DNA of 64,000 nucleotides from Roseibacillus sp. (GTDB taxonomy: Bacteria > Verrucomicrobiota > Verrucomicrobiia > Verrucomicrobiales > Akkermansiaceae), in contig JAPKFB010000017.1 of NCBI GenBank assembly GCA_028821775.1, positions 1-64,000 of the forward strand. Reading direction: 5' to 3'. Every line of letters begins with the position of its first letter. Position 1 is the stretch's first letter. The notes beneath the pieces were generated by a model, which ran no database searches, was not told the DNA's origin, and worked only from the letters and a program-made list of their open reading frames with translations. The translations under genes and the position numbers were made by a program. Positions 1 through 64,000 of this stretch are shown piece after piece.

Positions 1-60
1 CTCAACGACGACGACCAGAAGCGCATCAACGAAGAAGCGCTCGCCAAGGTCGAAGGCTAA
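1..60 (+). CDS. atpF: ATP synthase F0 subunit b, C-terminal end (partial)
   Basis: The first 19 codons and a TAA stop are in the window; the visible tail is LNDDDQKRINEEALAKVEG. It lies 13 bases before a delta-subunit gene and at the head of an ATP synthase block, the normal place of subunit b, the peripheral stalk that ties F1 to the membrane. The identity rests on position and on the short charged tail, because the membrane anchor lies outside the window. Confidence 0.75.
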   Translation, partial: LNDDDQKRINEEALAKVEG

Positions 61-73
61 GTAGATTCCCCTC

Positions 74-466
74 ATGAAAGTCTCCCGCGAAGCTGCAACC
101 ACCGCCCGCCGTGCCTTCCGCATGTGCGTGGAGGGGGACCGCGTGGTGGACGAAAACCTGCGCAAGGTTTTCAAGAAGATCGCCGCCGACAAGCCCCGTG
201 GCTGGCAGGCGATCCTGCACGAACTCAAGCGCCTCACCCGCATCGAAATGGAACGTCGCCAAGTGGTGGTCGAGAGCGCCGAGATCCTCGATGCCGCCAC
301 CCAGGACCGCATCAAGGCGGGGCTGACGACCAAATACGGGGCCGATCTTTCCTTCGAATTCAAAGTAACTCCCGCCCTCCTGGGCGGCATGCGCGTCCGC
401 GTCGGCAACGACGTTTGGGACGGCAGCGTGAAGTCCCGTCTCGATCGCCTCGCGAACGCTTTCTAA
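74..466 (+). CDS. atpH: ATP synthase F1 subunit delta, short form
   Basis: Delta joins the top of F1 to the b stalk. The C-terminal part is typical: LLGGMRVRVGNDVWDGSVKSRL followed by DRLANAF matches the conserved delta C-terminus. The protein has only 130 residues against about 175-180 in most bacteria. The missing part belongs to the N-terminal helical domain, although a start resembling the usual one (ARRAF near residue 13) is kept. atpF stops only 13 bases upstream, so a longer N-terminus is not hidden there. Gene order b-delta-alpha-gamma-beta-epsilon is standard. I take it as a functional, compacted delta. Confidence 0.9.
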   Translation: MKVSREAATTARRAFRMCVEGDRVVDENLRKVFKKIAADKPRGWQAILHELKRLTRIEMERRQVVVESAEILDAATQDRIKAGLTTKYGADLSFEFKVTPALLGGMRVRVGNDVWDGSVKSRLDRLANAF

Positions 467-499
467 CAAACCCTCTCACCTCCACTAACACTCTCTTCC

Positions 500-2032
500 A
501 TGAGCAATATTCTTCAGGAACTGGAACAGGAAATCGCCAACGTCACCGCCGGGGTCGCCAAGACCAACGTCGGGACCGTGCGGGAAATCGGGGACGGGGT
601 CGCCAAGGTCGAAGGCCTGAGCGAAGCCCAGCTCAACGAGATGATCGAGTTTCCCGGCAATCTCTTTGGCCTCGCACTTAACCTTGAGGAAAGTGAAGTC
701 GGAGTGGTGATGCTCGGTAATTCCCAGCACATTTCGGAGGGCGACGAATGTCACACTACCGGTCGCCTCCTTTCCGTGCCGGTTGGCGAAGCCCTCCTCG
801 GCCGCGTGGTCGATGCCTTGGGCCGCCCGGTGGACGGAAAAGGAGAAATCCAGTCCGAGACCGATTACCCGGTGGAGAAGATCGCTCCGGGAATCATCAA
901 GCGTAAGTCGGTGAGTGTCCCGGTGCAGACCGGCATCGCCGCCATCGACGCCATGATCCCGATCGGCCGCGGTCAGCGCGAGCTCATCATTGGAGACCGC
1001 TCGACCGGCAAGACCACCATCGCGGTGGACACCATCATTTCGCAGGCCCAGCAGAACAAGGCCGCGCGGGAAGGAACGCTCAAGGACCACAAGCCGCTCT
1101 ACTGCGTTTATGTCGCGATCGGCCAGAAGCAGTCCAACATCGCCCGGACGATCTCGATTCTTGAGAAGGCGGATGCGATGGACAACACCATCATCGTGGC
1201 GGCCGCGGCTTCCGACTCCGCCGCCAACCAGTTTCTGGCGCCCTACGCCGGTTGTGCGATGGCGGAGTATCTCATGGACCAGGGCAAGGACGTCCTGATC
1301 GTTTATGATGATCTTTCGAAGCAGGCGGTGGCTTACCGCCAGGTCTCGCTCATTCTGCGCCGCCCCTCCGGTCGGGAGGCTTATCCCGGTGACGTGTTTT
1401 ATCTCCACAGCCGTCTTCTCGAGCGCTCCGCTCGTCTTTCCGACAAGGAAGGTGGTGGGTCGATCACCGCCCTGCCGATCATCGAGACCCAGGCTGGGGA
1501 CGTGTCCGCCTACATCCCGACCAACGTGATCTCGATCACGGACGGTCAGATTTTTCTCGAGACCGACCTCTTTTACCAAGGCATCCGCCCCGCCATCTCG
1601 GTGGGTCTCTCAGTCTCGCGAGTGGGATCGGCCGCGCAGACCAAGGCCATCAAGAAGGTTTCCGGAACGACCAAGCTCGATCTCGCGCAGTTTCGCGAGT
1701 TGCAGGCCTTTGCGCAGTTCGGCTCCGACCTCGATGAGGCCACCAAGGCGAAGATCGAACGTGGCCAGCGGATCGTGGAACTCTTCAAGCAGAACCAGTA
1801 CAGCCCGATGGGCCTCGACTTGGAGGTCTCCATTCTCTGGTCCATGCAGAACGGCTACTTTGATGACGTGGAAGTGAAGCGCATCAAGGAGTGCCAGGAA
1901 GCTCTCGAAGAGTTCCTCTCCACCCGCAAGGCGGATCTGCTCCAGCTCATCGCCGATAAGAAGGAACTCACCGAAGAGGTCGTGAGCGGTCTCGAAACCG
2001 CGATCAAGGACTTCAAAGCTTCGTGGAGCTAA
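500..2032 (+). CDS. atpA: ATP synthase F1 subunit alpha
   Basis: Non-catalytic nucleotide-binding subunit of the F1 hexamer. The 510-residue length is standard. The Walker A motif GDRSTGKT lies near residues 165-172 and the conserved segment [16 protein letters not shown] is in the C-terminal half. The leader between atpH and this ATG is C/T-rich (cctctcacctccactaac and on) and has no purine Shine-Dalgarno run, as in the rest of the operon. A long open frame on the other strand is antisense shadow. Confidence 0.99.
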
Positions 2033-2073
2033 CTCCCCACCTCTCGACCGTCAGACTTTAGACTCTTCCTCTC

Positions 2074-4486
<2,413 letters not shown>

Positions 4487-4507
4487 TCCCACCCCTCTCC
4501 TACTCCC

Positions 4508-4924
4508 ATGGCCTTGACGCTCGATATTGTGACTCCGGAGAAGAAGAGCTTCTCTGGTGAAGTGGAGAATGTCTATCTGCCGGGAACGGAGGGGGAACTC
4601 GGCATTCTGCCTGGGCACGTTCCGCTCGTCACCGGAATCAATCCCGGTGAACTGCGCTACTCGGTGAATGGACAGGTCGAGGAACTCGCAATCGGTGCGG
4701 GTTTCGTGGAAGTGAGCCAGGAAAAGGTCACGGTCTTGACTGATCTGGCGGTGACCGACGCTGAGATCGATGAGGCCAAGGTTGAGGAAGCGATGAAGCG
4801 CGCAGAAGAAGCGCTCACCCAAATAGGCCACTCCGAAAACACGGAAGAGGTTGCAGCCTTGCAAGGAGCCATCGCGAAGTCGATGGCTCAGCTCAAGCTC
4901 AAGCGCAAGCGGCGCCAGATCTAA
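4508..4924 (+). CDS. atpC: ATP synthase F1 subunit epsilon
   Basis: Small regulatory subunit of the rotor, 138 residues. The N-terminal beta-sandwich is recognisable: LDIVTPEKKSFSGEVENVYL, then GTEGELGILPGHVPLVT, then AIGAGFVEVSQEKVTVL. A helical hairpin follows from about residue 88. It closes the ATP synthase operon, 21 bases after atpD. The gap to atpD (taatcccacccctctcctactccc) is again pyrimidine-rich without a Shine-Dalgarno motif. No clear terminator follows. Confidence 0.97.
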   Translation: MALTLDIVTPEKKSFSGEVENVYLPGTEGELGILPGHVPLVTGINPGELRYSVNGQVEELAIGAGFVEVSQEKVTVLTDLAVTDAEIDEAKVEEAMKRAEEALTQIGHSENTEEVAALQGAIAKSMAQLKLKRKRRQI

Positions 4925-5091
4925 GGGGATCCAGCTGATCGGGGCAGGCCCAGATTCAGGGCGCAGTGGGACCTCATCGTTGTTCTTCGCCCAGTCTGGT
5001 TCCGGGTCAATCGAGCAGTTCATTGGGGAGCTGACGAAGTGACTGAGCTCCCACGAGTTGACCTGTGGAGAGATGATCGGAGGGCGCGGAA

Positions 5092-5468
5092 ATGCCGATT
5101 TCCCCCCTCCGCGGCATTATTCTCCCTGGTCTCTACGGCGATAGTCCGCTTGCAAACGCGCTCTATGCGAGTTCCGTCAATGCGACCGGTAAAGCGCTCG
5201 GCGGATCGATCACGACGCTCGCTGGTGCGCAAGGGACCTACGCCCCCAAAATGGGGCCCTTCATCCGGGTGGACGATTTGGCGCCCGCCTCGAAGAGTAT
5301 GCGTGATTGTTCAAGCGCACCAAGGTGGGCATTCTGGGAACGGAGCTCAATGGCTTTGACCCTCACGGTAACCAGGGATCGAGCTACGGCTCTCATGGGA
5401 ACATCCTGCAGGATCTGGCTTTTTTGGAGCAGCGGGGGAGAACTCCGGCGGGAATCCTTCAGATTTGA
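5092..5468 (+). pseudogene. Decayed DUF1501-like gene
   Basis: Two frames together read like one protein. The first (from 5092) contains GLYGDSPLANALYASSVNAT and ALGGSITTLAGAQGTYAPKMG. The second (codons from about 5262 to the TGA at 5466) contains GGRFGARLEEYA, an in-frame TGA at 5304, then LFKRTKVGILGTELNGFDPH and GNQGSSYGSHGNILQDLAFL. GxDxHGNQ followed by HGNLLxDL is the hallmark of the central part of DUF1501 (sulfatase-like, often Tat-exported) proteins. The N-terminal signal and the C-terminal third are absent. The rest of 4925-5689 shows no further gene. Family assignment is from memory of the motif; the decay (frame change plus stop) is seen directly. Confidence 0.5.
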
Positions 5469-5689
5469 GTGAGTTGGGGGGGATGAGATCGCCGCTCACT
5501 GCGCTCAGGAGGGGATCGATCCCGCCCTTTGCCGGCTTGGCCCAATCCCAGGAAAGTTATTCGCATTTTGATCTGAGGGGAACGTTCTGGCGGAATCTTT
5601 TGACCAACCAGCAACTTTTATGCCCACTGGGCTTGACCATAGGCCGGGAGCTTGGCAGTAAAACGAAAGTTTAGGCTAAGCCAATCCGC

Positions 5690-8600
5690 ATGCCCAAAGA
5701 CGAGAGCCTGCAGAAAATATTGCTAATTGGATCGGGACCGATTGTGATCGGTCAGGGTTGCGAATTTGACTACTCCGGTACCCAGGCCTGCAAGGCCCTG
5801 CGGGAGGAGGGTTACGAGGTGGTCCTCGTGAATTCGAATCCGGCGACCATCATGACCGATCCGGAATTCGCGGAGCGGACCTACATCGAGCCCATCACCC
5901 CGGAGGTGATCACGAAGATCATCGAGAAGGAACGGCCCGATGCCCTGCTGCCGACCTTGGGAGGACAAACCGCGCTCAATGCTGCGATGGATCTTTGGCA
6001 CTCCGGAGTGCTCGAGGAGCTCGAGGTCAAAATGATCGGCGCCAATGCCGAGGCGATCGCGAAGGGCGAAGACCGTCTCCTGTTCAAGGAGGCCATGCTC
6101 AAGATCGGCCTCGATCTTCCCAAGTCGGGCGTGGTCCACACCACGGAGGATGCCCGCCGGGTCGCGGAAGAGATCGGGACCATGCCGCTCATCATCCGTC
6201 CGGCCTACACCCTTGGTGGCAGCGGCGGCGGGATCGCCTACAACAAGGAAGAATTTGAATTGATCGTGGCACGCGGCCTCGATTTGTCTCCCGCGACCGA
6301 GGTCCTGATCGAAGAGAGTCTCCTCGGATGGAAGGAGTACGAAATGGAGGTCATGCGGGACTGCGCAGACAACTGCGTGCTGATCTGCTCGATCGAAAAC
6401 CTCGACCCGATGGGAGTTCACACCGGGGACTCCATTACGGTGGCTCCCGCGCAGACTCTCACCGATCGCGAATTTCAGATCATGCGCGATCAATCCTTCG
6501 CGTGTATTCGGGAGATCGGAATCGAGACCGGCGGATCCAACATTCAATTTGCGGTGCAGCCGGACACAGGCCGTCTGATCGTGATCGAGATGAACCCGCG
6601 GGTATCGCGGTCGTCCGCCCTTGCCTCGAAAGCAACCGGGTTTCCAATCGCCAAGATCGCGGCCAAGCTCGCGGTGGGCTACACCCTCGACGAACTTCCC
6701 AACGACATCACGCGCGAAACTCCGGCCAGCTTTGAGCCGACCATCGACTACGTGGTCACCAAGGTGCCGCGCTTCACATTCGAAAAATTCCCGACCGCCG
6801 ATCCGGTGCTCACCACCCAGATGAAGTCGGTTGGTGAAGCGATGAGTATCGGGCGCACCTTCAAAGAGAGCATGCAGAAGGCCTTGCGCTCCCTGGAGAC
6901 GGGTCGCTTTGGCTTTGGTTTCGACGGGAAGGACCCCAAGGAGGATCCCACCAGGGAAGAGATCGAGCGCAAGTTGCACGTACCAAATGCGGAGCGCATC
7001 TACTGGTTGAAGCTTGCCTTCGAGTTCGGTTGGAGCATCGAGGAAGTCTTCAGTGCCACCCAGATCGACCGCTGGTTCCTCGTGCATCTCAAGGAAATTG
7101 CCGATGAAGGGGCGCACCTGGCAGAGTTGGAGTTACGCAAGGCCAAGCGCCTGGGGTTCTCCGATCGACAGATCGCCCATGCGCGTGGCGAGTCGGAGGA
7201 ATCGGTTCGTGAGAAGCGGAAAGGGGTTGGAATCCTTCCCACCTACCGCCTCGTTGATACTTGTGCCGCCGAATTCGAGGCCTACACGCCCTACTTCTAC
7301 TCGACCTACGGCGACGAGAATGAGGCCCGGGAAAGCGAGAAGAAGAAGATCGTCATCCTGGGTGGTGGCCCCAACCGCATTGGGCAGGGAATCGAATTCG
7401 ACTATTGCTGTGTGCACGCCTCCTTTGCGCTGAAGGAGCTGGGCTACGAAACCATCATGGTGAATTCGAATCCGGAGACGGTTTCGACGGATTACGACAC
7501 CAGCGACAAGCTTTTTTTCGAGCCGCTCACGCTCGAGGATGTCCTCAACATTTGCGAGCAGGAGAAGCCCGATGGCGTGATCGTGCAGTTCGGCGGGCAG
7601 ACTCCGCTCAATCTTGCAGCCGACCTCGAACGCCACGGCGTGCCCATTATAGGCACGTCGCCCACCTCCATCGAGCAGGCCGAGGATCGCAAGTTTTTCT
7701 CGGTACTTCTTGATCGGCTGGGACTCAAACAAGCCGAGGCAGGCACGGCGGTCTCGGAAGACGAAGCGGTCGAGATCGCGGCTCGCATTCACTATCCCGT
7801 TCTGGTGCGTCCCTCCTTTGTGCTCGGCGGCCGGGCCATGATGATCGTCTATGATGACGACGAGTTGCGTCGTTATATGCGTGAGGCGGTCGAGGCTTCG
7901 CCGGAACGCCCGGTTCTGGTGGATCGCTTTCTGGAACGAGCGATTGAGGTCGATGTCGATTGTATTTCTGACGGCGAGACCACGGTGGTGGGAGCGATCA
8001 TGCAGCACATCGAGCAGGCCGGAGTGCACTCGGGCGACTCGGCCTGTGTCATTCCTCCCTTCAGCCTGAGCGAGGAGATCCAGAGGGAGATCGAGAAAGC
8101 CGCCATTGACCTGGCGCGGGAGCTGAAGGTTTGCGGGCTCATGAACATCCAGTTTGCGGTGAAGGACGAAACGCTTTACGTGATCGAAGTGAATCCCCGT
8201 GCCTCGCGGACGATTCCCTTTGTGTCAAAAGCGATCGGCAAGCCCCTCGCCAAGATGGCCGCCAAGATCATGGTGGGCGAAAAGCTTTCGGAGATGGGCA
8301 TGACGGAGCGTATCATTCCGCCCTACTTCTGTGTGAAGGAAGCAGTCTTTCCCTGGCCCCGCTTCCCGGGCATCGACATCGTGCTTGGTCCCGAAATGAA
8401 GTCGACCGGGGAGGTGATGGGCATCGATGAAGATCTTGGAATGGCCTACGCCAAAAGCCAGATCAGTGCCTTCAACCCCCTCCCGCTGAAAGGCGCCGTT
8501 TTCATTTCGGTGAGCGATCGGGACAAGGAGGAAGTGATGCCAATCGCGAAGCAGTTTGTGGAGGCCGGGTTTACCCTCTACGCCACCGGAGGCACTTTCC

Positions 8601-8887
8601 GCAAGTTGGAGGAGGCGGAGATTCCTGCCCATCGCCTCTACAAGCTCTCCGAGCGCAAGCGTCCCCACGTGTTGGACATGATGAAGAATGGAGAGATCGA
8701 TTTCATCGTGAATACGCCCAGCAGCCACGAGTCACGAGAAGACGAGGTCGTAATTCGAAGCGCCGCAGTGGCCAACAAGATCAGCCATTGCACCAATCTC
8801 GCTGCCGCCGAGGCCAGTGTGAAAGCGATTCGTTCATTGCAGGAACTCGAGTTCAAGGTGACTCCCCTGCAGGACTACTACCTGTAG
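5690..8887 (+). CDS. carB: Carbamoyl-phosphate synthase large subunit
   Basis: Makes carbamoyl phosphate from glutamine-derived ammonia, bicarbonate and two ATP, for arginine and pyrimidine synthesis. At 1065 residues it is full length. Two homologous ATP-grasp halves are visible: [20 protein letters not shown] near the start and [20 protein letters not shown] near residue 555. Both carry [15 protein letters not shown]- or [13 protein letters not shown]-type segments. The C-terminal methylglyoxal-synthase-like domain (about 940-1065, [20 protein letters not shown]) binds allosteric effectors. The small subunit carA is not adjacent. The start ATG has no obvious Shine-Dalgarno motif. Confidence 0.98.
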
Positions 8888-8933
8888 ACCGCGCGAGGTT
8901 CCGATCCCCGAAACTCTGCTCCCAAGAGAAGAG

Positions 8934-9917
8934 CTAGCGAAAGTCCCGGCTCTCCATGAACTCGTACCAGTCCGCTTCAAGGGCAGCATCGTTTTCGTAG
9001 CCGTAAACTTCGAGGAGGAGTTCTTTGGTGACCTTGGCCCCGCCCCGGGATTCCGCAATAAGCTTGCGGTAGTTCTCGATGCGCTCATCGGTGCTGACGA
9101 GGAAGTAGGTCAGCGCGAACATGTAGCCCGACTGATTTGGAGTAAGGGAGAGAATAGAGACCTTGGAAATCTTGTCGAGAGTTTCGCGAATGCCCTTTTT
9201 GCACATCTTTTTCAGGGCGTTGGTCCAGGCGTCCCCGGGGCCGAGCACGGCACCTTTCTTGATCTCAACGTTGTCGTTGTTCTTGTAGTAGTTCTCGAAG
9301 TCGAGGTAGTAGACGCGGCAAAGTCGAAAGATGCGGTGTTCGACATAATAGCCCCAGCCCGCAGTAAACCAGAATGGCATGTTGCCGGAAAGGCTCCGTC
9401 CTTTGAGGATCGAGGTGGCGCACCCATGCACGAAGGCCGGAGTGAGATCTCTTTCGCCACCACCGGCGGTTCTTTCCGGGTCGGCCTTGCAGAGCACATA
9501 GAAACGGTTTTGGGGATCGGCGTAGTTCCGGGCCACGCGGCAGGTCCGCAAGCGGTTGACATCCCAACCGCTGCGCTTTTGCTCTTCATTGAGGATGTTG
9601 GTGTAGTCATTACCCGTGCCCACGAGGTAGACCGTGTAGCGGTAGGGAGCGGTGTCGGACCCCTCCAAGCCTCCCGGAGTCCTGAACTCGTTTTTGGCGA
9701 AGTCATCCGTCAGCCCAGGCATGACTCGCACGCACTCGTCCCACACCTTCTCGGCATACCTCCGCGCGGGGTCATGGTTCGTGCTCTTGGCCCGCAGGGT
9801 GAAGTGATCGCTCTGTTTTACGCGCCACTTGAAGCCGGCAAAGTGCTCGTGCTGGGCGGAGACAAATGCACTGGAAAACAGCAGCAGGCACAGGGTGACG
9901 ATGGGGAGCTTACTCAT
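8934..9917 (-). CDS. Secreted protein, gluzincin-like but without catalytic residues
   Basis: The start at 9917 gives a clean signal peptide (MSKLPIVTLCLLLFSSAFVSA). The mature part begins FAGFKWRVKQSDHFTLRA, as in peptidase-MA-like proteins of this group. Those families have HExxH, then about 20 residues on a P-x-W-x-x-EG-x-A segment. Here the matching stretch reads VHGCATSIL, then MPFWFTAGWGYYVEHRIF, so the HExxH Glu and second His and the downstream EG are all replaced. The protein is 327 residues. I infer an extracytoplasmic, non-enzymatic relative of this peptidase fold. It is convergent with carB (46 bases between the stops). Confidence 0.5.
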   Translation of the reverse strand: MSKLPIVTLCLLLFSSAFVSAQHEHFAGFKWRVKQSDHFTLRAKSTNHDPARRYAEKVWDECVRVMPGLTDDFAKNEFRTPGGLEGSDTAPYRYTVYLVGTGNDYTNILNEEQKRSGWDVNRLRTCRVARNYADPQNRFYVLCKADPERTAGGGERDLTPAFVHGCATSILKGRSLSGNMPFWFTAGWGYYVEHRIFRLCRVYYLDFENYYKNNDNVEIKKGAVLGPGDAWTNALKKMCKKGIRETLDKISKVSILSLTPNQSGYMFALTYFLVSTDERIENYRKLIAESRGGAKVTKELLLEVYGYENDAALEADWYEFMESRDFR

Positions 9918-9993
9918 ACCCGCAGAGGCTAGGGAGCGCCTCCCAGAATAGCAATGAGAGAGGAGTGCCAATTTCGATTGGGGTGATCAGGGG

Positions 9994-10388
9994 ATGATCG
10001 AGGTTGTGGCGGGCTCGGACGAGGCGGAGCCCCAGGCGGCGGTCTTCGCCCAGCACCCCTTCGGCGACGATGGAATCCTTGGAGAGACCACTCTCAAGGG
10101 CGAGATTATGAACGCCAAGTGCTACCTCGGAGGGATGAATCCCGGTAATCTGAAGGCCCATCGGGCCTGCGCGATCCACTGCATCCAAGGAGGAATTCCG
10201 CTGGTCCTATTGTTGCGTGATCGAGCCGGGGGGCCAGCTACGTGTTGCTGGTCAGGGAGGATGGAACGGCGCTGAATGCTGATATTCTGGACCTTGTGGC
10301 CGAACCAGTCAGGATGACAGGACAGTTGAAAAGGCGGGGTGAGCAGCTTATCCTCTATGCAGACCGAGAGGGATTCTCGCGGGAATAA
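9994..10388 (+). pseudogene. Small conserved protein gene split by a frameshift in a G-run
   Basis: The first frame (from 9994) contains LKGEIMNAKCYLGGMNPGNL, then HRACAIHCIQGGIPLVLLLRD. At the six-G run near 10228-10233 the sense switches frame to ASYVLLVREDGTALNADILD and LVAEPVRMTGQLKRRGEQLI, ending at TAA 10386. One additional G gives a continuous protein of about 130 residues. The motif KCYLG...HRACA..CI.GGIP is one I recognise from small ORFs near respiratory or copper genes in diverse bacteria; its function is unknown to me. Start uncertain. The next gene (10416) is a tiny membrane protein in the same direction. Confidence 0.6.
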
Positions 10389-10415
10389 CGTCCAGAAATC
10401 CATCACCAACCAGCG

Positions 10416-10547
10416 ATGACACCGAAACAACCAAATAAAGAAAGGACCGGGAGTGCTCTCGGGGGCTTTGCGGTCACCCTTGGAGTTGTCGGAGTCTACC
10501 TCGCACTGCAACTTTGGATCCTTCCTGCGGCGGGGATATCCACCTGA
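10416..10547 (+). CDS. Small single-pass membrane protein (43 residues)
   Basis: It encodes MTPKQPNKERTGSALGGFAV followed by a hydrophobic stretch, VTLGVVGVYLALQLWILPAAG, and then stops. The basic N-terminus followed by one helix is typical of small subunits of membrane complexes. It starts 27 bases after the end of the frameshifted gene, so the two probably formed one transcription unit. No family is recognised. The regular codon pattern and the coherent membrane segment are the only support. Confidence 0.5.
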   Translation: MTPKQPNKERTGSALGGFAVTLGVVGVYLALQLWILPAAGIST

Positions 10548-10990
10548 CTGAGTGGAAAGTGTTCCATCCCGGTCGAGGTGGATAGCAGCGAGTCGAAAAG
10601 AGACAAGGAATGTGAAGCCGAAGGATGTGCCCCCTGACTTGGTGGCGGGAAGCCGCGGGGACCTTCGGGTTTTTTAAATCGCGACGAGAAGAAGACGCGC
10701 GCTCTCGCAGAACCTCCGCACACGCATATACGGGATGGGGTGCCCTTCATCGCTCCGGTCGATCCTGATGGGGGAGGGGCTTGGATGCTGGCCAATCAGC
10801 GTGGGCTCGTGGGGTGTCTCTTGAACCGTTGGCACGAGGAGAGCTCGTCGGGGCACCCCTTCCGGAGTCGTGGGCGATTGGTGATGGAGGTGGCGGCTCT
10901 TGTGATGGTCGATCTGTGTTCAGCGCCCGCAGCTATGCTCAAGCGCTACAGGGGAAAGGCGGCCTGTCGGAGCTTTGTGGCGGAGTAGTT
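10548..10990. other. Non-coding stretch, no gene recognised
   Basis: Only short overlapping open frames without recognisable protein character occur here. It may hold remains of a lost gene, but I cannot match any. The terminator of the cupredoxin gene follows at its right edge. Confidence 0.5.
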
Positions 10991-10996
10991 TCCACC

Positions 10997-11021
10997 GAAA
11001 AGGCCACGCAGAGGCGTGGCC
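10997..11021 (-). terminator. Rho-independent terminator of the cupredoxin gene
   Basis: Perfect 8-bp stem GGCCACGC (11002-11009) and GCGTGGCC (11014-11021) with loop AGAG. Read on the minus strand the stem is followed by TTTT. It lies about 30 bases beyond the stop of the azurin-like gene. Confidence 0.7.
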
Positions 11022-11049
11022 CTTGAGTCGTTGAGCGAGAATCGCGAAG

Positions 11050-11529
11050 TTACTTTTTCTTCACAGTCATGACACCCTTCATCACGCCAAAGTGGCCGGG
11101 GAAGGTACAGAGGTAAGGATATTCTCCGGCCTCACCTGCCTTGAAGACGATGGTTTCCTCTTCTTTGGGGCCGAGGACTTTGGTGCTAATGATGATCTGC
11201 TTGGTGAGCGTCTCCTCCTTGGGAAGGTGGCCGCCGGGCTTGTTGGCAATCCCGGCCATGGCAAACTTGACGATGTCGGCGCCCGGCTTCAGGATCACAA
11301 GATTGTGTCCCATCGCGATGACGGGGAGCATCCCCGTATTCTTGAGCGTGAGGGCAACGATTTGACCCGCGGTGACCTCGAAGCTCTCCTTGTCGTACTT
11401 CATGGTATCATTACCAGAGATCACGATCTTGATGTCAGCCTTGGCAGCATCGAGTTTCTCGTGGTGGTCCGCCAGAAGAGATCCAGTGGCGAGAGCAGTG
11501 GCGGCGAGGGTCAGAATGAACTTTTTCAT
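11050..11529 (-). CDS. Azurin-like cupredoxin
   Basis: Secreted type-1 copper electron carrier. The start at 11529 gives signal peptide MKKFILTLAATALATGSLLA; upstream codons in the same frame lack protein character. Copper ligands are visible: His in AMGHNLVI, then the C-terminal cluster YLCTFPGHFGVMKG supplying Cys, His and Met. The order H...C-x4-H-x4-M is that of azurins, and the 159-residue precursor fits. It may serve a periplasmic respiratory chain, though no partner oxidase or reductase is in the window. It stands alone, with a terminator after it. Confidence 0.88.
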   Translation of the reverse strand: MKKFILTLAATALATGSLLADHHEKLDAAKADIKIVISGNDTMKYDKESFEVTAGQIVALTLKNTGMLPVIAMGHNLVILKPGADIVKFAMAGIANKPGGHLPKEETLTKQIIISTKVLGPKEEETIVFKAGEAGEYPYLCTFPGHFGVMKGVMTVKKK

Positions 11530-11860
11530 ACGCGCGGGAAGATGGGCTGAGATACTCCGGGGACAAGAAAATCTTTCCACTTGGGACAAAAAACACCCTC
11601 TTTGGATGACATTTCCCAATGATTCCGAGCGAGGGGCTCCACGTCGGCTCTGTTGGAGAATCAGCAGAAGGAACTTGAAAGAATTCTCAGGAACCAGCGC
11701 AGCCGGAATTGGTGCCCGTCCAAGCGGAAGGAGAGCGGCCAGCTCTGCCCTCCGAATGAGAGCTGCGGGAATCGATTGGCAGATCTGTGCGGGCAAGGTG
11801 GAGAATCCCAGGAAGTCAAATCAGCCGACTGCCACCCTGATCATCTGGGGCTGGCTCGAG
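11530..11860. other. Intergenic region between cupredoxin and uvrA
   Basis: About 330 bases without a convincing gene. It must contain the promoter of the minus-strand cupredoxin gene. I see no repeat or RNA structure. Confidence 0.4.
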
Positions 11861-14800
11861 TCACTCTTGCAGCGCCCGGCGCAGATAGGGCGCGGTGCGG
11901 GACGACTTGGACTTGAGGATGTGTTCGGGTGGTCCCTGCGTGACGATTCTGCCACCTTCGCCGCCCGCTTCCGGCCCCATGTCGATGATGTTGTCGGCTT
12001 CGGCCATGATGCCGGTGTGATGTTCGACCACGATGACGGTGTGTCCCTCGTCGACCAGGCGGTGCAGGACATCGATGAGCTTCTTGACGTCTTCCAAGTG
12101 CAGGCCAATCGAGGGCTCCTCGATGAGGTAGAGGTTGGCCTGGGGCTTTCTCGTTTTGACAGTGGTCTTGCCGATGCGCCCGCGGGTGAGCTCGGTCACG
12201 AGTTTGAGACGCTGAGCCTCGCCCCCGGAGAGGGTGGGGCTAGGCTGACCGATTTGCAGGTAGCCCAGGCCGGTGTCGCGAAGAAGAGCAAGAGTGCGGT
12301 GCAACTTGGTGTGGGCCGAGAAAAAATCGGCCGCCTCATCGATGGTCATTTCCAGGATGTCGCCGATCGATTTGGCGTTGTAGCGAATCTCGAGGGTGGC
12401 AGGATTATAGCGTTTCCCCCGGCAGCCGTCGCAATGGGTCCAGGTCGAGGGCAGGAAATCCATCTCGAGCTTGATCCGGCCGTTGCCCTTGCACTCTGGG
12501 CACTGACCGCTCGCGTTGTTGAAAGAGAATCGGGAAGCGTCGAAGCCTCGCAGGCGGGCATCCGGGATCTGGGCAAAGAGCTTGCGGATGTCGTCGAAGA
12601 TCTTGACGTAGGTGGCTGGACAGGAGCGCGAAGTTTTTCCAATGGGCGACTGATCGACTTCGTAGCAATGGCGGATCGCCTTGAAGCCACTGGTCGAACT
12701 CCAGCACTTGTCGGCCTTCTTGTTGAACACCGCGGCGATGGTTCCACGCATGAGAGAGGACTTTCCGCAGCCTGAGATCCCGGTGATGACGGTGAGGCGT
12801 TCCATGGGGATGCGCACCTCCAGGTCCTGGAGGTTGTTCAGGGTGCAGCCCCTCAGGCGGAGCCAGCCCGCCTTGGCAGTGGCCTTCGGGAGGGGGCGCC
12901 GCTGGCCGCGCACAGGGTGGACGATGGGGTTCTTGAGAGCTTGGCCCGTGATCGATCTCTTGAGCTTCTTGATTTTGGCCAGGGACCCCGCGGCGACAAC
13001 TTCGCCACCGTGCCGCCCGGCGCCTGGTCCGAGGTCGATGATGTGGTCGGCCCGGGCCATGGTGTCGTCGTCATGTTCGACGACGAGGAGGGAGTTCCCT
13101 TTCGCACGAAGAGCGTCGAGAGTATCGAGAAGTTTCTCGTTGTCGCGGGGATGGAGTCCGATGGTCGGTTCATCGAGGACATAGAGGACACCGCGCAAAT
13201 TGGATCCCAGTTGCGCGGCCAGACGAATACGTTGAGCCTCACCCCCTGAGAGGGTTTTTGCGGAGCGATCAAGTTGCAAGTAGGCGAGGCCGACTTCCTC
13301 GAGGAAGTGAAGGCGTTGGCTGATCTCGGGAAGAATATCTCGCGCGATGGTGGCTTCCCGTCCCTTGAACCTGAAGGTCTTCAGGACCCGAGTCGCTTCC
13401 ATGACAGGAAGGAAGGCGAAGTCGTGAATGGCATAGCCCTGGATGCGAATGGCGCGGGAGACTTCATTGAGTCGCGCACCATCACAGTCGGGACAGCTCA
13501 CGAGTTCCTTGTCGTCCGCGCGGTCGAGTTTGCGATCGAAGTCGATCTCGGCTTCGGTGATGGAATTGTAGGGAGTGTTCTTGCGTGAGTCGAAGCGTCT
13601 GCGTCGGGTGGTCGCGATCTCGCCGTATCCACGACAGGTCTTGCACCAACCGCGGGGGGAGTTGAATGAAAAGTGGGCCGGGTCCGGCGGCTCAAAGGAG
13701 CGTCCAGTGGCCGGGCTTACGCGTGCCTTCGAATACGGTCGCAGTTGGTTCTTGTGATCGAGTAGTCGCAAGGTGCCTTTGCCCATGCGGAGAGCCGCAC
13801 CGACGGCCTCGCGGAGCTCGGAGAGGCGAACGTTGCGCGTGGTGGTCTGCAGGATGAGAACATCGATGTCGTGTTGCTTGAAGCGTTCCAGGCGTTCGAA
13901 GCCATCGACCTCCTTCCATTGACTGTCGACCAGCAGGCGGGTGTAGCCCTGTCTTCCAGCCCAGGCGGCCACCTCGGTATGGAATCCTTTGCGGCCGCGC
14001 ACGATGGGAGCGAGGAGATGACCGGGGCCCATTTTCAACCGGGCACGGATGGCGTCCACGATGGCGTCTTCCGTCTGCGGGATCACGGGTTGATCAGACG
14101 CGGGGCAATACTGGGTGCCGAGCTTGGCGTAGAGGAGGCGGAGAAAGTGGTAGATCTCCGTCACGGTGGCGACCGTCGACTTGCCTCCGCCCTGGGAGAT
14201 GCGTTGCTCGATTGCGACGGTGGGCGGCAGACCGGAAATTTGATCGATGTCGGGCTTTTCCAGTTGTTCGGCGAATTGCCGCGCGTAGGGCGACATGGAG
14301 TCGAGAAAGCGGCGTTGTCCTTCCGCAAAAATGATGTCGAAGGCGAGGGTTGATTTCCCGGAGCCGCTCAGTCCGGTCACCACCACGAACTTGTCGCGGG
14401 GGATGGAGACTTCGAGGTTCTTGAGGTTGTGCTCCCGGGCGCCGGTGATGCGGATGGAATTTGAGTCGCGCTTTTTGAGGCTCGAGTTGGGAGGGGCTTG
14501 GTAAGGAACCGGGGACTCGGCTGTTCTAAGGGAACTCAGGGCAGGGAGCAGGGGGGCGAGATAGCGGGCCGTTTCCGTGTTACTGATGGCGACTTCCTCG
14601 GGAGTTCCGGTGGCGGTTATTTGGCCGCCGTCGGATCCGGCGCCGGGTCCAATCTCGAGAAGGTAGTCGGCGCTCTTGATGACATCGAGGTTGTGTTCGA
14701 TGACGAGAAGTGAGTGTCCGGAGTCCACCAGGCGTTGGAACACAGCGAGGAGTTTCTCGATGTCCCCAAAATGCAGGCCGGTGGTGGGTTCATCGAGAAT

Positions 14801-17458
14801 GAGGAGGGAGGAACAGTTCTGCTTTTTCGCGATCGCTTCGGAGAGGATGGTGCAGAGTTTGAGTCGTTGTGCTTCGCCGCCGGAAAGAGTGTTGAGGGGC
14901 TGGCCGAGACGAAGGTAGCCCAGTCCCAGATCCTCAAGCGGTTTCAGGGCGGTGAGGATTTTGAATTTGAATCCGGCTTCCTTGCTCGCCGCCCGCTTGG
15001 AGGAGGCCGCCGCCCCGGGGGCGAAGAAGGCGAGGGCCTCGGTGACGGTGAGGGCCAGGATGTCCGCGATTGTTTTGCCCTGGTAGCGTATTTCGAGGGC
15101 AGCCTGGTTGTAACGGGATCCGTCGCACTCGGGGCAGGTGAGGTAGAGGTCGGAGAGGAATTGCATCTCGACCTTCTCAAAGCCGTTTCCCCAGCATCGC
15201 TCGCAACGCCCCGAGCCTGAGTTGAAGGAGAAGTACCCCGGCGTGGTGTTGGCGAGTTGGCCGTCCGGGCTGCTGGCGAAGAGCTGACGAATGAGATCGA
15301 AGGAACCGAGGTAGACAATGGGAGTGGATCGCGGAGTGCGGGAGAGCGGTGACTGATTGACGATCTTGACGTCCTGCAGTTGCTCTGCGCCCTTGAGGGA
15401 ACGAAGGGAGGCCGGTTCGTCCTGGGTTTCGATGTGCAGGGCAGTGGCGAGATTCCGGTAGAGAACGTCATGGACGAGAGTCGATTTTCCGGATCCCGAA
15501 ACGCCCGTGACGCAGGCAAAGACGCCCAGGGGAATATCGACGTCGACCTTGAAGAGGTTGTGCCGGGTCGCGCCGCGAATCTTGAGGAAGCCGTCGGGAG
15601 ATCGGCGAGTGAGAGGCACCGCAATAGAACGCAGCTTTTGAAGAAAGGGAAGGGTAGAACTACGCGGGAATTCCTTGAGCGACTTCTTCTGGAAGGCCTG
15701 GCGTTTTGGCAGCCAGGCCACAATTTCGCCACCGTGTTCACCCGCGCCGGGCCCAATATCGAGGATATGATCGGCGGCCTGCATGACCGCCTCTTCATGT
15801 TCCACGACCAGGAGAGTATTGCCCTTGTCGCGTAGTCCGTGCATGACCGAAACGAGAGCTCCGATATCGCGGGGATGCAGTCCCACGGTGGGTTCATCGA
15901 GAACGAAGAGGGTGTTGGTGAGAGAAGCGCCGAGGCAGCTGGTGAGATTGACGCGCTCCACTTCGCCTCCCGAGAGGGTGCGAGTGGCACGATCGAGAGT
16001 GAGGTAACCCAATCCCACGTCGCAGAGATAGCGCAAGCGATTGGTGATTTCGGTCAGGACCAGCTGGGTGGTTTTGTCGATCCCTGCGCCCTGCCCGTCG
16101 ATCTTGGGAGGAAGGGCAAGGAACCACAGGTGGAGATCACTGACTGCTTGACGCCAAAGGTCGGGAAGGGTGCTGCCATCGATCTGAAAGCAGAGAGCTT
16201 CCGGTTGCAGGCGAGTGCCACGGCAGGTTGCGCAGGTGGTGTAGGAGCGGTAGCGGCTGAGAAAGATGCGCACGTGCATTTTGTAGGCGCGCCCTTCCAT
16301 CCATTCGAAGAACCCCTTCACCCCGTACCACTCATTGCTCTCCCACGCGTCTTCGGCGCTCTCGCGCTCGCCGTAGAGAACCCAGTCCTGATCCTCCTGG
16401 GTGAGGTCGGCGAAGGCGCAGTCGAGATCGAGTCCGCGTTCGGTGCTGCGCATCTCGAGATCGCGTTGGCATTCCTCGCCTCGATCGCCCTGGAATGGTT
16501 TTATACAGCCCTCGCGAATGGATCGGTAGCGATCGGGGATCGCTTTGGCGAGATCGATGCCGATGACCCGCCCAAAGCCCCGGCATTCGGGGCAAGCGCC
16601 CACGGGGTTGTTGAAGGTGAACAGGGAGGGAGTGGGAGGACGGACTGCAAAGCCGGTGACGGGGTTGGACCAGTTGGTGGTGAAGGGGTGAGGCTTCGTT
16701 GCGGAAGAGGGGTCTGCAGGGGCGATGGTGCAGACGCCTTTTCCCAGGTCGAGTGCACGTTCGAGGGCCTCAAGGAGGCGCTGCCGGTTCGGCTTGGTGA
16801 TTTTCAGGCGGTCCTGAATGACTTGCACCTGACTCGGCAGAAGGTGGAAGCCCGCGTCCTCCGGAGAGTCAGTCCGGACGACCTGGCCGTTGAGGAAGAT
16901 GCGGAGATACCCTTGCTGTTGGAGGAAGGCGAAGAAGTCCTCGAGTTCGGTCTCGGGAGGAACGGAGACTGGAAAGAGGATGAGGGTGTGCTGATGGGAC
17001 AGATTTTCGACCCCCCAGGCGGCGATCGAGTCCGTGGAATCAGGGCGGATGATGTCTCCGCTCTTCGGATCCACGGCATGGGAACAGCGGCCAAAGAGCA
17101 ATTTGAGATAATCGTTGATCTCGGTGATGGTGCCCACCGTCGAGCGGGTGGTGCGCACGTTGTTCTTCTGCTCGATCGCGATGGCGGGCGGGATGCCATC
17201 GATGCGATCGACGGCTGGCTTGTCCATGCGATCGAAAAACTGGCGGACGTAGGGAGAAAAGGTCTCGACGTAGCGCCGTTGTCCTTCGGCATAGAGCGTT
17301 TGGAATGCGAGGGAGGACTTACCGGATCCGGACGGACCGGTCACGACGGTGAGTTGGCCCAAGGGGATGTCGAGGTCGAGGCCCTTGAGATTATTCTGGC
17401 GTGCTCCGCGGACAGAGATGGCAGGAGCGTTGTGATTGGTGCGCTTGGCGGCAGGCAC
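11861..17458 (-). CDS. uvrA: Excinuclease ABC subunit A, tandem fused (double-length UvrA)
   Basis: DNA-damage sensor of nucleotide excision repair. At 1865 residues it is twice the usual 940: two complete UvrA units in one chain. Four Walker A motifs are intact (GPSGSGKSS near 40, GVSGSGKST near 650, GLSGSGKST near 1030, GISGCGKSS near 1560), and four LSGGE signatures (near 494, 858, 1403, 1742). Each half also has the UvrA-specific segment [17 protein letters not shown] or [17 protein letters not shown], plus CxxC zinc pairs. Fused UvrA is known in chlamydiae and other PVC bacteria. UvrA normally works as a dimer, so this chain may be a covalent dimer with non-identical halves. Confidence 0.97.
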
Positions 17459-17623
17459 GGGGGGAGCTTACGCAGCGAGGAGATTTTGGCGAGTCGAAGG
17501 TGGGGCGCTGAAGGGCTGAGAGAAGGGCACGCCTCCCGACAGGGTCGGCTCCACTTCGGGATGGCCAGGCAATGGAGATCTTACCGAAATGGACTCTTCG
17601 AGAATTCCCGTCCTACCGAAAAC

Positions 17624-17657
17624 CGAAAATCTCTCGCGGGGGCACTCGCGAGAGATT
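17624..17657 (-). terminator. Rho-independent terminator of the first lectin-domain kinase gene
   Basis: An 11-bp perfect stem AATCTCTCGCG (17628-17638) pairs with CGCGAGAGATT (17647-17657), loop of 8. On the minus strand it is followed by TTCGGTTTTCGG. It starts about a dozen bases after the stop of the kinase gene. Confidence 0.75.
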
Positions 17658-17669
17658 CATGAACACACT

Positions 17670-20336
17670 TTAATTGTCGTCCTGGTCGGCATTCGCCCCC
17701 TCTTCTTCGGGCACTTCGGGAAACTCGCCACTGAGGATTTTGAGGAAGTAGTCTTTTTGGGCGGCCGCTTTGATTTCTCGGGCGAGGTAGGCAGCGCCTT
17801 TGCGCTCGCCCTGCGCCTGGCGGCGCTTCCCTTCGGTGGTGACTTCCGCGAGGTAGCGTTCCTGGGCTTCGAGGAACTCAGCCTGATATTCCTCCCAGAG
17901 GCGCTCCTGCTTTTCGAGGGCCTTCTTGTGAACCCGGCCCAAAAAGCGCTCGATCCGGTCGCTGCCGATCTCGGCTGGAACAACGCCGCTCTCTTCCACG
18001 GACTTGACAAAGGCATCCACGAAATCGCGGGCTTCCCTACTGAAGCGTCTCGCGGTTTCAGACTCGCTCTCGACATCGTCGATGAAGGTGGCGACGTTTT
18101 TTTCCTGGCGCCGTTTCCAGCGCTCGTAGTCAATCTTTTCGCGATCGGCGTACATCTGGCGATACTTGACGAGCCAATCCTCCACCGCGGCGGCACGATT
18201 CTTGTCTGCCTTGGTGGGCATGTTACGGTGGGACCGGGCAGACCATTCCATCAAGAAGTAGTTTGCCTGGCTTGCGGCACTGATCGCGTTGTTGTATCCG
18301 AATTTGCCATCAATTCCGCGCCACACCTGGAGGGCTGGCTGGGGAGCTTCCCCTTGATCAGGTTGCTGCGGAGCCCAGGTGACATATTCGAAGTTTTCGC
18401 CAGTGACGAAGGCCCACTGAGGATTGGCTACCCCCTTTTGGCGGCCGCCGACCCAGCAACCGTCTCCCCCGCCCAGGGTCTTCTGCAGGAGGTCGATGAT
18501 CCAGGCCGCTTCCGCATCGGAGGAAGGAACGGCAAGGTGAGCTCCGACCGCGGTGGAGAGGGCTGAAGCCTCCTCCCAGGAAGCGGAGCGGGGGATGAGG
18601 AGAAAACGTGAGCCTGCAATGTTGCGGGTGCCAGCGGGAAAGACCGGGGCGCGCTTGGCCTTGAGGGTGGAACCAGCGCGCTTCAACTGGCCGGCGAGAG
18701 AACCCTTGTTGCCGCCTTCCATCCATTCCAGCAAGAAAGGCTGGGTATTCGAAGCCGCGAGGTCATCGAGGGTGCCTCCGGGAAGGATGGCGGCAAAGTC
18801 TTCCCCATCATCGCGAGAGGTTGTGTCATCGGGTTGTCCCGGTGCCCAGAGTGCTTGATCGACCGGGTTCCCACTGACCCAGTACCACTTTCCCTCGGTC
18901 CCTGAATCGGAAAGTCCGATCCAAGCGGGGGTCTTAATCTTAAACTGAGTGCCCGCCCAAGTGAGGTCCGCTGCCGATTCGAGGGCGGCCAGTTGGGCTC
19001 CATGATCCTCCGCGAAGTGCAGGGCGGCTTGCCAAGTCAGGGGTTGGTCGATGAGAAGGAACTGTGAAGTGCCACGTTTCGCGGCCGCTTTGGGCAGGTT
19101 GGAGAGATCCCCTGCGTGCAGCTTGCTTTTGAGTCGGGCCAGCGCCTGCGTGACGCTCTCTACAACCTTGGGTTTGGGCGGTTCGGGGGTGGGTTCCGGT
19201 TTATTTTCCCTGGGTTTGTCCTTCGGCCGATCCCTGACGATCCTGGGTTTTTCCTTCGGCTTGGCCCTGGATTTTGGCGCGGCGGGCTCTGCCGCGGGCT
19301 TGGGATCCTCGGCCGTCTCTTGGTCCTTCTTGGAGCCGGAGACGATCATGGCCCCCACTGCGGCGAGCACGAGCGCCAGGATCGTGATGATGATGGGGAC
19401 GGTGTTCGACTTGGAAGTTCCGAGCACGGGAGCGCTGGGACGGACTCCCGTGCGCGTGCCGGCCGCACTGGGGGTGGGTGCTGGGACCCCGCCGGTGAGG
19501 GGCCGACGTAAGATTGGACCCTGCGCTCTGTCTGCGAGCTCATCGAGTTTCTTGGCAAGCTCCTCTGCGGAGCTGTAGCGCATCTCCGGGGAAGGATGGG
19601 TGGCGCGGCGCACGACGGCATCAAACTCGGGACGGCACTTCGAGATGCTCGAGGGCGGTTTCCAAGGATCGGAAGGAATCTGCGCGGTCAGAAGTTCGTA
19701 GAGCAGCACCCCGACTGCAAAAATATCGGCGCGTTGATCGACGGCGTCTGGATTGTTGACGATTTCTGGTGCGGAGTAGCCGGGTGTGCCGAAGACGATC
19801 TCGTCCGGATTGTGCCCTTGGCCTACCGGGCGAGCCAATCCGAAGTCGCCGATCTTGGGTTGGGCGCCCGGTCCAAGGAGGATGTTGCCCGGCTTGATGT
19901 CGCGATGGAGAATGCCGTGCTGATGGGCATGAGCGAGTCCGTGGGAAATCCCGGCTACCAGTCGGGCGGCTTCGGCCTGCTCGATGGTCTTGCCGTGGGC
20001 GGAATGATGGAGCGACTTCCCTTCCACCAACTCCATAATGATGAAGAGCATCCCATCTGCGTCACCAAAGTCGTAGACTCCGATGAGATTCGGATGATTG
20101 AGCCGTGCCATGGATTTGGCTTCTGCCTCGAAACTGGCCCGGAACTGGGGGTCGGCGCCGAACTGGCGAGGCAGGATCTTGATGGCGACTGCCCGGTCGA
20201 GGGAGATCTGACGGGCGGCATAGACTGCGCCCATGCCACCTTGCGCGATGAAACTGGTGATCTCGTACGCGGGGAAGAGGGGCTGAAGCTCCTCGACGCT
20301 GGGCGCAATGAATTCAAGATCGTAGGCGGAATCCAT
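17670..20336 (-). CDS. Transmembrane Ser/Thr protein kinase with two C-type-lectin-like domains
   Basis: A Hanks-type kinase (about 26-285) with all catalytic motifs: glycine loop FIAQGGMGAVYA, VAIKIL lysine, HRDIKPGNILL, IGDFGLA and SAPE. A Pro/Ala-rich linker leads to one membrane helix (about 312-334). Then come a Lys/Pro linker and two lectin-like domains (about 418-535 and 574-693) with W-x-G-L/W-V-G-G type cores and FLLEW or FLMEW endings, but without the usual disulfide cysteines. A charged helical tail reaches residue 888. The kinase would face the cytoplasm and the lectin-like part the periplasm. The upstream gene encodes a paralogue of identical architecture. Ligand and substrates are unknown. 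Confidence 0.88.
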   Translation of the reverse strand: MDSAYDLEFIAPSVEELQPLFPAYEITSFIAQGGMGAVYAARQISLDRAVAIKILPRQFGADPQFRASFEAEAKSMARLNHPNLIGVYDFGDADGMLFIIMELVEGKSLHHSAHGKTIEQAEAARLVAGISHGLAHAHQHGILHRDIKPGNILLGPGAQPKIGDFGLARPVGQGHNPDEIVFGTPGYSAPEIVNNPDAVDQRADIFAVGVLLYELLTAQIPSDPWKPPSSISKCRPEFDAVVRRATHPSPEMRYSSAEELAKKLDELADRAQGPILRRPLTGGVPAPTPSAAGTRTGVRPSAPVLGTSKSNTVPIIITILALVLAAVGAMIVSGSKKDQETAEDPKPAAEPAAPKSRAKPKEKPRIVRDRPKDKPRENKPEPTPEPPKPKVVESVTQALARLKSKLHAGDLSNLPKAAAKRGTSQFLLIDQPLTWQAALHFAEDHGAQLAALESAADLTWAGTQFKIKTPAWIGLSDSGTEGKWYWVSGNPVDQALWAPGQPDDTTSRDDGEDFAAILPGGTLDDLAASNTQPFLLEWMEGGNKGSLAGQLKRAGSTLKAKRAPVFPAGTRNIAGSRFLLIPRSASWEEASALSTAVGAHLAVPSSDAEAAWIIDLLQKTLGGGDGCWVGGRQKGVANPQWAFVTGENFEYVTWAPQQPDQGEAPQPALQVWRGIDGKFGYNNAISAASQANYFLMEWSARSHRNMPTKADKNRAAAVEDWLVKYRQMYADREKIDYERWKRRQEKNVATFIDDVESESETARRFSREARDFVDAFVKSVEESGVVPAEIGSDRIERFLGRVHKKALEKQERLWEEYQAEFLEAQERYLAEVTTEGKRRQAQGERKGAAYLAREIKAAAQKDYFLKILSGEFPEVPEEEGANADQDDN

Positions 20337-20367
20337 GTGGATATGAACACTCGATTGTGCCCGTCGT

Positions 20368-20415
20368 TGCGTAACGAAGCAAGCGCAAGGATGCGTAACG
20401 AAGCAAGCGCAAGGA
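20368..20415. repeat. Two tandem copies of a 24-bp unit
   Basis: The 24-base unit tgcgtaacgaagcaagcgca + agga occurs twice head to tail (20368-20391 and 20392-20415) without mismatch. It lies 32 bases upstream of the kinase start at 20336, between the two kinase genes. Confidence 0.85.
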
Positions 20416-20496
20416 CCTTAGCTTGAAATGAGCCGAAAATCCACGAATTGAATCACAAAGCCGAAAATCGCTCTGTTTGGGACTCTTGGCGAGGAT

Positions 20497-23058
20497 TCAG
20501 GAACCCGAGCCGAAGTGCTCAAGGAAGGTCTGCCCGGTCTTCCCGCAGGCTTCGATTTCGTTTTCGATGGCTCGAATCTGGCGGCTCAGTCCGTTTGTCT
20601 GGGAGGTGGCCTTCTTCACTTCCAATTCTTTGATATAGGCTAAACGAAGTTTGTTGGAGGCGCTCAGGAGAGTCGATTTCAATTGCCGTTGGGTTTCGAG
20701 GTGCTTCTTGACGACTTCGGCTCCGCGGGGGGGAAGCTTGATAATTTCGTTCTGGCCGATGTCGATGGAACCGATGGATTGAACTTTGGCCTTCACGCGG
20801 GCGACGGTGGGAGCGTAGGTCCGCTCATCATTGTCGCGCAAGCTGCGGTGCCAGAAATCGAGGTCCCACTTCAGGTCCTTGCCATTCTCGGCAAGCTTTT
20901 CGGCGTATTTTCCTTCGAGTTGCTGAATTTTCTTTAAGGATTGAGCCCGAAGGGCGGCCCAAGCTCCGCCGCCGGCAGGGGAAGCCACGATGGTCTTTTT
21001 GGAGCGATCATTGCTCCACTCGATGACATAGGCGGCGGCCGCTTCGTTGTCGCTTGGGCTTGCGTCGTCCCAACCGCCCTGGGGACCTGCCACCAGTCTC
21101 ACCGCCTTGTCGACGGAGTCATCTCCATCTGGGGAGTCGGGGGCCCAGGAGGCGAAGGACCATGCTTCTCCGGTGGACCAAGTCCAGGATCGTCCATTGT
21201 GCATTCCTCCGATCCATGCCGCAGTGCCCGCCGGCAAGGATTCGTTCACCGTGGTGGTGAGAAAGGCGTTCTCGGTCTCTTCGCTGGGAACGGCGAGGTG
21301 GCCATGGGCAGACTGGGCGATGGCAGCGGCTTCAGACCAGCTGACTTGTTTTTCAATGAGGAGGTAGCGACGGCTCTCATAGGAGCGCACTCCGGGCGGG
21401 AACACCGGGTCGGGAGAGTCACGCGATTGCTTCAGGCGTTCCAATTGGGAAGCGAGACTTCCTGGGTTGGTACCATCCATCCTCCACTGGATGTAAAAGG
21501 GGAATTTTTGTCCGCCGGGCTTGGATCGGATGGATCCCAGATCACTCAAGGTGGCGGAATTCCCGGTTGAGGAGGATGGCTTCCGCACGTTCCAAGGGGA
21601 GCCATCGACCCAGCCCCATGCGGTGCGCCCGGTGGCGCCACCCCCGAGCCAAACGGTTGTGCTGTTGGGAATCTTGGAAGCGAGCCAGTTTTGCTCGCCT
21701 TCATTGAGACAGGTGGCGAGGTGTCCGCCGTGCTCCTCTGCAAAGGCGGCGGCTTGTTGCCAGCTCAGGGGAGTTTCCACAAAGAAGAAGCGGGACGATC
21801 CGCGCACTTGAGTTCCTGGTGGAAACTCTTCGCGGTTGCTGGAGGTCAGGGTGGATTTGAGACGAGCCAGACCTTCAATCGGTTTCTCAACCTCGGGCAC
21901 GCTGATGGGTTTGATTGGGGTGGTGGGTTTTCTCGCGGCTCGAGCTTCGCGCTTTTTCTTGAGGTGCGCGGCCTCTTTGATGTCTTCCTGCTTTTGCCGT
22001 TGCTCCTCTTGGTCTCGTTCGACTTCCTGCCGCGCGAGGTCCGTCTTCCTCCACTGGAGGGCGCGGTTCATTCCGTAGATCGCGCCGATGAGGAGAACGA
22101 TGATGATGAGATTTCGAAGAAGGCTCCAGTTCGTGCCGATGCTGATCTGGACTTGAGGAGGGGTGACCGGTGCCACTTCACCCTCCTCCGAAGTCGGGGG
22201 TGCAACGGGACTCATCACGGGAGCTTTCGTCACGATGGTGGCGATCTTCTTCTCGAGAGCATCCTGAAGAACCTTCATCTCCTTCGCCATCGCCCCGGCA
22301 TCGGCGAAGCGGAGCGTGGGGGAGGGATGAGTGGCCCGTCGGACGATCTTATCAAATCGCGGATCGACCTCCTCGATCTGAGAGGCGGGAACGTAGTTGG
22401 AGTCGGGAAGTTTTCCGGTGAGGAGCTCGTAGAGGATCACTCCGGTGGAAAACACGTCGGAGCGTTTGTCGACGGAATCCGGGTCCTTCATGACCTCGGG
22501 CGCGGTATAAGTGGGCGTGCCAAAAATGAGCCCGTCGCCCTCGGTGTCATCCGCAGCACGAGCCAGACCGAAGTCTCCGATTTTTGGGCGCTTCTTGGAA
22601 TCGAGAAGAATGTTTGCGGGCTTGATATCGCGATGGAGGATGCCCGCGTCATGAGCATGGGTGAGACCTTCGCAGATGCCGGTGACCAGGCGGGCCACTT
22701 CTTTCTGATCGATCGCAATGCCATGCGCCGAATGGTGGAGGGACTTGCCATCGACAAATTCCATCACGATGTAGGGCATGCCATCGACCTCGCCGAAGTC
22801 GTAGACCCCAATCAGATTGGGGTGATTGAGCTTGGCCATGGCCTTGGCCTCATCCTCGAAGCGCCTGCGGAAGTCTTCATCGGCGCCGAACTCGCGCGGG
22901 AGAATCTTGATCGCGACGTTGCGGGCGAGGGACTTCTGGTGCGCTTTGTAGACGGCACCCATCCCGCCTTTCGCGATGAAGGCGAGGACGTCATAGGTCG
23001 GGAGGAGTTCGTGGAGTTCCTCTGGGCTGGGAGCCTCAAATTGGGGCGGGAATGACAT
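20497..23058 (-). CDS. Second transmembrane Ser/Thr kinase with two lectin-like domains
   Basis: A paralogue of the kinase at 17670-20336. I chose the ATG at 23058 (MSFPPQFEAPSPEELHELLP) because it aligns with the start of the paralogue; an ATG at 23133 would add 25 residues. Kinase motifs are intact (FIAKGGMGAVYKA, VAIKIL, HRDIKPANILL, IGDFGLARA, TAPE). One membrane helix (about 313-330, NLIIIVLLIGAIYG) is followed by a charged EEQRQKQED linker and lectin-like domains near 420-526 and 562-683. The tail of about 170 residues is helical. It is divergent from a globin gene with 94 bases between. The two kinases read in the same direction with 160 bases between. Confidence 0.88.
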   Translation of the reverse strand: MSFPPQFEAPSPEELHELLPTYDVLAFIAKGGMGAVYKAHQKSLARNVAIKILPREFGADEDFRRRFEDEAKAMAKLNHPNLIGVYDFGEVDGMPYIVMEFVDGKSLHHSAHGIAIDQKEVARLVTGICEGLTHAHDAGILHRDIKPANILLDSKKRPKIGDFGLARAADDTEGDGLIFGTPTYTAPEVMKDPDSVDKRSDVFSTGVILYELLTGKLPDSNYVPASQIEEVDPRFDKIVRRATHPSPTLRFADAGAMAKEMKVLQDALEKKIATIVTKAPVMSPVAPPTSEEGEVAPVTPPQVQISIGTNWSLLRNLIIIVLLIGAIYGMNRALQWRKTDLARQEVERDQEEQRQKQEDIKEAAHLKKKREARAARKPTTPIKPISVPEVEKPIEGLARLKSTLTSSNREEFPPGTQVRGSSRFFFVETPLSWQQAAAFAEEHGGHLATCLNEGEQNWLASKIPNSTTVWLGGGATGRTAWGWVDGSPWNVRKPSSSTGNSATLSDLGSIRSKPGGQKFPFYIQWRMDGTNPGSLASQLERLKQSRDSPDPVFPPGVRSYESRRYLLIEKQVSWSEAAAIAQSAHGHLAVPSEETENAFLTTTVNESLPAGTAAWIGGMHNGRSWTWSTGEAWSFASWAPDSPDGDDSVDKAVRLVAGPQGGWDDASPSDNEAAAAYVIEWSNDRSKKTIVASPAGGGAWAALRAQSLKKIQQLEGKYAEKLAENGKDLKWDLDFWHRSLRDNDERTYAPTVARVKAKVQSIGSIDIGQNEIIKLPPRGAEVVKKHLETQRQLKSTLLSASNKLRLAYIKELEVKKATSQTNGLSRQIRAIENEIEACGKTGQTFLEHFGSGS

Positions 23059-23152
23059 GAATTCGAGGGGAAGCGTCGCTGGAGGCGATTCTCGTGGAGA
23101 AGATGTCCCTGAATTCTTGAAAAGAAAAGCCATCAGTGGACCCTTTCCGGGT

Positions 23153-23539
23153 ATGGATGAGGCAACAATTTGGAGTGAGTTGGGTCCTGAGGGCTTTCGG
23201 CGAGTAGTGGCGGCATTTTATCGGAGGATTCCGGGCGACGATCTCCTGGGGCCCATGTATCCGGCGGAGGACCTGCAGGGATCGGAAGACCGGCTCTACC
23301 ACTTTTTGTGCTTTCGGATCGGAGGGGTGCCCCGCTACCTCGAAGAGAGAGGGCACCCCCGTCTGCGCATGCGTCATCTTCCCTTCCGGATCGGAGAGGC
23401 TGAGCGCGATCGCTGGCTGGAAATCATGGCCGCAGCGATGGAGGAAGCCGGGGTTTCCCCCGAAGTGGCCTCCGCCTTGGGGGCGTTCTTTTCCCAAGTG
23501 GCCGACTTTCTACGGAATCAAGAACCATTCTCACCGTAG
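23153..23539 (+). CDS. Truncated haemoglobin (group II-like)
   Basis: A small haem protein of 128 residues. The start at 23153 (MDEATIWSELGPEGFRRVVA) gives the usual length; an upstream ATG would overlap the kinase gene. The B-helix FYRRI tyrosine, the GGVPRYLEERGHPRLRMRHL segment and the following PF are typical of group II truncated globins, with the proximal His in RMRH. Such proteins bind oxygen or NO; the true role here is unknown. It shares a divergent promoter region with the second kinase. Confidence 0.88.
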   Translation: MDEATIWSELGPEGFRRVVAAFYRRIPGDDLLGPMYPAEDLQGSEDRLYHFLCFRIGGVPRYLEERGHPRLRMRHLPFRIGEAERDRWLEIMAAAMEEAGVSPEVASALGAFFSQVADFLRNQEPFSP

Positions 23540-23723
23540 CAAGCGAAGCGGTCTGAACGAGAGTCGAAGCGGCCTGCCGCCGCTGAACTGGCTAGTGCTC
23601 AGTCAGGATTGAGGTGACGGATGATCGCTTGGCATGAAGTGCTGCTCTGTTCCCGAGTCCTCAAGGATGGCCTCATCCACTGCCTTTCGGGGTCTTGTCA
23701 GCCCTCCCTTCTCCTGCCCGCGG

Positions 23724-23750
23724 GTTCTCTCAACTCAACCCTGAGAGAAC
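23724..23750. terminator. Hairpin between globin and SHD1 protein genes
   Basis: Perfect 9-bp inverted repeat GTTCTCTCA (23724-23732) and TGAGAGAAC (23742-23750), loop 9. It lies between convergent genes, 7 bases past the stop of the minus-strand gene. There is no T-run, so it may be a weak or bidirectional terminator. Confidence 0.5.
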
Positions 23751-23756
23751 ACCCCC

Positions 23757-24554
23757 CTAGCGAATGATGATGGGTGCGTCTTCGGGCTTGCGAAGCGGTG
23801 TGGGCTGTCCGGGTCGGCGCCGGGGTGTGCCCGTCGGAGCATTGTCGCCGCCAACGCCGATCTTCCGCGCCGTGGGCTTCTGGTAATTCTCGTCCACGAT
23901 GTCTCCGGTCTTCAGTTCGACGATGGAGTAGATCGCTTCTGTCAGGTGAGGGGTTGAGCCATGTCTATAGACTTCCCGACCGTCCTTCTTGCGGGTGGCA
24001 AAGAGGATATAACCGTAGCACTTGTAGTCACCCGAGTAGGAAGGATATGTGTTGCGGCTGCTACCGTAGTAATTGTTGACCGCCTTGCGAAAGTTGACGG
24101 GGTGCGCTCCGCCGGCTCCGACTTCAAAGTTCACCTCTTGCACCAGAAGAATCTTGTTCTTGCTGCGGTCGTTGACCGAGCGCCCGAGCAGGAAGTACTT
24201 CAGGGTGGTCTCCTCCAAGCCCTTGGCATTGTCTTCATTTTTAAACACCACGGAAAGATCCATGATCTGGGTGTAGCTGGAACCGCTCTTCTTGCTGGAA
24301 CGCACCATGTTGGGAGTGATGCGGAGGCGGGGCACCTGATCATCCAACCAGGAAATCACGTAGTCCTGATCTTCCTGACTAAGGGTGTTGATCTTGATGG
24401 TGGCGGTGCGGTTGGTTGGGAGCCGGAGGGTCACCGAACTCACATTGGCGCGTACGATCTCAGCATCAATCGTCTTACCCGACTTGTTGGTAAACTGTCG
24501 GGCCGAAAGGCTGGAGATCATCGTCATCGCAAGGAGCAAAGAGAGAAACCTCAT
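23757..24554 (-). CDS. Secreted SHD1-domain protein
   Basis: A 265-residue protein with a signal peptide (MRFLSLLLAMTMISSLSA). The first mature segment, RQFTNKSGKTIDAEIV then VTLRLPTNRTATIKINTLSQ and DQDYVISWL, is the SHD1-like repeat common in secreted proteins of Verrucomicrobiota and Planctomycetota. The remainder (80-265) shows no family I know; it is beta-rich in look and ends in a Pro/Arg-rich tail (GTPRRRPGQPTPLRKPEDAP). It is followed by a hairpin. Function unknown; SHD1 regions are presumed to mediate protein binding. Confidence 0.7.
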   Translation of the reverse strand: MRFLSLLLAMTMISSLSARQFTNKSGKTIDAEIVRANVSSVTLRLPTNRTATIKINTLSQEDQDYVISWLDDQVPRLRITPNMVRSSKKSGSSYTQIMDLSVVFKNEDNAKGLEETTLKYFLLGRSVNDRSKNKILLVQEVNFEVGAGGAHPVNFRKAVNNYYGSSRNTYPSYSGDYKCYGYILFATRKKDGREVYRHGSTPHLTEAIYSIVELKTGDIVDENYQKPTARKIGVGGDNAPTGTPRRRPGQPTPLRKPEDAPIIIR

Positions 24555-24610
24555 GAACTCATCTTACCCGTGATCCCCCGAGCATCCATCAAATTTTTAA
24601 CATCGGGCAG

Positions 24611-24760
24611 TCAGTTTCCGGCAAACTCTTCAGATTCCCAAATCTCCCTGGCAACTTCCTCCAGGAGGCAGGGGGAGAGAGGAACCGGACCTCGGGTCAC
24701 GATGATTTGAGGGTGACCCCACCAGCGGCGACGGGCGGTCCCGTATCCCTCGCTGGTCAA
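24611..24760 (-). CDS. Possible short gene or gene remnant (49 residues)
   Basis: From a TTG at 24760 the frame reads MTSEGYGTARRRWWGHPQII, then VTRGPVPLSPCLLEEVAREI and WESEEFAGN before TGA. The composition looks coding: a basic then amphipathic helical end. The frame is open 11 codons further upstream (AADRH before it) but contains no ATG or GTG. It could be the 3' end of a lost gene or a real small protein. No family is recognised. Confidence 0.3.
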   Translation of the reverse strand: MTSEGYGTARRRWWGHPQIIVTRGPVPLSPCLLEEVAREIWESEEFAGN

Positions 24761-24795
24761 GTGGCGATCTGCTGCGTAGGGTCCCGCGCAACCTC

Positions 24796-25686
24796 ATGGA
24801 CATGGAAATCGATAGCCGGGTTATTGGCGTCACTTATTCGGTTTGCGCCGCGATGCTTCTTGTTTCGGTGGGGTGCTATGTGGTTCGTCACACCGGCTCC
24901 GGGAAGGCCCCCCCGATGCCGAGAGGGAAGGTAAGCATCGCGGGCTTCGGACTGATCGATGCAATTGGGATCAGTATCTTTGCTGGATTCTACGTCCTGA
25001 GTTGGATTGCCAGCCTTATGGTTGAGGAGCAGAAGGAACTTGGAGAGATGGGGAACCTTCCTGCGCTCTTGCTCTCTCAGCTTGCCTTCCAGCTCTTTCA
25101 GATTGTGATTGTTCTGGGGCTGCTCTTCTGGCGGATGAATCTTGCGGCGGCCTTCGGACTGGTTTGGCGGCGCTGGGTTCTCGTGTTTTTAGCTCCCCTG
25201 GTGGTGGTGATGATCTGGGCCCTGATGGGGGTTCTGGAGGTGGTGGGATATTTCGACTGGATTTCGGAATTGGTCGATGGAGACCTGAAACAGGATGCCG
25301 TCAGACTCCTAGCTGAAAACAACGATCCGATGACCTTGGGAGCGATGGCGCTGGTGGCCTGTTGGGGAGCGCCCCTGGCCGAAGAAGTGGTCTTTCGAGG
25401 CTATATTTACGCTGCCATGAAGCGCTTTTCGAACATTCCAGTCGCGGTCATTTTCACCGGGATCCTCTTTGGCGCGGTGCACATGAATTTGGCGGCGCTC
25501 CTGCCCTTGACCATCCTTGGCATTTTTCTGGCCCTCGCCTACGAGTATACGGGGTCGCTCTGGGCTCCCATCGCCATTCACTTTTGCTTTAATAGCGCCA
25601 CCACGGTCAGTCAGATGATCATGAAACTGAACCCCGAACTCTTGGAGCAAATCGAGCAAAATGCCGCGTATTTCGGATTTGGGTGA
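24796..25686 (+). CDS. CPBP family intramembrane metalloprotease
   Basis: A polytopic membrane protein of 296 residues with about eight hydrophobic segments. The CPBP (Abi/CAAX protease) motifs are present: APLAEEVVFRGYIYA (EExxxR) near residue 195, ILFGAVHMN (the FxxxH motif) and a final segment APIAIHFCFNS with HxxxN. These residues form the active site in the Rce1-like family. Bacterial members act in peptide maturation or immunity; no bacteriocin gene is nearby. It overlaps thiL by 26 bases, so the two are probably co-translated. Confidence 0.9.
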   Translation: MDMEIDSRVIGVTYSVCAAMLLVSVGCYVVRHTGSGKAPPMPRGKVSIAGFGLIDAIGISIFAGFYVLSWIASLMVEEQKELGEMGNLPALLLSQLAFQLFQIVIVLGLLFWRMNLAAAFGLVWRRWVLVFLAPLVVVMIWALMGVLEVVGYFDWISELVDGDLKQDAVRLLAENNDPMTLGAMALVACWGAPLAEEVVFRGYIYAAMKRFSNIPVAVIFTGILFGAVHMNLAALLPLTILGIFLALAYEYTGSLWAPIAIHFCFNSATTVSQMIMKLNPELLEQIEQNAAYFGFG

Positions 25687-26554
25687 AGACGCGCTTGTTG
25701 CACGATTGACTTCGCTGCTCAGTTCCGGCCCCGGAGTCTTGGCGGGACCGGGAGATGATTGTGCGGTGGTTGAAGGGAGCGCGCGGGGGGAGGTGGAACT
25801 CCTCAAGACCGACTGTCTTGTGGAGGGGATTCATTATCGCCCGAATGCCATGGCTTCGAAGGTTGGTCGCAAGGCCGTCGCCCGGACCCTGAGTGACTTC
25901 GCTGCGATGGGAGGGTGGCCGCGTCATCTTCTCCTCACGATCGCCCTGCCACCCGATCGAGAGGTTCGCTGGGTGGAGGGACTCTATCGCGGAATGAACA
26001 AGTGCGCGCAACAGTATGAGTGTGCCATCGTGGGAGGGGAGACCTCATCGCTCCCGGTGGGTGCCCCGGTCGTGATCTCGGTGGCCGCCACGGGTTTCGC
26101 GAAACGCACCCAGCTGACCATGCGCAGCGCTGGTCAGCGAGGGGATCTCTTATTTGTGACGGGACGGCTGGGAGGATCACTGAAAGGCCGCCACCTAACA
26201 TTTACGCCCCGCCTCGTGGAAGCGCGTTGGCTGACAGAAAAGTTTCGCGTGCATGCCATGATGGATCTCTCTGACGGCTTGGCGATGGATCTTCCGCGCT
26301 TGGCCGCGGCCAGCGGTTGTGGGTTTCGGTTGGATCGTGAGAGCGTGCCCCGGACGCGAGGCGTGACGGTGGGACAGGCCATCGGGGACGGAGAAGATTA
26401 CGAGTTGTTGTTCGCGCTCTCTCCTCGCTCCGCCAAGCGTCTCCAGGCGGAGTGGGCGCGGCAGTTTTCCCGCTTGAGGCTGACCTGCATCGGTTCTCTA
26501 ACAGATTGCGAAGGGCCCCTGCTGGACGGGGGTTGGGATCACTTCGCTTCCTGA
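25661..26554 (+). CDS. thiL: Thiamine-monophosphate kinase
   Basis: Phosphorylates thiamine monophosphate to the active cofactor thiamine diphosphate. 297 residues. The N-terminal GPGDDCAVVEG is the metal/nucleotide-binding signature (usual form GDDAAVV), followed by TDCLVEGIHY, KAVARTLSDFAAMGG and MDLSDGLAMDLPRLA. The late GEDYELLFAL is also characteristic. The start ATG lies inside the end of the CPBP protease gene. No other thiamine gene is in the window. Confidence 0.95.
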   Translation: MPRISDLGEDALVARLTSLLSSGPGVLAGPGDDCAVVEGSARGEVELLKTDCLVEGIHYRPNAMASKVGRKAVARTLSDFAAMGGWPRHLLLTIALPPDREVRWVEGLYRGMNKCAQQYECAIVGGETSSLPVGAPVVISVAATGFAKRTQLTMRSAGQRGDLLFVTGRLGGSLKGRHLTFTPRLVEARWLTEKFRVHAMMDLSDGLAMDLPRLAAASGCGFRLDRESVPRTRGVTVGQAIGDGEDYELLFALSPRSAKRLQAEWARQFSRLRLTCIGSLTDCEGPLLDGGWDHFAS

Positions 26555-26697
26555 ACGCCCCCTCAGGGAGAATCAGGATAAACTCATGAACCAATAAGTT
26601 CAGAATTCCTGAATGCTAAGAAACCTTAATAAATGCTTCCCTCTGCGGCTGGATAGGGTAAGCAATAGTTCAAGTAACCCTTACTTCCCTTACATAA

Positions 26698-28029
26698 ATG
26701 AAGAGCCTGCTCCTTGTCCCTGCATTGGTGTCTTTTGTGAACACCGATCTATCCCTTGATTCTCTTGAGACCAGCCCAGTTGTTATCGAACTAGTTGCCA
26801 TCGCGACTGTGGTTGATCCGCCCATTGTTGAACTTGAATTCTTTCCGGAATTTGTCCCCGTCGTTGCGCCGGAAGAAGAGGCCGATCGGGTGCAGGCATT
26901 GCTGATGGATATCGACGCACTTGGGACCAGCTTGACGGCGACGCAAGAGGCGGTCGAAGAGGTTGCCCGCCAACGTGATCAAGCACGCGACGAAGTGGGC
27001 GCCTTGACGAAGGCGAATCACGAGATCCTGACCGAGTTGAAAGTGTTTCGTCATGAAATGGAGATGGCGCGCAAGGAGGCCGAAGAGTGGAAGAGGCGTT
27101 CGACGGATTTGGAAGAGCGTGCGAATGCTCGAGTGCTTGCCAAGGCGGAGATGCTCGAGTTCCGCGATCTCATGGGTGGGGCGATGGAAGAATTCCGCGC
27201 TCTGAAAGGAGACCTCGTGCAGGCTCGTCTGGAACTTCAGGATCCCATTGAACGTGCCAACCTGAAGGAGCAACTTGCGGAAGCGAACTTCAGGCAGGAA
27301 CGGCTCAACGATGAGATCGGAATGGCGTTGATTGCCCGCGAGAGAACAATCCTCGAGGCGGCTCGCACGCGGAAGGAACTCGAAGGAAGGATGGCGAGCC
27401 TGAGGACGGAGGCTCAGTCCGCCAAGGAAATGCGTGATGAGTTGCGCAGTGCGAATGCGGTCAAGATGAAGGCCCTCGCTGATGTGGAGCTGCTGCGGAA
27501 AGAGAGGGAACGGGCGGGGACGTTCCAGGAGGAGATCTCGGCGGCTCTTAAAGTGGCGCAGGAGGGGATTGTGGCCCTACAGGCGGAGAAGGGGGCGGCC
27601 GTCGAATCCAGGATGGTGGCCCAGCGGGAGCGCGACGAGGCCCGGACGGGAATGGAAGATCTTCAGAATCAGGTCGAGGAAGTTCGGGCGGCGGACGGGT
27701 ATTCGAAGCTGGTGATGGTGGAGCTCACGGCAGAGTTGAAAGACCTTGAAGTGGCCAGGCAGACCGCCGATCAGGAATTGGAACAATCCTCAGCGGCCCT
27801 CGATCAGGCCCATGAGGAAGTGGTCTTCCTGAATAAGGCCAAGGGTGGCCTGGAGCAATTGCTCTTTACGAAGGCCGCCGAGATCCGGAAGCTCAAGGGC
27901 GACCTCCGGAAGGGGCAGGCTTCCTCCGAGAAATCCTCCGGTCCTCCGGAGAGTCCCAAGAGAGAGGATCCGGCTGAAGAGAGCGAAGGCGGCAATCGGA
28001 ATACGGCCGGGGTTCTCGCTGCCGAGTAG
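26698..28029 (+). CDS. Long coiled-coil protein, possibly exported
   Basis: 443 residues. A hydrophobic N-terminus (MKSLLLVPALVSFVNTDLSL) could be a signal peptide or anchor. From about residue 60 to 410 the sequence is continuous heptad-rich helix full of Glu, Arg, Ala and Leu. The tail (SGPPESPKREDPAEESEGGN) is acidic and disordered. Function unknown; a structural or scaffold role is only a guess. The 143-base upstream region is more A/T-rich than its surroundings and should contain its promoter. A hairpin terminator follows. Confidence 0.75.
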   Translation: MKSLLLVPALVSFVNTDLSLDSLETSPVVIELVAIATVVDPPIVELEFFPEFVPVVAPEEEADRVQALLMDIDALGTSLTATQEAVEEVARQRDQARDEVGALTKANHEILTELKVFRHEMEMARKEAEEWKRRSTDLEERANARVLAKAEMLEFRDLMGGAMEEFRALKGDLVQARLELQDPIERANLKEQLAEANFRQERLNDEIGMALIARERTILEAARTRKELEGRMASLRTEAQSAKEMRDELRSANAVKMKALADVELLRKERERAGTFQEEISAALKVAQEGIVALQAEKGAAVESRMVAQRERDEARTGMEDLQNQVEEVRAADGYSKLVMVELTAELKDLEVARQTADQELEQSSAALDQAHEEVVFLNKAKGGLEQLLFTKAAEIRKLKGDLRKGQASSEKSSGPPESPKREDPAEESEGGNRNTAGVLAAE

Positions 28030-28061
28030 CTCAGGACCAAGCTTGGTTTCAACCGTTTTCA

Positions 28062-28093
28062 AAGGGCAGCTCGGAAGGAGCTGTCCTTGTTTG
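28062..28093 (+). terminator. Rho-independent terminator of the coiled-coil gene
   Basis: Stem AAGGGCAGCTC (28062-28072) pairs with GAGCTGTCCTT (28078-28088) with one wobble, loop GGAAG, then GTTTGTCT. A 12-base palindrome ACCAAGCTTGGT precedes it at 28037-28048. Confidence 0.65.
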
Positions 28094-28137
28094 TCTGGGT
28101 TCGGAGTTGCGGAAGAGGAGGGGCCCTCCGCGACCAC

Positions 28138-28734
28138 TCAGACGTAGGGCAGCGCTTCACCAAGCTTGGAAATCGCCTCGCCATTGTCCAACAACTCTTG
28201 AATGGGATCCCAGCGTCCGCTGGTGAGAGCCTGGCGGGCCGAGGCGGAGATGGTGACCGCAAAGGAGTGGTCGACGTAGGAGGCCGTCAGGCTTTCGAGA
28301 TTGATGGTAACCTCGGTGTCGGGAGCCGCTTCGATGGCTGCGGCCAAGGCTTCGATGTCATCGCGGGTTGCACAGACACAGGGCATGCCAAGAGTGGTGG
28401 AGTTTCCGAAGAATATCTCGGCGAAGGATTCTGCGATGATGGCTCGGAAGCCGGATCGGTAGATGGCCTGCGGAGCGTGCTCGCGGGAAGATCCGCAGCC
28501 GAAATTTGCACCACTCAACATGATCGAGGAGTCCGCAAAGCGGGGATCGTCGAGAGAGTGACCGGTGGGATTTCCCTCGGTATCAAAGCGGACATCGTAA
28601 AAGTGAGTGCCTGCCAGGTCGTCAAAGGTGATACACTTCAGGTAGCGTGCGGGGATGATGCGGTCGGTATCGAGATCGTTGCCGGGAACGTGGACGGCGG
28701 TCCCGCGAACAGAAGAGATTTTTTCAAGAGCCAT
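28138..28734 (-). CDS. leuD: 3-isopropylmalate dehydratase small subunit
   Basis: The swivelling domain of isopropylmalate isomerase in leucine synthesis. 198 residues. The diagnostic segments are LDTDRIIPARYLK, GANFGCGSSREHAP and AEIFFGNSTTLGMPCV. It is transcribed after leuC in the same direction, but separated from it by a small gene for a secreted protein. This is the ordinary bacterial LeuD length. Confidence 0.96.
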   Translation of the reverse strand: MALEKISSVRGTAVHVPGNDLDTDRIIPARYLKCITFDDLAGTHFYDVRFDTEGNPTGHSLDDPRFADSSIMLSGANFGCGSSREHAPQAIYRSGFRAIIAESFAEIFFGNSTTLGMPCVCATRDDIEALAAAIEAAPDTEVTINLESLTASYVDHSFAVTISASARQALTSGRWDPIQELLDNGEAISKLGEALPYV

Positions 28735-28757
28735 GGTTTCTGGATGGTTGTCGATCT

Positions 28758-28970
28758 TCAGTCTTTCTTGTTGTTGGGTTCGGCCTCCGCGGGAAGACCC
28801 GTTTTTTTGAATTCCTCGACAAAGGGCTTGAAGCTTGCCGCTGCGGCTTCCTGGCCATTCTCCTCAAAGCGAGTGACGATCAGGAGTTCTTCGGTAGAAG
28901 TGGGATTCTTGGCGAGGAGCGGTGCGAGGGTCAGGACGCCCAGGGCGAGTGAGAGAGAGAGGGCCTTCAT
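28758..28970 (-). CDS. Small exported protein between leuC and leuD (70 residues)
   Basis: It begins with a signal peptide, MKALSLSLALGVLTLAPLLA, followed by KNPTSTEELLIVTRFEENGQ, a helical segment and a charged end (AEAEPNNKKD). An ATG at 29000, overlapping the leuC stop as TGATG, would add ten residues and couple translation to leuC. No family is recognised. The gene lies in the leu operon, 23 bases before leuD, so it is co-transcribed with a cytoplasmic enzyme although its product looks extracytoplasmic. Confidence 0.65.
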   Translation of the reverse strand: MKALSLSLALGVLTLAPLLAKNPTSTEELLIVTRFEENGQEAAAASFKPFVEEFKKTGLPAEAEPNNKKD

Positions 28971-28999
28971 GATGTTGCTGGTTCGGGCGGACGCTGCCA

Positions 29000-30433
29000 T
29001 CAGGCGGCCGCGAAATTTGAATCGGGATCGACTTCGAAAACCTCCCGAGCATCCGCGACCACCCCGGTGACGGCGGCTGCGCAAACCATGACGGGCGACA
29101 TGAGGATGGTTCGTCCAATCGAGGAGCCTTGGCGGCCCTTGAAATTGCGATTGGAGGAGGAGGCGCAGAGTTGGTCGCCCACCAGTTTGTCGGGGTTCAT
29201 GGCCAGGCACATCGAGCACCCTGCCTTGCGCCATTCGAAACCGGCGTCCTCAAAAATCTTGTCGAGACCCTCCTGCTCGCATTGCACGGCGGTGATTTGC
29301 GAGCCAGGCACGGCCAGGGCGGTTACGCCCTCGGCGACTTTCCTGCCCTTGAGATACTTGGCGGCTTCGCGGAAATCGCGCAGGCGGCCGTTGGTGCAGG
29401 AGCCGATAAAGGCGACATCAATCTTGACCCCCTTGATGGGGGTGCCCCCGGGGAGTTGCATGTAGTCCAGAGCCTCCTTGAAGCTGGCAGTCTCCGCTTC
29501 GCTCTTGGCGTGGGCAGGATCGGGAATGGACTCGTTGATTCCGATTCCCTGGTCCGGGGACACGCCCCAAGTCACGGTCGGTTCGATTTTGGCGGCTTCG
29601 ATCGAGATGACATCATCGTAGTGAGCATCGGGATCGGAGGCGAAGGACTGCCAACGCTCCACGGCGGCCTCCCATTCCTCATCCTTGGGGGCGTGCGGTT
29701 TTCCTTTCAGAAACGCGAAGGTCTTCTGGTCAGGATTGACGTAACCGCAGCGGGCCCCGCCTTCGATCGACATGTTGCAAACGGTCATGCGCTCTTCCAT
29801 CGAGAAATTATCGAAGGTGGAGCCGCCGTACTCGTAAGCATAGCCGATTCCGCCCTTGGCTCCAAGGAGGCGAATGATGTGGAGAATGACATCCTTGGCA
29901 TAGACGCCGGGACGAAGATCACCGTTCACATTGATGCGGCGAACTTTGGAGGACTCCATCGCAATCGTTTGGGTGGCGAGGGCGTCGCGCACTTGAGTGG
30001 TGCCAATTCCGAACGCAATCGCTCCGAAGGCGCCGTGGGTGGCGGTGTGGGAGTCGCCGCAGGCGATGGTGGTTCCAGGCTGGGTGATTCCCTGCTCGGG
30101 GCCGACCACGTGAACGATGCCCTGCATGCCGGAACTGAGATCGAAGTAGGTGATTCCGAAGTCGTCCGCGTTCTGGCGAAGAGCCTCCATCATCTTGGAT
30201 GCCATCGAGTCGGTGGGCGCGTCCTGGTTCTTGGTGGGGACGATGTGATCGACGGTGGCGAAGGTTCGATGGGGAAACTTCACGGGCAGTTCGAGGTCAC
30301 GAATCATTCCGAAGGCCTGGGGACTGGTCACTTCGTGAATGAGGTGGGTTCCGATAAAGAGCTGCGTGCGGCCGTCTTTCAGGGTGCTCACGGTGTGAGC
30401 GGCCCAGACTTTTTGATAGAGGGTTTTTCCCAT
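29000..30433 (-). CDS. leuC: 3-isopropylmalate dehydratase large subunit
   Basis: The [4Fe-4S] aconitase-type subunit that isomerises 2- to 3-isopropylmalate in leucine synthesis. The start at 30433 ([20 protein letters not shown]) fits the family; 477 residues. Cluster ligands are visible in [11 protein letters not shown] and in [13 protein letters not shown]. Further hallmarks are [20 protein letters not shown] and [20 protein letters not shown]. It forms the active enzyme with leuD downstream. Confidence 0.97.
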
Positions 30434-31139
30434 GATTTTCCCCGGTTCAATGGGGGGGAGGGAACCTGTTCCGAAATATCGAAGCGAGCAAGTCACAAGT
30501 AGAGGTGGGTGATATTCGTTTGATGAGGGGAGAACGGGAAATGAAGGTGGTCGGCGTTCGTTCCGATCCCTGGGGGTGGTCCTTCTCGGCGTGGTGGGCC
30601 TTTCGGTCTACGAAGGAATTGAGCCCAAACACCCGCGGCATTTGGGAGAATTCTGCTAGATTGGCCGGGGCGCAGATGAGTGCGGGTTCGAGGGGGGAGA
30701 GCAGGCTGGAGGAAGGGTGTTTTTCAGTATTCCTCTGAGATCAGGACAGCCTGGACAGAGAGCGGTCATGGCGGCGGGCAATTTTGCTGCAACCTTGCTT
30801 CGAGCAACCATAGGGAGGACTACTTTCCCTCCCTGGGGATGGCCTTGTTTGGATTGGGGAGCGTGATGTTACTCGTTGGGGCGCTTATCCTGACGTTTCG
30901 AAAACGACGATGGTCGGACTGGATCATGGTTGGCGAAATGACCACCGGTCGCCCAAGGAGTGACCCTCGCAAAACGGCAGGCGAGTGTTCTTGCCATCCC
31001 GGTGGGTCCCCGGCGGGTGGCGTGGAATCGATGCATTCCGGAGGTTGGACCTCGCTCCCTGACGGCGATGAAGGCCCTGCCTCGGGTGCCTCAAAATAAA
31101 AACGTGAATTGCAATCAGCGGGCCCTATCGTGGTCCACG
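30434..31139. other. Long intergenic region between leuC and hflX
   Basis: About 700 bases between divergent genes. No confident gene. A frame from an ATG at 30839 gives one hydrophobic helix (MALFGLGSVMLLVGALILTF, then RKRRWSDW) but runs on into low-complexity sequence to 31099. It may be a small membrane protein with a wrong end, or a remnant. The promoters of leuC and hflX must lie here. Confidence 0.4.
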
Positions 31140-32450
31140 ATGTTTGAAGTTCGAGACAAACCACAGATGGTCGAGAAGGCTCTTCTGGTGCGCATTTGTT
31201 TCGACAAGCGCGAAGAGGAGGAATCGCGCAGTTTGCTGGCTGAGCTTGGCGAGCTGGTCAAGACTCTGGGAATCGGAGTGGGAGACACCGAACTGATCCG
31301 CACCCGGAAGCGGCACAAGAAATTTCTCTGCGGAACGGGAAAGGCGGCTGAAGTTTCCGGCTACGCGCGGGAGATTGGTTGCGACTGTATCGTCTTCGAC
31401 AACGAACTGGCGCCGAGTCAGCTCCGCGAATGGGAGGAGGCCGCGGACATGACGGTGATCGATCGCGAGGAGGTTATTCTCGATATCTTTGCCCGCCGGG
31501 CCCAGACCAAGGAGGCTCGCCTGCAGGTGAAATTGGCGCGCATGGAGTATGCCCTCCCGCGGATGGCACGCATGTGGGGTCACCTCGATCGCGAAGGAGG
31601 GGGCGGGTCCGGAGGATCAGCCGCAGCGCGGGGAATGGGCGAGCAGCAGATTGAGGTCGATCGCCGCCTCGCGCGCAAACGCATTGATCGGATCAAGGCG
31701 GATCTTGAACTGGTGCGCAAGCAGCGCGCCACCCAACGCAAGGAGCGCCAGAAGATGGAGTCCCCTCACGCCGCCATCGTGGGATACACCAACGCGGGAA
31801 AATCGACTCTGCTCAATACGCTGACGGGCTCCGATGTGTTCGAGGCCGATATGCTTTTTGCCACTCTGGATCCCACTACCCGGCGCATTGATCTGCCGGA
31901 TGGACAGGAATTGCTCCTCACGGACACGGTGGGCTTCGTGCGTAATTTGCCGCACCGCTTGGTGGAGGCCTTCAAGGCGACCCTGGAAGAAGCCGTCCTC
32001 GCGGACTTCCTGGTGCATGTCATGGACGCCAGCGAACCGGAACTGGAGCGCCTCTCCGGCACGACTCTCGAGGTGATGGCGGAACTGGGCGCCGCGGACA
32101 AGCCGGTGCTCACCGTCCTCAACAAGGTGGACCTCGTGGAGGACCCGCAGCGCCTGAGCGCGCTGCAGGCGATGTATCCTGATGCGATTTCTCTTTCCGC
32201 CAAGAGCGGCGCGGGGATGGACACCCTGAAGCACAAGTTCATCGAGTATCTTTCCCGGCACGTTTCCCGGCGGCGATACAAGATCCCGCAACATCGCGGC
32301 GATCTCGTCTCCCTCCTGCACGCCGAAGCGAAGGTCCTGGAGACTGTTTATGAGGGAAACGATGTGGTCGTGGAAGCTCTCGTGACCAACGAAGTGGAAG
32401 GGCGCTTGCGCAGTTTGGGGGAAATTGCGGTGGTTGAGGAATCCTTCTAA
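31140..32450 (+). CDS. hflX: GTPase HflX
   Basis: A ribosome-associated GTPase that splits stalled ribosomes under stress. 436 residues from the ATG at 31140; codons further upstream look non-coding. The HflX N-domain contains GTGKAAEVSGYA and DCIVFDNELAPSQLREWEEA. A Gly-rich loop (EGGGGSGGSAAARGMGEQQI) precedes the G domain with GYTNAGKSTLLN (G1), DTVGFVRNLPHRLVEAFKAT (G3 and on) and NKVDLV (G4). Monocistronic here. Confidence 0.97.
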   Translation: MFEVRDKPQMVEKALLVRICFDKREEEESRSLLAELGELVKTLGIGVGDTELIRTRKRHKKFLCGTGKAAEVSGYAREIGCDCIVFDNELAPSQLREWEEAADMTVIDREEVILDIFARRAQTKEARLQVKLARMEYALPRMARMWGHLDREGGGGSGGSAAARGMGEQQIEVDRRLARKRIDRIKADLELVRKQRATQRKERQKMESPHAAIVGYTNAGKSTLLNTLTGSDVFEADMLFATLDPTTRRIDLPDGQELLLTDTVGFVRNLPHRLVEAFKATLEEAVLADFLVHVMDASEPELERLSGTTLEVMAELGAADKPVLTVLNKVDLVEDPQRLSALQAMYPDAISLSAKSGAGMDTLKHKFIEYLSRHVSRRRYKIPQHRGDLVSLLHAEAKVLETVYEGNDVVVEALVTNEVEGRLRSLGEIAVVEESF

Positions 32451-32605
32451 GGGCCGAAGGCTGAAGGCTCGTCACGCCTGCGGAGCTTCCTGGAGCCGCC
32501 GGGCCGGGCACGGTTTTAGCGTATCAATTCGCACGAGGTGGCCGCCGCAAAATTTTTGGCAAGTTGATTGGAACGAATTGCGTTCTGAGTCGTCTCATAG
32601 GTAGT

Positions 32606-32643
32606 GAATCGTTGGAGACGCTGACTTGGCATTTCAACGATTC
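32606..32643. promoter_or_regulatory. Inverted repeat upstream of the L,D-transpeptidase gene
   Basis: Perfect 9-bp arms GAATCGTTG (32606-32614) and CAACGATTC (32635-32643), 20 bases apart, 34 bases before the start codon. The spacing could suit an operator or an mRNA leader hairpin. No regulator is identified. Confidence 0.45.
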
Positions 32644-32677
32644 GAGACTAAATTGTTCATCCGCAATCTCTGCATTC

Positions 32678-33922
32678 ATGGTCATCAAGGTTCACCTCCT
32701 TCCTTGGGTCTTTCCGGCCCTTGCCCTCGCTCTTCCTCTTCTTTCTGCCCAGATCGAGAATCCGCTTCCTCCCCAGGGCCTGCCGGCCGAACCGGTGGAG
32801 CCCCTTCGGGCGGAGCTCCCCCCTGATCCACTCGCGGTCCCTGAAACGAAGGGCAAGGCCATCGTGGTGGAGGCCGAGATCGCCGACGAAGCAGAGCTGG
32901 GCAAAGCGCGGGTGCGCGATGCGAAAGCGGACGCTCATATCGAGACTGCGCTCGATCGCGCCACCAAGCCAAAGGACCTTGAGTCCGCGGTGCGCTTGCA
33001 GATCTATCTTGATCAGAAGCGCTACGGACCAGGATTCATCGATGGCAAGCCCGGCAAATTCACGACCAAGGCGGTGCATGCCTACAATCGCAGTGTAGGT
33101 CGGGTGCCTGGCGACTGGACGGCCTTGCTTTCCGAGGTCAACCAGGAACTCGGGGAGACCTATGCGACGGCCATCGTTCCCAAGGTGGCGACCGAGTGGG
33201 TGAATCCCGAGCTGCCGCGGACCTACGCCTTGCAGGCCAAGGAAAAGCGCATGGCCTATCGGAGCTATCTTGAATTCATGGCGGAGCGCTATCACACCTC
33301 GGAGTCGTTCCTGATCGAGCTCAACGGAACGAAGAAGTCGAACTCCGCGAAGCCGCGGAGTTCGCTCAAAGTGCCCAATGTGGGGCCTTTCATGATTGAA
33401 AAACTTGCCGCGGGCCGCACCCACCGGAAAGAGGAAACACTGAGTGCGCGGACGGTGGTGATCGATACCAGGGGTCGCACTCTCTTCATCTATGAGAAGG
33501 GCGACGCTCCCAGGGTGCCCGGCGCCGCAGTGGTGGTCTCGGAGAAGAATGAAGACTTTGAACCGAAGAAACTGATCGCAATGTTTCCGATTACGCCGGG
33601 TAAGGTGCAGTACATTCACCGTGGCGAGTGGGCGATCGCAAATTGCTTTGAGCTGCCCAGCTGGCGCTACGACGAGCAGTTCCTCAAGACAGGGGTGCGT
33701 AACAAGGACAAGAGCAAGGTGCTCCAGATTCCCCCTGGACCGAACGTGCCGGTTGGCATTCTTTGGTCCGGCTTGACCAAGTCCGGAATCGGCATCCACG
33801 GCACCTCGAGCCCGCGCACAATCGGTCGTTCGCTGAGTGCCGGCTGCATTCGCCTCACGAATTGGGATGCCGCCCGCTTCCCTGAAATCATTCGACCCGG
33901 AGCGAAGGTCGTGATTCGATAG
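32678..33922 (+). CDS. L,D-transpeptidase (YkuD domain), exported
   Basis: A cell-wall cross-linking or protein-anchoring enzyme acting in the periplasm. The start at 32678 gives a signal peptide (MVIKVHLLPWVFPALALALP). A Pro-rich linker is followed by a peptidoglycan-binding-like segment (LQIYLDQKRYGPGFIDGKPG, then KFTTKAVHAY). The catalytic domain fills the C-terminal third: GIGIHGTSSPRTIGRSLSAG and CIRLTNWDAARFPEII, with the HGT and S-x-GCIR signatures holding the catalytic His and Cys. 414 residues. The next gene starts one base after the stop, so both are one operon. Confidence 0.93.
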   Translation: MVIKVHLLPWVFPALALALPLLSAQIENPLPPQGLPAEPVEPLRAELPPDPLAVPETKGKAIVVEAEIADEAELGKARVRDAKADAHIETALDRATKPKDLESAVRLQIYLDQKRYGPGFIDGKPGKFTTKAVHAYNRSVGRVPGDWTALLSEVNQELGETYATAIVPKVATEWVNPELPRTYALQAKEKRMAYRSYLEFMAERYHTSESFLIELNGTKKSNSAKPRSSLKVPNVGPFMIEKLAAGRTHRKEETLSARTVVIDTRGRTLFIYEKGDAPRVPGAAVVVSEKNEDFEPKKLIAMFPITPGKVQYIHRGEWAIANCFELPSWRYDEQFLKTGVRNKDKSKVLQIPPGPNVPVGILWSGLTKSGIGIHGTSSPRTIGRSLSAGCIRLTNWDAARFPEIIRPGAKVVIR

Positions 33923-33923
33923 C

Positions 33924-34997
33924 ATGGTCGACAAGGGTGTCCTGATTCGGGCCGTTCTCTACTCGGTGGCGATTCTCTATGTGGTGATCGATCTCGTAGC
34001 GATCAAGGGGCCGCTCCACCGCGCGATGACTCGGCTCATGCCCCGGAGTGCCGAAGTCATGGAGGCCGCCAAGGAGCAGGGCGTGGTGGCGCAGATCTAC
34101 TATCAGCCCATTGTGCTCGGTCAGGTCGAGCGGCGGGTGGAGGAAAACCTCTGGCGAGAAGGGCGCACCGTGGGGGAGCTCAAGCCGGAAGAGCGCCTGC
34201 AGCAGCGTCGCGCGGCCTTGAATGAGTTGATTGATCTCCATCTCCTGCGTCTGAAAGTTCGCTTCAACCGCGCGGAAGCCCCGGTTGAGGATTCTGAAAT
34301 CGACGCCGAACTGGCAACCTTCACCAAGCGCTTTGCGAGCGAGACCGAGTTCAAGGAGTCCCTCGCGCAACTTGGGTGGAGCGAGAAGGAACTGCGCTTT
34401 CGCGTCGCGGCGCGGATTCAGCAGGAAAAATACCTCGAGCACATGATCGAGATCACGGTCTCGGAAAAGGAGGCCCGGGATTGGTTTGAAGAGAAAAAGG
34501 ATCGTCTTGCGCAACCCGCGCGGGTGCGGGCACGACACATTTTTCGTTCCACTCTGAATGCAAAACCTGATGCGGTGGTTCGTGAGTTGGAAGAGGCGAG
34601 GGGCAAACTTGAGGCGAAGGAGAGCGACTTTGCGTCCCTTGCCAGGACGCTGAGTGAAGATGAGCGGACCAGCCAGGATGGCGGGGAGCTGGGGTGGATG
34701 CAGGCGGGACGGCTTCCCAAGGATTTTGGGGAGTCCCTCTTCGGGTTGGAAGTGGGCAAACCCGCCATCGTGCAAAGCAAGATCGGGTGTCATCTCGTGG
34801 AAGTGCTCGAAAAGAAGCCGCGGGTGGAGCGCAGCTTTGAGGAAGCGCGTGGGGATGTCATGTCCGCCCTGGAAGGCATTAAACGCAGCGAAGGCCTCAA
34901 GATCTACCGGCAGAACCTCCGCTACCGTGACGAGCACAAGATCGAGGTCTTTCTCGATGTCCTCGAGCGTGGACTGGATCTCCCAGCGAAGGAGTAG
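33924..34997 (+). CDS. Membrane-anchored PpiC-type peptidyl-prolyl isomerase
   Basis: 357 residues. An N-terminal hydrophobic anchor (VLIRAVLYSVAILYVVIDLV), a SurA/PrsA-like helical chaperone part (about 60-190), and a parvulin domain (about 195-310: ARVRARHIFRSTL, DGGELGWMQAGRLPKDFGES, VQSKIGCHLVEVLEKK). It would help fold exported proteins. It follows the L,D-transpeptidase gene directly, so it may assist that enzyme or others in the envelope. Confidence 0.92.
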   Translation: MVDKGVLIRAVLYSVAILYVVIDLVAIKGPLHRAMTRLMPRSAEVMEAAKEQGVVAQIYYQPIVLGQVERRVEENLWREGRTVGELKPEERLQQRRAALNELIDLHLLRLKVRFNRAEAPVEDSEIDAELATFTKRFASETEFKESLAQLGWSEKELRFRVAARIQQEKYLEHMIEITVSEKEARDWFEEKKDRLAQPARVRARHIFRSTLNAKPDAVVRELEEARGKLEAKESDFASLARTLSEDERTSQDGGELGWMQAGRLPKDFGESLFGLEVGKPAIVQSKIGCHLVEVLEKKPRVERSFEEARGDVMSALEGIKRSEGLKIYRQNLRYRDEHKIEVFLDVLERGLDLPAKE

Positions 34998-35003
34998 CTG
35001 GTT

Positions 35004-35144
35004 TTATGGGGCGGGTTGGACCAGGAAATCCTCGGGATCGTGGAGGACCTTGTGGTCGGAGATCCGCATACGGAGGGGCCTTGGCCCGGCAGGCTCAAGT
35101 GATCCCAGGGCGCGCCTTCCCATCAAGGGGGAGGACGATCCCAA
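35004..35144 (-). pseudogene. Decayed 3' fragment of a pseudopilin gene
   Basis: On the minus strand the frame reads LGSSSPLMGRRALGSLEPAG, then PRPLRMRISDHKVLHDPEDF and LVQPAP before TAA. The core PLRMRISDHKVL matches PMRMRISDNKVL near the end of the intact pseudopilin whose gene lies 93 bases away, and the DNA around it is plainly similar (gtcggagatccgcat in both). The N-terminus, including the prepilin signal, is missing. A decayed tandem copy. Confidence 0.65.
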
Positions 35145-35237
35145 TGATCGAGCGAGCCTGCGTGGGCTCCACCAAAGCAGGAAAGGCCGACGCGTGAACG
35201 CCGACCTTTCGGTTGAGATTAGATGGGGGAGACTCCC

Positions 35238-35948
35238 TTAGTTGGCTCTCGGTAGGGGCTGCTCCAAGAGCGAGGAAGGATCTTCACCGCTGCCGTCCCA
35301 CGCACTCGCCCGGGTGGTCAGGATATCGTTCAAGGAACCGTCGAGGACCTTGTTGTCGGAGATCCGCATCCGCATGGGCTTGGCGCTGCCGTCGATCTGG
35401 AGGACGACCGCTTTGAGACTCCAGGTCTCAGGATCGAATTCCGAGAGGCCCTTCTTGTAGCCATCCATGAGCAGCGGACGGTTGACGGGGCTCGTGTTGG
35501 TTTGCTCGGTCATATAGGCCCAGTGGCAGTCCCCGGCTTCCAGAATGAGCGCCGGTTGGGGCTTGCCGCCCTCTTTGACCTTGTTATCCGGGGCGCTTTT
35601 GCTGGCGACCGGAGAGTTCTTGACCCAGAAGATGGTTTCGGACTCAGTTTCGCCAGACATGAAGAGCTGACGGAGGTAGTCGTTCGATGATGACGAGCCT
35701 GTTCCGCCTTCCACGAGCCGCTTACCGGTGTCGTCGTTGGGGAACTGACCGTCGAAGTCGGTGGCGAAGCCATCCAACGCGAACTTAACCTGCCTCACGT
35801 TGTTCAGTGCCTCTGCGAGGGCTGCACGCTTCAGAGCTTTGAAGATCTGGGGCGTGGCCAAGGCGGCGAGGGCGACGATAATCGCGATCACCACGAGGAG
35901 CTCAACAAGTGTGAAGCCCTTACGGCTTTTCCTAGTTGTAATTTTCAT
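35238..35948 (-). CDS. Type II secretion/type IV pilin-like pseudopilin
   Basis: Prepilin-type protein, 236 residues. A short basic leader (MKITTRKSRKG) is followed by the cleavage motif G/FTLVELLVVIAIIVALAALA with Glu at +5. The rest resembles the extended pseudopilins abundant in this phylum (NNVRQVKFALDGFATDFDGQ, then QFPNDD). It would be processed by a prepilin peptidase and assembled at the inner membrane. No assembly gene is adjacent. A decayed copy of its 3' end lies just downstream. A/T-rich sequence upstream (35949-36010) probably holds the promoter. Confidence 0.88.
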   Translation of the reverse strand: MKITTRKSRKGFTLVELLVVIAIIVALAALATPQIFKALKRAALAEALNNVRQVKFALDGFATDFDGQFPNDDTGKRLVEGGTGSSSSNDYLRQLFMSGETESETIFWVKNSPVASKSAPDNKVKEGGKPQPALILEAGDCHWAYMTEQTNTSPVNRPLLMDGYKKGLSEFDPETWSLKAVVLQIDGSAKPMRMRISDNKVLDGSLNDILTTRASAWDGSGEDPSSLLEQPLPRAN

Positions 35949-36090
35949 TTCGATTTACGGGTTTGCTTGTTTTGTTTTGGCTTTATGTGCGCCACGCGCG
36001 AAACGCGACACGGTTTTATATCAGGGCGTGATGGGAACACACCCGTAAGGAAAGCTAACTTCAAGCCCTCTCCGAGCAAGGGGAAAAATG

Positions 36091-36873
36091 TTAGGAATGC
36101 TTAAACGCGTTACCCAAAGAGGTTAACTCATTGGTCCTTGGGTGGTCCGCGGTCAGGATGGCTGCGCGCTGCTTCTCAACGAGTTCTTTGATTCCTCCTC
36201 TTGAGAGATCAAGCATGGTGTTCATGTCGTCAGCGCTGAAAACGTTTTCTTCACCACTCCCCTGGAGTTCCACAAAGTTGCCGTCTTCTGTCATCACGAC
36301 ATTGAAGTCGACTTCGGCATCACGATCTTCGGGATAGTTGAGATCCAGAACGGGGGATCCCTCCCAGACCCCGGCGCTCACCGCGGCGACCAGCTGGGTG
36401 AGGGGAAACTCCTTCAAACCTCCTCTTCCAATAAGACCATTGAGCGCAATGGCGAGGGCGACACACCCCCCAGTGATGGAAGCGGTGCGCGTTCCCCCAT
36501 CGGCCTGCAAGACGTCGCAATCGATCCAGATCGTGCGCTGCCCGAGTTTCTTGAGGTCGGTCACAGCCCGCAGGGAGCGTCCGATCAAGCGCTGGATCTC
36601 GGAAGAGCGGCCATCCAATTTGCCCCGGGAGATATCACGCGCTTTTCGATCGAGGGTCGAATAGGGCAGCATGCTGTATTCGGCGGTCAACCAGCCTCCC
36701 TGCACGCCCTGCGATTTCATCCAGCGGGGCACATCTTCCTGGATGGTGGCGGCGCAGATGACACGGGTATTCCCGAAGCTCACCAGCACTGAGCCCGCGG
36801 CATTGGGTGCCACGTTAGGGAGGAAGGAAATGGGGCGAAGTTGGTCGGCTTGGCGTCCGTCGGGGCGATCCAT
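36091..36873 (-). CDS. rph: Ribonuclease PH
   Basis: Phosphorolytic 3'-5' exoribonuclease that trims tRNA 3' ends. 260 residues. The N-terminus MDRPDGRQADQLRPISFLPN, the segment WLTAEYSMLPYSTLDR, the Arg-rich GRSSEIQRLIGRSLRAVTDL and CDVLQADGGTRTASITGG are all diagnostic, the last including the phosphate- and metal-binding region. Monocistronic. The ATG is preceded by gctttcctcccggc, C/T-rich without a Shine-Dalgarno motif. Confidence 0.97.
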   Translation of the reverse strand: MDRPDGRQADQLRPISFLPNVAPNAAGSVLVSFGNTRVICAATIQEDVPRWMKSQGVQGGWLTAEYSMLPYSTLDRKARDISRGKLDGRSSEIQRLIGRSLRAVTDLKKLGQRTIWIDCDVLQADGGTRTASITGGCVALAIALNGLIGRGGLKEFPLTQLVAAVSAGVWEGSPVLDLNYPEDRDAEVDFNVVMTEDGNFVELQGSGEENVFSADDMNTMLDLSRGGIKELVEKQRAAILTADHPRTNELTSLGNAFKHS

Positions 36874-37053
36874 GCCGGGAGGAAAGCAGCAATTTTCGAA
36901 TACTGAATTCTAAAACCCGAAATTGTAGCAGGGATTGCGGGGGAGGCCATCGGGCCGGCTTGAGAATGGTCCCGGACTGGAGGCGCCCGGAGGGAGGGAA
37001 TCCTGTCCTACTTTGGAATTTCGTATTCTGGGATTACGGGGTAATCTCGCGGC

Positions 37054-38271
37054 GTGGGTCAGCTCGCGGACGACATCGAAAACTGGGGTGCGGATGTGAT
37101 TTTCGGGCGCGCGCGCGGGTTTGGCGCGGCGGTGGCCCGGATTGTCATGCGGGCTCTCTCGTTTGTTTACGGCGCGATCGTCTGTCTTCGATTGAAAGCG
37201 TATCGTCAACATTGGAAGGAGCAGGCTCAACTGGGCACGATGGTGATCAGTGTGGGCAATCTCACGGTGGGGGGCACTGGGAAGACCCCGGTAGTCGAGC
37301 TCCTGGCGCGCACTCTGCGTGACCGAGGTCGACGAGTGGCGGTCCTGAGCCGCGGGTACAAAAGCAAGAAGCTGGATCAAGTTCAGAAGTGGAAGGACTT
37401 CAGCCCGGAGGATTGTCAGGGCCTGCCCAAGATCGTGAGCGATGGCGAAGAGGTTCGACTCGAGGCCGTCTATGCAGGCGATGAACCTTACATGCTCGCC
37501 AAGAATCTGAAGGGGGTCGGGGTGGTGGTCGACAAAGACCGGGTCAATGGGGGGCGCTTTGCGGTAGGCGAGTTGGGGGCGGACACCCTCGTGCTCGATG
37601 ATGGTCTGCAGTATCTTCCCCTCGACCACGAATACGATCTCGTCCTGGTGGATCAGAATGCGCCCTTTGGCACCAGTGCTCTCCTGCCTCGCGGGACCCT
37701 GCGCGAGCCCGCCCGCAATCTCTGCCGTGCGAGTCACATCATGATCACGAAGTGCCAGGGGCCGACTGATGAAGAGCTCCTCAAACAGATGAAGAACTAC
37801 AATCCGACGGCGGAAGTCATGCAGACCACGCACGCTCCCCAGTATCTGGAGAAGGTTTTTGGTGGCGGCCGGCTGCCCTTGGAGAATCTGCAGGAAAAGT
37901 ACGTTGCGGCCATCAGTGCGATCGCGGTGCCCGAGAGCTTCGAAGGGTTACTCAAAAAGCTGGGAGCCAAGGTCGAATTTCACCGCACCTTTGCCGATCA
38001 CCATCCCTTCACGCAGCGCGAAGTGGATCGATTTATGACGCGGTGCATGGAGCGGGACATCGAATTGATCGTCACGACCGAAAAAGATGCGGTGCGTTTT
38101 CCGAAGCCTGCGGAGCTCGATGTGGATATCTATTTCCTGCGCATCGAGGTGGAATTGTTCGAAGGACAGGACGTTTGGGACCGATTCATTGATCAAATTG
38201 CGACCCCGCGAGAGCGTGAACTGTCCGCTTGGGCAGAGGAGCGGTTGATTCTCGATCTCATAGGTTCTTGA
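37054..38271 (+). CDS. lpxK: Tetraacyldisaccharide 4'-kinase
   Basis: Phosphorylates the lipid A precursor at the inner membrane, which shows the organism makes lipid A. GTG start. 405 residues, longer than the E. coli enzyme (328). The Walker [21 protein letters not shown] is the LpxK signature, followed by [49 protein letters not shown] and [10 protein letters not shown]. The family's C-terminal [10 protein letters not shown] is present. An N-terminal membrane helix (about 25-48) anchors it. recJ follows after 49 bases. Confidence 0.95.
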
Positions 38272-38320
38272 GCCCGGGTTGCCTCGCCCCTAGCTTCGCT
38301 CAAGACCAGTAGGTTGGGTA

Positions 38321-40009
38321 ATGGAAGAGATTGAATGGATATTGAACGAAGTTCCCGAGGGGGTTGGCCCTGGGGGGCCGGGGGACCTTCCCCACATCCT
38401 CCGCGTGCTTCTCGCCCAACGTGGGTATACCGAGGAGGACGAATTGGCGTCCTTCCTGCGACCCCGCCTGCGGGACCTTCATGATCCCTTTGAGCTGCCC
38501 GACATGGAGATCGCGGTGGCGCGGATTTTTCAAGCGGTGGACGCGGGTGAGCCGACCTGTGTTTTTGGAGACTACGATGTCGATGGAATCACGTCCGTGA
38601 TGGCGTTGGATCGTATTTTGACAGCCTACGGGCTGGAACCGCAGACCTTCATTCCAGTGCGTGGATCGGAAGGCTATGGACTCAGTGATGCCGCCATTGA
38701 CCGCTGCTTGCGTGTGGAGGTGCCGCCCTCGCTCTTGATCACGGTCGATTGCGGAACGGCATCCGGTGCCCAGATTGCGCGCCTCCAGGAGCGGGGCATT
38801 GATGTCATCGTGGTGGACCACCACGAGGCAGGGCAGGTGGGTCGACCCCCTGCGGTCGCGGTGGTGAATCCCAAGTTTGGGGACGATTATGGCTATCTCT
38901 GTTCAGCGGGGGTGGTCTTCAAGTTGGCACATGCCCTCATGAAGACCCGCAAGCTGGAAGAAGTGGATTTGAAGGATCTGTTGGACCTCGTGGCGGTGGC
39001 TACCATTGCGGACATCGTTCCGCTGGTGGAAGAGAATCGTCTCCTGGTACGCCATGGGCTGAGGCGGCTGCCGAACACCCGCAATCACGGCTTGCAGGCG
39101 CTGATGGAAGTGAGCGGGATGAACGGGCACGCGACCAGTGCGGACGTGGGCTTCCGGCTCGCCCCCCGCATCAATGCGGCAGGGCGCATGGATGCTCCCG
39201 ACGATGGGCTGAGGGCCCTGAGGGCAGAATCAAAGCAGGTCGCCACAAGTCTCGCCGAGCAGCTCGACGACTACAACCGGCAGCGCCAAAAGTTAGAGCA
39301 GCAGATGTACGAGGAAGCGATCGCGCAGCTGGCGGAAAGCTTTGATGAAGATCGCGATGCGGTCATTGTGGTGGGATCGCGGGCCTGGCACCCGGGAGTG
39401 GTGGGCATTGTGGCTTCTCGGCTCAAGCGCTATTATCACAAGCCAAGCTTTGTCGTCTCCTTCGATGAGGGTGGGATGGGAAAGGGAAGCGGTCGCAGCA
39501 TCGAAGGGGTGTCTCTGGTGAAGGTGATCCAAGCCTGCGGGCCTATTCTTGAAGCTGGCGGCGGTCACCACATGGCGGCGGGGATCAGCGTGCGGGAAGA
39601 GAAATTGGACGAATTCCGGGCCGCCTTTGGCGAATATGTTCTCAAGCATACCACCGCGGAGGAGAGAAGAGCGCGCATCCACATCGATGCGGAGGTCCCC
39701 TTTGACGATCTCTCGCTGGATTTTTTGAAGAGCTATGAATTACTGCAGCCCTTTGGGTCGGGCAATCCGCAGCCCGTCTTTATGTCGAGCGAGGTCTGGC
39801 TCACCGAGTCGCCCCGCCGGCTGAAAAACCGCCATTTGCGACTCTCCCTGAAACAGGGGATCCATGAACGAGATGCGATGTACTTTGGGGCCGCCGATCG
39901 CGATTTGCCGGATCCGCCCTGGGACATTGCCTTCACGATTGATCGCAACCTGTTTCGCGGACGGACGTCGATGCAGATCAGTGTCCGAGAGGTCCGGGCG
40001 GCGGAATAA
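38321..40009 (+). CDS. recJ: Single-stranded-DNA-specific exonuclease RecJ
   Basis: 5'-3' exonuclease for recombination and mismatch repair. 562 residues. DHH motifs are intact: VFGDYDVDGITSVMALDRIL, LITVDCGTASG, VVDHHEAG and ATIADIVPLVEENR. The DHHA1 part carries AGGGHHMAAGISV. The C-terminal OB-like segment is present (HLRLSLKQG). Placed between lpxK and recG, all in one direction, with recG 64 bases downstream. Confidence 0.97.
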   Translation: MEEIEWILNEVPEGVGPGGPGDLPHILRVLLAQRGYTEEDELASFLRPRLRDLHDPFELPDMEIAVARIFQAVDAGEPTCVFGDYDVDGITSVMALDRILTAYGLEPQTFIPVRGSEGYGLSDAAIDRCLRVEVPPSLLITVDCGTASGAQIARLQERGIDVIVVDHHEAGQVGRPPAVAVVNPKFGDDYGYLCSAGVVFKLAHALMKTRKLEEVDLKDLLDLVAVATIADIVPLVEENRLLVRHGLRRLPNTRNHGLQALMEVSGMNGHATSADVGFRLAPRINAAGRMDAPDDGLRALRAESKQVATSLAEQLDDYNRQRQKLEQQMYEEAIAQLAESFDEDRDAVIVVGSRAWHPGVVGIVASRLKRYYHKPSFVVSFDEGGMGKGSGRSIEGVSLVKVIQACGPILEAGGGHHMAAGISVREEKLDEFRAAFGEYVLKHTTAEERRARIHIDAEVPFDDLSLDFLKSYELLQPFGSGNPQPVFMSSEVWLTESPRRLKNRHLRLSLKQGIHERDAMYFGAADRDLPDPPWDIAFTIDRNLFRGRTSMQISVREVRAAE

Positions 40010-40073
40010 GAAGGGAGTGCGGTATGGTGTCTGCAACCCCGGCTGAAGCTCGACCGAGAAGGTTTGTCAAAGG

Positions 40074-42128
40074 ATGATCGTGATGGGTTCTTGGAGCGCT
40101 TACCATTCCCTCTCGTCCCTGGAGGTTCTCCCGGACAAGGACGTGCAGGCCTTTGGCGCGTCCGAGATTCATACCGTGGGCGATCTGCTGGATTGGTTTC
40201 CCAAGCGCTACGAGGATCGCCGACGCTTTGATGCCTTCCCGGCCCATGCCGGCGGAGAGGCGGTGTGCCTGCAAGGCACGGTGGTCGATTCGGCGAAGAA
40301 ACGCTTCGGGAGGGGTCGGCAGTTTTATGAGATCGTGATTCAGGAGGGGGGAGATAACATTCTCGCTTCCAACAAGATCACCTGCCGCTGGTTCAACATG
40401 CCCTATGTCCATCGCATGGTGGCGGTCGGGCACGAGGTGGTGGTCTATGGGAAAGCCAAGGACGTGAGCGGGCGGTTGGTCATCGATCATCCCGAATTTG
40501 AAGTGGTTCGCGATGATGAAGGGCCTTCCATTCACCTCGAGCGGATCGTTCCGATTTATCGCAACGTGACCGGGATCCCACAGCGCCGTCTTCGCGAGTT
40601 CATCCACCAGGCATTGCAGCAGCTCGATCCAGCCACGGTTCAGGCTCCCTACGAAATCGATCCTGAATTTGCGCGAGGGGAAGCGCTTCGGAGCGTCCAT
40701 TTTCCGGAGGAAATTGCGCGCACTCGGGAGGCGCGGCGCTACTTTGCGCTGGAGGAGTTTTTCATTCTGCAGTTGAACGTGCTCTGGCGGCGGCAATTGC
40801 ACCTGGCCCACCCCGGCAGGGTGCAGGGAACCAAGACAGGATTGTTGACCGCCTTTTATGAGAGCCTCCCCTTTGATCTCACGGGCGCGCAAAAGAGAAG
40901 TGTTCGGGAGGTTGCCACCGACATGCGCGACGAGCATCCCATGAACCGTCTCCTGCAGGGGGACGTGGGATCGGGCAAGACCTTCGTTGCGATGTGCTCG
41001 ATGCTCCTCGCGGTGGAATCGGGAAGTCAGGCGGCCTTGATGGCGCCGACCCAGATTCTCGCCGAGCAACACTACCTCACCTTTCGCAAATGGCTCGCTC
41101 CGCTGGGGCTCCGTCTGGCCTTGATCACCGGTTCAAGAAAGGAAAGGGATCACCTCGAGATCGAGGGTGAACCTCAGATTGTGATCGGGACCCACGCGTT
41201 GATCTACGACAACGTCCACTTTCACGATCTCGGATTGGTGGTCATCGATGAGCAGCACAAATTCGGAGTGGCGCAGCGAAGCCGGCTCATTCAGCAGGGG
41301 ATCATGCCCGATGTGCTGGTGATGACCGCGACCCCGATTCCCCGCACCCTCACGCTGACGATCTATGGCGACCTCGACGTCTCGATCCTCGATGAATTGC
41401 CTGCGGGACGTGGCAAAATCATCACCGGGGTGCGGGAGAAACCCAAGGTGACTGATGTGACCAAGTTTCTCAAAGAGCAGCTCGTGGAGGGACGGCAGAT
41501 TTTCCTCGTTTATCCCTTGGTGGAAGAGAGTGGAACGGTGAAGGCGGAGTCGGCGACGGGTGCGGTCGAGAAGTGGCAGAAGCGATTGAAGGACTATGAA
41601 GTGGGCCTGTTGCATGGGCAAATGAAGCCGGAGGAGAAGGAGGAGGTCATGAATCGCTTCCGGGAGAACTCGTTGCAGGTGCTGGTGGCAACCACGGTGG
41701 TGGAGGTGGGGGTGGACGTGCCCAATGCCAACGTGATGGTGATCTATAACGCGGAGCGCTTTGGCTTGGCGCAGCTGCACCAGCTCCGCGGCCGGATCGG
41801 TCGCGGCGAGCACAAGGGCTACTGTATCCTCGTGACCGATGGGAAGGCCGGGGAGTCCCTCAAGAAGTTGAAGATCCTGGAAGGAACGGGGGACGGATTT
41901 CAGATTGCGGAAGAAGACCTTCTTTTGCGCGGGCCTGGAGAGGTGCTCGGCACGGCCCAGAGTGGATTGAGCGACTTGCGCTTTGTCGATTTCCTTGCGG
42001 ACACCGTGCTCGTGCGAGAAGCCCGTGCGCTCGCGGAAGAGCTCCTGGAGCACGATCCAGGTTTGGAGGATTACCCGGAATTGCGAGAGAAAATCCGGGT
42101 GAGCGTCGAGCCGGTGGAGGCGAGCTGA
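40074..42128 (+). CDS. recG: ATP-dependent DNA helicase RecG
   Basis: A branch-migrating helicase that rescues stalled forks. 684 residues. A wedge OB domain (about 60-150, VCLQGTVVDSAKKRFGRGRQ) precedes the helicase: MNRLLQGDVGSGKTFVAMCS (Walker A), VVIDEQHKFGVAQRSRL (Walker B variant DEQH), VMTATPIPRTL, then LLHGQMKPEEKEEVM and QLHQLRGRIGRGEHKGYCIL. An alternative ATG three codons downstream (40083) is possible. Likely co-transcribed with recJ. Confidence 0.97.
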   Translation: MIVMGSWSAYHSLSSLEVLPDKDVQAFGASEIHTVGDLLDWFPKRYEDRRRFDAFPAHAGGEAVCLQGTVVDSAKKRFGRGRQFYEIVIQEGGDNILASNKITCRWFNMPYVHRMVAVGHEVVVYGKAKDVSGRLVIDHPEFEVVRDDEGPSIHLERIVPIYRNVTGIPQRRLREFIHQALQQLDPATVQAPYEIDPEFARGEALRSVHFPEEIARTREARRYFALEEFFILQLNVLWRRQLHLAHPGRVQGTKTGLLTAFYESLPFDLTGAQKRSVREVATDMRDEHPMNRLLQGDVGSGKTFVAMCSMLLAVESGSQAALMAPTQILAEQHYLTFRKWLAPLGLRLALITGSRKERDHLEIEGEPQIVIGTHALIYDNVHFHDLGLVVIDEQHKFGVAQRSRLIQQGIMPDVLVMTATPIPRTLTLTIYGDLDVSILDELPAGRGKIITGVREKPKVTDVTKFLKEQLVEGRQIFLVYPLVEESGTVKAESATGAVEKWQKRLKDYEVGLLHGQMKPEEKEEVMNRFRENSLQVLVATTVVEVGVDVPNANVMVIYNAERFGLAQLHQLRGRIGRGEHKGYCILVTDGKAGESLKKLKILEGTGDGFQIAEEDLLLRGPGEVLGTAQSGLSDLRFVDFLADTVLVREARALAEELLEHDPGLEDYPELREKIRVSVEPVEAS

Positions 42129-42163
42129 TCCCGGCGCAGGTTCTCCCGTGGCGGGAAAGGCCC

Positions 42164-42538
42164 TTAGCGCTCCAGGATTTCAACCTCATAGCCATCCGGG
42201 TCGGTCACGAAGGCCATCTTGCGCTCGGCGGTGGAAAACTTTTCTCGCCAAGCCTCGGGCCAGATCTCGAGGCCATCCTGCTCGAGTTTGTCGCAATACT
42301 CAATGATGTCGCTCACGCCCACGGCGGTGTGCATGAGGTCTTCGGGAAACTCGACGTTGAATTCGGGGGAGTAGGTGAGTTCGAGGAAGTGGTCGTTGCC
42401 GGGGAGGTGAAGAAAGGCGAGTTTGTTCCCTTGGGGGGAGTCCTTGCGCTCTCCGACCTCAAAGCCCAGCTTCTGGTAAAAGGCGATCGAGGCATCGGGA
42501 TCGGAGACGCGAATACGCGTGTGGAGAAACTTGATCAT
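42164..42538 (-). CDS. Glyoxalase I-like lactoylglutathione lyase
   Basis: A VOC-fold enzyme of 124 residues. HTRIRVSDPDASIAFYQKLG, LAFLHLPGNDHFLELTY, MHTAVGVSDI and MAFVTDPDGYEVEILER place metal ligands (His near 6, Glu near 55, His near 70, Glu near 120) as in glyoxalase I. It would detoxify methylglyoxal; which thiol is used is not shown. Divergent from the UspA fragment. Confidence 0.88.
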   Translation of the reverse strand: MIKFLHTRIRVSDPDASIAFYQKLGFEVGERKDSPQGNKLAFLHLPGNDHFLELTYSPEFNVEFPEDLMHTAVGVSDIIEYCDKLEQDGLEIWPEAWREKFSTAERKMAFVTDPDGYEVEILER

Positions 42539-42557
42539 GGGACGAGGGTAGCGGGCC

Positions 42558-42872
42558 GTGGGCTCTGCGCCAAGGCTACGAAGGACCGCGAGTCACACCT
42601 TCCATAAAGAGACTCGTCTGCGGGCCCGGAAAGCTCTTCAGGAGCAGGTGCCCAAGGTGGACGGGGTGAGCGACCTGGAATTCTGTCTCCTGGAAGACAA
42701 CCCGCTGGCGGCCATTCTGGAATTCGCGGAGGAGATGGAGGATGGACTGGTGTTACTGGGTTCACACGGACATGGAGTGATCGCCAGCATCCTTCTCGGC
42801 TCGGTGGCCGAAGGAGTGGTGCGCAAAGCGGAGATTCCAGCCCTCATTGTAGCCGCCCCCCACCGCAAGTAG
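42558..42872 (+). pseudogene. C-terminal part of a universal stress protein
   Basis: The 104 residues hold only the second half of the UspA fold: RARKALQEQVPKV, ILEFAEEMEDGLVLLGSHGH, then GVIASILLGSVAEGVVRKAE and IPALIV, including the G-x2-G-x9-G-S nucleotide motif. The first beta strand and helix (usually beginning MxxILVPTDFS) are absent. The leading 15 codons, from GTG 42558, look non-coding. I consider it 5'-truncated, probably dead, though a short protein could still be made. Confidence 0.6.
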
Positions 42873-42919
42873 CGATATTGTCTCTTGCCGGGCTAGGAAA
42901 CTAGCAGTAGTTAATCGTC

Positions 42920-44551
42920 ATCGCTCGACGGTCCTTCAGCCTGACGCTGGCACTTCGGTATCTCAATCCGAAGCGGTCGCACCTCTCGCCCATTACGCTG
43001 ACGTCCCTTCTGGGGGTCGCGGTGGGGGTGATGGTGCTCATCGTGGTGCTTGCGGTGATGGCGGGATTCGAGCGGGAATTGAAGAGCAGGTTGCTTGGCT
43101 TTTCTCCCCACGTGGAGTTGGAATTCAGGCCGGGAGGCGAGGGGACGGCTCCGATCGCAATTCACGACTGGCGGGATATTTCGGAGGAGGTGGAGCAGGT
43201 GGAAGGAGTGGTGGAGGCCTACGCGCAACTCCGTGATTTCACGATCCTCGAAATGTCGAACATGTTCTATCCGGTAGAATACCGAGCGATCGATACGAGC
43301 AATGAGAAGCAGATGGAGGCCTTGGAAAGTCTCATCATGAAGAGCAAATACGGGGGGACAGCCGACCTGGGACTCATTGAGAAAGCGGTGGTGGCGGAGA
43401 CTACAGCCAAACAGTTTGGCATCCGGGTCGGCGACTCCATCCAACTGCACTCGGCCCGCAACCTGCAGAACCTGGCGCAGACGTTTAAAATCACGGAGCG
43501 CGATCTGATTTCGGTGGAATACGCGGAGGTCTTTGCCGGGGTTCGCAAGGACCTGCGCAGCAAGATGTCGGTGGAAGCGACGAAGGAGGGCTTTGATTTC
43601 GAGGATCTCAAGAAGATTCATTCCGGGTTCTGGGAGGTGGCGGAGGAACGCGAGGATTACATCCGGGATTCCGAATTGGAGATCCTGAACACCATCATCG
43701 TGATCCTGGAAAGCGGGGAGGAAAATGCAGGGGGAGATCGTCGGCTCCTCTCGCCGGGATCGGTGGAAACGATTCTCGATCACCTTGATCACCTCGACAA
43801 GATGGACAAGGAGGTGGAAGACGGACGGTTGCTGAGTGGGATGCGCGAGTTTGCCCTGCCCAAGGACTTGGAAGTGATTGGCATTTTCGAATCGTCCAGG
43901 CACATCCTGCATCCCGCGGTCATTATTCCGCTCCCCATCGGACAGGAATTGAAAAACCTTGAGGGCGGAGTGGAGGCCATTGGATTGCGCGTGGAGGATC
44001 CCTATCAGGTGGAGCTCGTGCAGGAACGCATCGCGGCAGCGCTGTCCGCCGAGTGGTCGGTAAGGAGCTGGAAAGACCAGAATAGGGCCTGGGTTGAGCT
44101 TATTGGCAAGGAGCGCAAGATGATGTTCTTTGCGCTCTCCATCATCATGTTGGTGGCGGCCTTCTGCATCGGGTCGGTCATGTTCACGGTAACGATTCAG
44201 AAGAAACAAGAGATCGGCGTCATGATGGCCCTGGGAGCCCTGCCTTCCCAGGTGGTGAGGGTCTTCACCTGCCAGGGCTTTATCATCGGAGTGCTTGGGG
44301 CCGGTCTCGGAATTGCGCTGGGCTTGGTGGTGATCCAATTCCGCGACCAGATTCAGAATGTCCTCAAGGCGCTCAACTTTGACCCCTTCCCGTCGGAATT
44401 CCACGACATTGATCGCATTCCGGCCTACGTGGATCCCAAGGACTTCATTGTCATTGCGGGCGGGGCCATTTTCATGTGCGTGTTGGCCACCCTCGTCCCG
44501 GCCGTCCTGGCCTCCCGCCGGGATCCCGCGCGCTGTCTTCGCAACCTCTAG
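42920..44551 (+). CDS. LolC/E-type lipoprotein-releasing permease
   Basis: Inner-membrane permease of the LolCDE/FtsX type. The reading frame shows the family's N-terminus, RRSFSLTLALRYLNPKRSHL, then SPITLTSLLGVAVGVMVLIV and VLAVMAGFERELKSRLLGFS. The frame has a stop (TAG) at 42908 and no ATG, GTG or TTG before 43022, where GTG would cut off half of the first helix. I place the start at ATC 42920 (it would read MARRSFSL). A large periplasmic domain (about 45-390) and three more helices (about 406-428, 452-475, 510-533) follow. No LolD ATPase is adjacent. RDD protein next, 9 bases downstream. Confidence 0.8.
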   Translation: MARRSFSLTLALRYLNPKRSHLSPITLTSLLGVAVGVMVLIVVLAVMAGFERELKSRLLGFSPHVELEFRPGGEGTAPIAIHDWRDISEEVEQVEGVVEAYAQLRDFTILEMSNMFYPVEYRAIDTSNEKQMEALESLIMKSKYGGTADLGLIEKAVVAETTAKQFGIRVGDSIQLHSARNLQNLAQTFKITERDLISVEYAEVFAGVRKDLRSKMSVEATKEGFDFEDLKKIHSGFWEVAEEREDYIRDSELEILNTIIVILESGEENAGGDRRLLSPGSVETILDHLDHLDKMDKEVEDGRLLSGMREFALPKDLEVIGIFESSRHILHPAVIIPLPIGQELKNLEGGVEAIGLRVEDPYQVELVQERIAAALSAEWSVRSWKDQNRAWVELIGKERKMMFFALSIIMLVAAFCIGSVMFTVTIQKKQEIGVMMALGALPSQVVRVFTCQGFIIGVLGAGLGIALGLVVIQFRDQIQNVLKALNFDPFPSEFHDIDRIPAYVDPKDFIVIAGGAIFMCVLATLVPAVLASRRDPARCLRNL

Positions 44552-44560
44552 GAGACCTCG

Positions 44561-45319
44561 ATGGAAGTTTGGATTGTTGAGGATGGAGAGAAGCGAGGGC
44601 CGTTTCAGACCTTCGAACTGCGGGATCGCATCGAGAAAGAGGAGTTAATGGGCGAGGAGTTGGCCTGGCACAAGGACCAGGATGGCTGGGTGGCGCTCAA
44701 GGAAATGGAGGTCTTCCGGTCGGAGTTCGAGAAGCGGTTGCTTCCGAGCACGACCCCTCCTCCATTACCCACCCAACCTCATGCCTTGGTTCGGTTCTTT
44801 GCGCGCTGGTTCGACGTCACGCTCTATCTCTTGTTGGTTTACACCCTCCTTCGAGTGACCGGGCAGGACATCCTGACCACCTTCCAGGCAGATTCGGTGT
44901 TTTCCTATGTTTGCTTTCTGCCCTTCGTCGTCTTCGAGGCCGCCTGTCTCCATTACTACAAGACAACCCCGGGCAAATTCTTCCTGGGCATTCGGGTGGT
45001 CACGCAAGAAGAAGAAGCGCTTCCATTCCGAGTGGCGTTGTTCCGATCCCTCCGCGTTTACATCGTCGGGATGGGGTTGTTCATGCATATTCTGCCCTTC
45101 GTTTGTCACGCCTTCTGTCTCTGGTACACCCTCAAAAACAAGGAAGCTCCCTGGGACACCCTCTCGGGCATGAAGGTGCGGGTGACCGGGCCGTTCTTGT
45201 TCCCAGTCCTCATCTTTGTGATGCTCTTCATCATCGTCATAATCCTCATGTCCATCGTCCTCCTGCCCACCATGTTCGAGTTGCAGGCGCGGCTGGAAGA
45301 GCAAGATTCCGGCTCTTGA
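44561..45319 (+). CDS. GYF_2/RDD-domain membrane protein
   Basis: 252 residues. The N-terminus MEVWIVEDGEKRGPFQTFEL followed by LAWHKDQDGWVAL is a GYF_2-type domain (peptide-binding in other settings). A short Pro linker (TTPPPLPTQP) leads to an RDD membrane domain: FFARWFDVTLYLLLVYTLLR with the Arg-Asp pair, then YYKTTPGKFFLGIRVVT. Four to five helices. RDD proteins are often ion exchangers or of unknown use. Directly after the permease gene, so probably co-transcribed. Confidence 0.82.
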   Translation: MEVWIVEDGEKRGPFQTFELRDRIEKEELMGEELAWHKDQDGWVALKEMEVFRSEFEKRLLPSTTPPPLPTQPHALVRFFARWFDVTLYLLLVYTLLRVTGQDILTTFQADSVFSYVCFLPFVVFEAACLHYYKTTPGKFFLGIRVVTQEEEALPFRVALFRSLRVYIVGMGLFMHILPFVCHAFCLWYTLKNKEAPWDTLSGMKVRVTGPFLFPVLIFVMLFIIVIILMSIVLLPTMFELQARLEEQDSGS

Positions 45320-45358
45320 TCTTGCCCATTCTCCGCGGACCCGAATACTCACTCTCGC

Positions 45359-45916
45359 ATGCCAGGCACGGTTTACTTCGATCTCGAAACGCAACGCAGC
45401 TTCAACGATGTCGGGGGCGTCGCCAATTTGAGCAAGATGTCGGTCTCGGTCGGGTGTTCCTATTGTACCGAGTCCGGTCAGTACCGCATTTATCCTGAGG
45501 ACGAACTTGAGGATCTCGTGCGACTCTTGACCCAGGCGGAGTTGGTGGTGGGCTACAATCACCTGCACTTCGACTACGGAGTGCTCCAGGGCTACACCGT
45601 CCTCGATCTCGGGTCGCAGACTGCAAATCTCGACCTGATGGTGGATCTCAAGGAGCACATTGGTCGGCGGATCGGTCTCGACAAGGTGGCCTCAGCCACT
45701 CTCGGCACGGGCAAGACCGCAGTGGGGATGGACGCTTTGAAATGGTGGCGTGAGCACAAGATGACGGGCAGCAACGAACCCCTCATGAAGATAGCGGAAT
45801 ACTGTGCCTACGATGTGAAGGTCACCAAGTGTGTGCACGAGTACGGCCAAGAACACGGACATGTGATGTACGACGACGGTTCCGGAAATGAGCAGATTGT
45901 GCCGGTGAAGTGGTGA
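45359..45916 (+). CDS. RNase H-like (YprB-type) predicted exonuclease
   Basis: 185 residues. FDLETQRSFNDVGGV at the start holds the DxE of a DEDD 3'-5' exonuclease; VGYNHLHFDYGVLQGY and YDVKVTKCVHEYG supply the later acidic positions. The sequence resembles the ribonuclease H-like domain that elsewhere is fused to DEAD-box helicases; here it stands alone. It lies 39 bases after the RDD gene. Substrate unknown. Confidence 0.75.
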   Translation: MPGTVYFDLETQRSFNDVGGVANLSKMSVSVGCSYCTESGQYRIYPEDELEDLVRLLTQAELVVGYNHLHFDYGVLQGYTVLDLGSQTANLDLMVDLKEHIGRRIGLDKVASATLGTGKTAVGMDALKWWREHKMTGSNEPLMKIAEYCAYDVKVTKCVHEYGQEHGHVMYDDGSGNEQIVPVKW

Positions 45917-46042
45917 GAGATATTTAGGAAAGCTTAGAATCCGCCCGGGGTTCGGGGGCTCACCAATCGAATTTGGAGAGACGGAGAGAGCGATGCGGTG
46001 GGGAGGGCCGAGGAAGTCTGGATTCTGTTCACAGGGATCACA

Positions 46043-46438
46043 TCATCGCCGATAGGTAGAGCGTCGCTTGACGACTTGCCCCCCTTTTGGGCGTTCCTTG
46101 ACGACGCACTTGGTGGATTCGTTGCAGTAGGGGCAGGTGAAGGTATTGGTGAAAATGATATTGCAAGCAACCCGGAGACGATGGCTCCCAAAGGTGCGCT
46201 TGGCGCGGCGGTTGCGCTGAGCGCTCGAGCCGCCGAGGACGGGACCGCGGCACAGAGGACAGTAGGAGGAGGATGCGTAGACCCGGTAGAGGATGAAGAG
46301 GAAGATAGTCACTCCGAAGCTGGAAAGCGCTTCCAGAGAGAAGGTGTTTCCAGCCGTGTAAATCGCGGATGAAAGCAGCGCGATGGTGGCGATCAGGGAG
46401 AGGGAAAGAAGGACAAGGACGAGGGAGCCGAGCTTCAT
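46043..46438 (-). CDS. Small membrane protein with two CxxC pairs
   Basis: 131 residues from the ATG at 46438. Two hydrophobic helices (MKLGSLVLVLLSLSLIATIA and SFGVTIFLFILYRVYA) precede a cytoplasmic zinc-ribbon-like part with SSYCPLCRGPVLGG and TFTCPYCNESTKCV, joined by a basic loop (AQRNRRAKRTFGSHRLRVAC). Four cysteines in two CxxC knuckles suggest one zinc ion. No known family. It stands alone. Confidence 0.6.
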   Translation of the reverse strand: MKLGSLVLVLLSLSLIATIALLSSAIYTAGNTFSLEALSSFGVTIFLFILYRVYASSSYCPLCRGPVLGGSSAQRNRRAKRTFGSHRLRVACNIIFTNTFTCPYCNESTKCVVKERPKGGQVVKRRSTYRR

Positions 46439-46591
46439 CGCTCGGGCTGATCTGAGTGATCGGGGTTGATGCATCTGAAGGGCTCGGGAGGGGAGCGTTT
46501 TTTGACGAACGGGGAGAGAATCCCATTCGGACGGATGCATTTAACATCTCGAGGATGCTAAAGCGGGCCCGTAGTTATGAGGGGGGCAGGT

Positions 46592-46675
46592 TCTATTGTG
46601 ACTGACGCAGGAACCTTGCAGACGGTGCAAAAAAATGCACCGCCATGGGGGCTGACTGGGTCACATCTTTAGCGA
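46592..46675. other. Stem-loop region upstream of the CxxC membrane protein gene
   Basis: A perfect 7-bp stem CGGTGCA (46623-46629) and TGCACCG (46636-46642) closes over an A6 loop. Outer arms TGTGAC and GTCACA flank it on both sides. It lies between two minus-strand genes and could be a leader structure or a terminator of the upstream microprotein gene. Confidence 0.4.
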
Positions 46676-46712
46676 CAAGGCCATGTCGCAGAGACCCAAT
46701 GAGAGTAATTCC

Positions 46713-46820
46713 TTAGACCACGCCCATCATGCCCAGGATCTGGAAGACGACGAAGAGGAAGAAGACGAAGATTGCCCAGATGAAGTACTTTGCGGAGGTT
46801 TCGATTGATTTGCGTGTCAT
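46713..46820 (-). CDS. 35-residue membrane microprotein
   Basis: The frame encodes MTRKSIETSAKYFIWAIFVF followed by FLFVVFQILGMMGVV and TAA. A short basic N-terminus and one strongly hydrophobic helix. It is too short for ordinary gene finders, but it is the only coherent reading of this stretch; the other frames give Arg/Leu noise. No Shine-Dalgarno motif, as usual here. Function unknown. Confidence 0.5.
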   Translation of the reverse strand: MTRKSIETSAKYFIWAIFVFFLFVVFQILGMMGVV

Positions 46821-46934
46821 GGCAGCGGCGGGCGGTTGATAGCCAGAGCGCGACCACTTGGCAATTCATTTTCCCAGCCTGTTTTGGAACAATGAGTTGA
46901 GCATTTCAGGGAATCAGGTAATCATACCCTCCGG

Positions 46935-48536
46935 ATGCCGTACCGGATCGACGACCGTCTGGAGTTAGCGCTGCGTGCGTCTAACGAGGGGATCTGGGAC
47001 TGGAATATCGGGAGTGATGAGATCCATTATTCGGGTCGAATCCTGCGTTTTCTTGGACGTCGGCGCGACGAGATGCCTCATCTCTTTCGCGATACCGATC
47101 TGATCCATCAGGATGATCGCGATGAATTCGTGAGGCGGCTGGAGGAGGTATTGCAGCCCGGAGCGGACGATCTATTTGCCATCGAGCCCCGCCTGCAGGT
47201 GACGAAGCGCGGTGGGGAGTGGCATTGGTTTCGGATTCGGGGAGTGGTGGTGCGGGACGAGGAGGGTCAGGCCATCCGGATGGCGGGCTCCATGATTGAC
47301 ATCACCCGGAGAAAGACGGTGGAGCAGGAACTCCTGGAGGAGCGTCATCTCATGCGGCTCTTGATCGATAACGTGCCGCTGAACATCTATTTTAAGGACA
47401 GCAAGTCGCATTTCACCTTGGTCAACAAGTCGATGGCGACTTGGAACGGTTTTGGGGACCCAAATGAGGTAGTTGGCAAAACAGATCACGATCTCTTTCG
47501 AGAAGATCACGCGGATCAGGCCCTGAAGGACGAGCAGCAGATTCTGGAAACGGGCAACCCGATCTTTGGCTATGTCGAGAAGGAGACCCAGCCGGGCGGA
47601 GATGAGGCTTGGGTGCTCACCACCAAGATGCCCCTGGAGGATCGGGGGGGCGAGATCATCGGAACATTCGGAGTGTCCAGCGATGTGACGGAACTGGTGC
47701 GCACGCAGCAATCATTGGCCGAAACGGCAGCCGCGCTGCAGCAGAGAAACGACGAGATTGAAGAAGAGCTGAGCTTGGCGCGCGAGGTCCAGCAGGCCTT
47801 GTTGCCGCACGATTATCCGATCATCCCGCAGGACGGGCAGAATGGCGGCCGGCTTTCGTTTGCGCATCGCTACATTCCGATTTCCGGGCTGGCGGGGGAC
47901 TTCTTCGAGGTCTTTCCGATTGGGCCCAATGCGGCCGGACTCTTCATCTGTGATGTGATGGGGCACGGAGTGCGCTCTGCGATCATCGTGTCGATGTTGC
48001 GGGGGCTTACGGAGCGCCTGCATCAGTCCGCGGAGGATCCTGGCGAGTTTTTGAGTCAGCTTAATGGCGGGCTGGCGGCGATCCTGCAGAAGGCGGACAT
48101 GACGATGTTTGCGACCGCCTTCATGGTGGTGGTGGATTTGGAGAAGGACGAGTTGCGCTATGCCAGTGCGGGGCATCCGGCTGCCATTATTCGCGGTGTG
48201 GAAGGTGCGAGCTTACTGCCCTTGGGCGGGCGGGGCCCCGGGCCAGCACTTGGGCTGTTCCCGGAGGGGACCTACGAGACGCGCAGCATGAAAATGACTG
48301 GGATCCAGCAACTCCTGCTCTTTACCGATGGAATCATCGAAGTGGAGAACCGGGAAGGGGAAGCGTTTTTACAAAACAGGCTTGTGCAAGTGGTCTCCGA
48401 AGAACAGTGCGAAGGGGTAGAGGCGCTCCTCGATCGCGTCCTTGCACGGGTGCTTTCCTTTGCCCAGAGCCAGCGCTTTGACGACGACGTGTGCCTCCTC
48501 GGGATGGAGATCGGGGAATTGAGCTTAGAGAGGTGA
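46935..48536 (+). CDS. PAS-PAS-PP2C (RsbU/SpoIIE-type) serine phosphatase
   Basis: A cytoplasmic signalling protein of 533 residues. Two PAS domains (about 8-128, RASNEGIWDWNIGSDEIHYS; about 140-262, NVPLNIYFKDSKSHFTLVNK), each closed by a PAC-like segment (MAGSMIDITRRK and TFGVSSDVTEL). A short coiled coil with LAREVQQALLP leads to the PP2C-like domain (about 300-525): GLAGDFFEVFPIG, FICDVMGHGVRSAI, LLFTDGIIEVEN and FDDDVCLLGMEIG give the metal-binding Asp residues. Such enzymes dephosphorylate anti-anti-sigma factors; no such partner is adjacent. Confidence 0.93.
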   Translation: MPYRIDDRLELALRASNEGIWDWNIGSDEIHYSGRILRFLGRRRDEMPHLFRDTDLIHQDDRDEFVRRLEEVLQPGADDLFAIEPRLQVTKRGGEWHWFRIRGVVVRDEEGQAIRMAGSMIDITRRKTVEQELLEERHLMRLLIDNVPLNIYFKDSKSHFTLVNKSMATWNGFGDPNEVVGKTDHDLFREDHADQALKDEQQILETGNPIFGYVEKETQPGGDEAWVLTTKMPLEDRGGEIIGTFGVSSDVTELVRTQQSLAETAAALQQRNDEIEEELSLAREVQQALLPHDYPIIPQDGQNGGRLSFAHRYIPISGLAGDFFEVFPIGPNAAGLFICDVMGHGVRSAIIVSMLRGLTERLHQSAEDPGEFLSQLNGGLAAILQKADMTMFATAFMVVVDLEKDELRYASAGHPAAIIRGVEGASLLPLGGRGPGPALGLFPEGTYETRSMKMTGIQQLLLFTDGIIEVENREGEAFLQNRLVQVVSEEQCEGVEALLDRVLARVLSFAQSQRFDDDVCLLGMEIGELSLER

Positions 48537-48554
48537 GAGGCCTTGGGCCTGAGG

Positions 48555-49637
48555 CTACTGCCAGCCTGGCATGAACGTCCAGTGGGACCCGGCAAGACCA
48601 ATTCCAAGAACATTTGCCCTGCGGCTGAGCATGATGTGGCGGTGGCCGTCGGAGTAAAACCATCCCCTGTAGGCGGCGGCGGCATTTCCGTAACCGGCGG
48701 CGATGCACTCGCCCACTGCAGCACCGCGAAAGCTCGCTCGGCGGGCGCGGTCCGTGAAACTCTTCTTTCCTGGAACTGGGGAGGTGTGTGAGAAAAAGCT
48801 GAGGGTCTTCATATCCTGCGAGTGGCCGGTGGCGGCTTCGCTGAGTTTTGACTCCAAGCGGAGAGGGCTCAGCCCCATCACGACTCGTTCATAGCTGATG
48901 ATATGAGCGAAGTTCTTTTGGGGCCCGCTGGCCCAACTGGATTCTTCATTGTGTTGATTGGCGGAAGCCAGACTGGCCACTTCGGCGCGCACCTGGCCCA
49001 GCACTTTGGCGGCCTTCATGTAGCTGTCCCCATCGAAGCTCTCCTTCAAGGCGGCTTGTTTGCGCTCTTCGGCACTGAGCTCTTCGGCCTCCTCCTTGGT
49101 TTGTCCTTCAAAACGTGCGAGCTGATCGTGGATCTCGACAAGGGCATCGATGACGTCCTTGATCTGCTTGTCCAAGTTGGTGGTATCTGCCACCGCGAGA
49201 TTGGCGGCCTTCTTGTAGAGGACCTCAAGCCTCTCGAATTCGAGGCGCAGTTTGTCGATTTCGGATCTCTCCTTCTTCCAGTCCTTCATCATGAGCGGCA
49301 TGATGCGGATGCGTTCCGTTTTGAGGTCATCCGTGATGGAGACCAGTTCGTGGTAGGGATTTCCTCCCTGATTTCGGCTGCTGAGCGCATCGGCGAGGCG
49401 CCGTTCGTGGTATTGGAGAGCTTTGCGGAGAGCCTTGCGGAAAGAGGGCATGGCCTCCTTGCCGAGCAGATGGACGCTCCGATAGGCGGCTTGCCGGCGC
49501 TTCGATTCGTTTGATTGCATCCACTGCAGAGCCTTGAGGACGACCTGCTTGGAGGGGGGGCGAGGGGCTTCAGTTTCCTCGGCAATGAGGGGTGCCGGGA
49601 GGATCAGGGCCAGCAAAAAGGGGATTCGGAGGTCCAT
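48555..49637 (-). CDS. Secreted CAP-superfamily protein
   Basis: The start at 49637 gives a signal peptide (MDLRIPFLLALILPAPLIA). A helical N-terminal part of about 210 residues is followed by a CAP (SCP/PR1-like) domain: ERVVMGLSPLRLESKLSEAA, TGHSQDMKTLSFFSHTSPVP, GECIAAGYGNAAAAYRGWFY, SDGHRHIMLSRRANVLGIGL. The two His and two acidic cavity residues of CAP proteins are present. 360 residues, function unknown. Convergent with the phosphatase gene. Confidence 0.85.
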   Translation of the reverse strand: MDLRIPFLLALILPAPLIAEETEAPRPPSKQVVLKALQWMQSNESKRRQAAYRSVHLLGKEAMPSFRKALRKALQYHERRLADALSSRNQGGNPYHELVSITDDLKTERIRIMPLMMKDWKKERSEIDKLRLEFERLEVLYKKAANLAVADTTNLDKQIKDVIDALVEIHDQLARFEGQTKEEAEELSAEERKQAALKESFDGDSYMKAAKVLGQVRAEVASLASANQHNEESSWASGPQKNFAHIISYERVVMGLSPLRLESKLSEAATGHSQDMKTLSFFSHTSPVPGKKSFTDRARRASFRGAAVGECIAAGYGNAAAAYRGWFYSDGHRHIMLSRRANVLGIGLAGSHWTFMPGWQ

Positions 49638-49735
49638 TTCAGGGAGGTGGTAACTCAGCATGCTTCAAAAAACTTAGTTGTGCACGCGGATTTTCGCTTC
49701 TTGACTGAAGGTCTGTCGCCCGTTTCGTTCGCGCC

Positions 49736-50083
49736 ATGTTGCGGCAGGTGCTGATTTCCAAACTCCATCGAGCGATGATTTCCGAGGCTTCGGTGGAATA
49801 CGAGGGTAGTATCGAGATCCCTGCGGATCTCGTTGAAGAGGCGCGGTTCTGGTCCGGCGAGAAAGTCCTCGTGGCTTCCATCACCACCGGTGCGCGGCTG
49901 GAGACCTATGTTCAAGTGGGAGAAGCGGGCACCGGAAAAATCATCATCAATGGTGGTGCGGCCCATCGGATTGGGAAAGGGGAGCGGGTGACCATCATGG
50001 CCTTTGGTGTCACCGAAGAACCCGTGGAGGCCCGCAAGTTGGTCCTCGACGAGAATAACGTGGTATTGCGCGCGCGCGGCTAG
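49736..50083 (+). CDS. panD: Aspartate 1-decarboxylase
   Basis: Makes beta-alanine for pantothenate and CoA. A pyruvoyl enzyme: the chain cuts itself between Gly24 and Ser25 (VEYEGSIEIP), and the new Ser becomes the pyruvoyl group. Lys9 and His11 in LISKLHRAM, and GARLETYV, NGGAAHRIGKGERVTIMAFG and LDENN are all typical. 115 residues. Divergent from the CAP protein gene. No panB or panC nearby. Confidence 0.96.
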   Translation: MLRQVLISKLHRAMISEASVEYEGSIEIPADLVEEARFWSGEKVLVASITTGARLETYVQVGEAGTGKIIINGGAAHRIGKGERVTIMAFGVTEEPVEARKLVLDENNVVLRARG

Positions 50084-50139
50084 TCCTCTTTCTCCGAGGG
50101 GGGCTCGAGGTTCTCCGGGGAGTCGTCCGCAGGGGGCTT

Positions 50140-51060
50140 TTATTCGGACGCGTTCTCCGGATCCGGTTCGCTCTCTGAGTCGGAGTCAGGGGCTGATCCA
50201 GGTTCGATTCCGGATTCGTCTTTCGGGAGCTTGTGGCCCTCCAGAGGCACATCGCGTTCCTTGATCCGGACCACCACCGTGGCCTCCACCGGAAGGTCGT
50301 TGGAGGGCACGACCCAGTGAACCAGTTCGGAACGCTCGCGCACGCGGACGCGGAGCTCTCCGTAGTAGATCACCTCCTCCTTCACGATCCCGACTTTCTC
50401 GGCGAACCACATCGTGCGTTTCAAAGCGGAGGTGTCCTGCTCGCTGATAATCTGGATGCGAAAGGTATCGAAGGTTCCCGCCGGGACGGTGACCTGGCAC
50501 CGCTCGATCACGCGGAAGAGAAAAGATCGACCAGGCTCGCGACCCACGCTTTCCCAAGTTTGGCCCGGTCGCATGTTGGGAGTGGCAAGCGCGACGCCGG
50601 GGGTCAAGAGCTTCGCTTCGCTCGCGGGAGTGCCTGCCGGAATCCATCCGCGACTGATCACGCCCTCCCCTCCAAGGCCGTAGAGCTCTTCGCCTCGAAG
50701 CTCTCCGTTCTCGGAGATTTGCATTGTGGTGAGCATCTTTTCCGCCTGCAGGATGTGCTTCCGTCCCGTGCAGGTTCGCACCCGCTCGAAGGTGATGAGG
50801 TGTCCAGACTCGGTGCGTTCAGGAGGGGGGTCGGCGTCGTCATCTGAGAGCTGAAGCTCGATGGGAATCTCCTTCTGAACTTTGTATTTCCAGACCTCCC
50901 CCTTGCGCGGCGAAAAGAAGACTCTCCCGTTTTCCTCCGACACAGCAGGGTCTTCGACGCTCAGCGCATTCTCACCCGGTTCCCCTCCGCATCCCGACAG
51001 GAGGGCACAGACCCAAGCGAGACCCAGAGCCGACCCCCTGACTTTGCGCGAAATACTCAT
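50140..51060 (-). CDS. Predicted lipoprotein, last gene of the TPM operon
   Basis: The start at 51060 gives a lipoprotein signal: MSISRKVRGSALGLAWVCAL then LSGCGG, with the lipobox Cys near residue 26. The body (306 residues in all) is beta-rich with RVFFSPRKGEVWKYKVQKEI, RPGQTWESVGREPGRSFLFR and VTVPAGTFDTFRI, a pattern seen in periplasmic proteins with a DUF3108-like look. It ends in an acidic tail (DSDSESEPDPENASE). Its ATG overlaps the stop of the preceding TPM gene as ATGA. Function unknown. Confidence 0.75.
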   Translation of the reverse strand: MSISRKVRGSALGLAWVCALLSGCGGEPGENALSVEDPAVSEENGRVFFSPRKGEVWKYKVQKEIPIELQLSDDDADPPPERTESGHLITFERVRTCTGRKHILQAEKMLTTMQISENGELRGEELYGLGGEGVISRGWIPAGTPASEAKLLTPGVALATPNMRPGQTWESVGREPGRSFLFRVIERCQVTVPAGTFDTFRIQIISEQDTSALKRTMWFAEKVGIVKEEVIYYGELRVRVRERSELVHWVVPSNDLPVEATVVVRIKERDVPLEGHKLPKDESGIEPGSAPDSDSESEPDPENASE

Positions 51061-51806
51061 GAGATCTTGGGAGGGAGAGCGACTACGAATTGGCCTCCGC
51101 CGCTCCACTTGCCACCAAGGCGGCGACGCCAGCGGGTTTCGGGGAATTGCAGATCGGAGGGCCGTCTTCTGCGGAGGTAGAGCAGCGCTACCACGCCCAC
51201 GGCAACGAGGGCGAGCAAGGTGGCGATCACGGCGCGGAAGATCATGGATTGATGCCGGCCTTCTGGGCCTTGCAACTGCTGCTGCTGGTGGGCGAGGTGC
51301 TCCTTGTGTTCAAACTCCCTCCGATTCTTGAGGAAGACAAATTCTTCACCGGCTTCGAGTCCGAGAGCCTCCACTTGAGCGCGCGTGGTGCGCTCCTTCA
51401 TCCCGCGCAAGACCGCGCTGTGGAGGGCCACGGCGGGAACCTCCTCCTGGAATTTCTTGGTGTCGCTCCCGCCGTAAACGGCGGTGGGGCGGTGCAGGGA
51501 ATCGGGAATGTGGAGGATGACCACCCAGAGGGGTTCCCGCGCCCAGGTTTCCCCAACACGTTCGGCCAGCTCCTCAAGGCTGGTTTCGGGGGGAAGTCCG
51601 CGCTCCCACACCACGACCATGACGTCGATCTGGTAGCTCTTGCGATAGCGCCCCAACGCGCCCTCGAGACGAGAGCGGCGCTCGTCCCCCAACCACGATC
51701 CTGCATCGAGAACCTGGCCTGTAGGAGGATAGGGAAACTCTATGGCCTGCCCCACTGCCAAGGTATGAGCAAGCAGACTGAGCATAAGGAGAAGGCGCAT
51801 CATCAT
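51057..51806 (-). CDS. TPM-domain protein with signal peptide and C-terminal membrane helix
   Basis: 249 residues from the ATG at 51806 (MMMRLLLMLSLLAHTLAVGQ signal). The extracytoplasmic domain (about 30-150: PTGQVLDAGSWLGDERRSRL, QIDVMVVVWERGLPPE, PLWVVILHIPD) resembles TPM domains (Psb32/YgcG type). A Gln-rich linker (HLAHQQQQLQGPEG) and one helix (FRAVIATLLALVAVGVVALL) with an RRRR stop-transfer signal follow. Start and stop overlap neighbours as ATGA on both sides, so three genes are translationally coupled. Function unknown. Confidence 0.7.
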   Translation of the reverse strand: MMMRLLLMLSLLAHTLAVGQAIEFPYPPTGQVLDAGSWLGDERRSRLEGALGRYRKSYQIDVMVVVWERGLPPETSLEELAERVGETWAREPLWVVILHIPDSLHRPTAVYGGSDTKKFQEEVPAVALHSAVLRGMKERTTRAQVEALGLEAGEEFVFLKNRREFEHKEHLAHQQQQLQGPEGRHQSMIFRAVIATLLALVAVGVVALLYLRRRRPSDLQFPETRWRRRLGGKWSGGGQFVVALPPKIS

Positions 51807-52504
51807 GACGAAGTGGCGGACTCCCGTTGTGTCCGTCCGCGATCCTTGCTCACGGGGTCTTCCTCGTCCGTGGGTTCGGGTGACTCCTTCTCTGCGCTCT
51901 CCTGGGCCTTGTCCCCGTTCTTGGGTTGATCGCTGGAAGGGATGGGCGCCTCGCGACGGCGATGGTTTTTCTGACGGCGCCATTCGGCCGTCTGCCAGGC
52001 GTCCGTGAGGAGGACGCGCACGTCGACGAGGAATCCGTTGAGACCTTCCTTCCATTGGTCATCGGCGATGCAGGCCGCCAGTTCCTGGAGGGCGGCTTCC
52101 CAGGTTTCGGGTTTGATGAAGGGCTCGAGGGCGTAGCCCGTGGTGAGCGTGAGGCGTCCGGAGGTCAGGTCGCCCACCACGAGGAGATGCCAGGCTCGAG
52201 CTTTGTCGGCACCCGGCGCCGTGTTGTGGAGCCAGAAGGCGAACTCCTCGATGGAGACGCCAGCCTGCAAGCAGACAAAGCAGAAGGAGAGTTCCACCTG
52301 CCGGGCGCGTTTGCGGACCTTCTGATAGGTTTGGCGAATCTCCTTTTCGATTCCCTCGGGAAGAAGCTGGGCGGGATCGATGATCAAGGCAAGGGGAGGC
52401 GCTACAAACGGAAAGGCCTTCGTGCATTGGGAGAGATCGAAGTCGCAATGCCCGCAGGTGTCCTCCGGCTGCTCGAGCTTGGACTGGCAATGGGGGCAGA
52501 CCAT
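51803..52504 (-). CDS. Zinc-ribbon plus TPM-like domain protein
   Basis: I start at ATG 52504 (MVCPHCQSKLEQPEDTCGHC), which puts the two CxxC pairs of a zinc ribbon at the N-terminus; a GTG at 52573 would add 23 residues. A TPM-like domain follows (PPLALIIDPAQLLPEGIEKE, QVELSFCFVCLQAGVSIEEF, HLLVVGDLTSGRLTLTTGYA, LEPFIKPETW). The tail is highly charged. No membrane helix, so cytoplasmic. First gene of the coupled operon; its stop overlaps the next start as ATGA. Confidence 0.7.
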   Translation of the reverse strand: MVCPHCQSKLEQPEDTCGHCDFDLSQCTKAFPFVAPPLALIIDPAQLLPEGIEKEIRQTYQKVRKRARQVELSFCFVCLQAGVSIEEFAFWLHNTAPGADKARAWHLLVVGDLTSGRLTLTTGYALEPFIKPETWEAALQELAACIADDQWKEGLNGFLVDVRVLLTDAWQTAEWRRQKNHRRREAPIPSSDQPKNGDKAQESAEKESPEPTDEEDPVSKDRGRTQRESATSS

Positions 52505-52696
52505 TGGCGCACGGGTAAAGGCCCGGGCCGAATACTTGCGCGGGCTCGATTTCGTGTTCGTGGCGTCAGACACCGTTTGGATCAGGAACTTCTCCTAGTG
52601 AAGCTTGATACTCCGTAAAGGTAAAGAATCTACTTTGAGGCAGAATCCCTTGCAGAGGGGAGATCTTGAGGAAGCTTCGCCAAGATTTTAGACAGG

Positions 52697-52947
52697 GTGC
52701 AAGCGGTCGTGGTGGATCTCCTGGTGGGAGTTCAAATGGGGCTCTGCCTGCTGCCAATGTTGGTGGTGAAGCTCCAACGACCCAGGAATGAGGGGCTTGG
52801 CACATTGAGTGGGGGGACCTTCGAAGCAGTGGTAGGGGCTAATGCCGCGGGGGGGTGTTGCAGAGTGCTCTGGGATCGCGGGGGTGGATGCCTTGCGTCA
52901 TTCTCTCCTTCTTGCCGTCCTTATATGATTGGCAGTCAATACGTTAG
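52697..52947 (+). pseudogene. Decayed secG copy
   Basis: From GTG 52697 the frame reads VVVDLLVGVQMGLCLLPMLV, VKLQRPRNEGLGTLSGGTFE and AVVGANAAG, parallel to the intact SecG (LMQRPKQEGLGAAFGAG...MFGAQTTNVLQ). At the seven-G run (52849-52855) the sense moves to another frame, GVLQSALGSRGWMPCVILSF then LPSLYDWQSIR, ending at 52945. One more G would join them. A tandem, diverged copy of the secG that starts 58 bases later. Confidence 0.65.
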
Positions 52948-53005
52948 GGGTGGAGTTGGAACTTGCTTTACAAGGTGGGATGGCCCTCGCATAGTCCCGC
53001 CCCCC

Positions 53006-53494
53006 ATGATTCTGGCTGGCGCACTCGATATCACGATCAGTCTCCTACTCGTTGCCCACGTAGTAGTGAGCCTTTTGCTTATCCTGGTGGTGCTTATGCA
53101 GCGCCCGAAGCAGGAGGGATTGGGCGCGGCCTTTGGGGCGGGCATGACCGATCAGATGTTCGGGGCGCAAACCACCAATGTCCTCCAGAAGGGCACGGCC
53201 TATTTTGGAACCGCGTTCCTCGTTCTCTGTCTCGTGCTGTCCATTCTCATTGGCAAGCGGACGTTCGAGAAGGGGATCGACGAGATTCCACTACCTGAGA
53301 CGGAAGCTGCCATGGCCCCAGAAGTGCCGGTGGTGGATCCGAGTAGCACTGATTTGGAAGCGCTCAAGAAAGAGTTGGAAGGGGTGACCCTGCCGGTCCC
53401 AGTTCCAGCTCCGAACCCCACTTCGGTGCCTTCCCCAGTTCCCGCACCCGCACCCGCACCCGCACCCGCACCCACCCCGGCTCCGGTTGAATAG
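53006..53494 (+). CDS. secG: Protein-export membrane protein SecG
   Basis: Small subunit of the SecYEG translocon. Two membrane helices (about 8-30 and 68-90) flank the signature LMQRPKQEGLGAAFGAGMTD and TNVLQKGTAYFGTAFLVLCL. At 162 residues it is about twice the usual length owing to a cytoplasmic or periplasmic tail of Pro-Ala repeats (SPVPAPAPAPAPAPTPAPVE). The ATG at 53006 follows a stretch of pyrimidines. First gene of a likely secG-rhomboid-aminotransferase unit. Confidence 0.93.
   Translation: MILAGALDITISLLLVAHVVVSLLLILVVLMQRPKQEGLGAAFGAGMTDQMFGAQTTNVLQKGTAYFGTAFLVLCLVLSILIGKRTFEKGIDEIPLPETEAAMAPEVPVVDPSSTDLEALKKELEGVTLPVPVPAPNPTSVPSPVPAPAPAPAPAPTPAPVE
53434..53472. repeat. CCCGCA hexanucleotide repeat in secG
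   Basis: About six head-to-tail copies of cccgca encode the Pro-Ala tail of SecG. Such perfect short repeats can change copy number by slippage without shifting the frame. Confidence 0.7.
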
Positions 53495-53574
53495 GCCCGG
53501 GGGGGGTCAAATTTGCGGACTTGCTGCGCATTCACTGAACAGGGATCCGATCCCGCAATGCTCCCGATTGTATC

Positions 53575-54747
53575 GTGGCTGAGAAGAATGACCTGCCAGC
53601 CTGGGCTTTAGCAGAGGTCTTTCCTGCCAAGCCCGCCACCTCGGCGTTCGGAGCCCTTTCCCGCAAGGGAGGTCAGACCGAATTTGAGACCTTTGAGTCC
53701 CTCAGCGCCCACGTGCGTAGCAGTCGCGAAAGTGTGCAGGCGATTTGGACGCCCGAGACCGAGGGAATGGTCCCTCCCGAAGCGGTAGGGGATCTCTTGG
53801 AGCCCCTGCGGCAGCGTTTTGTGGATCTTGCCGAAGCAGAGGCCTCCGACGCCAGACGCAACACCCTGCTCTTTTCCCTGCTCGTGCTGTGGGCTCTCTA
53901 CGCCAGCCTGGCGAACAAGCAGATACCCACCGAAGCGGTCGAGGTGGGTTTGGCCGGCTTGCTCCTGGTCATGATGGGACTCATTCCCTGGTATGATGCG
54001 TGGAAAAGCCGCAAGCAAGCGTGGGAACTCAATGAGGAGAGTCTCGCCGGGGAGGAGGAAGAAGCGCGCTTCGAACGCTGGCTGGGGAGGGAAGGCCGAG
54101 TTTGGACGACCTTTCTCTTAGGGTTACTGGTGGTCGTGGGAGCAGTCCAGATCTGGATCGATCTCAAGCCTGCGGTCGAGGCTGCCGGGCTCGACAAGGA
54201 GGCCTACCGAAGTGGAGAAGGGTTCCGGCTCTTCACCGCCCCCTTCCTTCATGGTCATCCCTTGCACTGGTTCCTCAATGTCGCCGGGCTGTGGTTCATC
54301 GGACACCGGGTGGAAGCCCTCGCCCGTTGGCCCCACCTCCTGGCGGTTTTTTTCCTCTCCATGGTGGCCGGCGGCCTCACCACGGCGGAATTCATGCAGG
54401 ACAGAGCATCCGTCGGTGCTTCAGGGGGCTTGATGGGTCTGCTCGGATTTATGCTCGTATTTGAGACCCTCCATCAAAGACTCGTTCCCCACCCTACCCG
54501 CCGTCGTCTCTTCGCGGCCCTCATCCTGACTTTCGCCGTTGGCTTCATTGGATACCGCTTCATCGACAACTATGCTCACGGTGGGGGCCTTGCGGCAGGG
54601 GCCCTCTACGCCGTGATTGTCTTTCCAAGATCCCGCTCGGCACGCCGCCCACGGGCAAATAAGACCGATCTTATTCTGGGTTCATTTGCGGCCCTTGCTC
54701 TCACAACTTCCGCCTTGGTGGCAGTATACAAGATGGTAACGTCCTGA
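53575..54747 (+). CDS. Rhomboid family intramembrane serine protease
   Basis: 390 residues, GTG start. A cytoplasmic N-terminal part (about 1-95) is followed by two helices, a linker and the rhomboid core. ASVGASGGLMGLLGFMLVFE holds the catalytic Ser of GxSG; NYAHGGGLAAGALYA holds the catalytic His; LFTAPFLHGHPLHWFLNVAG is the L1 region. It cleaves membrane proteins within the bilayer. Aminotransferase gene starts 4 bases after its stop. Confidence 0.88.
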   Translation: MAEKNDLPAWALAEVFPAKPATSAFGALSRKGGQTEFETFESLSAHVRSSRESVQAIWTPETEGMVPPEAVGDLLEPLRQRFVDLAEAEASDARRNTLLFSLLVLWALYASLANKQIPTEAVEVGLAGLLLVMMGLIPWYDAWKSRKQAWELNEESLAGEEEEARFERWLGREGRVWTTFLLGLLVVVGAVQIWIDLKPAVEAAGLDKEAYRSGEGFRLFTAPFLHGHPLHWFLNVAGLWFIGHRVEALARWPHLLAVFFLSMVAGGLTTAEFMQDRASVGASGGLMGLLGFMLVFETLHQRLVPHPTRRRLFAALILTFAVGFIGYRFIDNYAHGGGLAAGALYAVIVFPRSRSARRPRANKTDLILGSFAALALTTSALVAVYKMVTS

Positions 54748-54751
54748 CGTT

Positions 54752-56023
54752 TTGCATCCGGAAGTCGTTACCGAGATCCCCGGACCAAAGTCCACGCGCC
54801 TTGCCGCGGAGTTGCGGCGGCATGAATCGCGTAATGTGACCTACCTCAGCAAGGAATGGCCCGTTTTTTGGGAGCGAGCGGAGGGGGTGAATGTCTGGGA
54901 TGTTGATGGGAACCGCTTCCTCGATCTCACCAGCGCATTCGCAGTGGCAGGATTGGGCCACGGGCGGGCGGAGTTGGTGCATGCACTCACGACCCAGGCC
55001 GGGACGTTGTTGCACGGAATGGGGGATGTGCATCCGACGCGTCTCAAGGTGGACCTTTGCGCGCAACTCTCGGCCCTGACTTACGAACGGTGGGGGGCAG
55101 GGGAGGGAAAGACGGTGCTCTCCAACTCGGGCTTCGAGGCGGTGGAGACCGCCCTCAAGACGGCGCACCTCGCGACGAACCGGCGAGGCGTGCTCGCCTT
55201 TGAGGGGGGCTATCATGGCCTTGGCTATGGAGCGCTCCTGCCCGCGGGCTTTGACAAATTTCGGGCCCCCTTCGCCAGCCAACTGGCCGATCTCACGACC
55301 CTTTTGCCCTTTCCCGATTCGGAGGGGGACTTGAGTGCGACCAGAGCGCGGCTCGCGCAGCTCGATGCCAGCGAGATAGGAGTGCTGATGGTGGAACCGA
55401 TCCAGGGACGGGGTGGGATCGTGATTCCGCCCGCGGGATTTCTCTCCTTGCTGCGAGACTGGTGCGATGCTCACGGGGTGATCCTGGTTTTCGATGAGAT
55501 TCTTACCGGCTTCTATCGGACCGGCGCGCTTTTCGCCTGTGATCACGAAGGGGTGGTCCCGGATCTCATCTGTCTGGGCAAGGCCCTGAGCGGAGGATTC
55601 CCGATCTCCGCCTGTGTGGGGAAGGCGTCCGTGATGGATGCCTGGCCGGTCTCAGCCGGCGAGGCCTTGCACACGAGCACTTTTCTCGGTCATCCGGTGG
55701 GATGCGCGATGGCGTTGGAGGCGCTCCGGCTGCACCAGGATCCCGCCACCCTCGCGGCGGTTCAATCGGTCGCCCGAACGCTCGGAGAGGGCTTACAGGT
55801 CTTGCAGATGCCGGGAACGAGCGAGATTCGAGGGCAGGGAGCGCTGTGGGGCCTTGTCTTTGAGGACGGAGCGGAGGCGAATCGGGTCGTGCTCGCGATG
55901 CTGCAAGCGGGATATCTTCTCTTGGCGGGAGGCCCAGAGGGGGCAGTGGTGACCTTCACGCCACCGTTTGAGATCGCGGAGGACGAGATAGGCTCCTGTC
56001 TCGAGACCCTGCTTGGGATTTAG
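54752..56023 (+). CDS. Class III PLP-dependent aminotransferase
   Basis: 423 residues, TTG start immediately after the rhomboid gene. Domain features: NVWDVDGNRFLDLTSAFAVA, VLSNSGFEAVETALKTAHLA, VEPIQGRGGIVIPPAGFL, FDEILTGFYRTGALFACDHE and the PLP-lysine segment ICLGKALSGGFPISAC. Similar to ornithine/acetylornithine-type enzymes and 4-aminobutyrate aminotransferase; the true substrate cannot be told. Its stop overlaps the end of the convergent Dabb gene by four bases. Confidence 0.88.
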   Translation: MHPEVVTEIPGPKSTRLAAELRRHESRNVTYLSKEWPVFWERAEGVNVWDVDGNRFLDLTSAFAVAGLGHGRAELVHALTTQAGTLLHGMGDVHPTRLKVDLCAQLSALTYERWGAGEGKTVLSNSGFEAVETALKTAHLATNRRGVLAFEGGYHGLGYGALLPAGFDKFRAPFASQLADLTTLLPFPDSEGDLSATRARLAQLDASEIGVLMVEPIQGRGGIVIPPAGFLSLLRDWCDAHGVILVFDEILTGFYRTGALFACDHEGVVPDLICLGKALSGGFPISACVGKASVMDAWPVSAGEALHTSTFLGHPVGCAMALEALRLHQDPATLAAVQSVARTLGEGLQVLQMPGTSEIRGQGALWGLVFEDGAEANRVVLAMLQAGYLLLAGGPEGAVVTFTPPFEIAEDEIGSCLETLLGI

Positions 56024-56337
56024 GAATACCGCAGATCCTTCGAGGGATCAGTTTCGAAGCTAAAGACTTCTTGCGCATCGGTATTGGGCTCAATGACATC
56101 GCGGAGGAAGCGGAGATAGAGGCCATCTTCCTCCACCATGGTGAGTTTGTCCAAGTTCTCGATCTCGAAGGATACAAAGAAGGACCATTCGGATTCCTGG
56201 TCGACATTGCGACCCGAATGGACGCTGAGAACTTCGGGGATCTTGAGAAGGATGCTCCGGGTGCCGCGCACCATCTCTTCCAGACGGGCGCCATCCACGT
56301 CGCTGCGGAGCTTGTAGAAGAGGATGTGGTCGATCAT
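56020..56337 (-). CDS. Dabb (stress-responsive A/B barrel) domain protein
   Basis: 105 residues: MIDHILFYKLRSDVDGARLE, EMVRGTRSILLKIPEVLSVH and SFFVSFEIENLDKLTMVEED fit the dimeric A/B-barrel fold. These small proteins are of varied or unknown function. The ATG overlaps the nuoA stop as TGATG, so the two are translated together. Confidence 0.8.
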   Translation of the reverse strand: MIDHILFYKLRSDVDGARLEEMVRGTRSILLKIPEVLSVHSGRNVDQESEWSFFVSFEIENLDKLTMVEEDGLYLRFLRDVIEPNTDAQEVFSFETDPSKDLRYS

Positions 56338-56708
56338 CAGGCTTTCCAGTTCAGGGCCCCTTTCTTCAGAACGTAGAGGTAGGCAACTCCGAGGACGCCC
56401 ACAAAAGCCGCCATACTGAGGAGGACCATCGAATTTGTGACGATCAGTTCCTTGAACTGGACCGCCCAAGGATACATGAAGACAACTTCGATATCAAAGA
56501 TAACGAAGAGCATGGCCACGAGGTAGAATTTCACGCTGAATCGCGGAGCCCCTTCCCCAATGGGCAGCATCCCGCATTCGTAGGGATCATCCCGGACTCC
56601 TCCCCGGCGCCCGATTTTCCCGAAGAGGACGCTCAGCACGAGCATGGAGACCGCAAATCCGGTAGCGGCCAGCACTTGCATGAGGACGGGGAGGTAGTCA
56701 GAGAGCAT
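56337..56708 (-). CDS. nuoA: NADH-quinone oxidoreductase subunit A
   Basis: Small membrane subunit of complex I near the quinone site. 123 residues, three helices; PYECGMLPIGEGAPRFSVKF and YLVAMLFVIFDIEVVFMYPW are the family hallmarks (ECG, FDIE). No other nuo gene is adjacent: it stands upstream of a Dabb gene instead. Either the rest of complex I is encoded elsewhere or this is an extra copy. A terminator for the upstream gene ends just before it. Confidence 0.95.
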   Translation of the reverse strand: MLSDYLPVLMQVLAATGFAVSMLVLSVLFGKIGRRGGVRDDPYECGMLPIGEGAPRFSVKFYLVAMLFVIFDIEVVFMYPWAVQFKELIVTNSMVLLSMAAFVGVLGVAYLYVLKKGALNWKA

Positions 56709-56719
56709 GAGGGGATCAA

Positions 56720-56753
56720 AAACAAAACCTGCGCCGAGGCGCGGCGCAGGTTT
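56720..56753 (-). terminator. Rho-independent terminator upstream of nuoA
   Basis: An 11-bp perfect stem AAACCTGCGCC (56725-56735) and GGCGCAGGTTT (56743-56753) with loop GAGGCGC. On the minus strand it is followed by GTTTTTGATC. It lies after the 56804-57112 gene and 12 bases before the nuoA start, so nuoA needs its own promoter in or near it. Confidence 0.8.
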
Positions 56754-56803
56754 TTAAAAGGCAGAGTGCTGGGTTCACCAGCACGAATTTGTTGATTTTA
56801 CAC

Positions 56804-57112
56804 TCAGGCTTGTTGCTGAGCGGCGATATTATCGCTGTGAGCCTCTTCGATTCTCTCAAGGCCCTTGTACTCTTTACCGCTTTTCTCTACGAGACCGCGG
56901 GTGACGAGGTTTTGCAGTTTTTCGTAGGCACGGAGGCGGAGCATTTCTTCCCCACCACTGACTGCGTTGCGTGTCTTGAGGAGTTCATAGACCGACTCAA
57001 AAAGGTCGTTAAATCCGAAGAACTTAGCATCCGCACCTAGCACGTTAACCAATTCGTCAGTGACATGATCTGGGAGTCGACGTGAGAAGCGAGTTCGTTT
57101 CGTGGTAGCCAT
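56804..57112 (-). CDS. Small basic protein of unknown function
   Basis: 102 residues: MATTKRTRFSRRLPDHVTDE, LVNVLGADAKFFGFNDLFES, VYELLKTRNAVSGGEEMLRL, then AYEKLQNLVTRGLVEKSGKE. The last part has the look of a winged-helix recognition helix with a wing (LVTRGLVEKSGKEYKGL), as in small transcription factors, but no family is recognised. Separated from nuoA by a terminator. A palindrome lies in the region shared with divergent ruvA. Confidence 0.6.
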   Translation of the reverse strand: MATTKRTRFSRRLPDHVTDELVNVLGADAKFFGFNDLFESVYELLKTRNAVSGGEEMLRLRAYEKLQNLVTRGLVEKSGKEYKGLERIEEAHSDNIAAQQQA

Positions 57113-57184
57113 AGAGCGGTGAAGGTAGCAGCAATTTGGAACAAATGCGACTCAAAAAAGGAGGCAGTTGATATTTTTTCCACA

Positions 57185-57198
57185 TTCCTTGCAAGGAA
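57185..57198. promoter_or_regulatory. 14-bp palindrome between divergent genes
   Basis: Perfect palindrome TTCCTTGCAAGGAA, with imperfect outer arms ACATT and AATGT. It lies 73 bases upstream of the small basic protein gene and 95 bases upstream of ruvA, a place suited to an operator for one or both. Confidence 0.5.
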
Positions 57199-57292
57199 AA
57201 TGTTTCACTAGGTTTAGTAATAGTTCTGAAATCGTTGAAGACAAAGCGTTTTGAGCTTGGCCGGACGATCTCATTTCATTAATAGATCTGAA

Positions 57293-57889
57293 GTGATAGC
57301 ACGATTGCGCGGCGAGGTAGTGGAAGCATTGCCGAATCGATTGGTCGTTGAGGCCGGGGGAGTTGGATATCAGGTTTTCGTGCCTATTTCTTCGTATGAT
57401 CGGTTGGATCCAAGGATTGGAACCGAGGTGATCTTGCTGACGCACCTGCACATTCGCGAAAATGCGCACACTCTCTATGGATTTGCGACAGCGGAAGAAC
57501 GGGACATTTTTTTGCTGTTGGTGGATCGGGTGAGCGGCATTGGGCCGACCATTGCGATGGCGGTGTTGAGTGGCATGCCCGTGGAGAGATTTAAGCAGGC
57601 GGTGGTGAAAAGTGATGTCAAAGCGATCTCGACGATCAAGGGGCTGGGGAAAAAGACCGCGGAGCGGATTGTGTTGGAGCTCAAGGACAAGGTGGGGGTG
57701 ACCGAGACCTGGCAAGTGGTGGAGGGGGGAGATGCGGCGGGCGCGGCGGGTCGGGATGCCGAACTCGGACTGCTGGCACTGGGTTTCAAGCAGACGGATG
57801 CGCACAAGGCCATCCGGGCGGTTCTAGAGAAATCACCGACCATGGCAGCGGAAGATTTGATCCGCGAAGCACTGCGCGGATTGAGTTGA
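57293..57889 (+). CDS. ruvA: Holliday junction DNA helicase subunit RuvA
   Basis: Binds Holliday junctions for branch migration with RuvB. GTG start (MIARLRGEVVEALPNRLVVE); the frame is open further upstream but not family-like. 198 residues. GVGYQVFVPISSYDRL, HIRENAHTLYGFATAEERDI, then two helix-hairpin-helix motifs (VSGIGPTIAMAVLSG and IKGLGKKTAERIVLELKDKV) and the C-terminal RuvB-contact domain (LGFKQTDAHKAIRAVLE). ruvB and ruvC are not here. Confidence 0.96.
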   Translation: MIARLRGEVVEALPNRLVVEAGGVGYQVFVPISSYDRLDPRIGTEVILLTHLHIRENAHTLYGFATAEERDIFLLLVDRVSGIGPTIAMAVLSGMPVERFKQAVVKSDVKAISTIKGLGKKTAERIVLELKDKVGVTETWQVVEGGDAAGAAGRDAELGLLALGFKQTDAHKAIRAVLEKSPTMAAEDLIREALRGLS

Positions 57890-57963
57890 GCCAAGCCGAG
57901 TGAAGAGGGACGGCGAAAAGGTTTAGCAATTCGTAGTTCGTGCATAGAGTGGGGAGCCGGGTG

Positions 57964-59256
57964 ATGGGAGTAGAACTGGATGAGTTGCGAGCCGAAGCTG
58001 GAGCGGTGGGCTACCGCGAAGGTCGGGAATGGCTTTTTTCGCCTGAACCGCTGCGTCTTTCGGGCTCAGATGTCGCGCAGCTGGAGCGGCTCGGGCATCC
58101 GCTGCGGATGTTCCAACAAGCGTGTGATCGCATCTATCGCCGGAGTGTGAACGGAACTCTCCCGCGCTGGATCGCGGAATTGCTCGATGCCGGGAAGCCG
58201 GCCTGGATGGTTGGGGCGCAGCGATCGGATGCCCTGCGAGATGTTGCTCCGCGGGTGATTCGGCCGGACCTGCTGCTCATGGAGGAGGGATTTTCGCTCA
58301 CGGAACTCGATGGGGTGCCCGGTGGGATGGGTCTGACTGGTTGGCTTTCTAAGTGTTACGACGCGGCGGGCTGCGAGGTGCTTGGCGGAGGGACTGGCAT
58401 TCTGGAGGGGTTTCGCAGTCTCTTGCCGGAGGGAGGACAGGTGCTCATTTCGGAGGAGGCGGACGAATACCGACCCGAGATGGAGTGGCTGGTCGCTGCA
58501 CTCAACGACTCCGGGGGCGGCCCATGGCGGACGGGTTCCGCGGAGAATTTCGTTCCCGAAAGCTCAGACGCAGCGCTCTACCGCTTTTTTGAGCTCTTCG
58601 ATTGGGAGTCGGTGCCGGCGGCCCGGGTGCTGGCCGCGCGGGCAGATCTCACGCCACCCTTCAAGCCCCACTTTGAGGAGAAACTGTGGCTCGCCCTTCT
58701 CTGGTCGCCGGCATTGCACGAAGTCTGGGAGAGCGAAGTGCGGGGGAACCATCTCCGCCGTGTTCAGGAATTGGTGCCCTACGGCTGGATCGTGGATCCC
58801 ACGCCGCTCCCTCCGCACGCGGCCCTGCCGCGTCTCGAGGTCAACAACTGGAAGCAGCTGGCGGGATTCAGCCAGAAAATGCGGCGCCTGGCCCTCAAGA
58901 TCAGTGGCTTCAGCGGGTTGGCGTGGGGAAGTCGCGGAGTGGTGATTGGTCACGACGTCTCCAAGGAAGAATGGGCCACAGCCTTGGAGACCGCCTGCGC
59001 GCAATTTGAGTCGCAGCCTTGGATTTTGCAGGAATTTAGTGAAGCCAAGGTGATTGAGCATCCCTACTTCAACCCTGAAAATGGGGTCGTGGAAACCATG
59101 CGAGGTCGCGTCCGCCTCTGTCCCTACTACTTCGTGGATGGCGATCAAAAATCCCACCTCGGGGGCTGCCTTGCTGCTATTGTGCCCGCGGATAAGAAGA
59201 AGATCCACGGAATGCGGGATGCCATCTTGACCGTGTGCGAGGCGGAAGAGGAGTGA
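57964..59256 (+). CDS. Glutathionylspermidine-synthase-like ATP-grasp protein
   Basis: 430 residues from the ATG at 57964 (in-frame GTGs at 57940 and 57961 are alternatives). The segment VIRPDLLLMEEGFSLTELDG followed by VPGGMGLTGWL is like the D-x-x-x-T-x-x-G-x-x-L-x-E-x-D-x-x-PGG motif of circularly permuted ATP-grasp ligases. The central part (VPESSDAALYRFFELFDWES) and C-terminal half (QEFSEAKVIEHPYF, MRGRVRLCPYYFV) support an ATP-grasp fold that joins an amine to a carboxylate. Substrate unknown. Likely co-transcribed with ruvA, 74 bases upstream. Confidence 0.55.
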   Translation: MGVELDELRAEAGAVGYREGREWLFSPEPLRLSGSDVAQLERLGHPLRMFQQACDRIYRRSVNGTLPRWIAELLDAGKPAWMVGAQRSDALRDVAPRVIRPDLLLMEEGFSLTELDGVPGGMGLTGWLSKCYDAAGCEVLGGGTGILEGFRSLLPEGGQVLISEEADEYRPEMEWLVAALNDSGGGPWRTGSAENFVPESSDAALYRFFELFDWESVPAARVLAARADLTPPFKPHFEEKLWLALLWSPALHEVWESEVRGNHLRRVQELVPYGWIVDPTPLPPHAALPRLEVNNWKQLAGFSQKMRRLALKISGFSGLAWGSRGVVIGHDVSKEEWATALETACAQFESQPWILQEFSEAKVIEHPYFNPENGVVETMRGRVRLCPYYFVDGDQKSHLGGCLAAIVPADKKKIHGMRDAILTVCEAEEE

Positions 59257-59313
59257 GTTGCGCAGCGAGACGCCAGGCGCTCATTTTTCTGAGCAGGGTC
59301 CAGTTTCCGGACT

Positions 59314-59631
59314 TCAAGCGAGTTTTACCGCGGTCCCATAGGCCAGCATCTCGGCCATGCCCTGCTGAACCATGGACGTGGTGAAGCGCACATTAATGAC
59401 GGCGTCGGCTCCGAGCTGCTCGGCAGACCGAATCATCCGTGCAATCGCCTCGTCGCGGGATTCGGAAAGCATCTCGGTGTAGCCACGCACCTCGCCGCCC
59501 ACCAGAGTTTTCAAGCTGGCGGCGATATCGCGGCCCACATGTTTGGCGCGCACAGTATTGCCACAAACGACGCCGAGGTGTTGGTTGACGCTTCGCCCCG
59601 CGATGGATTCGGTATTACTGATCAACAACAT
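59314..59631 (-). CDS. YbjQ family protein
   Basis: 105 residues: MLLISNTESIAGRSVNQHLG, VVCGNTVRAKHVGRDIAASL, GGEVRGYTEMLSESRDEAIA and QLGADAVINVRFTTSMVQQG match the YbjQ (DUF74) family, a pentameric small protein of unknown role. Slightly shorter loops than in E. coli. Monocistronic. Confidence 0.92.
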   Translation of the reverse strand: MLLISNTESIAGRSVNQHLGVVCGNTVRAKHVGRDIAASLKTLVGGEVRGYTEMLSESRDEAIARMIRSAEQLGADAVINVRFTTSMVQQGMAEMLAYGTAVKLA

Positions 59632-59739
59632 GCCGCCATCTTACCATTGGCGGTCAGGGCGCGCGACTACAGAATCGCGGCTGCGATGGAGCCGGGTGAT
59701 GTTTCCGGCATCGGGCCACCATGGAAGGTGGCCTTGGGC

Positions 59740-59967
59740 TTACTTGATCAGTCCCGCTTTCTTCAGCGTGGAGTAGGCCCCGTTCTTGTTGATGGTCTTG
59801 AACGCTTTGGCGCTCGCTTTGACCTTCACATAGCGGCTGAGTTCAGGAACCCAGACGCGCTTGGTCTTGAGATTGGGAGTGACCGAACGCTTCACCGCCT
59901 TCGTCACGTGACGGCCGATTCCGCCTTTCTTTTTGGCCAAACCAGAACGGTGAATTCTACGGCCCAT
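59740..59967 (-). CDS. rpmB: 50S ribosomal protein L28 (bL28)
   Basis: 75 residues from the ATG at 59967: MGRRIHRSGLAKKKGGIGRH, VTKAVKRSVTPNLKTKRVWV, then KVKASAKAFKTINKNGAYST. The highly basic composition and the TxRxWxPNLQ-like core identify bL28. It has no zinc-binding cysteines. It is alone, not paired with rpmG. Confidence 0.94.
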   Translation of the reverse strand: MGRRIHRSGLAKKKGGIGRHVTKAVKRSVTPNLKTKRVWVPELSRYVKVKASAKAFKTINKNGAYSTLKKAGLIK

Positions 59968-60144
59968 GCGGACTCGGGAACCTCGGATGCTGCAAACACG
60001 TGACATAGCTGAAAGGGGTGGGTTGCGGGGCGGGGAGAAAAGCGGCGATAGGGCTCCCGGTCAAGAAATTTCGAGAGATCAGGGCACCAATCCCTTGAAA
60101 ATTGGGAAGGTGGGCCTGATTGCCTTCATCCTGCTGGTTGGGAG

Positions 60145-61539
60145 TCACTTGCTGGTCCAGTCATTGGGGGCCTGGCTGAGGACCGTTTGGCGAAGTCGCC
60201 AAGAACCATCAGGAAGGGCGGCGTAGTCGATCGTGATGCTCGGGTCGAGGATGGGTAAGGCACGGAGATTGGTGGGGACGAGCTCTTCCAAGGTGCTCGG
60301 GTAGCCACCCTGGGCGAGACGAAAGCGTTCGAGAGCGACTGCCAAGCGCGCGCGGTGCATGTTGGCATCGGTCACGAACATCACCTCTCCAACCCCGCCT
60401 CCGAGTCCAAAATTTGAGAGGGCAAAGTGCGCGAGCGGGGCGAGGAAGCGATCGCCACTGTCATCGAGTCGATGCTGACGGGCCGTTTCCCAAAGCTTCA
60501 GATGGGCGAGTTGGCCGCCCTTGCTGAGGAACAATTCCTGTTGATTCTGGCAGAGGGCGAGCCGGTTGGCGTTCATCCACATTCTTGTGAGCTTGCCCCG
60601 GATTCCGCGGGAGCTCTTGGTGCTTGAGAGGGCGCTGAGCAGGGCGGGATCGTCGGAAGATTCGACGGTTTCAAAGAAGGCGAGGATGAGAGCGCGCTCC
60701 ATGCGCAGGCTTTTGAGGAAGCCCTTCTGCAAGGGAGGCGTTTGCTCGAGGGTGTCTGCCAGCTTGGCGAGTTGATCGGCGTCGAAGAGGCGCTCGCGAA
60801 GACAAGAGCGGAGTTCATCAAGGAGTGCGGCGTGCAGTCCGGCTTGGAAGACCAGGGAGATGAGGAGGGGCAGATCGGTGTAGGCGCGCGAGATTTGGGC
60901 CGTCGTGTCGAAGTCCGCCAAGAGAGCGTTGTTCTCATGGAGGCCTCGTCGGATCGCAGCGCGCGCGAGTAGGGCCTTGCCGAGATTGAAGAGCGGGGTG
61001 AACTTGGGCATCTCGACATCCACGAAGAGCCGCGACCAGTCCAAGTCATACCAGAGATGTTCTCGTTCCCGGACCGCTTCCACGAGGGGATCGAGAGTGG
61101 CACTCCAGGATTGGTAGGGCCCTCCGAGGTGGCTGCGAAAATCATCGGAGGTCGTGTCTGGCGGGAGACCGAAGCTGGAGTAGATCGAGCTCACCTTGCC
61201 CTCGCCCAGATCGGAGAGATATTCCAGGTAGCGATCCTGATTCCAGCCGGGGAGCGTCTTGGAGAGGGCCTCGAGCCAGCCTCGTTCTTCATCGATCTCC
61301 GCGACGAAAGTCGAGATGGCAGGATGACGGGCGAGGTTTTCGGAATCCGGAATTGCGGGGAGAGCATAGTGACTGAGCTCAAACTGCTCACCCCGGGTCT
61401 CCCACTTGGAAGTAAACTCCTGCCACGCTTGATCGCTTTGCTTCTTGAGGAAACGGGCTCCGAGGAAGGGGAGAACGATGAGAATCAGGAGCCCGAGGGG
61501 AACAATCCATCGTCGCAGGGCCTTCTGAGGGGTTGCCAT
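60145..61539 (-). CDS. Membrane-anchored protein of unknown function
   Basis: 464 residues from the ATG at 61539. An N-terminal anchor (LRRWIVPLGLLILIVLPFLG) follows a basic end. The rest is helical and extracytoplasmic, with FLAPLAHFALSNFGLGGGVG and MHRARLAVALERFRLAQGGY near the end, the latter followed by PSTLEELVPTNL. This RxAxALExFRLxxGxYPxxLxxLVP segment is like the pilin-type helix of large verrucomicrobial secreted proteins. No catalytic motif is seen. Confidence 0.65.
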   Translation of the reverse strand: MATPQKALRRWIVPLGLLILIVLPFLGARFLKKQSDQAWQEFTSKWETRGEQFELSHYALPAIPDSENLARHPAISTFVAEIDEERGWLEALSKTLPGWNQDRYLEYLSDLGEGKVSSIYSSFGLPPDTTSDDFRSHLGGPYQSWSATLDPLVEAVREREHLWYDLDWSRLFVDVEMPKFTPLFNLGKALLARAAIRRGLHENNALLADFDTTAQISRAYTDLPLLISLVFQAGLHAALLDELRSCLRERLFDADQLAKLADTLEQTPPLQKGFLKSLRMERALILAFFETVESSDDPALLSALSSTKSSRGIRGKLTRMWMNANRLALCQNQQELFLSKGGQLAHLKLWETARQHRLDDSGDRFLAPLAHFALSNFGLGGGVGEVMFVTDANMHRARLAVALERFRLAQGGYPSTLEELVPTNLRALPILDPSITIDYAALPDGSWRLRQTVLSQAPNDWTSK

Positions 61540-61864
61540 GCGCGCTTCTAGCGCATCGCAGCGGAGGTCGCTAGGGTGGGTTCGAAAATTCTGGAGCACT
61601 CGCGGCGTCAGGGGAACGCGCTCGTGGAGAGGCAGGTCGCAGGCGGATCTCCACTGGGTGGAGATCGCTCCGAAGGAGGGTCCAGAGAGCGGTCACGGTC
61701 CTCTCGGGGTTGTGGAGGAGGGATAGAACGGAAAACATGGTAGCCCCTGTCAGACGGTGATGAACGCCCCTATCGGGTCCCTAGGCCCCGGGATGGGGGA
61801 GAGATTCACAGCTACTGAACTTTTCGCACGCGACGAGGTGGGGGCTCTTTCGTAGGGTGCTCCC
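61540..61864. other. Intergenic region with a strong hairpin
   Basis: About 325 bases between divergent genes. It contains a perfect 9-bp hairpin GATCTCCAC (61646-61654), loop TGG, GTGGAGATC (61658-61666). No gene is seen. The promoters of both neighbours must be here. Confidence 0.5.
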
Positions 61865-62548
61865 ATGGCGAAGACAAAGGTGGCCTGGGTGACGGGCTGT
61901 ACGCGCGGATTGGGCCGGGCGATGGTGGGCGGTCTGGCTGCGCGGGGGTGGACCTTGGCGGGTTGCGCCCGAAGCGAGGGGGGCGTCCAGGAGGTGCGGA
62001 GCGCAGTGGGCTCGCCCCACTTTTTCGCCAAGGTCGATGTGGTGGATGATGCTCAGGTGGCTGAATTTTGTGTGGGGGCGATGGCGGCGACTGGTGCGCC
62101 TGACCTGCTGCTCAACAGCGCGGCTCTCATGAACACCCCGGGCCCGCTGTGGGAAGTGGAGGCGAGGGAGTTTTCCGATGTGATCGACGTGAATATTAAG
62201 GGCGTTGCGAATGTGCTGCGACATGTCATTCCCCTCATGATCGAGCACGGGACCGGCGTGGTGGTGAACTTCAGCTCGGGCTGGGGCCGGTCGACCTCGC
62301 CGGAGGTTGGGCCCTATTGCGCGACCAAGTGGGCCATCGAGGGTCTGACCCAGGCGCTCTCCCAGGAACTTCCCCCCGGGTTGGCGGCGGTGGCGCTCAA
62401 TCCCGGCATCATCGATACGGACATGCTGCGCGAGGCGTGGGGAGAGGAAGCCTCCGCGTATCCCAACCCGGAAGAGTGGGCTCAAAGCGCGGTCCCATTT
62501 TTGGAGAGTCTGAGCGCGAAGGACAACGGGGGGGCGCTCTCGGTATGA
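61865..62548 (+). CDS. Short-chain dehydrogenase/reductase
   Basis: 227 residues, Rossmann fold. VAWVTGCTRGLGRAMVGGLA holds the TGxxxGxG cofactor motif; LLNSAALMN takes the place of NNAG; the catalytic triad is Ser in VVNFSSGWGR and YCATKWAIEG (YxxxK). The substrate is not indicated. The basic/polar residue after the second strand (CARSEGG) suggests NADP(H), with low certainty. folP follows after 123 bases. Confidence 0.92.
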   Translation: MAKTKVAWVTGCTRGLGRAMVGGLAARGWTLAGCARSEGGVQEVRSAVGSPHFFAKVDVVDDAQVAEFCVGAMAATGAPDLLLNSAALMNTPGPLWEVEAREFSDVIDVNIKGVANVLRHVIPLMIEHGTGVVVNFSSGWGRSTSPEVGPYCATKWAIEGLTQALSQELPPGLAAVALNPGIIDTDMLREAWGEEASAYPNPEEWAQSAVPFLESLSAKDNGGALSV

Positions 62549-62671
62549 TCGTGAACCGCGGCCAGAGGAGGGAAGGTCCAGCGCGCAAGACTTCGAGGGC
62601 AGTTTCGAGCTGCTCTTGGTCCTTCCAAGTGCGAAGGGATTGGCGCATGACGATCAAAACTGAAGATTGAA

Positions 62672-63544
62672 ATGCTCCTCCGCTTGCCCTTCCGCCGCCT
62701 CCGTTTTCCGCGGCGACCTCTCATCATGGGGATTGTGAACGTGAACGATGATTCGTTTTCGGGAGACGGGACTCTGGACCTTGAGGAGGCTTTGCAGCTT
62801 GCCAAGAAACAGGTGGCGGCGGGTGCGGATGTGATCGATGTGGGCGCCGAAAGCGCCCGCACGAATCGGGATGCGATCCCGGTCGACGAGGAGGTCGCGC
62901 GCTTTGGGGGATTTATGGAGCGTTGGGGCGAAACGATGTTGACGGCAGATCCTGTCGATGCGCAACAGGTGTGGCCCCCGGTGCTTTCGGCGAACACCTG
63001 GCGCCCGGAAGTGGTGGAGGCCGTGTTGGAGATGGGCGCAGAGATGATCAATGACTTGGGAGGCCTGCCCACCGCGTGCAATGCCCGACTCGCTGCGAAG
63101 CATGGAGCGGCCTTGTTGGTGATGCACACGATGGGGGAGCCCAAGATTCCTCAGACCGAGCAACAGTGGCCCGACGTGGTGGCGGAATTGGATCGTTTCT
63201 TTCGGGAGAAACTGGCTCTCGCGCAGTCGGCGGGACTGAGTGAAGAGCAGTTGGTGCTCGATCCCGGAATCGACTTTGCGAAGCAGTGCGACGACAACTT
63301 GCGGGTTCTGAAACAGGTGGATCACCTCGCGGTGTTTGAGCGACCAGTTCTCCTTCCGATTTCGCGCAAGACGGTGATCGGCGATGTCCTCGGGATCGAA
63401 GAACCGACCGCGCGTGATGCGGGAACGATCGGGCTTCTGGCATCGGGTATCTTGAGCGGAGCGCAGATCTTCCGGATGCATGATGTTGCGGCAGGGTGGC
63501 AGGCTGCGAAGATCTTGTGGGCGGTCGTTCAGAGGGGTAAATGA
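62672..63544 (+). CDS. folP: Dihydropteroate synthase
   Basis: Joins p-aminobenzoate to pterin pyrophosphate in folate synthesis; the sulfonamide target. 290 residues. PLIMGIVNVNDDSFSGDGTL replaces the usual MGILNVTPDSFSDGG loop, but the Asn and DSF positions are kept. DVIDVGAESARTNRD, EMINDLGG, LVLDPGIDFAK and PISRKTVIGDVLG follow, ending with FRMHDVAAG (the R-x-HDV motif). Structure is intact, so probably active. Confidence 0.92.
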   Translation: MLLRLPFRRLRFPRRPLIMGIVNVNDDSFSGDGTLDLEEALQLAKKQVAAGADVIDVGAESARTNRDAIPVDEEVARFGGFMERWGETMLTADPVDAQQVWPPVLSANTWRPEVVEAVLEMGAEMINDLGGLPTACNARLAAKHGAALLVMHTMGEPKIPQTEQQWPDVVAELDRFFREKLALAQSAGLSEEQLVLDPGIDFAKQCDDNLRVLKQVDHLAVFERPVLLPISRKTVIGDVLGIEEPTARDAGTIGLLASGILSGAQIFRMHDVAAGWQAAKILWAVVQRGK

Positions 63545-63581
63545 TCTGGCCTGACGGGCTCACCTGTTGCACGATAGGCGC

Positions 63582-63866
63582 ATGGCTAGCAGCGCGGAGG
63601 GGATGATCACCGTCTTGTTTTTGGGAGTGCTGGTCGCATGGATGGTCGGGAGCCTGGGGCGCTCCAAAACGGAACCCGATGGGGCGCCCATCCTGTGTTT
63701 GGATGACTCGACGGCTTCCCTCGCGTGGTGGGTGCTCGGTGCGGGCCCCTCGAATATGCATCTGAGAAATTTTGCGAACGGACCCTCTTCCTCCTTCGCC
63801 GAGAACGATGCATACATCGACCGCCCGGGGGGTGAACTGGGACGCCGAGTCTGGCAAGAGGAGTGA
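63582..63866 (+). CDS. Small membrane protein downstream of folP
   Basis: 94 residues: MASSAEGMITVLFLGVLVAW, MVGSLGRSKTEPDGAPI, then a variable soluble part. One N-terminal helix. No family is recognised. Its TGA overlaps the next start as TGATG, so it is coupled to the following gene and probably part of the folP operon. Confidence 0.55.
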   Translation: MASSAEGMITVLFLGVLVAWMVGSLGRSKTEPDGAPILCLDDSTASLAWWVLGAGPSNMHLRNFANGPSSSFAENDAYIDRPGGELGRRVWQEE

Positions 63867-64000
63867 TGGATTGGTTGTTCGCCACAGGGGGGAGTGAGGT
63901 GGGGTCGGAACTCGATCGCTTTGGAATACAGCTCGCGCTGATAGCGGGTGTTGCCTTGTTTCTGGGAGCGCTTCGTCTCTGGCGGGCGGAAGGCACCCGA
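63866..64000 (+). CDS. Membrane protein, cut by the window end (partial)
   Basis: The 45 visible codons begin MDWLFATGGSEVGSELDRFG and have a hydrophobic helix (IQLALIAGVALFLGALRLW). The gene runs off the window. Translationally coupled to the preceding small membrane protein. Identity cannot be given. Confidence 0.5.
   Translation, partial: MDWLFATGGSEVGSELDRFGIQLALIAGVALFLGALRLWRAEGTR

Follow-up and report, generated by a model that had tools for sequence, protein, structure and literature searches.

Three open reading frames lie back to back on the minus strand of the window (the whole stretch of 64,000 nucleotides of Roseibacillus sp. DNA that was analysed), and both junctions between them have the form ATGA, a common operon junction. 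The first-pass annotation had described three genes joined in this way, and this layout was borne out, except that the start of gene 1 probably lies further upstream.

51803..52573, minus strand: gene 1 (P0001), cytoplasmic zinc-ribbon and TPM protein, 256 aa from GTG 52573 or 233 aa from ATG 52504
51803..51806, minus strand: ATGA overlap of the gene 1 stop and the gene 2 start (junction 1)
51057..51806, minus strand: gene 2 (P0002), exported membrane-anchored TPM protein, 249 aa
51057..51060, minus strand: ATGA overlap of the gene 2 stop and the gene 3 start (junction 2)
50140..51060, minus strand: gene 3 (P0003), lipoprotein, 306 aa, with a DUF3108_like / LolB-YmcC-like beta fold

Across the genus a GTG codon is kept approximately 66-69 nt ahead of ATG 52504, and several congeners lack an ATG at the matching position, so translation of gene 1 probably begins at GTG 52573. 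The triplet is flanked by a divergent secG (named from its sequence, not by a family search) and a convergent panD, and because of this arrangement it appears to form its own transcription unit. Scans for promoters and terminators around the triplet gave results at chance level. On the plus strand, a degenerate SecG-like stretch at 52697-52880 (LLPMLVVKLQRPRNEGLGTLSGG) was observed upstream of the intact secG-like gene within the same long ORF; it may be the remnant of a duplication or else extend the gene upstream.

Gene 1 encodes a protein in which a zinc ribbon precedes a TPM domain.

52445..52498, minus strand: zinc ribbon CPxC-x10-CxxC (Cys 3, 6, 17 and 20 of P0001)
52028..52384, minus strand: gene 1 TPM domain (residues 41-159), which retains the G-Y-x-x-E motif

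The match to the Pfam TPM family (PF04536) scored 23.7 bits, above the cut-off of 22.1, and the family profile of gene 1 matched the TPM structures 2kw7 (7e-4) and BA41 (5e-3). All four cysteines of the ribbon, arranged as two CxxC knuckles, are invariant among 35 homologues; the Pfam DZR profile alone stayed under its cut-off on gene 1. A transmembrane segment was sought in gene 1 and none was found, in agreement with the earlier description of the product as a cytoplasmic zinc-ribbon TPM protein. Residues D43, D112 and E127 are retained together with the G-Y pair, and catalysis by gene 1 could on these grounds be envisaged.

The product of gene 2 is built of a signal peptide, a TPM-like domain, one transmembrane helix near the C terminus and a short cytosolic tail, as expected of the exported, membrane-tethered TPM protein proposed initially.

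51402..51719, minus strand: gene 2 TPM-like periplasmic domain (approximately residues 30-135), AlphaFold pLDDT >90 over most of its length
51174..51230, minus strand: gene 2 single C-terminal transmembrane helix (residues 193-211), hydropathy 2.79, found in all relatives scanned
51060..51167, minus strand: gene 2 cytosolic C-terminal tail (residues 214-249), conserved as FPExxWRRRLGAxWSGG

Gene 2 itself scored 16.8 bits against PF04536, under the cut-off of 22.1, and one relative (L084) reached 22.5 bits. Single-sequence searches of the PDB with genes 1 and 2 returned nothing useful, alignments being needed, and no family name was obtained from NCBIfam. With the family profile of gene 2, TPM structures were matched at E = 5e-10 to 5e-5, among them 7tbr (5e-10), BA41 (1e-9), the cyanobacterial Psb32 Tll0404 (2e-8) and 2kw7 (1e-7), and the TPM families of genes 1 and 2 align mutually over 160 columns. 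The AlphaFold model of gene 2 (mean pLDDT 84.9) was matched by Foldseek to AtTLP18.3, Psb32, BA41, BA42, 7tbr and chains of mycobacterial supercomplexes (8hcr_J, 8ovc, 6adq); the 16 best matches are all TPM proteins or TPM-like supercomplex chains, with the possible exception of 9h70 (LMTP1), and TPM proteins make up nearly all of the high-probability matches. By its predicted model, then, gene 2 has the TPM fold. The G-Y-x-x-E motif has been lost from this domain and a single acidic residue, D34, is widely conserved, which makes a structural role more likely than a catalytic one, as far as residue conservation can tell. The most conserved region of the protein is the tail, with 2.26 bits per column in comparison to 2.01 in the TPM domain, and R229 within it is invariant.

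Gene 3 was confirmed as a lipoprotein gene by an invariant lipobox cysteine and a match to the Pfam family DUF3108_like (PF21347) at 31.3 bits, above the cut-off of 27.

50989..51000, minus strand: gene 3 lipobox LSGC (Cys24, with Gly as the +2 residue), Cys24 invariant in the family

In E. coli, a glycine at position +2 directs a lipoprotein to the outer membrane, a rule that may not hold in this host. A beta fold was confidently predicted for gene 3, resembling YmcC-like lipoproteins and, weakly, LolB. Foldseek gave a probability of 1.00 to 4fvs, 3fzx and 9tpm, and the best structural matches are Bacteroidales lipoproteins with a YmcC-like fold and LolB of P. gingivalis. For LolB the E-value was 7.6e-4 with a probability of 1.00, but the TM-scores were low (0.28/0.34). 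Gene 3 shares a lipobox and a large beta fold with the DUF3108_like, YmcC (GfcB) and LolB-type lipoproteins, and differs from them in low TM-scores and in sharing an operon with TPM genes.

The three genes were found in order in 13 of the 15 genomes of the genus, in one of them (G012) split over two contigs. This exceeds what chance would give, and the triplet is present in the cultured Roseibacillus persicicus KCTC 12988 (L156). The two remaining congeners, G001 and G008, have no triplet, and the triplet must therefore be regarded as dispensable; G001 retains an older TPM pair, described below, and in G008 (88% complete) no relative of gene 1 was found. In every one of the 41 genomes that carry triplet-type genes, gene 1 lies immediately upstream of gene 2, and gene 3 follows directly downstream in 30 of them; it was not found in nine genomes with enough downstream sequence, and two could not be judged. 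The three genes have the species tree in common, which would leave a high mirror-tree correlation between them uninformative. Neither of the contrary outcomes named beforehand was encountered: the genes are not mostly independent of each other in the relatives, and the TPM fold is predicted. The upstream neighbour of the triplet varies, being secG in the genus and hisD elsewhere; genes 1 and 2 are therefore not kept together just because they belong to some larger conserved block, and it is these two TPM genes that form the real unit. The genes panD, hisD and that of an aldo/keto reductase were considered as functional clues and rejected, since they change from one genus to the next or else accompany the paralogous pair. 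No lemA or pspA stands beside the triplet (the genome's own lemA and pspA are on other contigs) or was recognised in the neighbourhoods examined, and neither a consistently adjacent respiratory gene nor a nearby ABC transporter was seen at the triplet.

The idea that the three products are made in step was upheld in part. Junction 2 is a 4-base overlap in all 13 genus genomes and in 19 of the 30 triplets. Junction 1 has this overlap in 24 of the 41 loci and otherwise mostly a spacing of +1 to +10; within the genus the values run between -4 and +10, and an ATGA at this junction is therefore not a conserved feature of the genus.

The same genome carries a second, older pair of this kind at L091:8942-10677 (contig C138), in which the stop of a zinc-ribbon TPM gene and the start of an exported TPM-like gene (361 aa) again overlap as ATGA. 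It is flanked by an aldo/keto reductase gene and, on the other side, by a methyltransferase-like gene and then two trypsin-like PDZ (HtrA-type) protease genes; the proximity to two such protease genes recurs in several relatives. The older pair type extends to further families of the order and, beyond the order, into the class, its adjacency kept and usually with the 4-base overlap. In a tree of gene 1 domains the older-pair type was split from the triplet type, the tree being arbitrarily rooted and holding only three triplet-type rows. In nine species of a sister genus (L193-L201) the older pair is a single ORF, cut in one case by the contig end. These species form one clade with a support of 0.95, and in their sister species two overlapping ORFs are present. 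The fused ORFs measure 604-677 aa where this could be cleanly determined, and most of them have a hydrophobic stretch at the site expected for the gene 2 signal peptide and a second transmembrane segment before the tail. Their sequences fit a layout of cytosolic TPM domain, hydrophobic segment, TPM domain, transmembrane helix and tail.

Two further observations concern TPM loci. At L202:3892-4701 and L204:4115-4924 of the sister genus, the TPM pair directly follows the gene of an Hsp33-like (HslO) chaperone. In the genome studied, a broken TPM-like gene follows immediately after an lspA-like gene at approximately 2150-2610 of L213 (contig C82), with half of the domain in one frame and a transmembrane segment with the conserved tail (RLGAPFCGG) in another.

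Given that the paralogous pair has been fused and that genes 1 and 2 are adjacent without exception, it is very likely that they form a functional pair, and the two TPM proteins very probably act together as a single unit across the inner membrane. The earlier suggestion of one envelope-spanning complex is strengthened by the fusion of the homologous pair and at the same time narrowed, as its core would be the TPM pair, the lipoprotein being missing in several genera. Gene 3 is an addition to the pair and would serve as a lineage-specific periplasmic accessory. That the three proteins act independently in the envelope and merely share a transcript could account for a lipoprotein that comes and goes among genera, but is very improbable in view of the adjacency kept across many genera despite changing surroundings, the duplicated pair and the gene fusion.

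As to the function, which the first-pass annotation had left as of unknown kind, known TPM proteins involved in photosystem II assembly and repair, in cbb3 oxidase and in PspA operons suggest a role that can be tested. TLP18.3/Psb32, the top Foldseek matches of gene 2, likewise have an exported TPM domain and act with Psb27 on photosystem II, with rubredoxin, a CxxC-type metal protein, on the opposite membrane face (PMC13089150). The present unit differs in that there is no photosystem here and that gene 1 joins its zinc ribbon to a TPM domain of its own. Psb27 is a helical bundle, whereas gene 3 is a beta protein. CcoZ (Cj1484), on which full cbb3 oxidase activity depends, has the TPM fold and resembles MSMEG_4692 of the cytochrome oxidase-bc supercomplexes (PMC8267372), chains of which match the gene 2 model; it is, however, a single TPM protein beside oxidase genes, for which neither a zinc-ribbon TPM partner nor a lipoprotein has been described. 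In the ydjFGHL PspA operon of B. subtilis a TPM protein (YdjH) and zinc ribbons (YdjG) are brought together in one membrane-stress operon (PMC11237479), but on separate proteins, and its PspA and band-7 genes were not found beside the triplet. A survey of PSP systems, in which PspA operons were seen to hold both TPM proteins and zinc-ribbon proteins, also proposed an assembly-chaperone role for the former (PMC11237479).

The reading we favour, still tentatively and at somewhat less than even confidence, is that the locus encodes a two-sided TPM module at the inner membrane, which has the lipoprotein as an accessory and acts as an adaptor in the assembly or repair of a complex. The gene 2 product would be anchored by its single C-terminal helix, with the TPM domain in the periplasm and a cytoplasmic tail of 36 residues. 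The soluble gene 1 product would dock on this tail or on the membrane region of gene 2, a contact that we infer; the tail is the obvious docking place because no other region of gene 2 is as well conserved. As a result, one TPM domain would be positioned at each face of the inner membrane, and gene 3, where present, would act with the periplasmic one. The TPM domains would probably hold a multi-subunit inner-membrane complex, perhaps a respiratory one, during assembly or repair, as Psb32/TLP18.3 do on photosystem II. Such a role is favoured because large membrane complexes are where TPM proteins of known function are located; the siting of the older pair near two HtrA-type protease genes and the single conserved acid of the gene 2 domain also count in its favour. 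Against it stand the lack of a consistently adjacent respiratory gene, the occurrence of the fusion in the paralogous pair and not in the triplet, the dispensability of the triplet in the genus, the absence of the lipoprotein from several genera and the acidic residues kept in gene 1. A bolder version, which we consider rather unlikely, would have genes 1 and 2 grip an inner-membrane complex from both faces as a clamp, helped by the LolB-like lipoprotein, and form in the Akkermansiaceae and their relatives a non-photosynthetic counterpart of the Psb32-Psb27-rubredoxin set.

The retained D43, D112, G-Y and E127 of gene 1 would also suit a TPM hydrolase system, with gene 1 as a cytoplasmic metal-dependent phosphatase or ATPase tethered by gene 2 as a catalytically dead periplasmic sensor. 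Some TPM domains reportedly have phosphatase or ATPase/ADPase activity, going by the titles of Wu 2011 and Cerutti 2017. The phosphatase role was deemed unlikely in recent analyses (PMC11237479), a view repeated in a later paper (PMC12419801), and with the motif and all but one conserved acid gone from the gene 2 domain a hydrolase system appears improbable.

It is likewise doubtful, and to a similar degree, that the locus encodes a module for handling lipids or lipoproteins, with gene 3 as a LolB/YmcC-like carrier and the TPM pair as its inner-membrane partner. The structural matches of gene 3 and the decayed exported-TPM copy adjoining an lspA-like gene point in this direction, but LolB is matched with low TM-scores, several genera keep the TPM pair although gene 3 is missing, and no ABC transporter is nearby.

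Each of the domains is already known, as are operons linking TPM proteins with zinc ribbons. In the open-access literature we found no published description of the triplet and no account of a ribbon-TPM fusion with an exported TPM partner, of the tail, of the fused homologues or of the added lipoprotein. For TPM domains in most bacteria, phosphatase and assembly chaperone are competing proposals. The unit described here, with a TPM domain predicted on either face of the same membrane, a conserved tail that could join the two, a paralogous pair already fused in nature and a carrier available in culture, allows a direct test between them.
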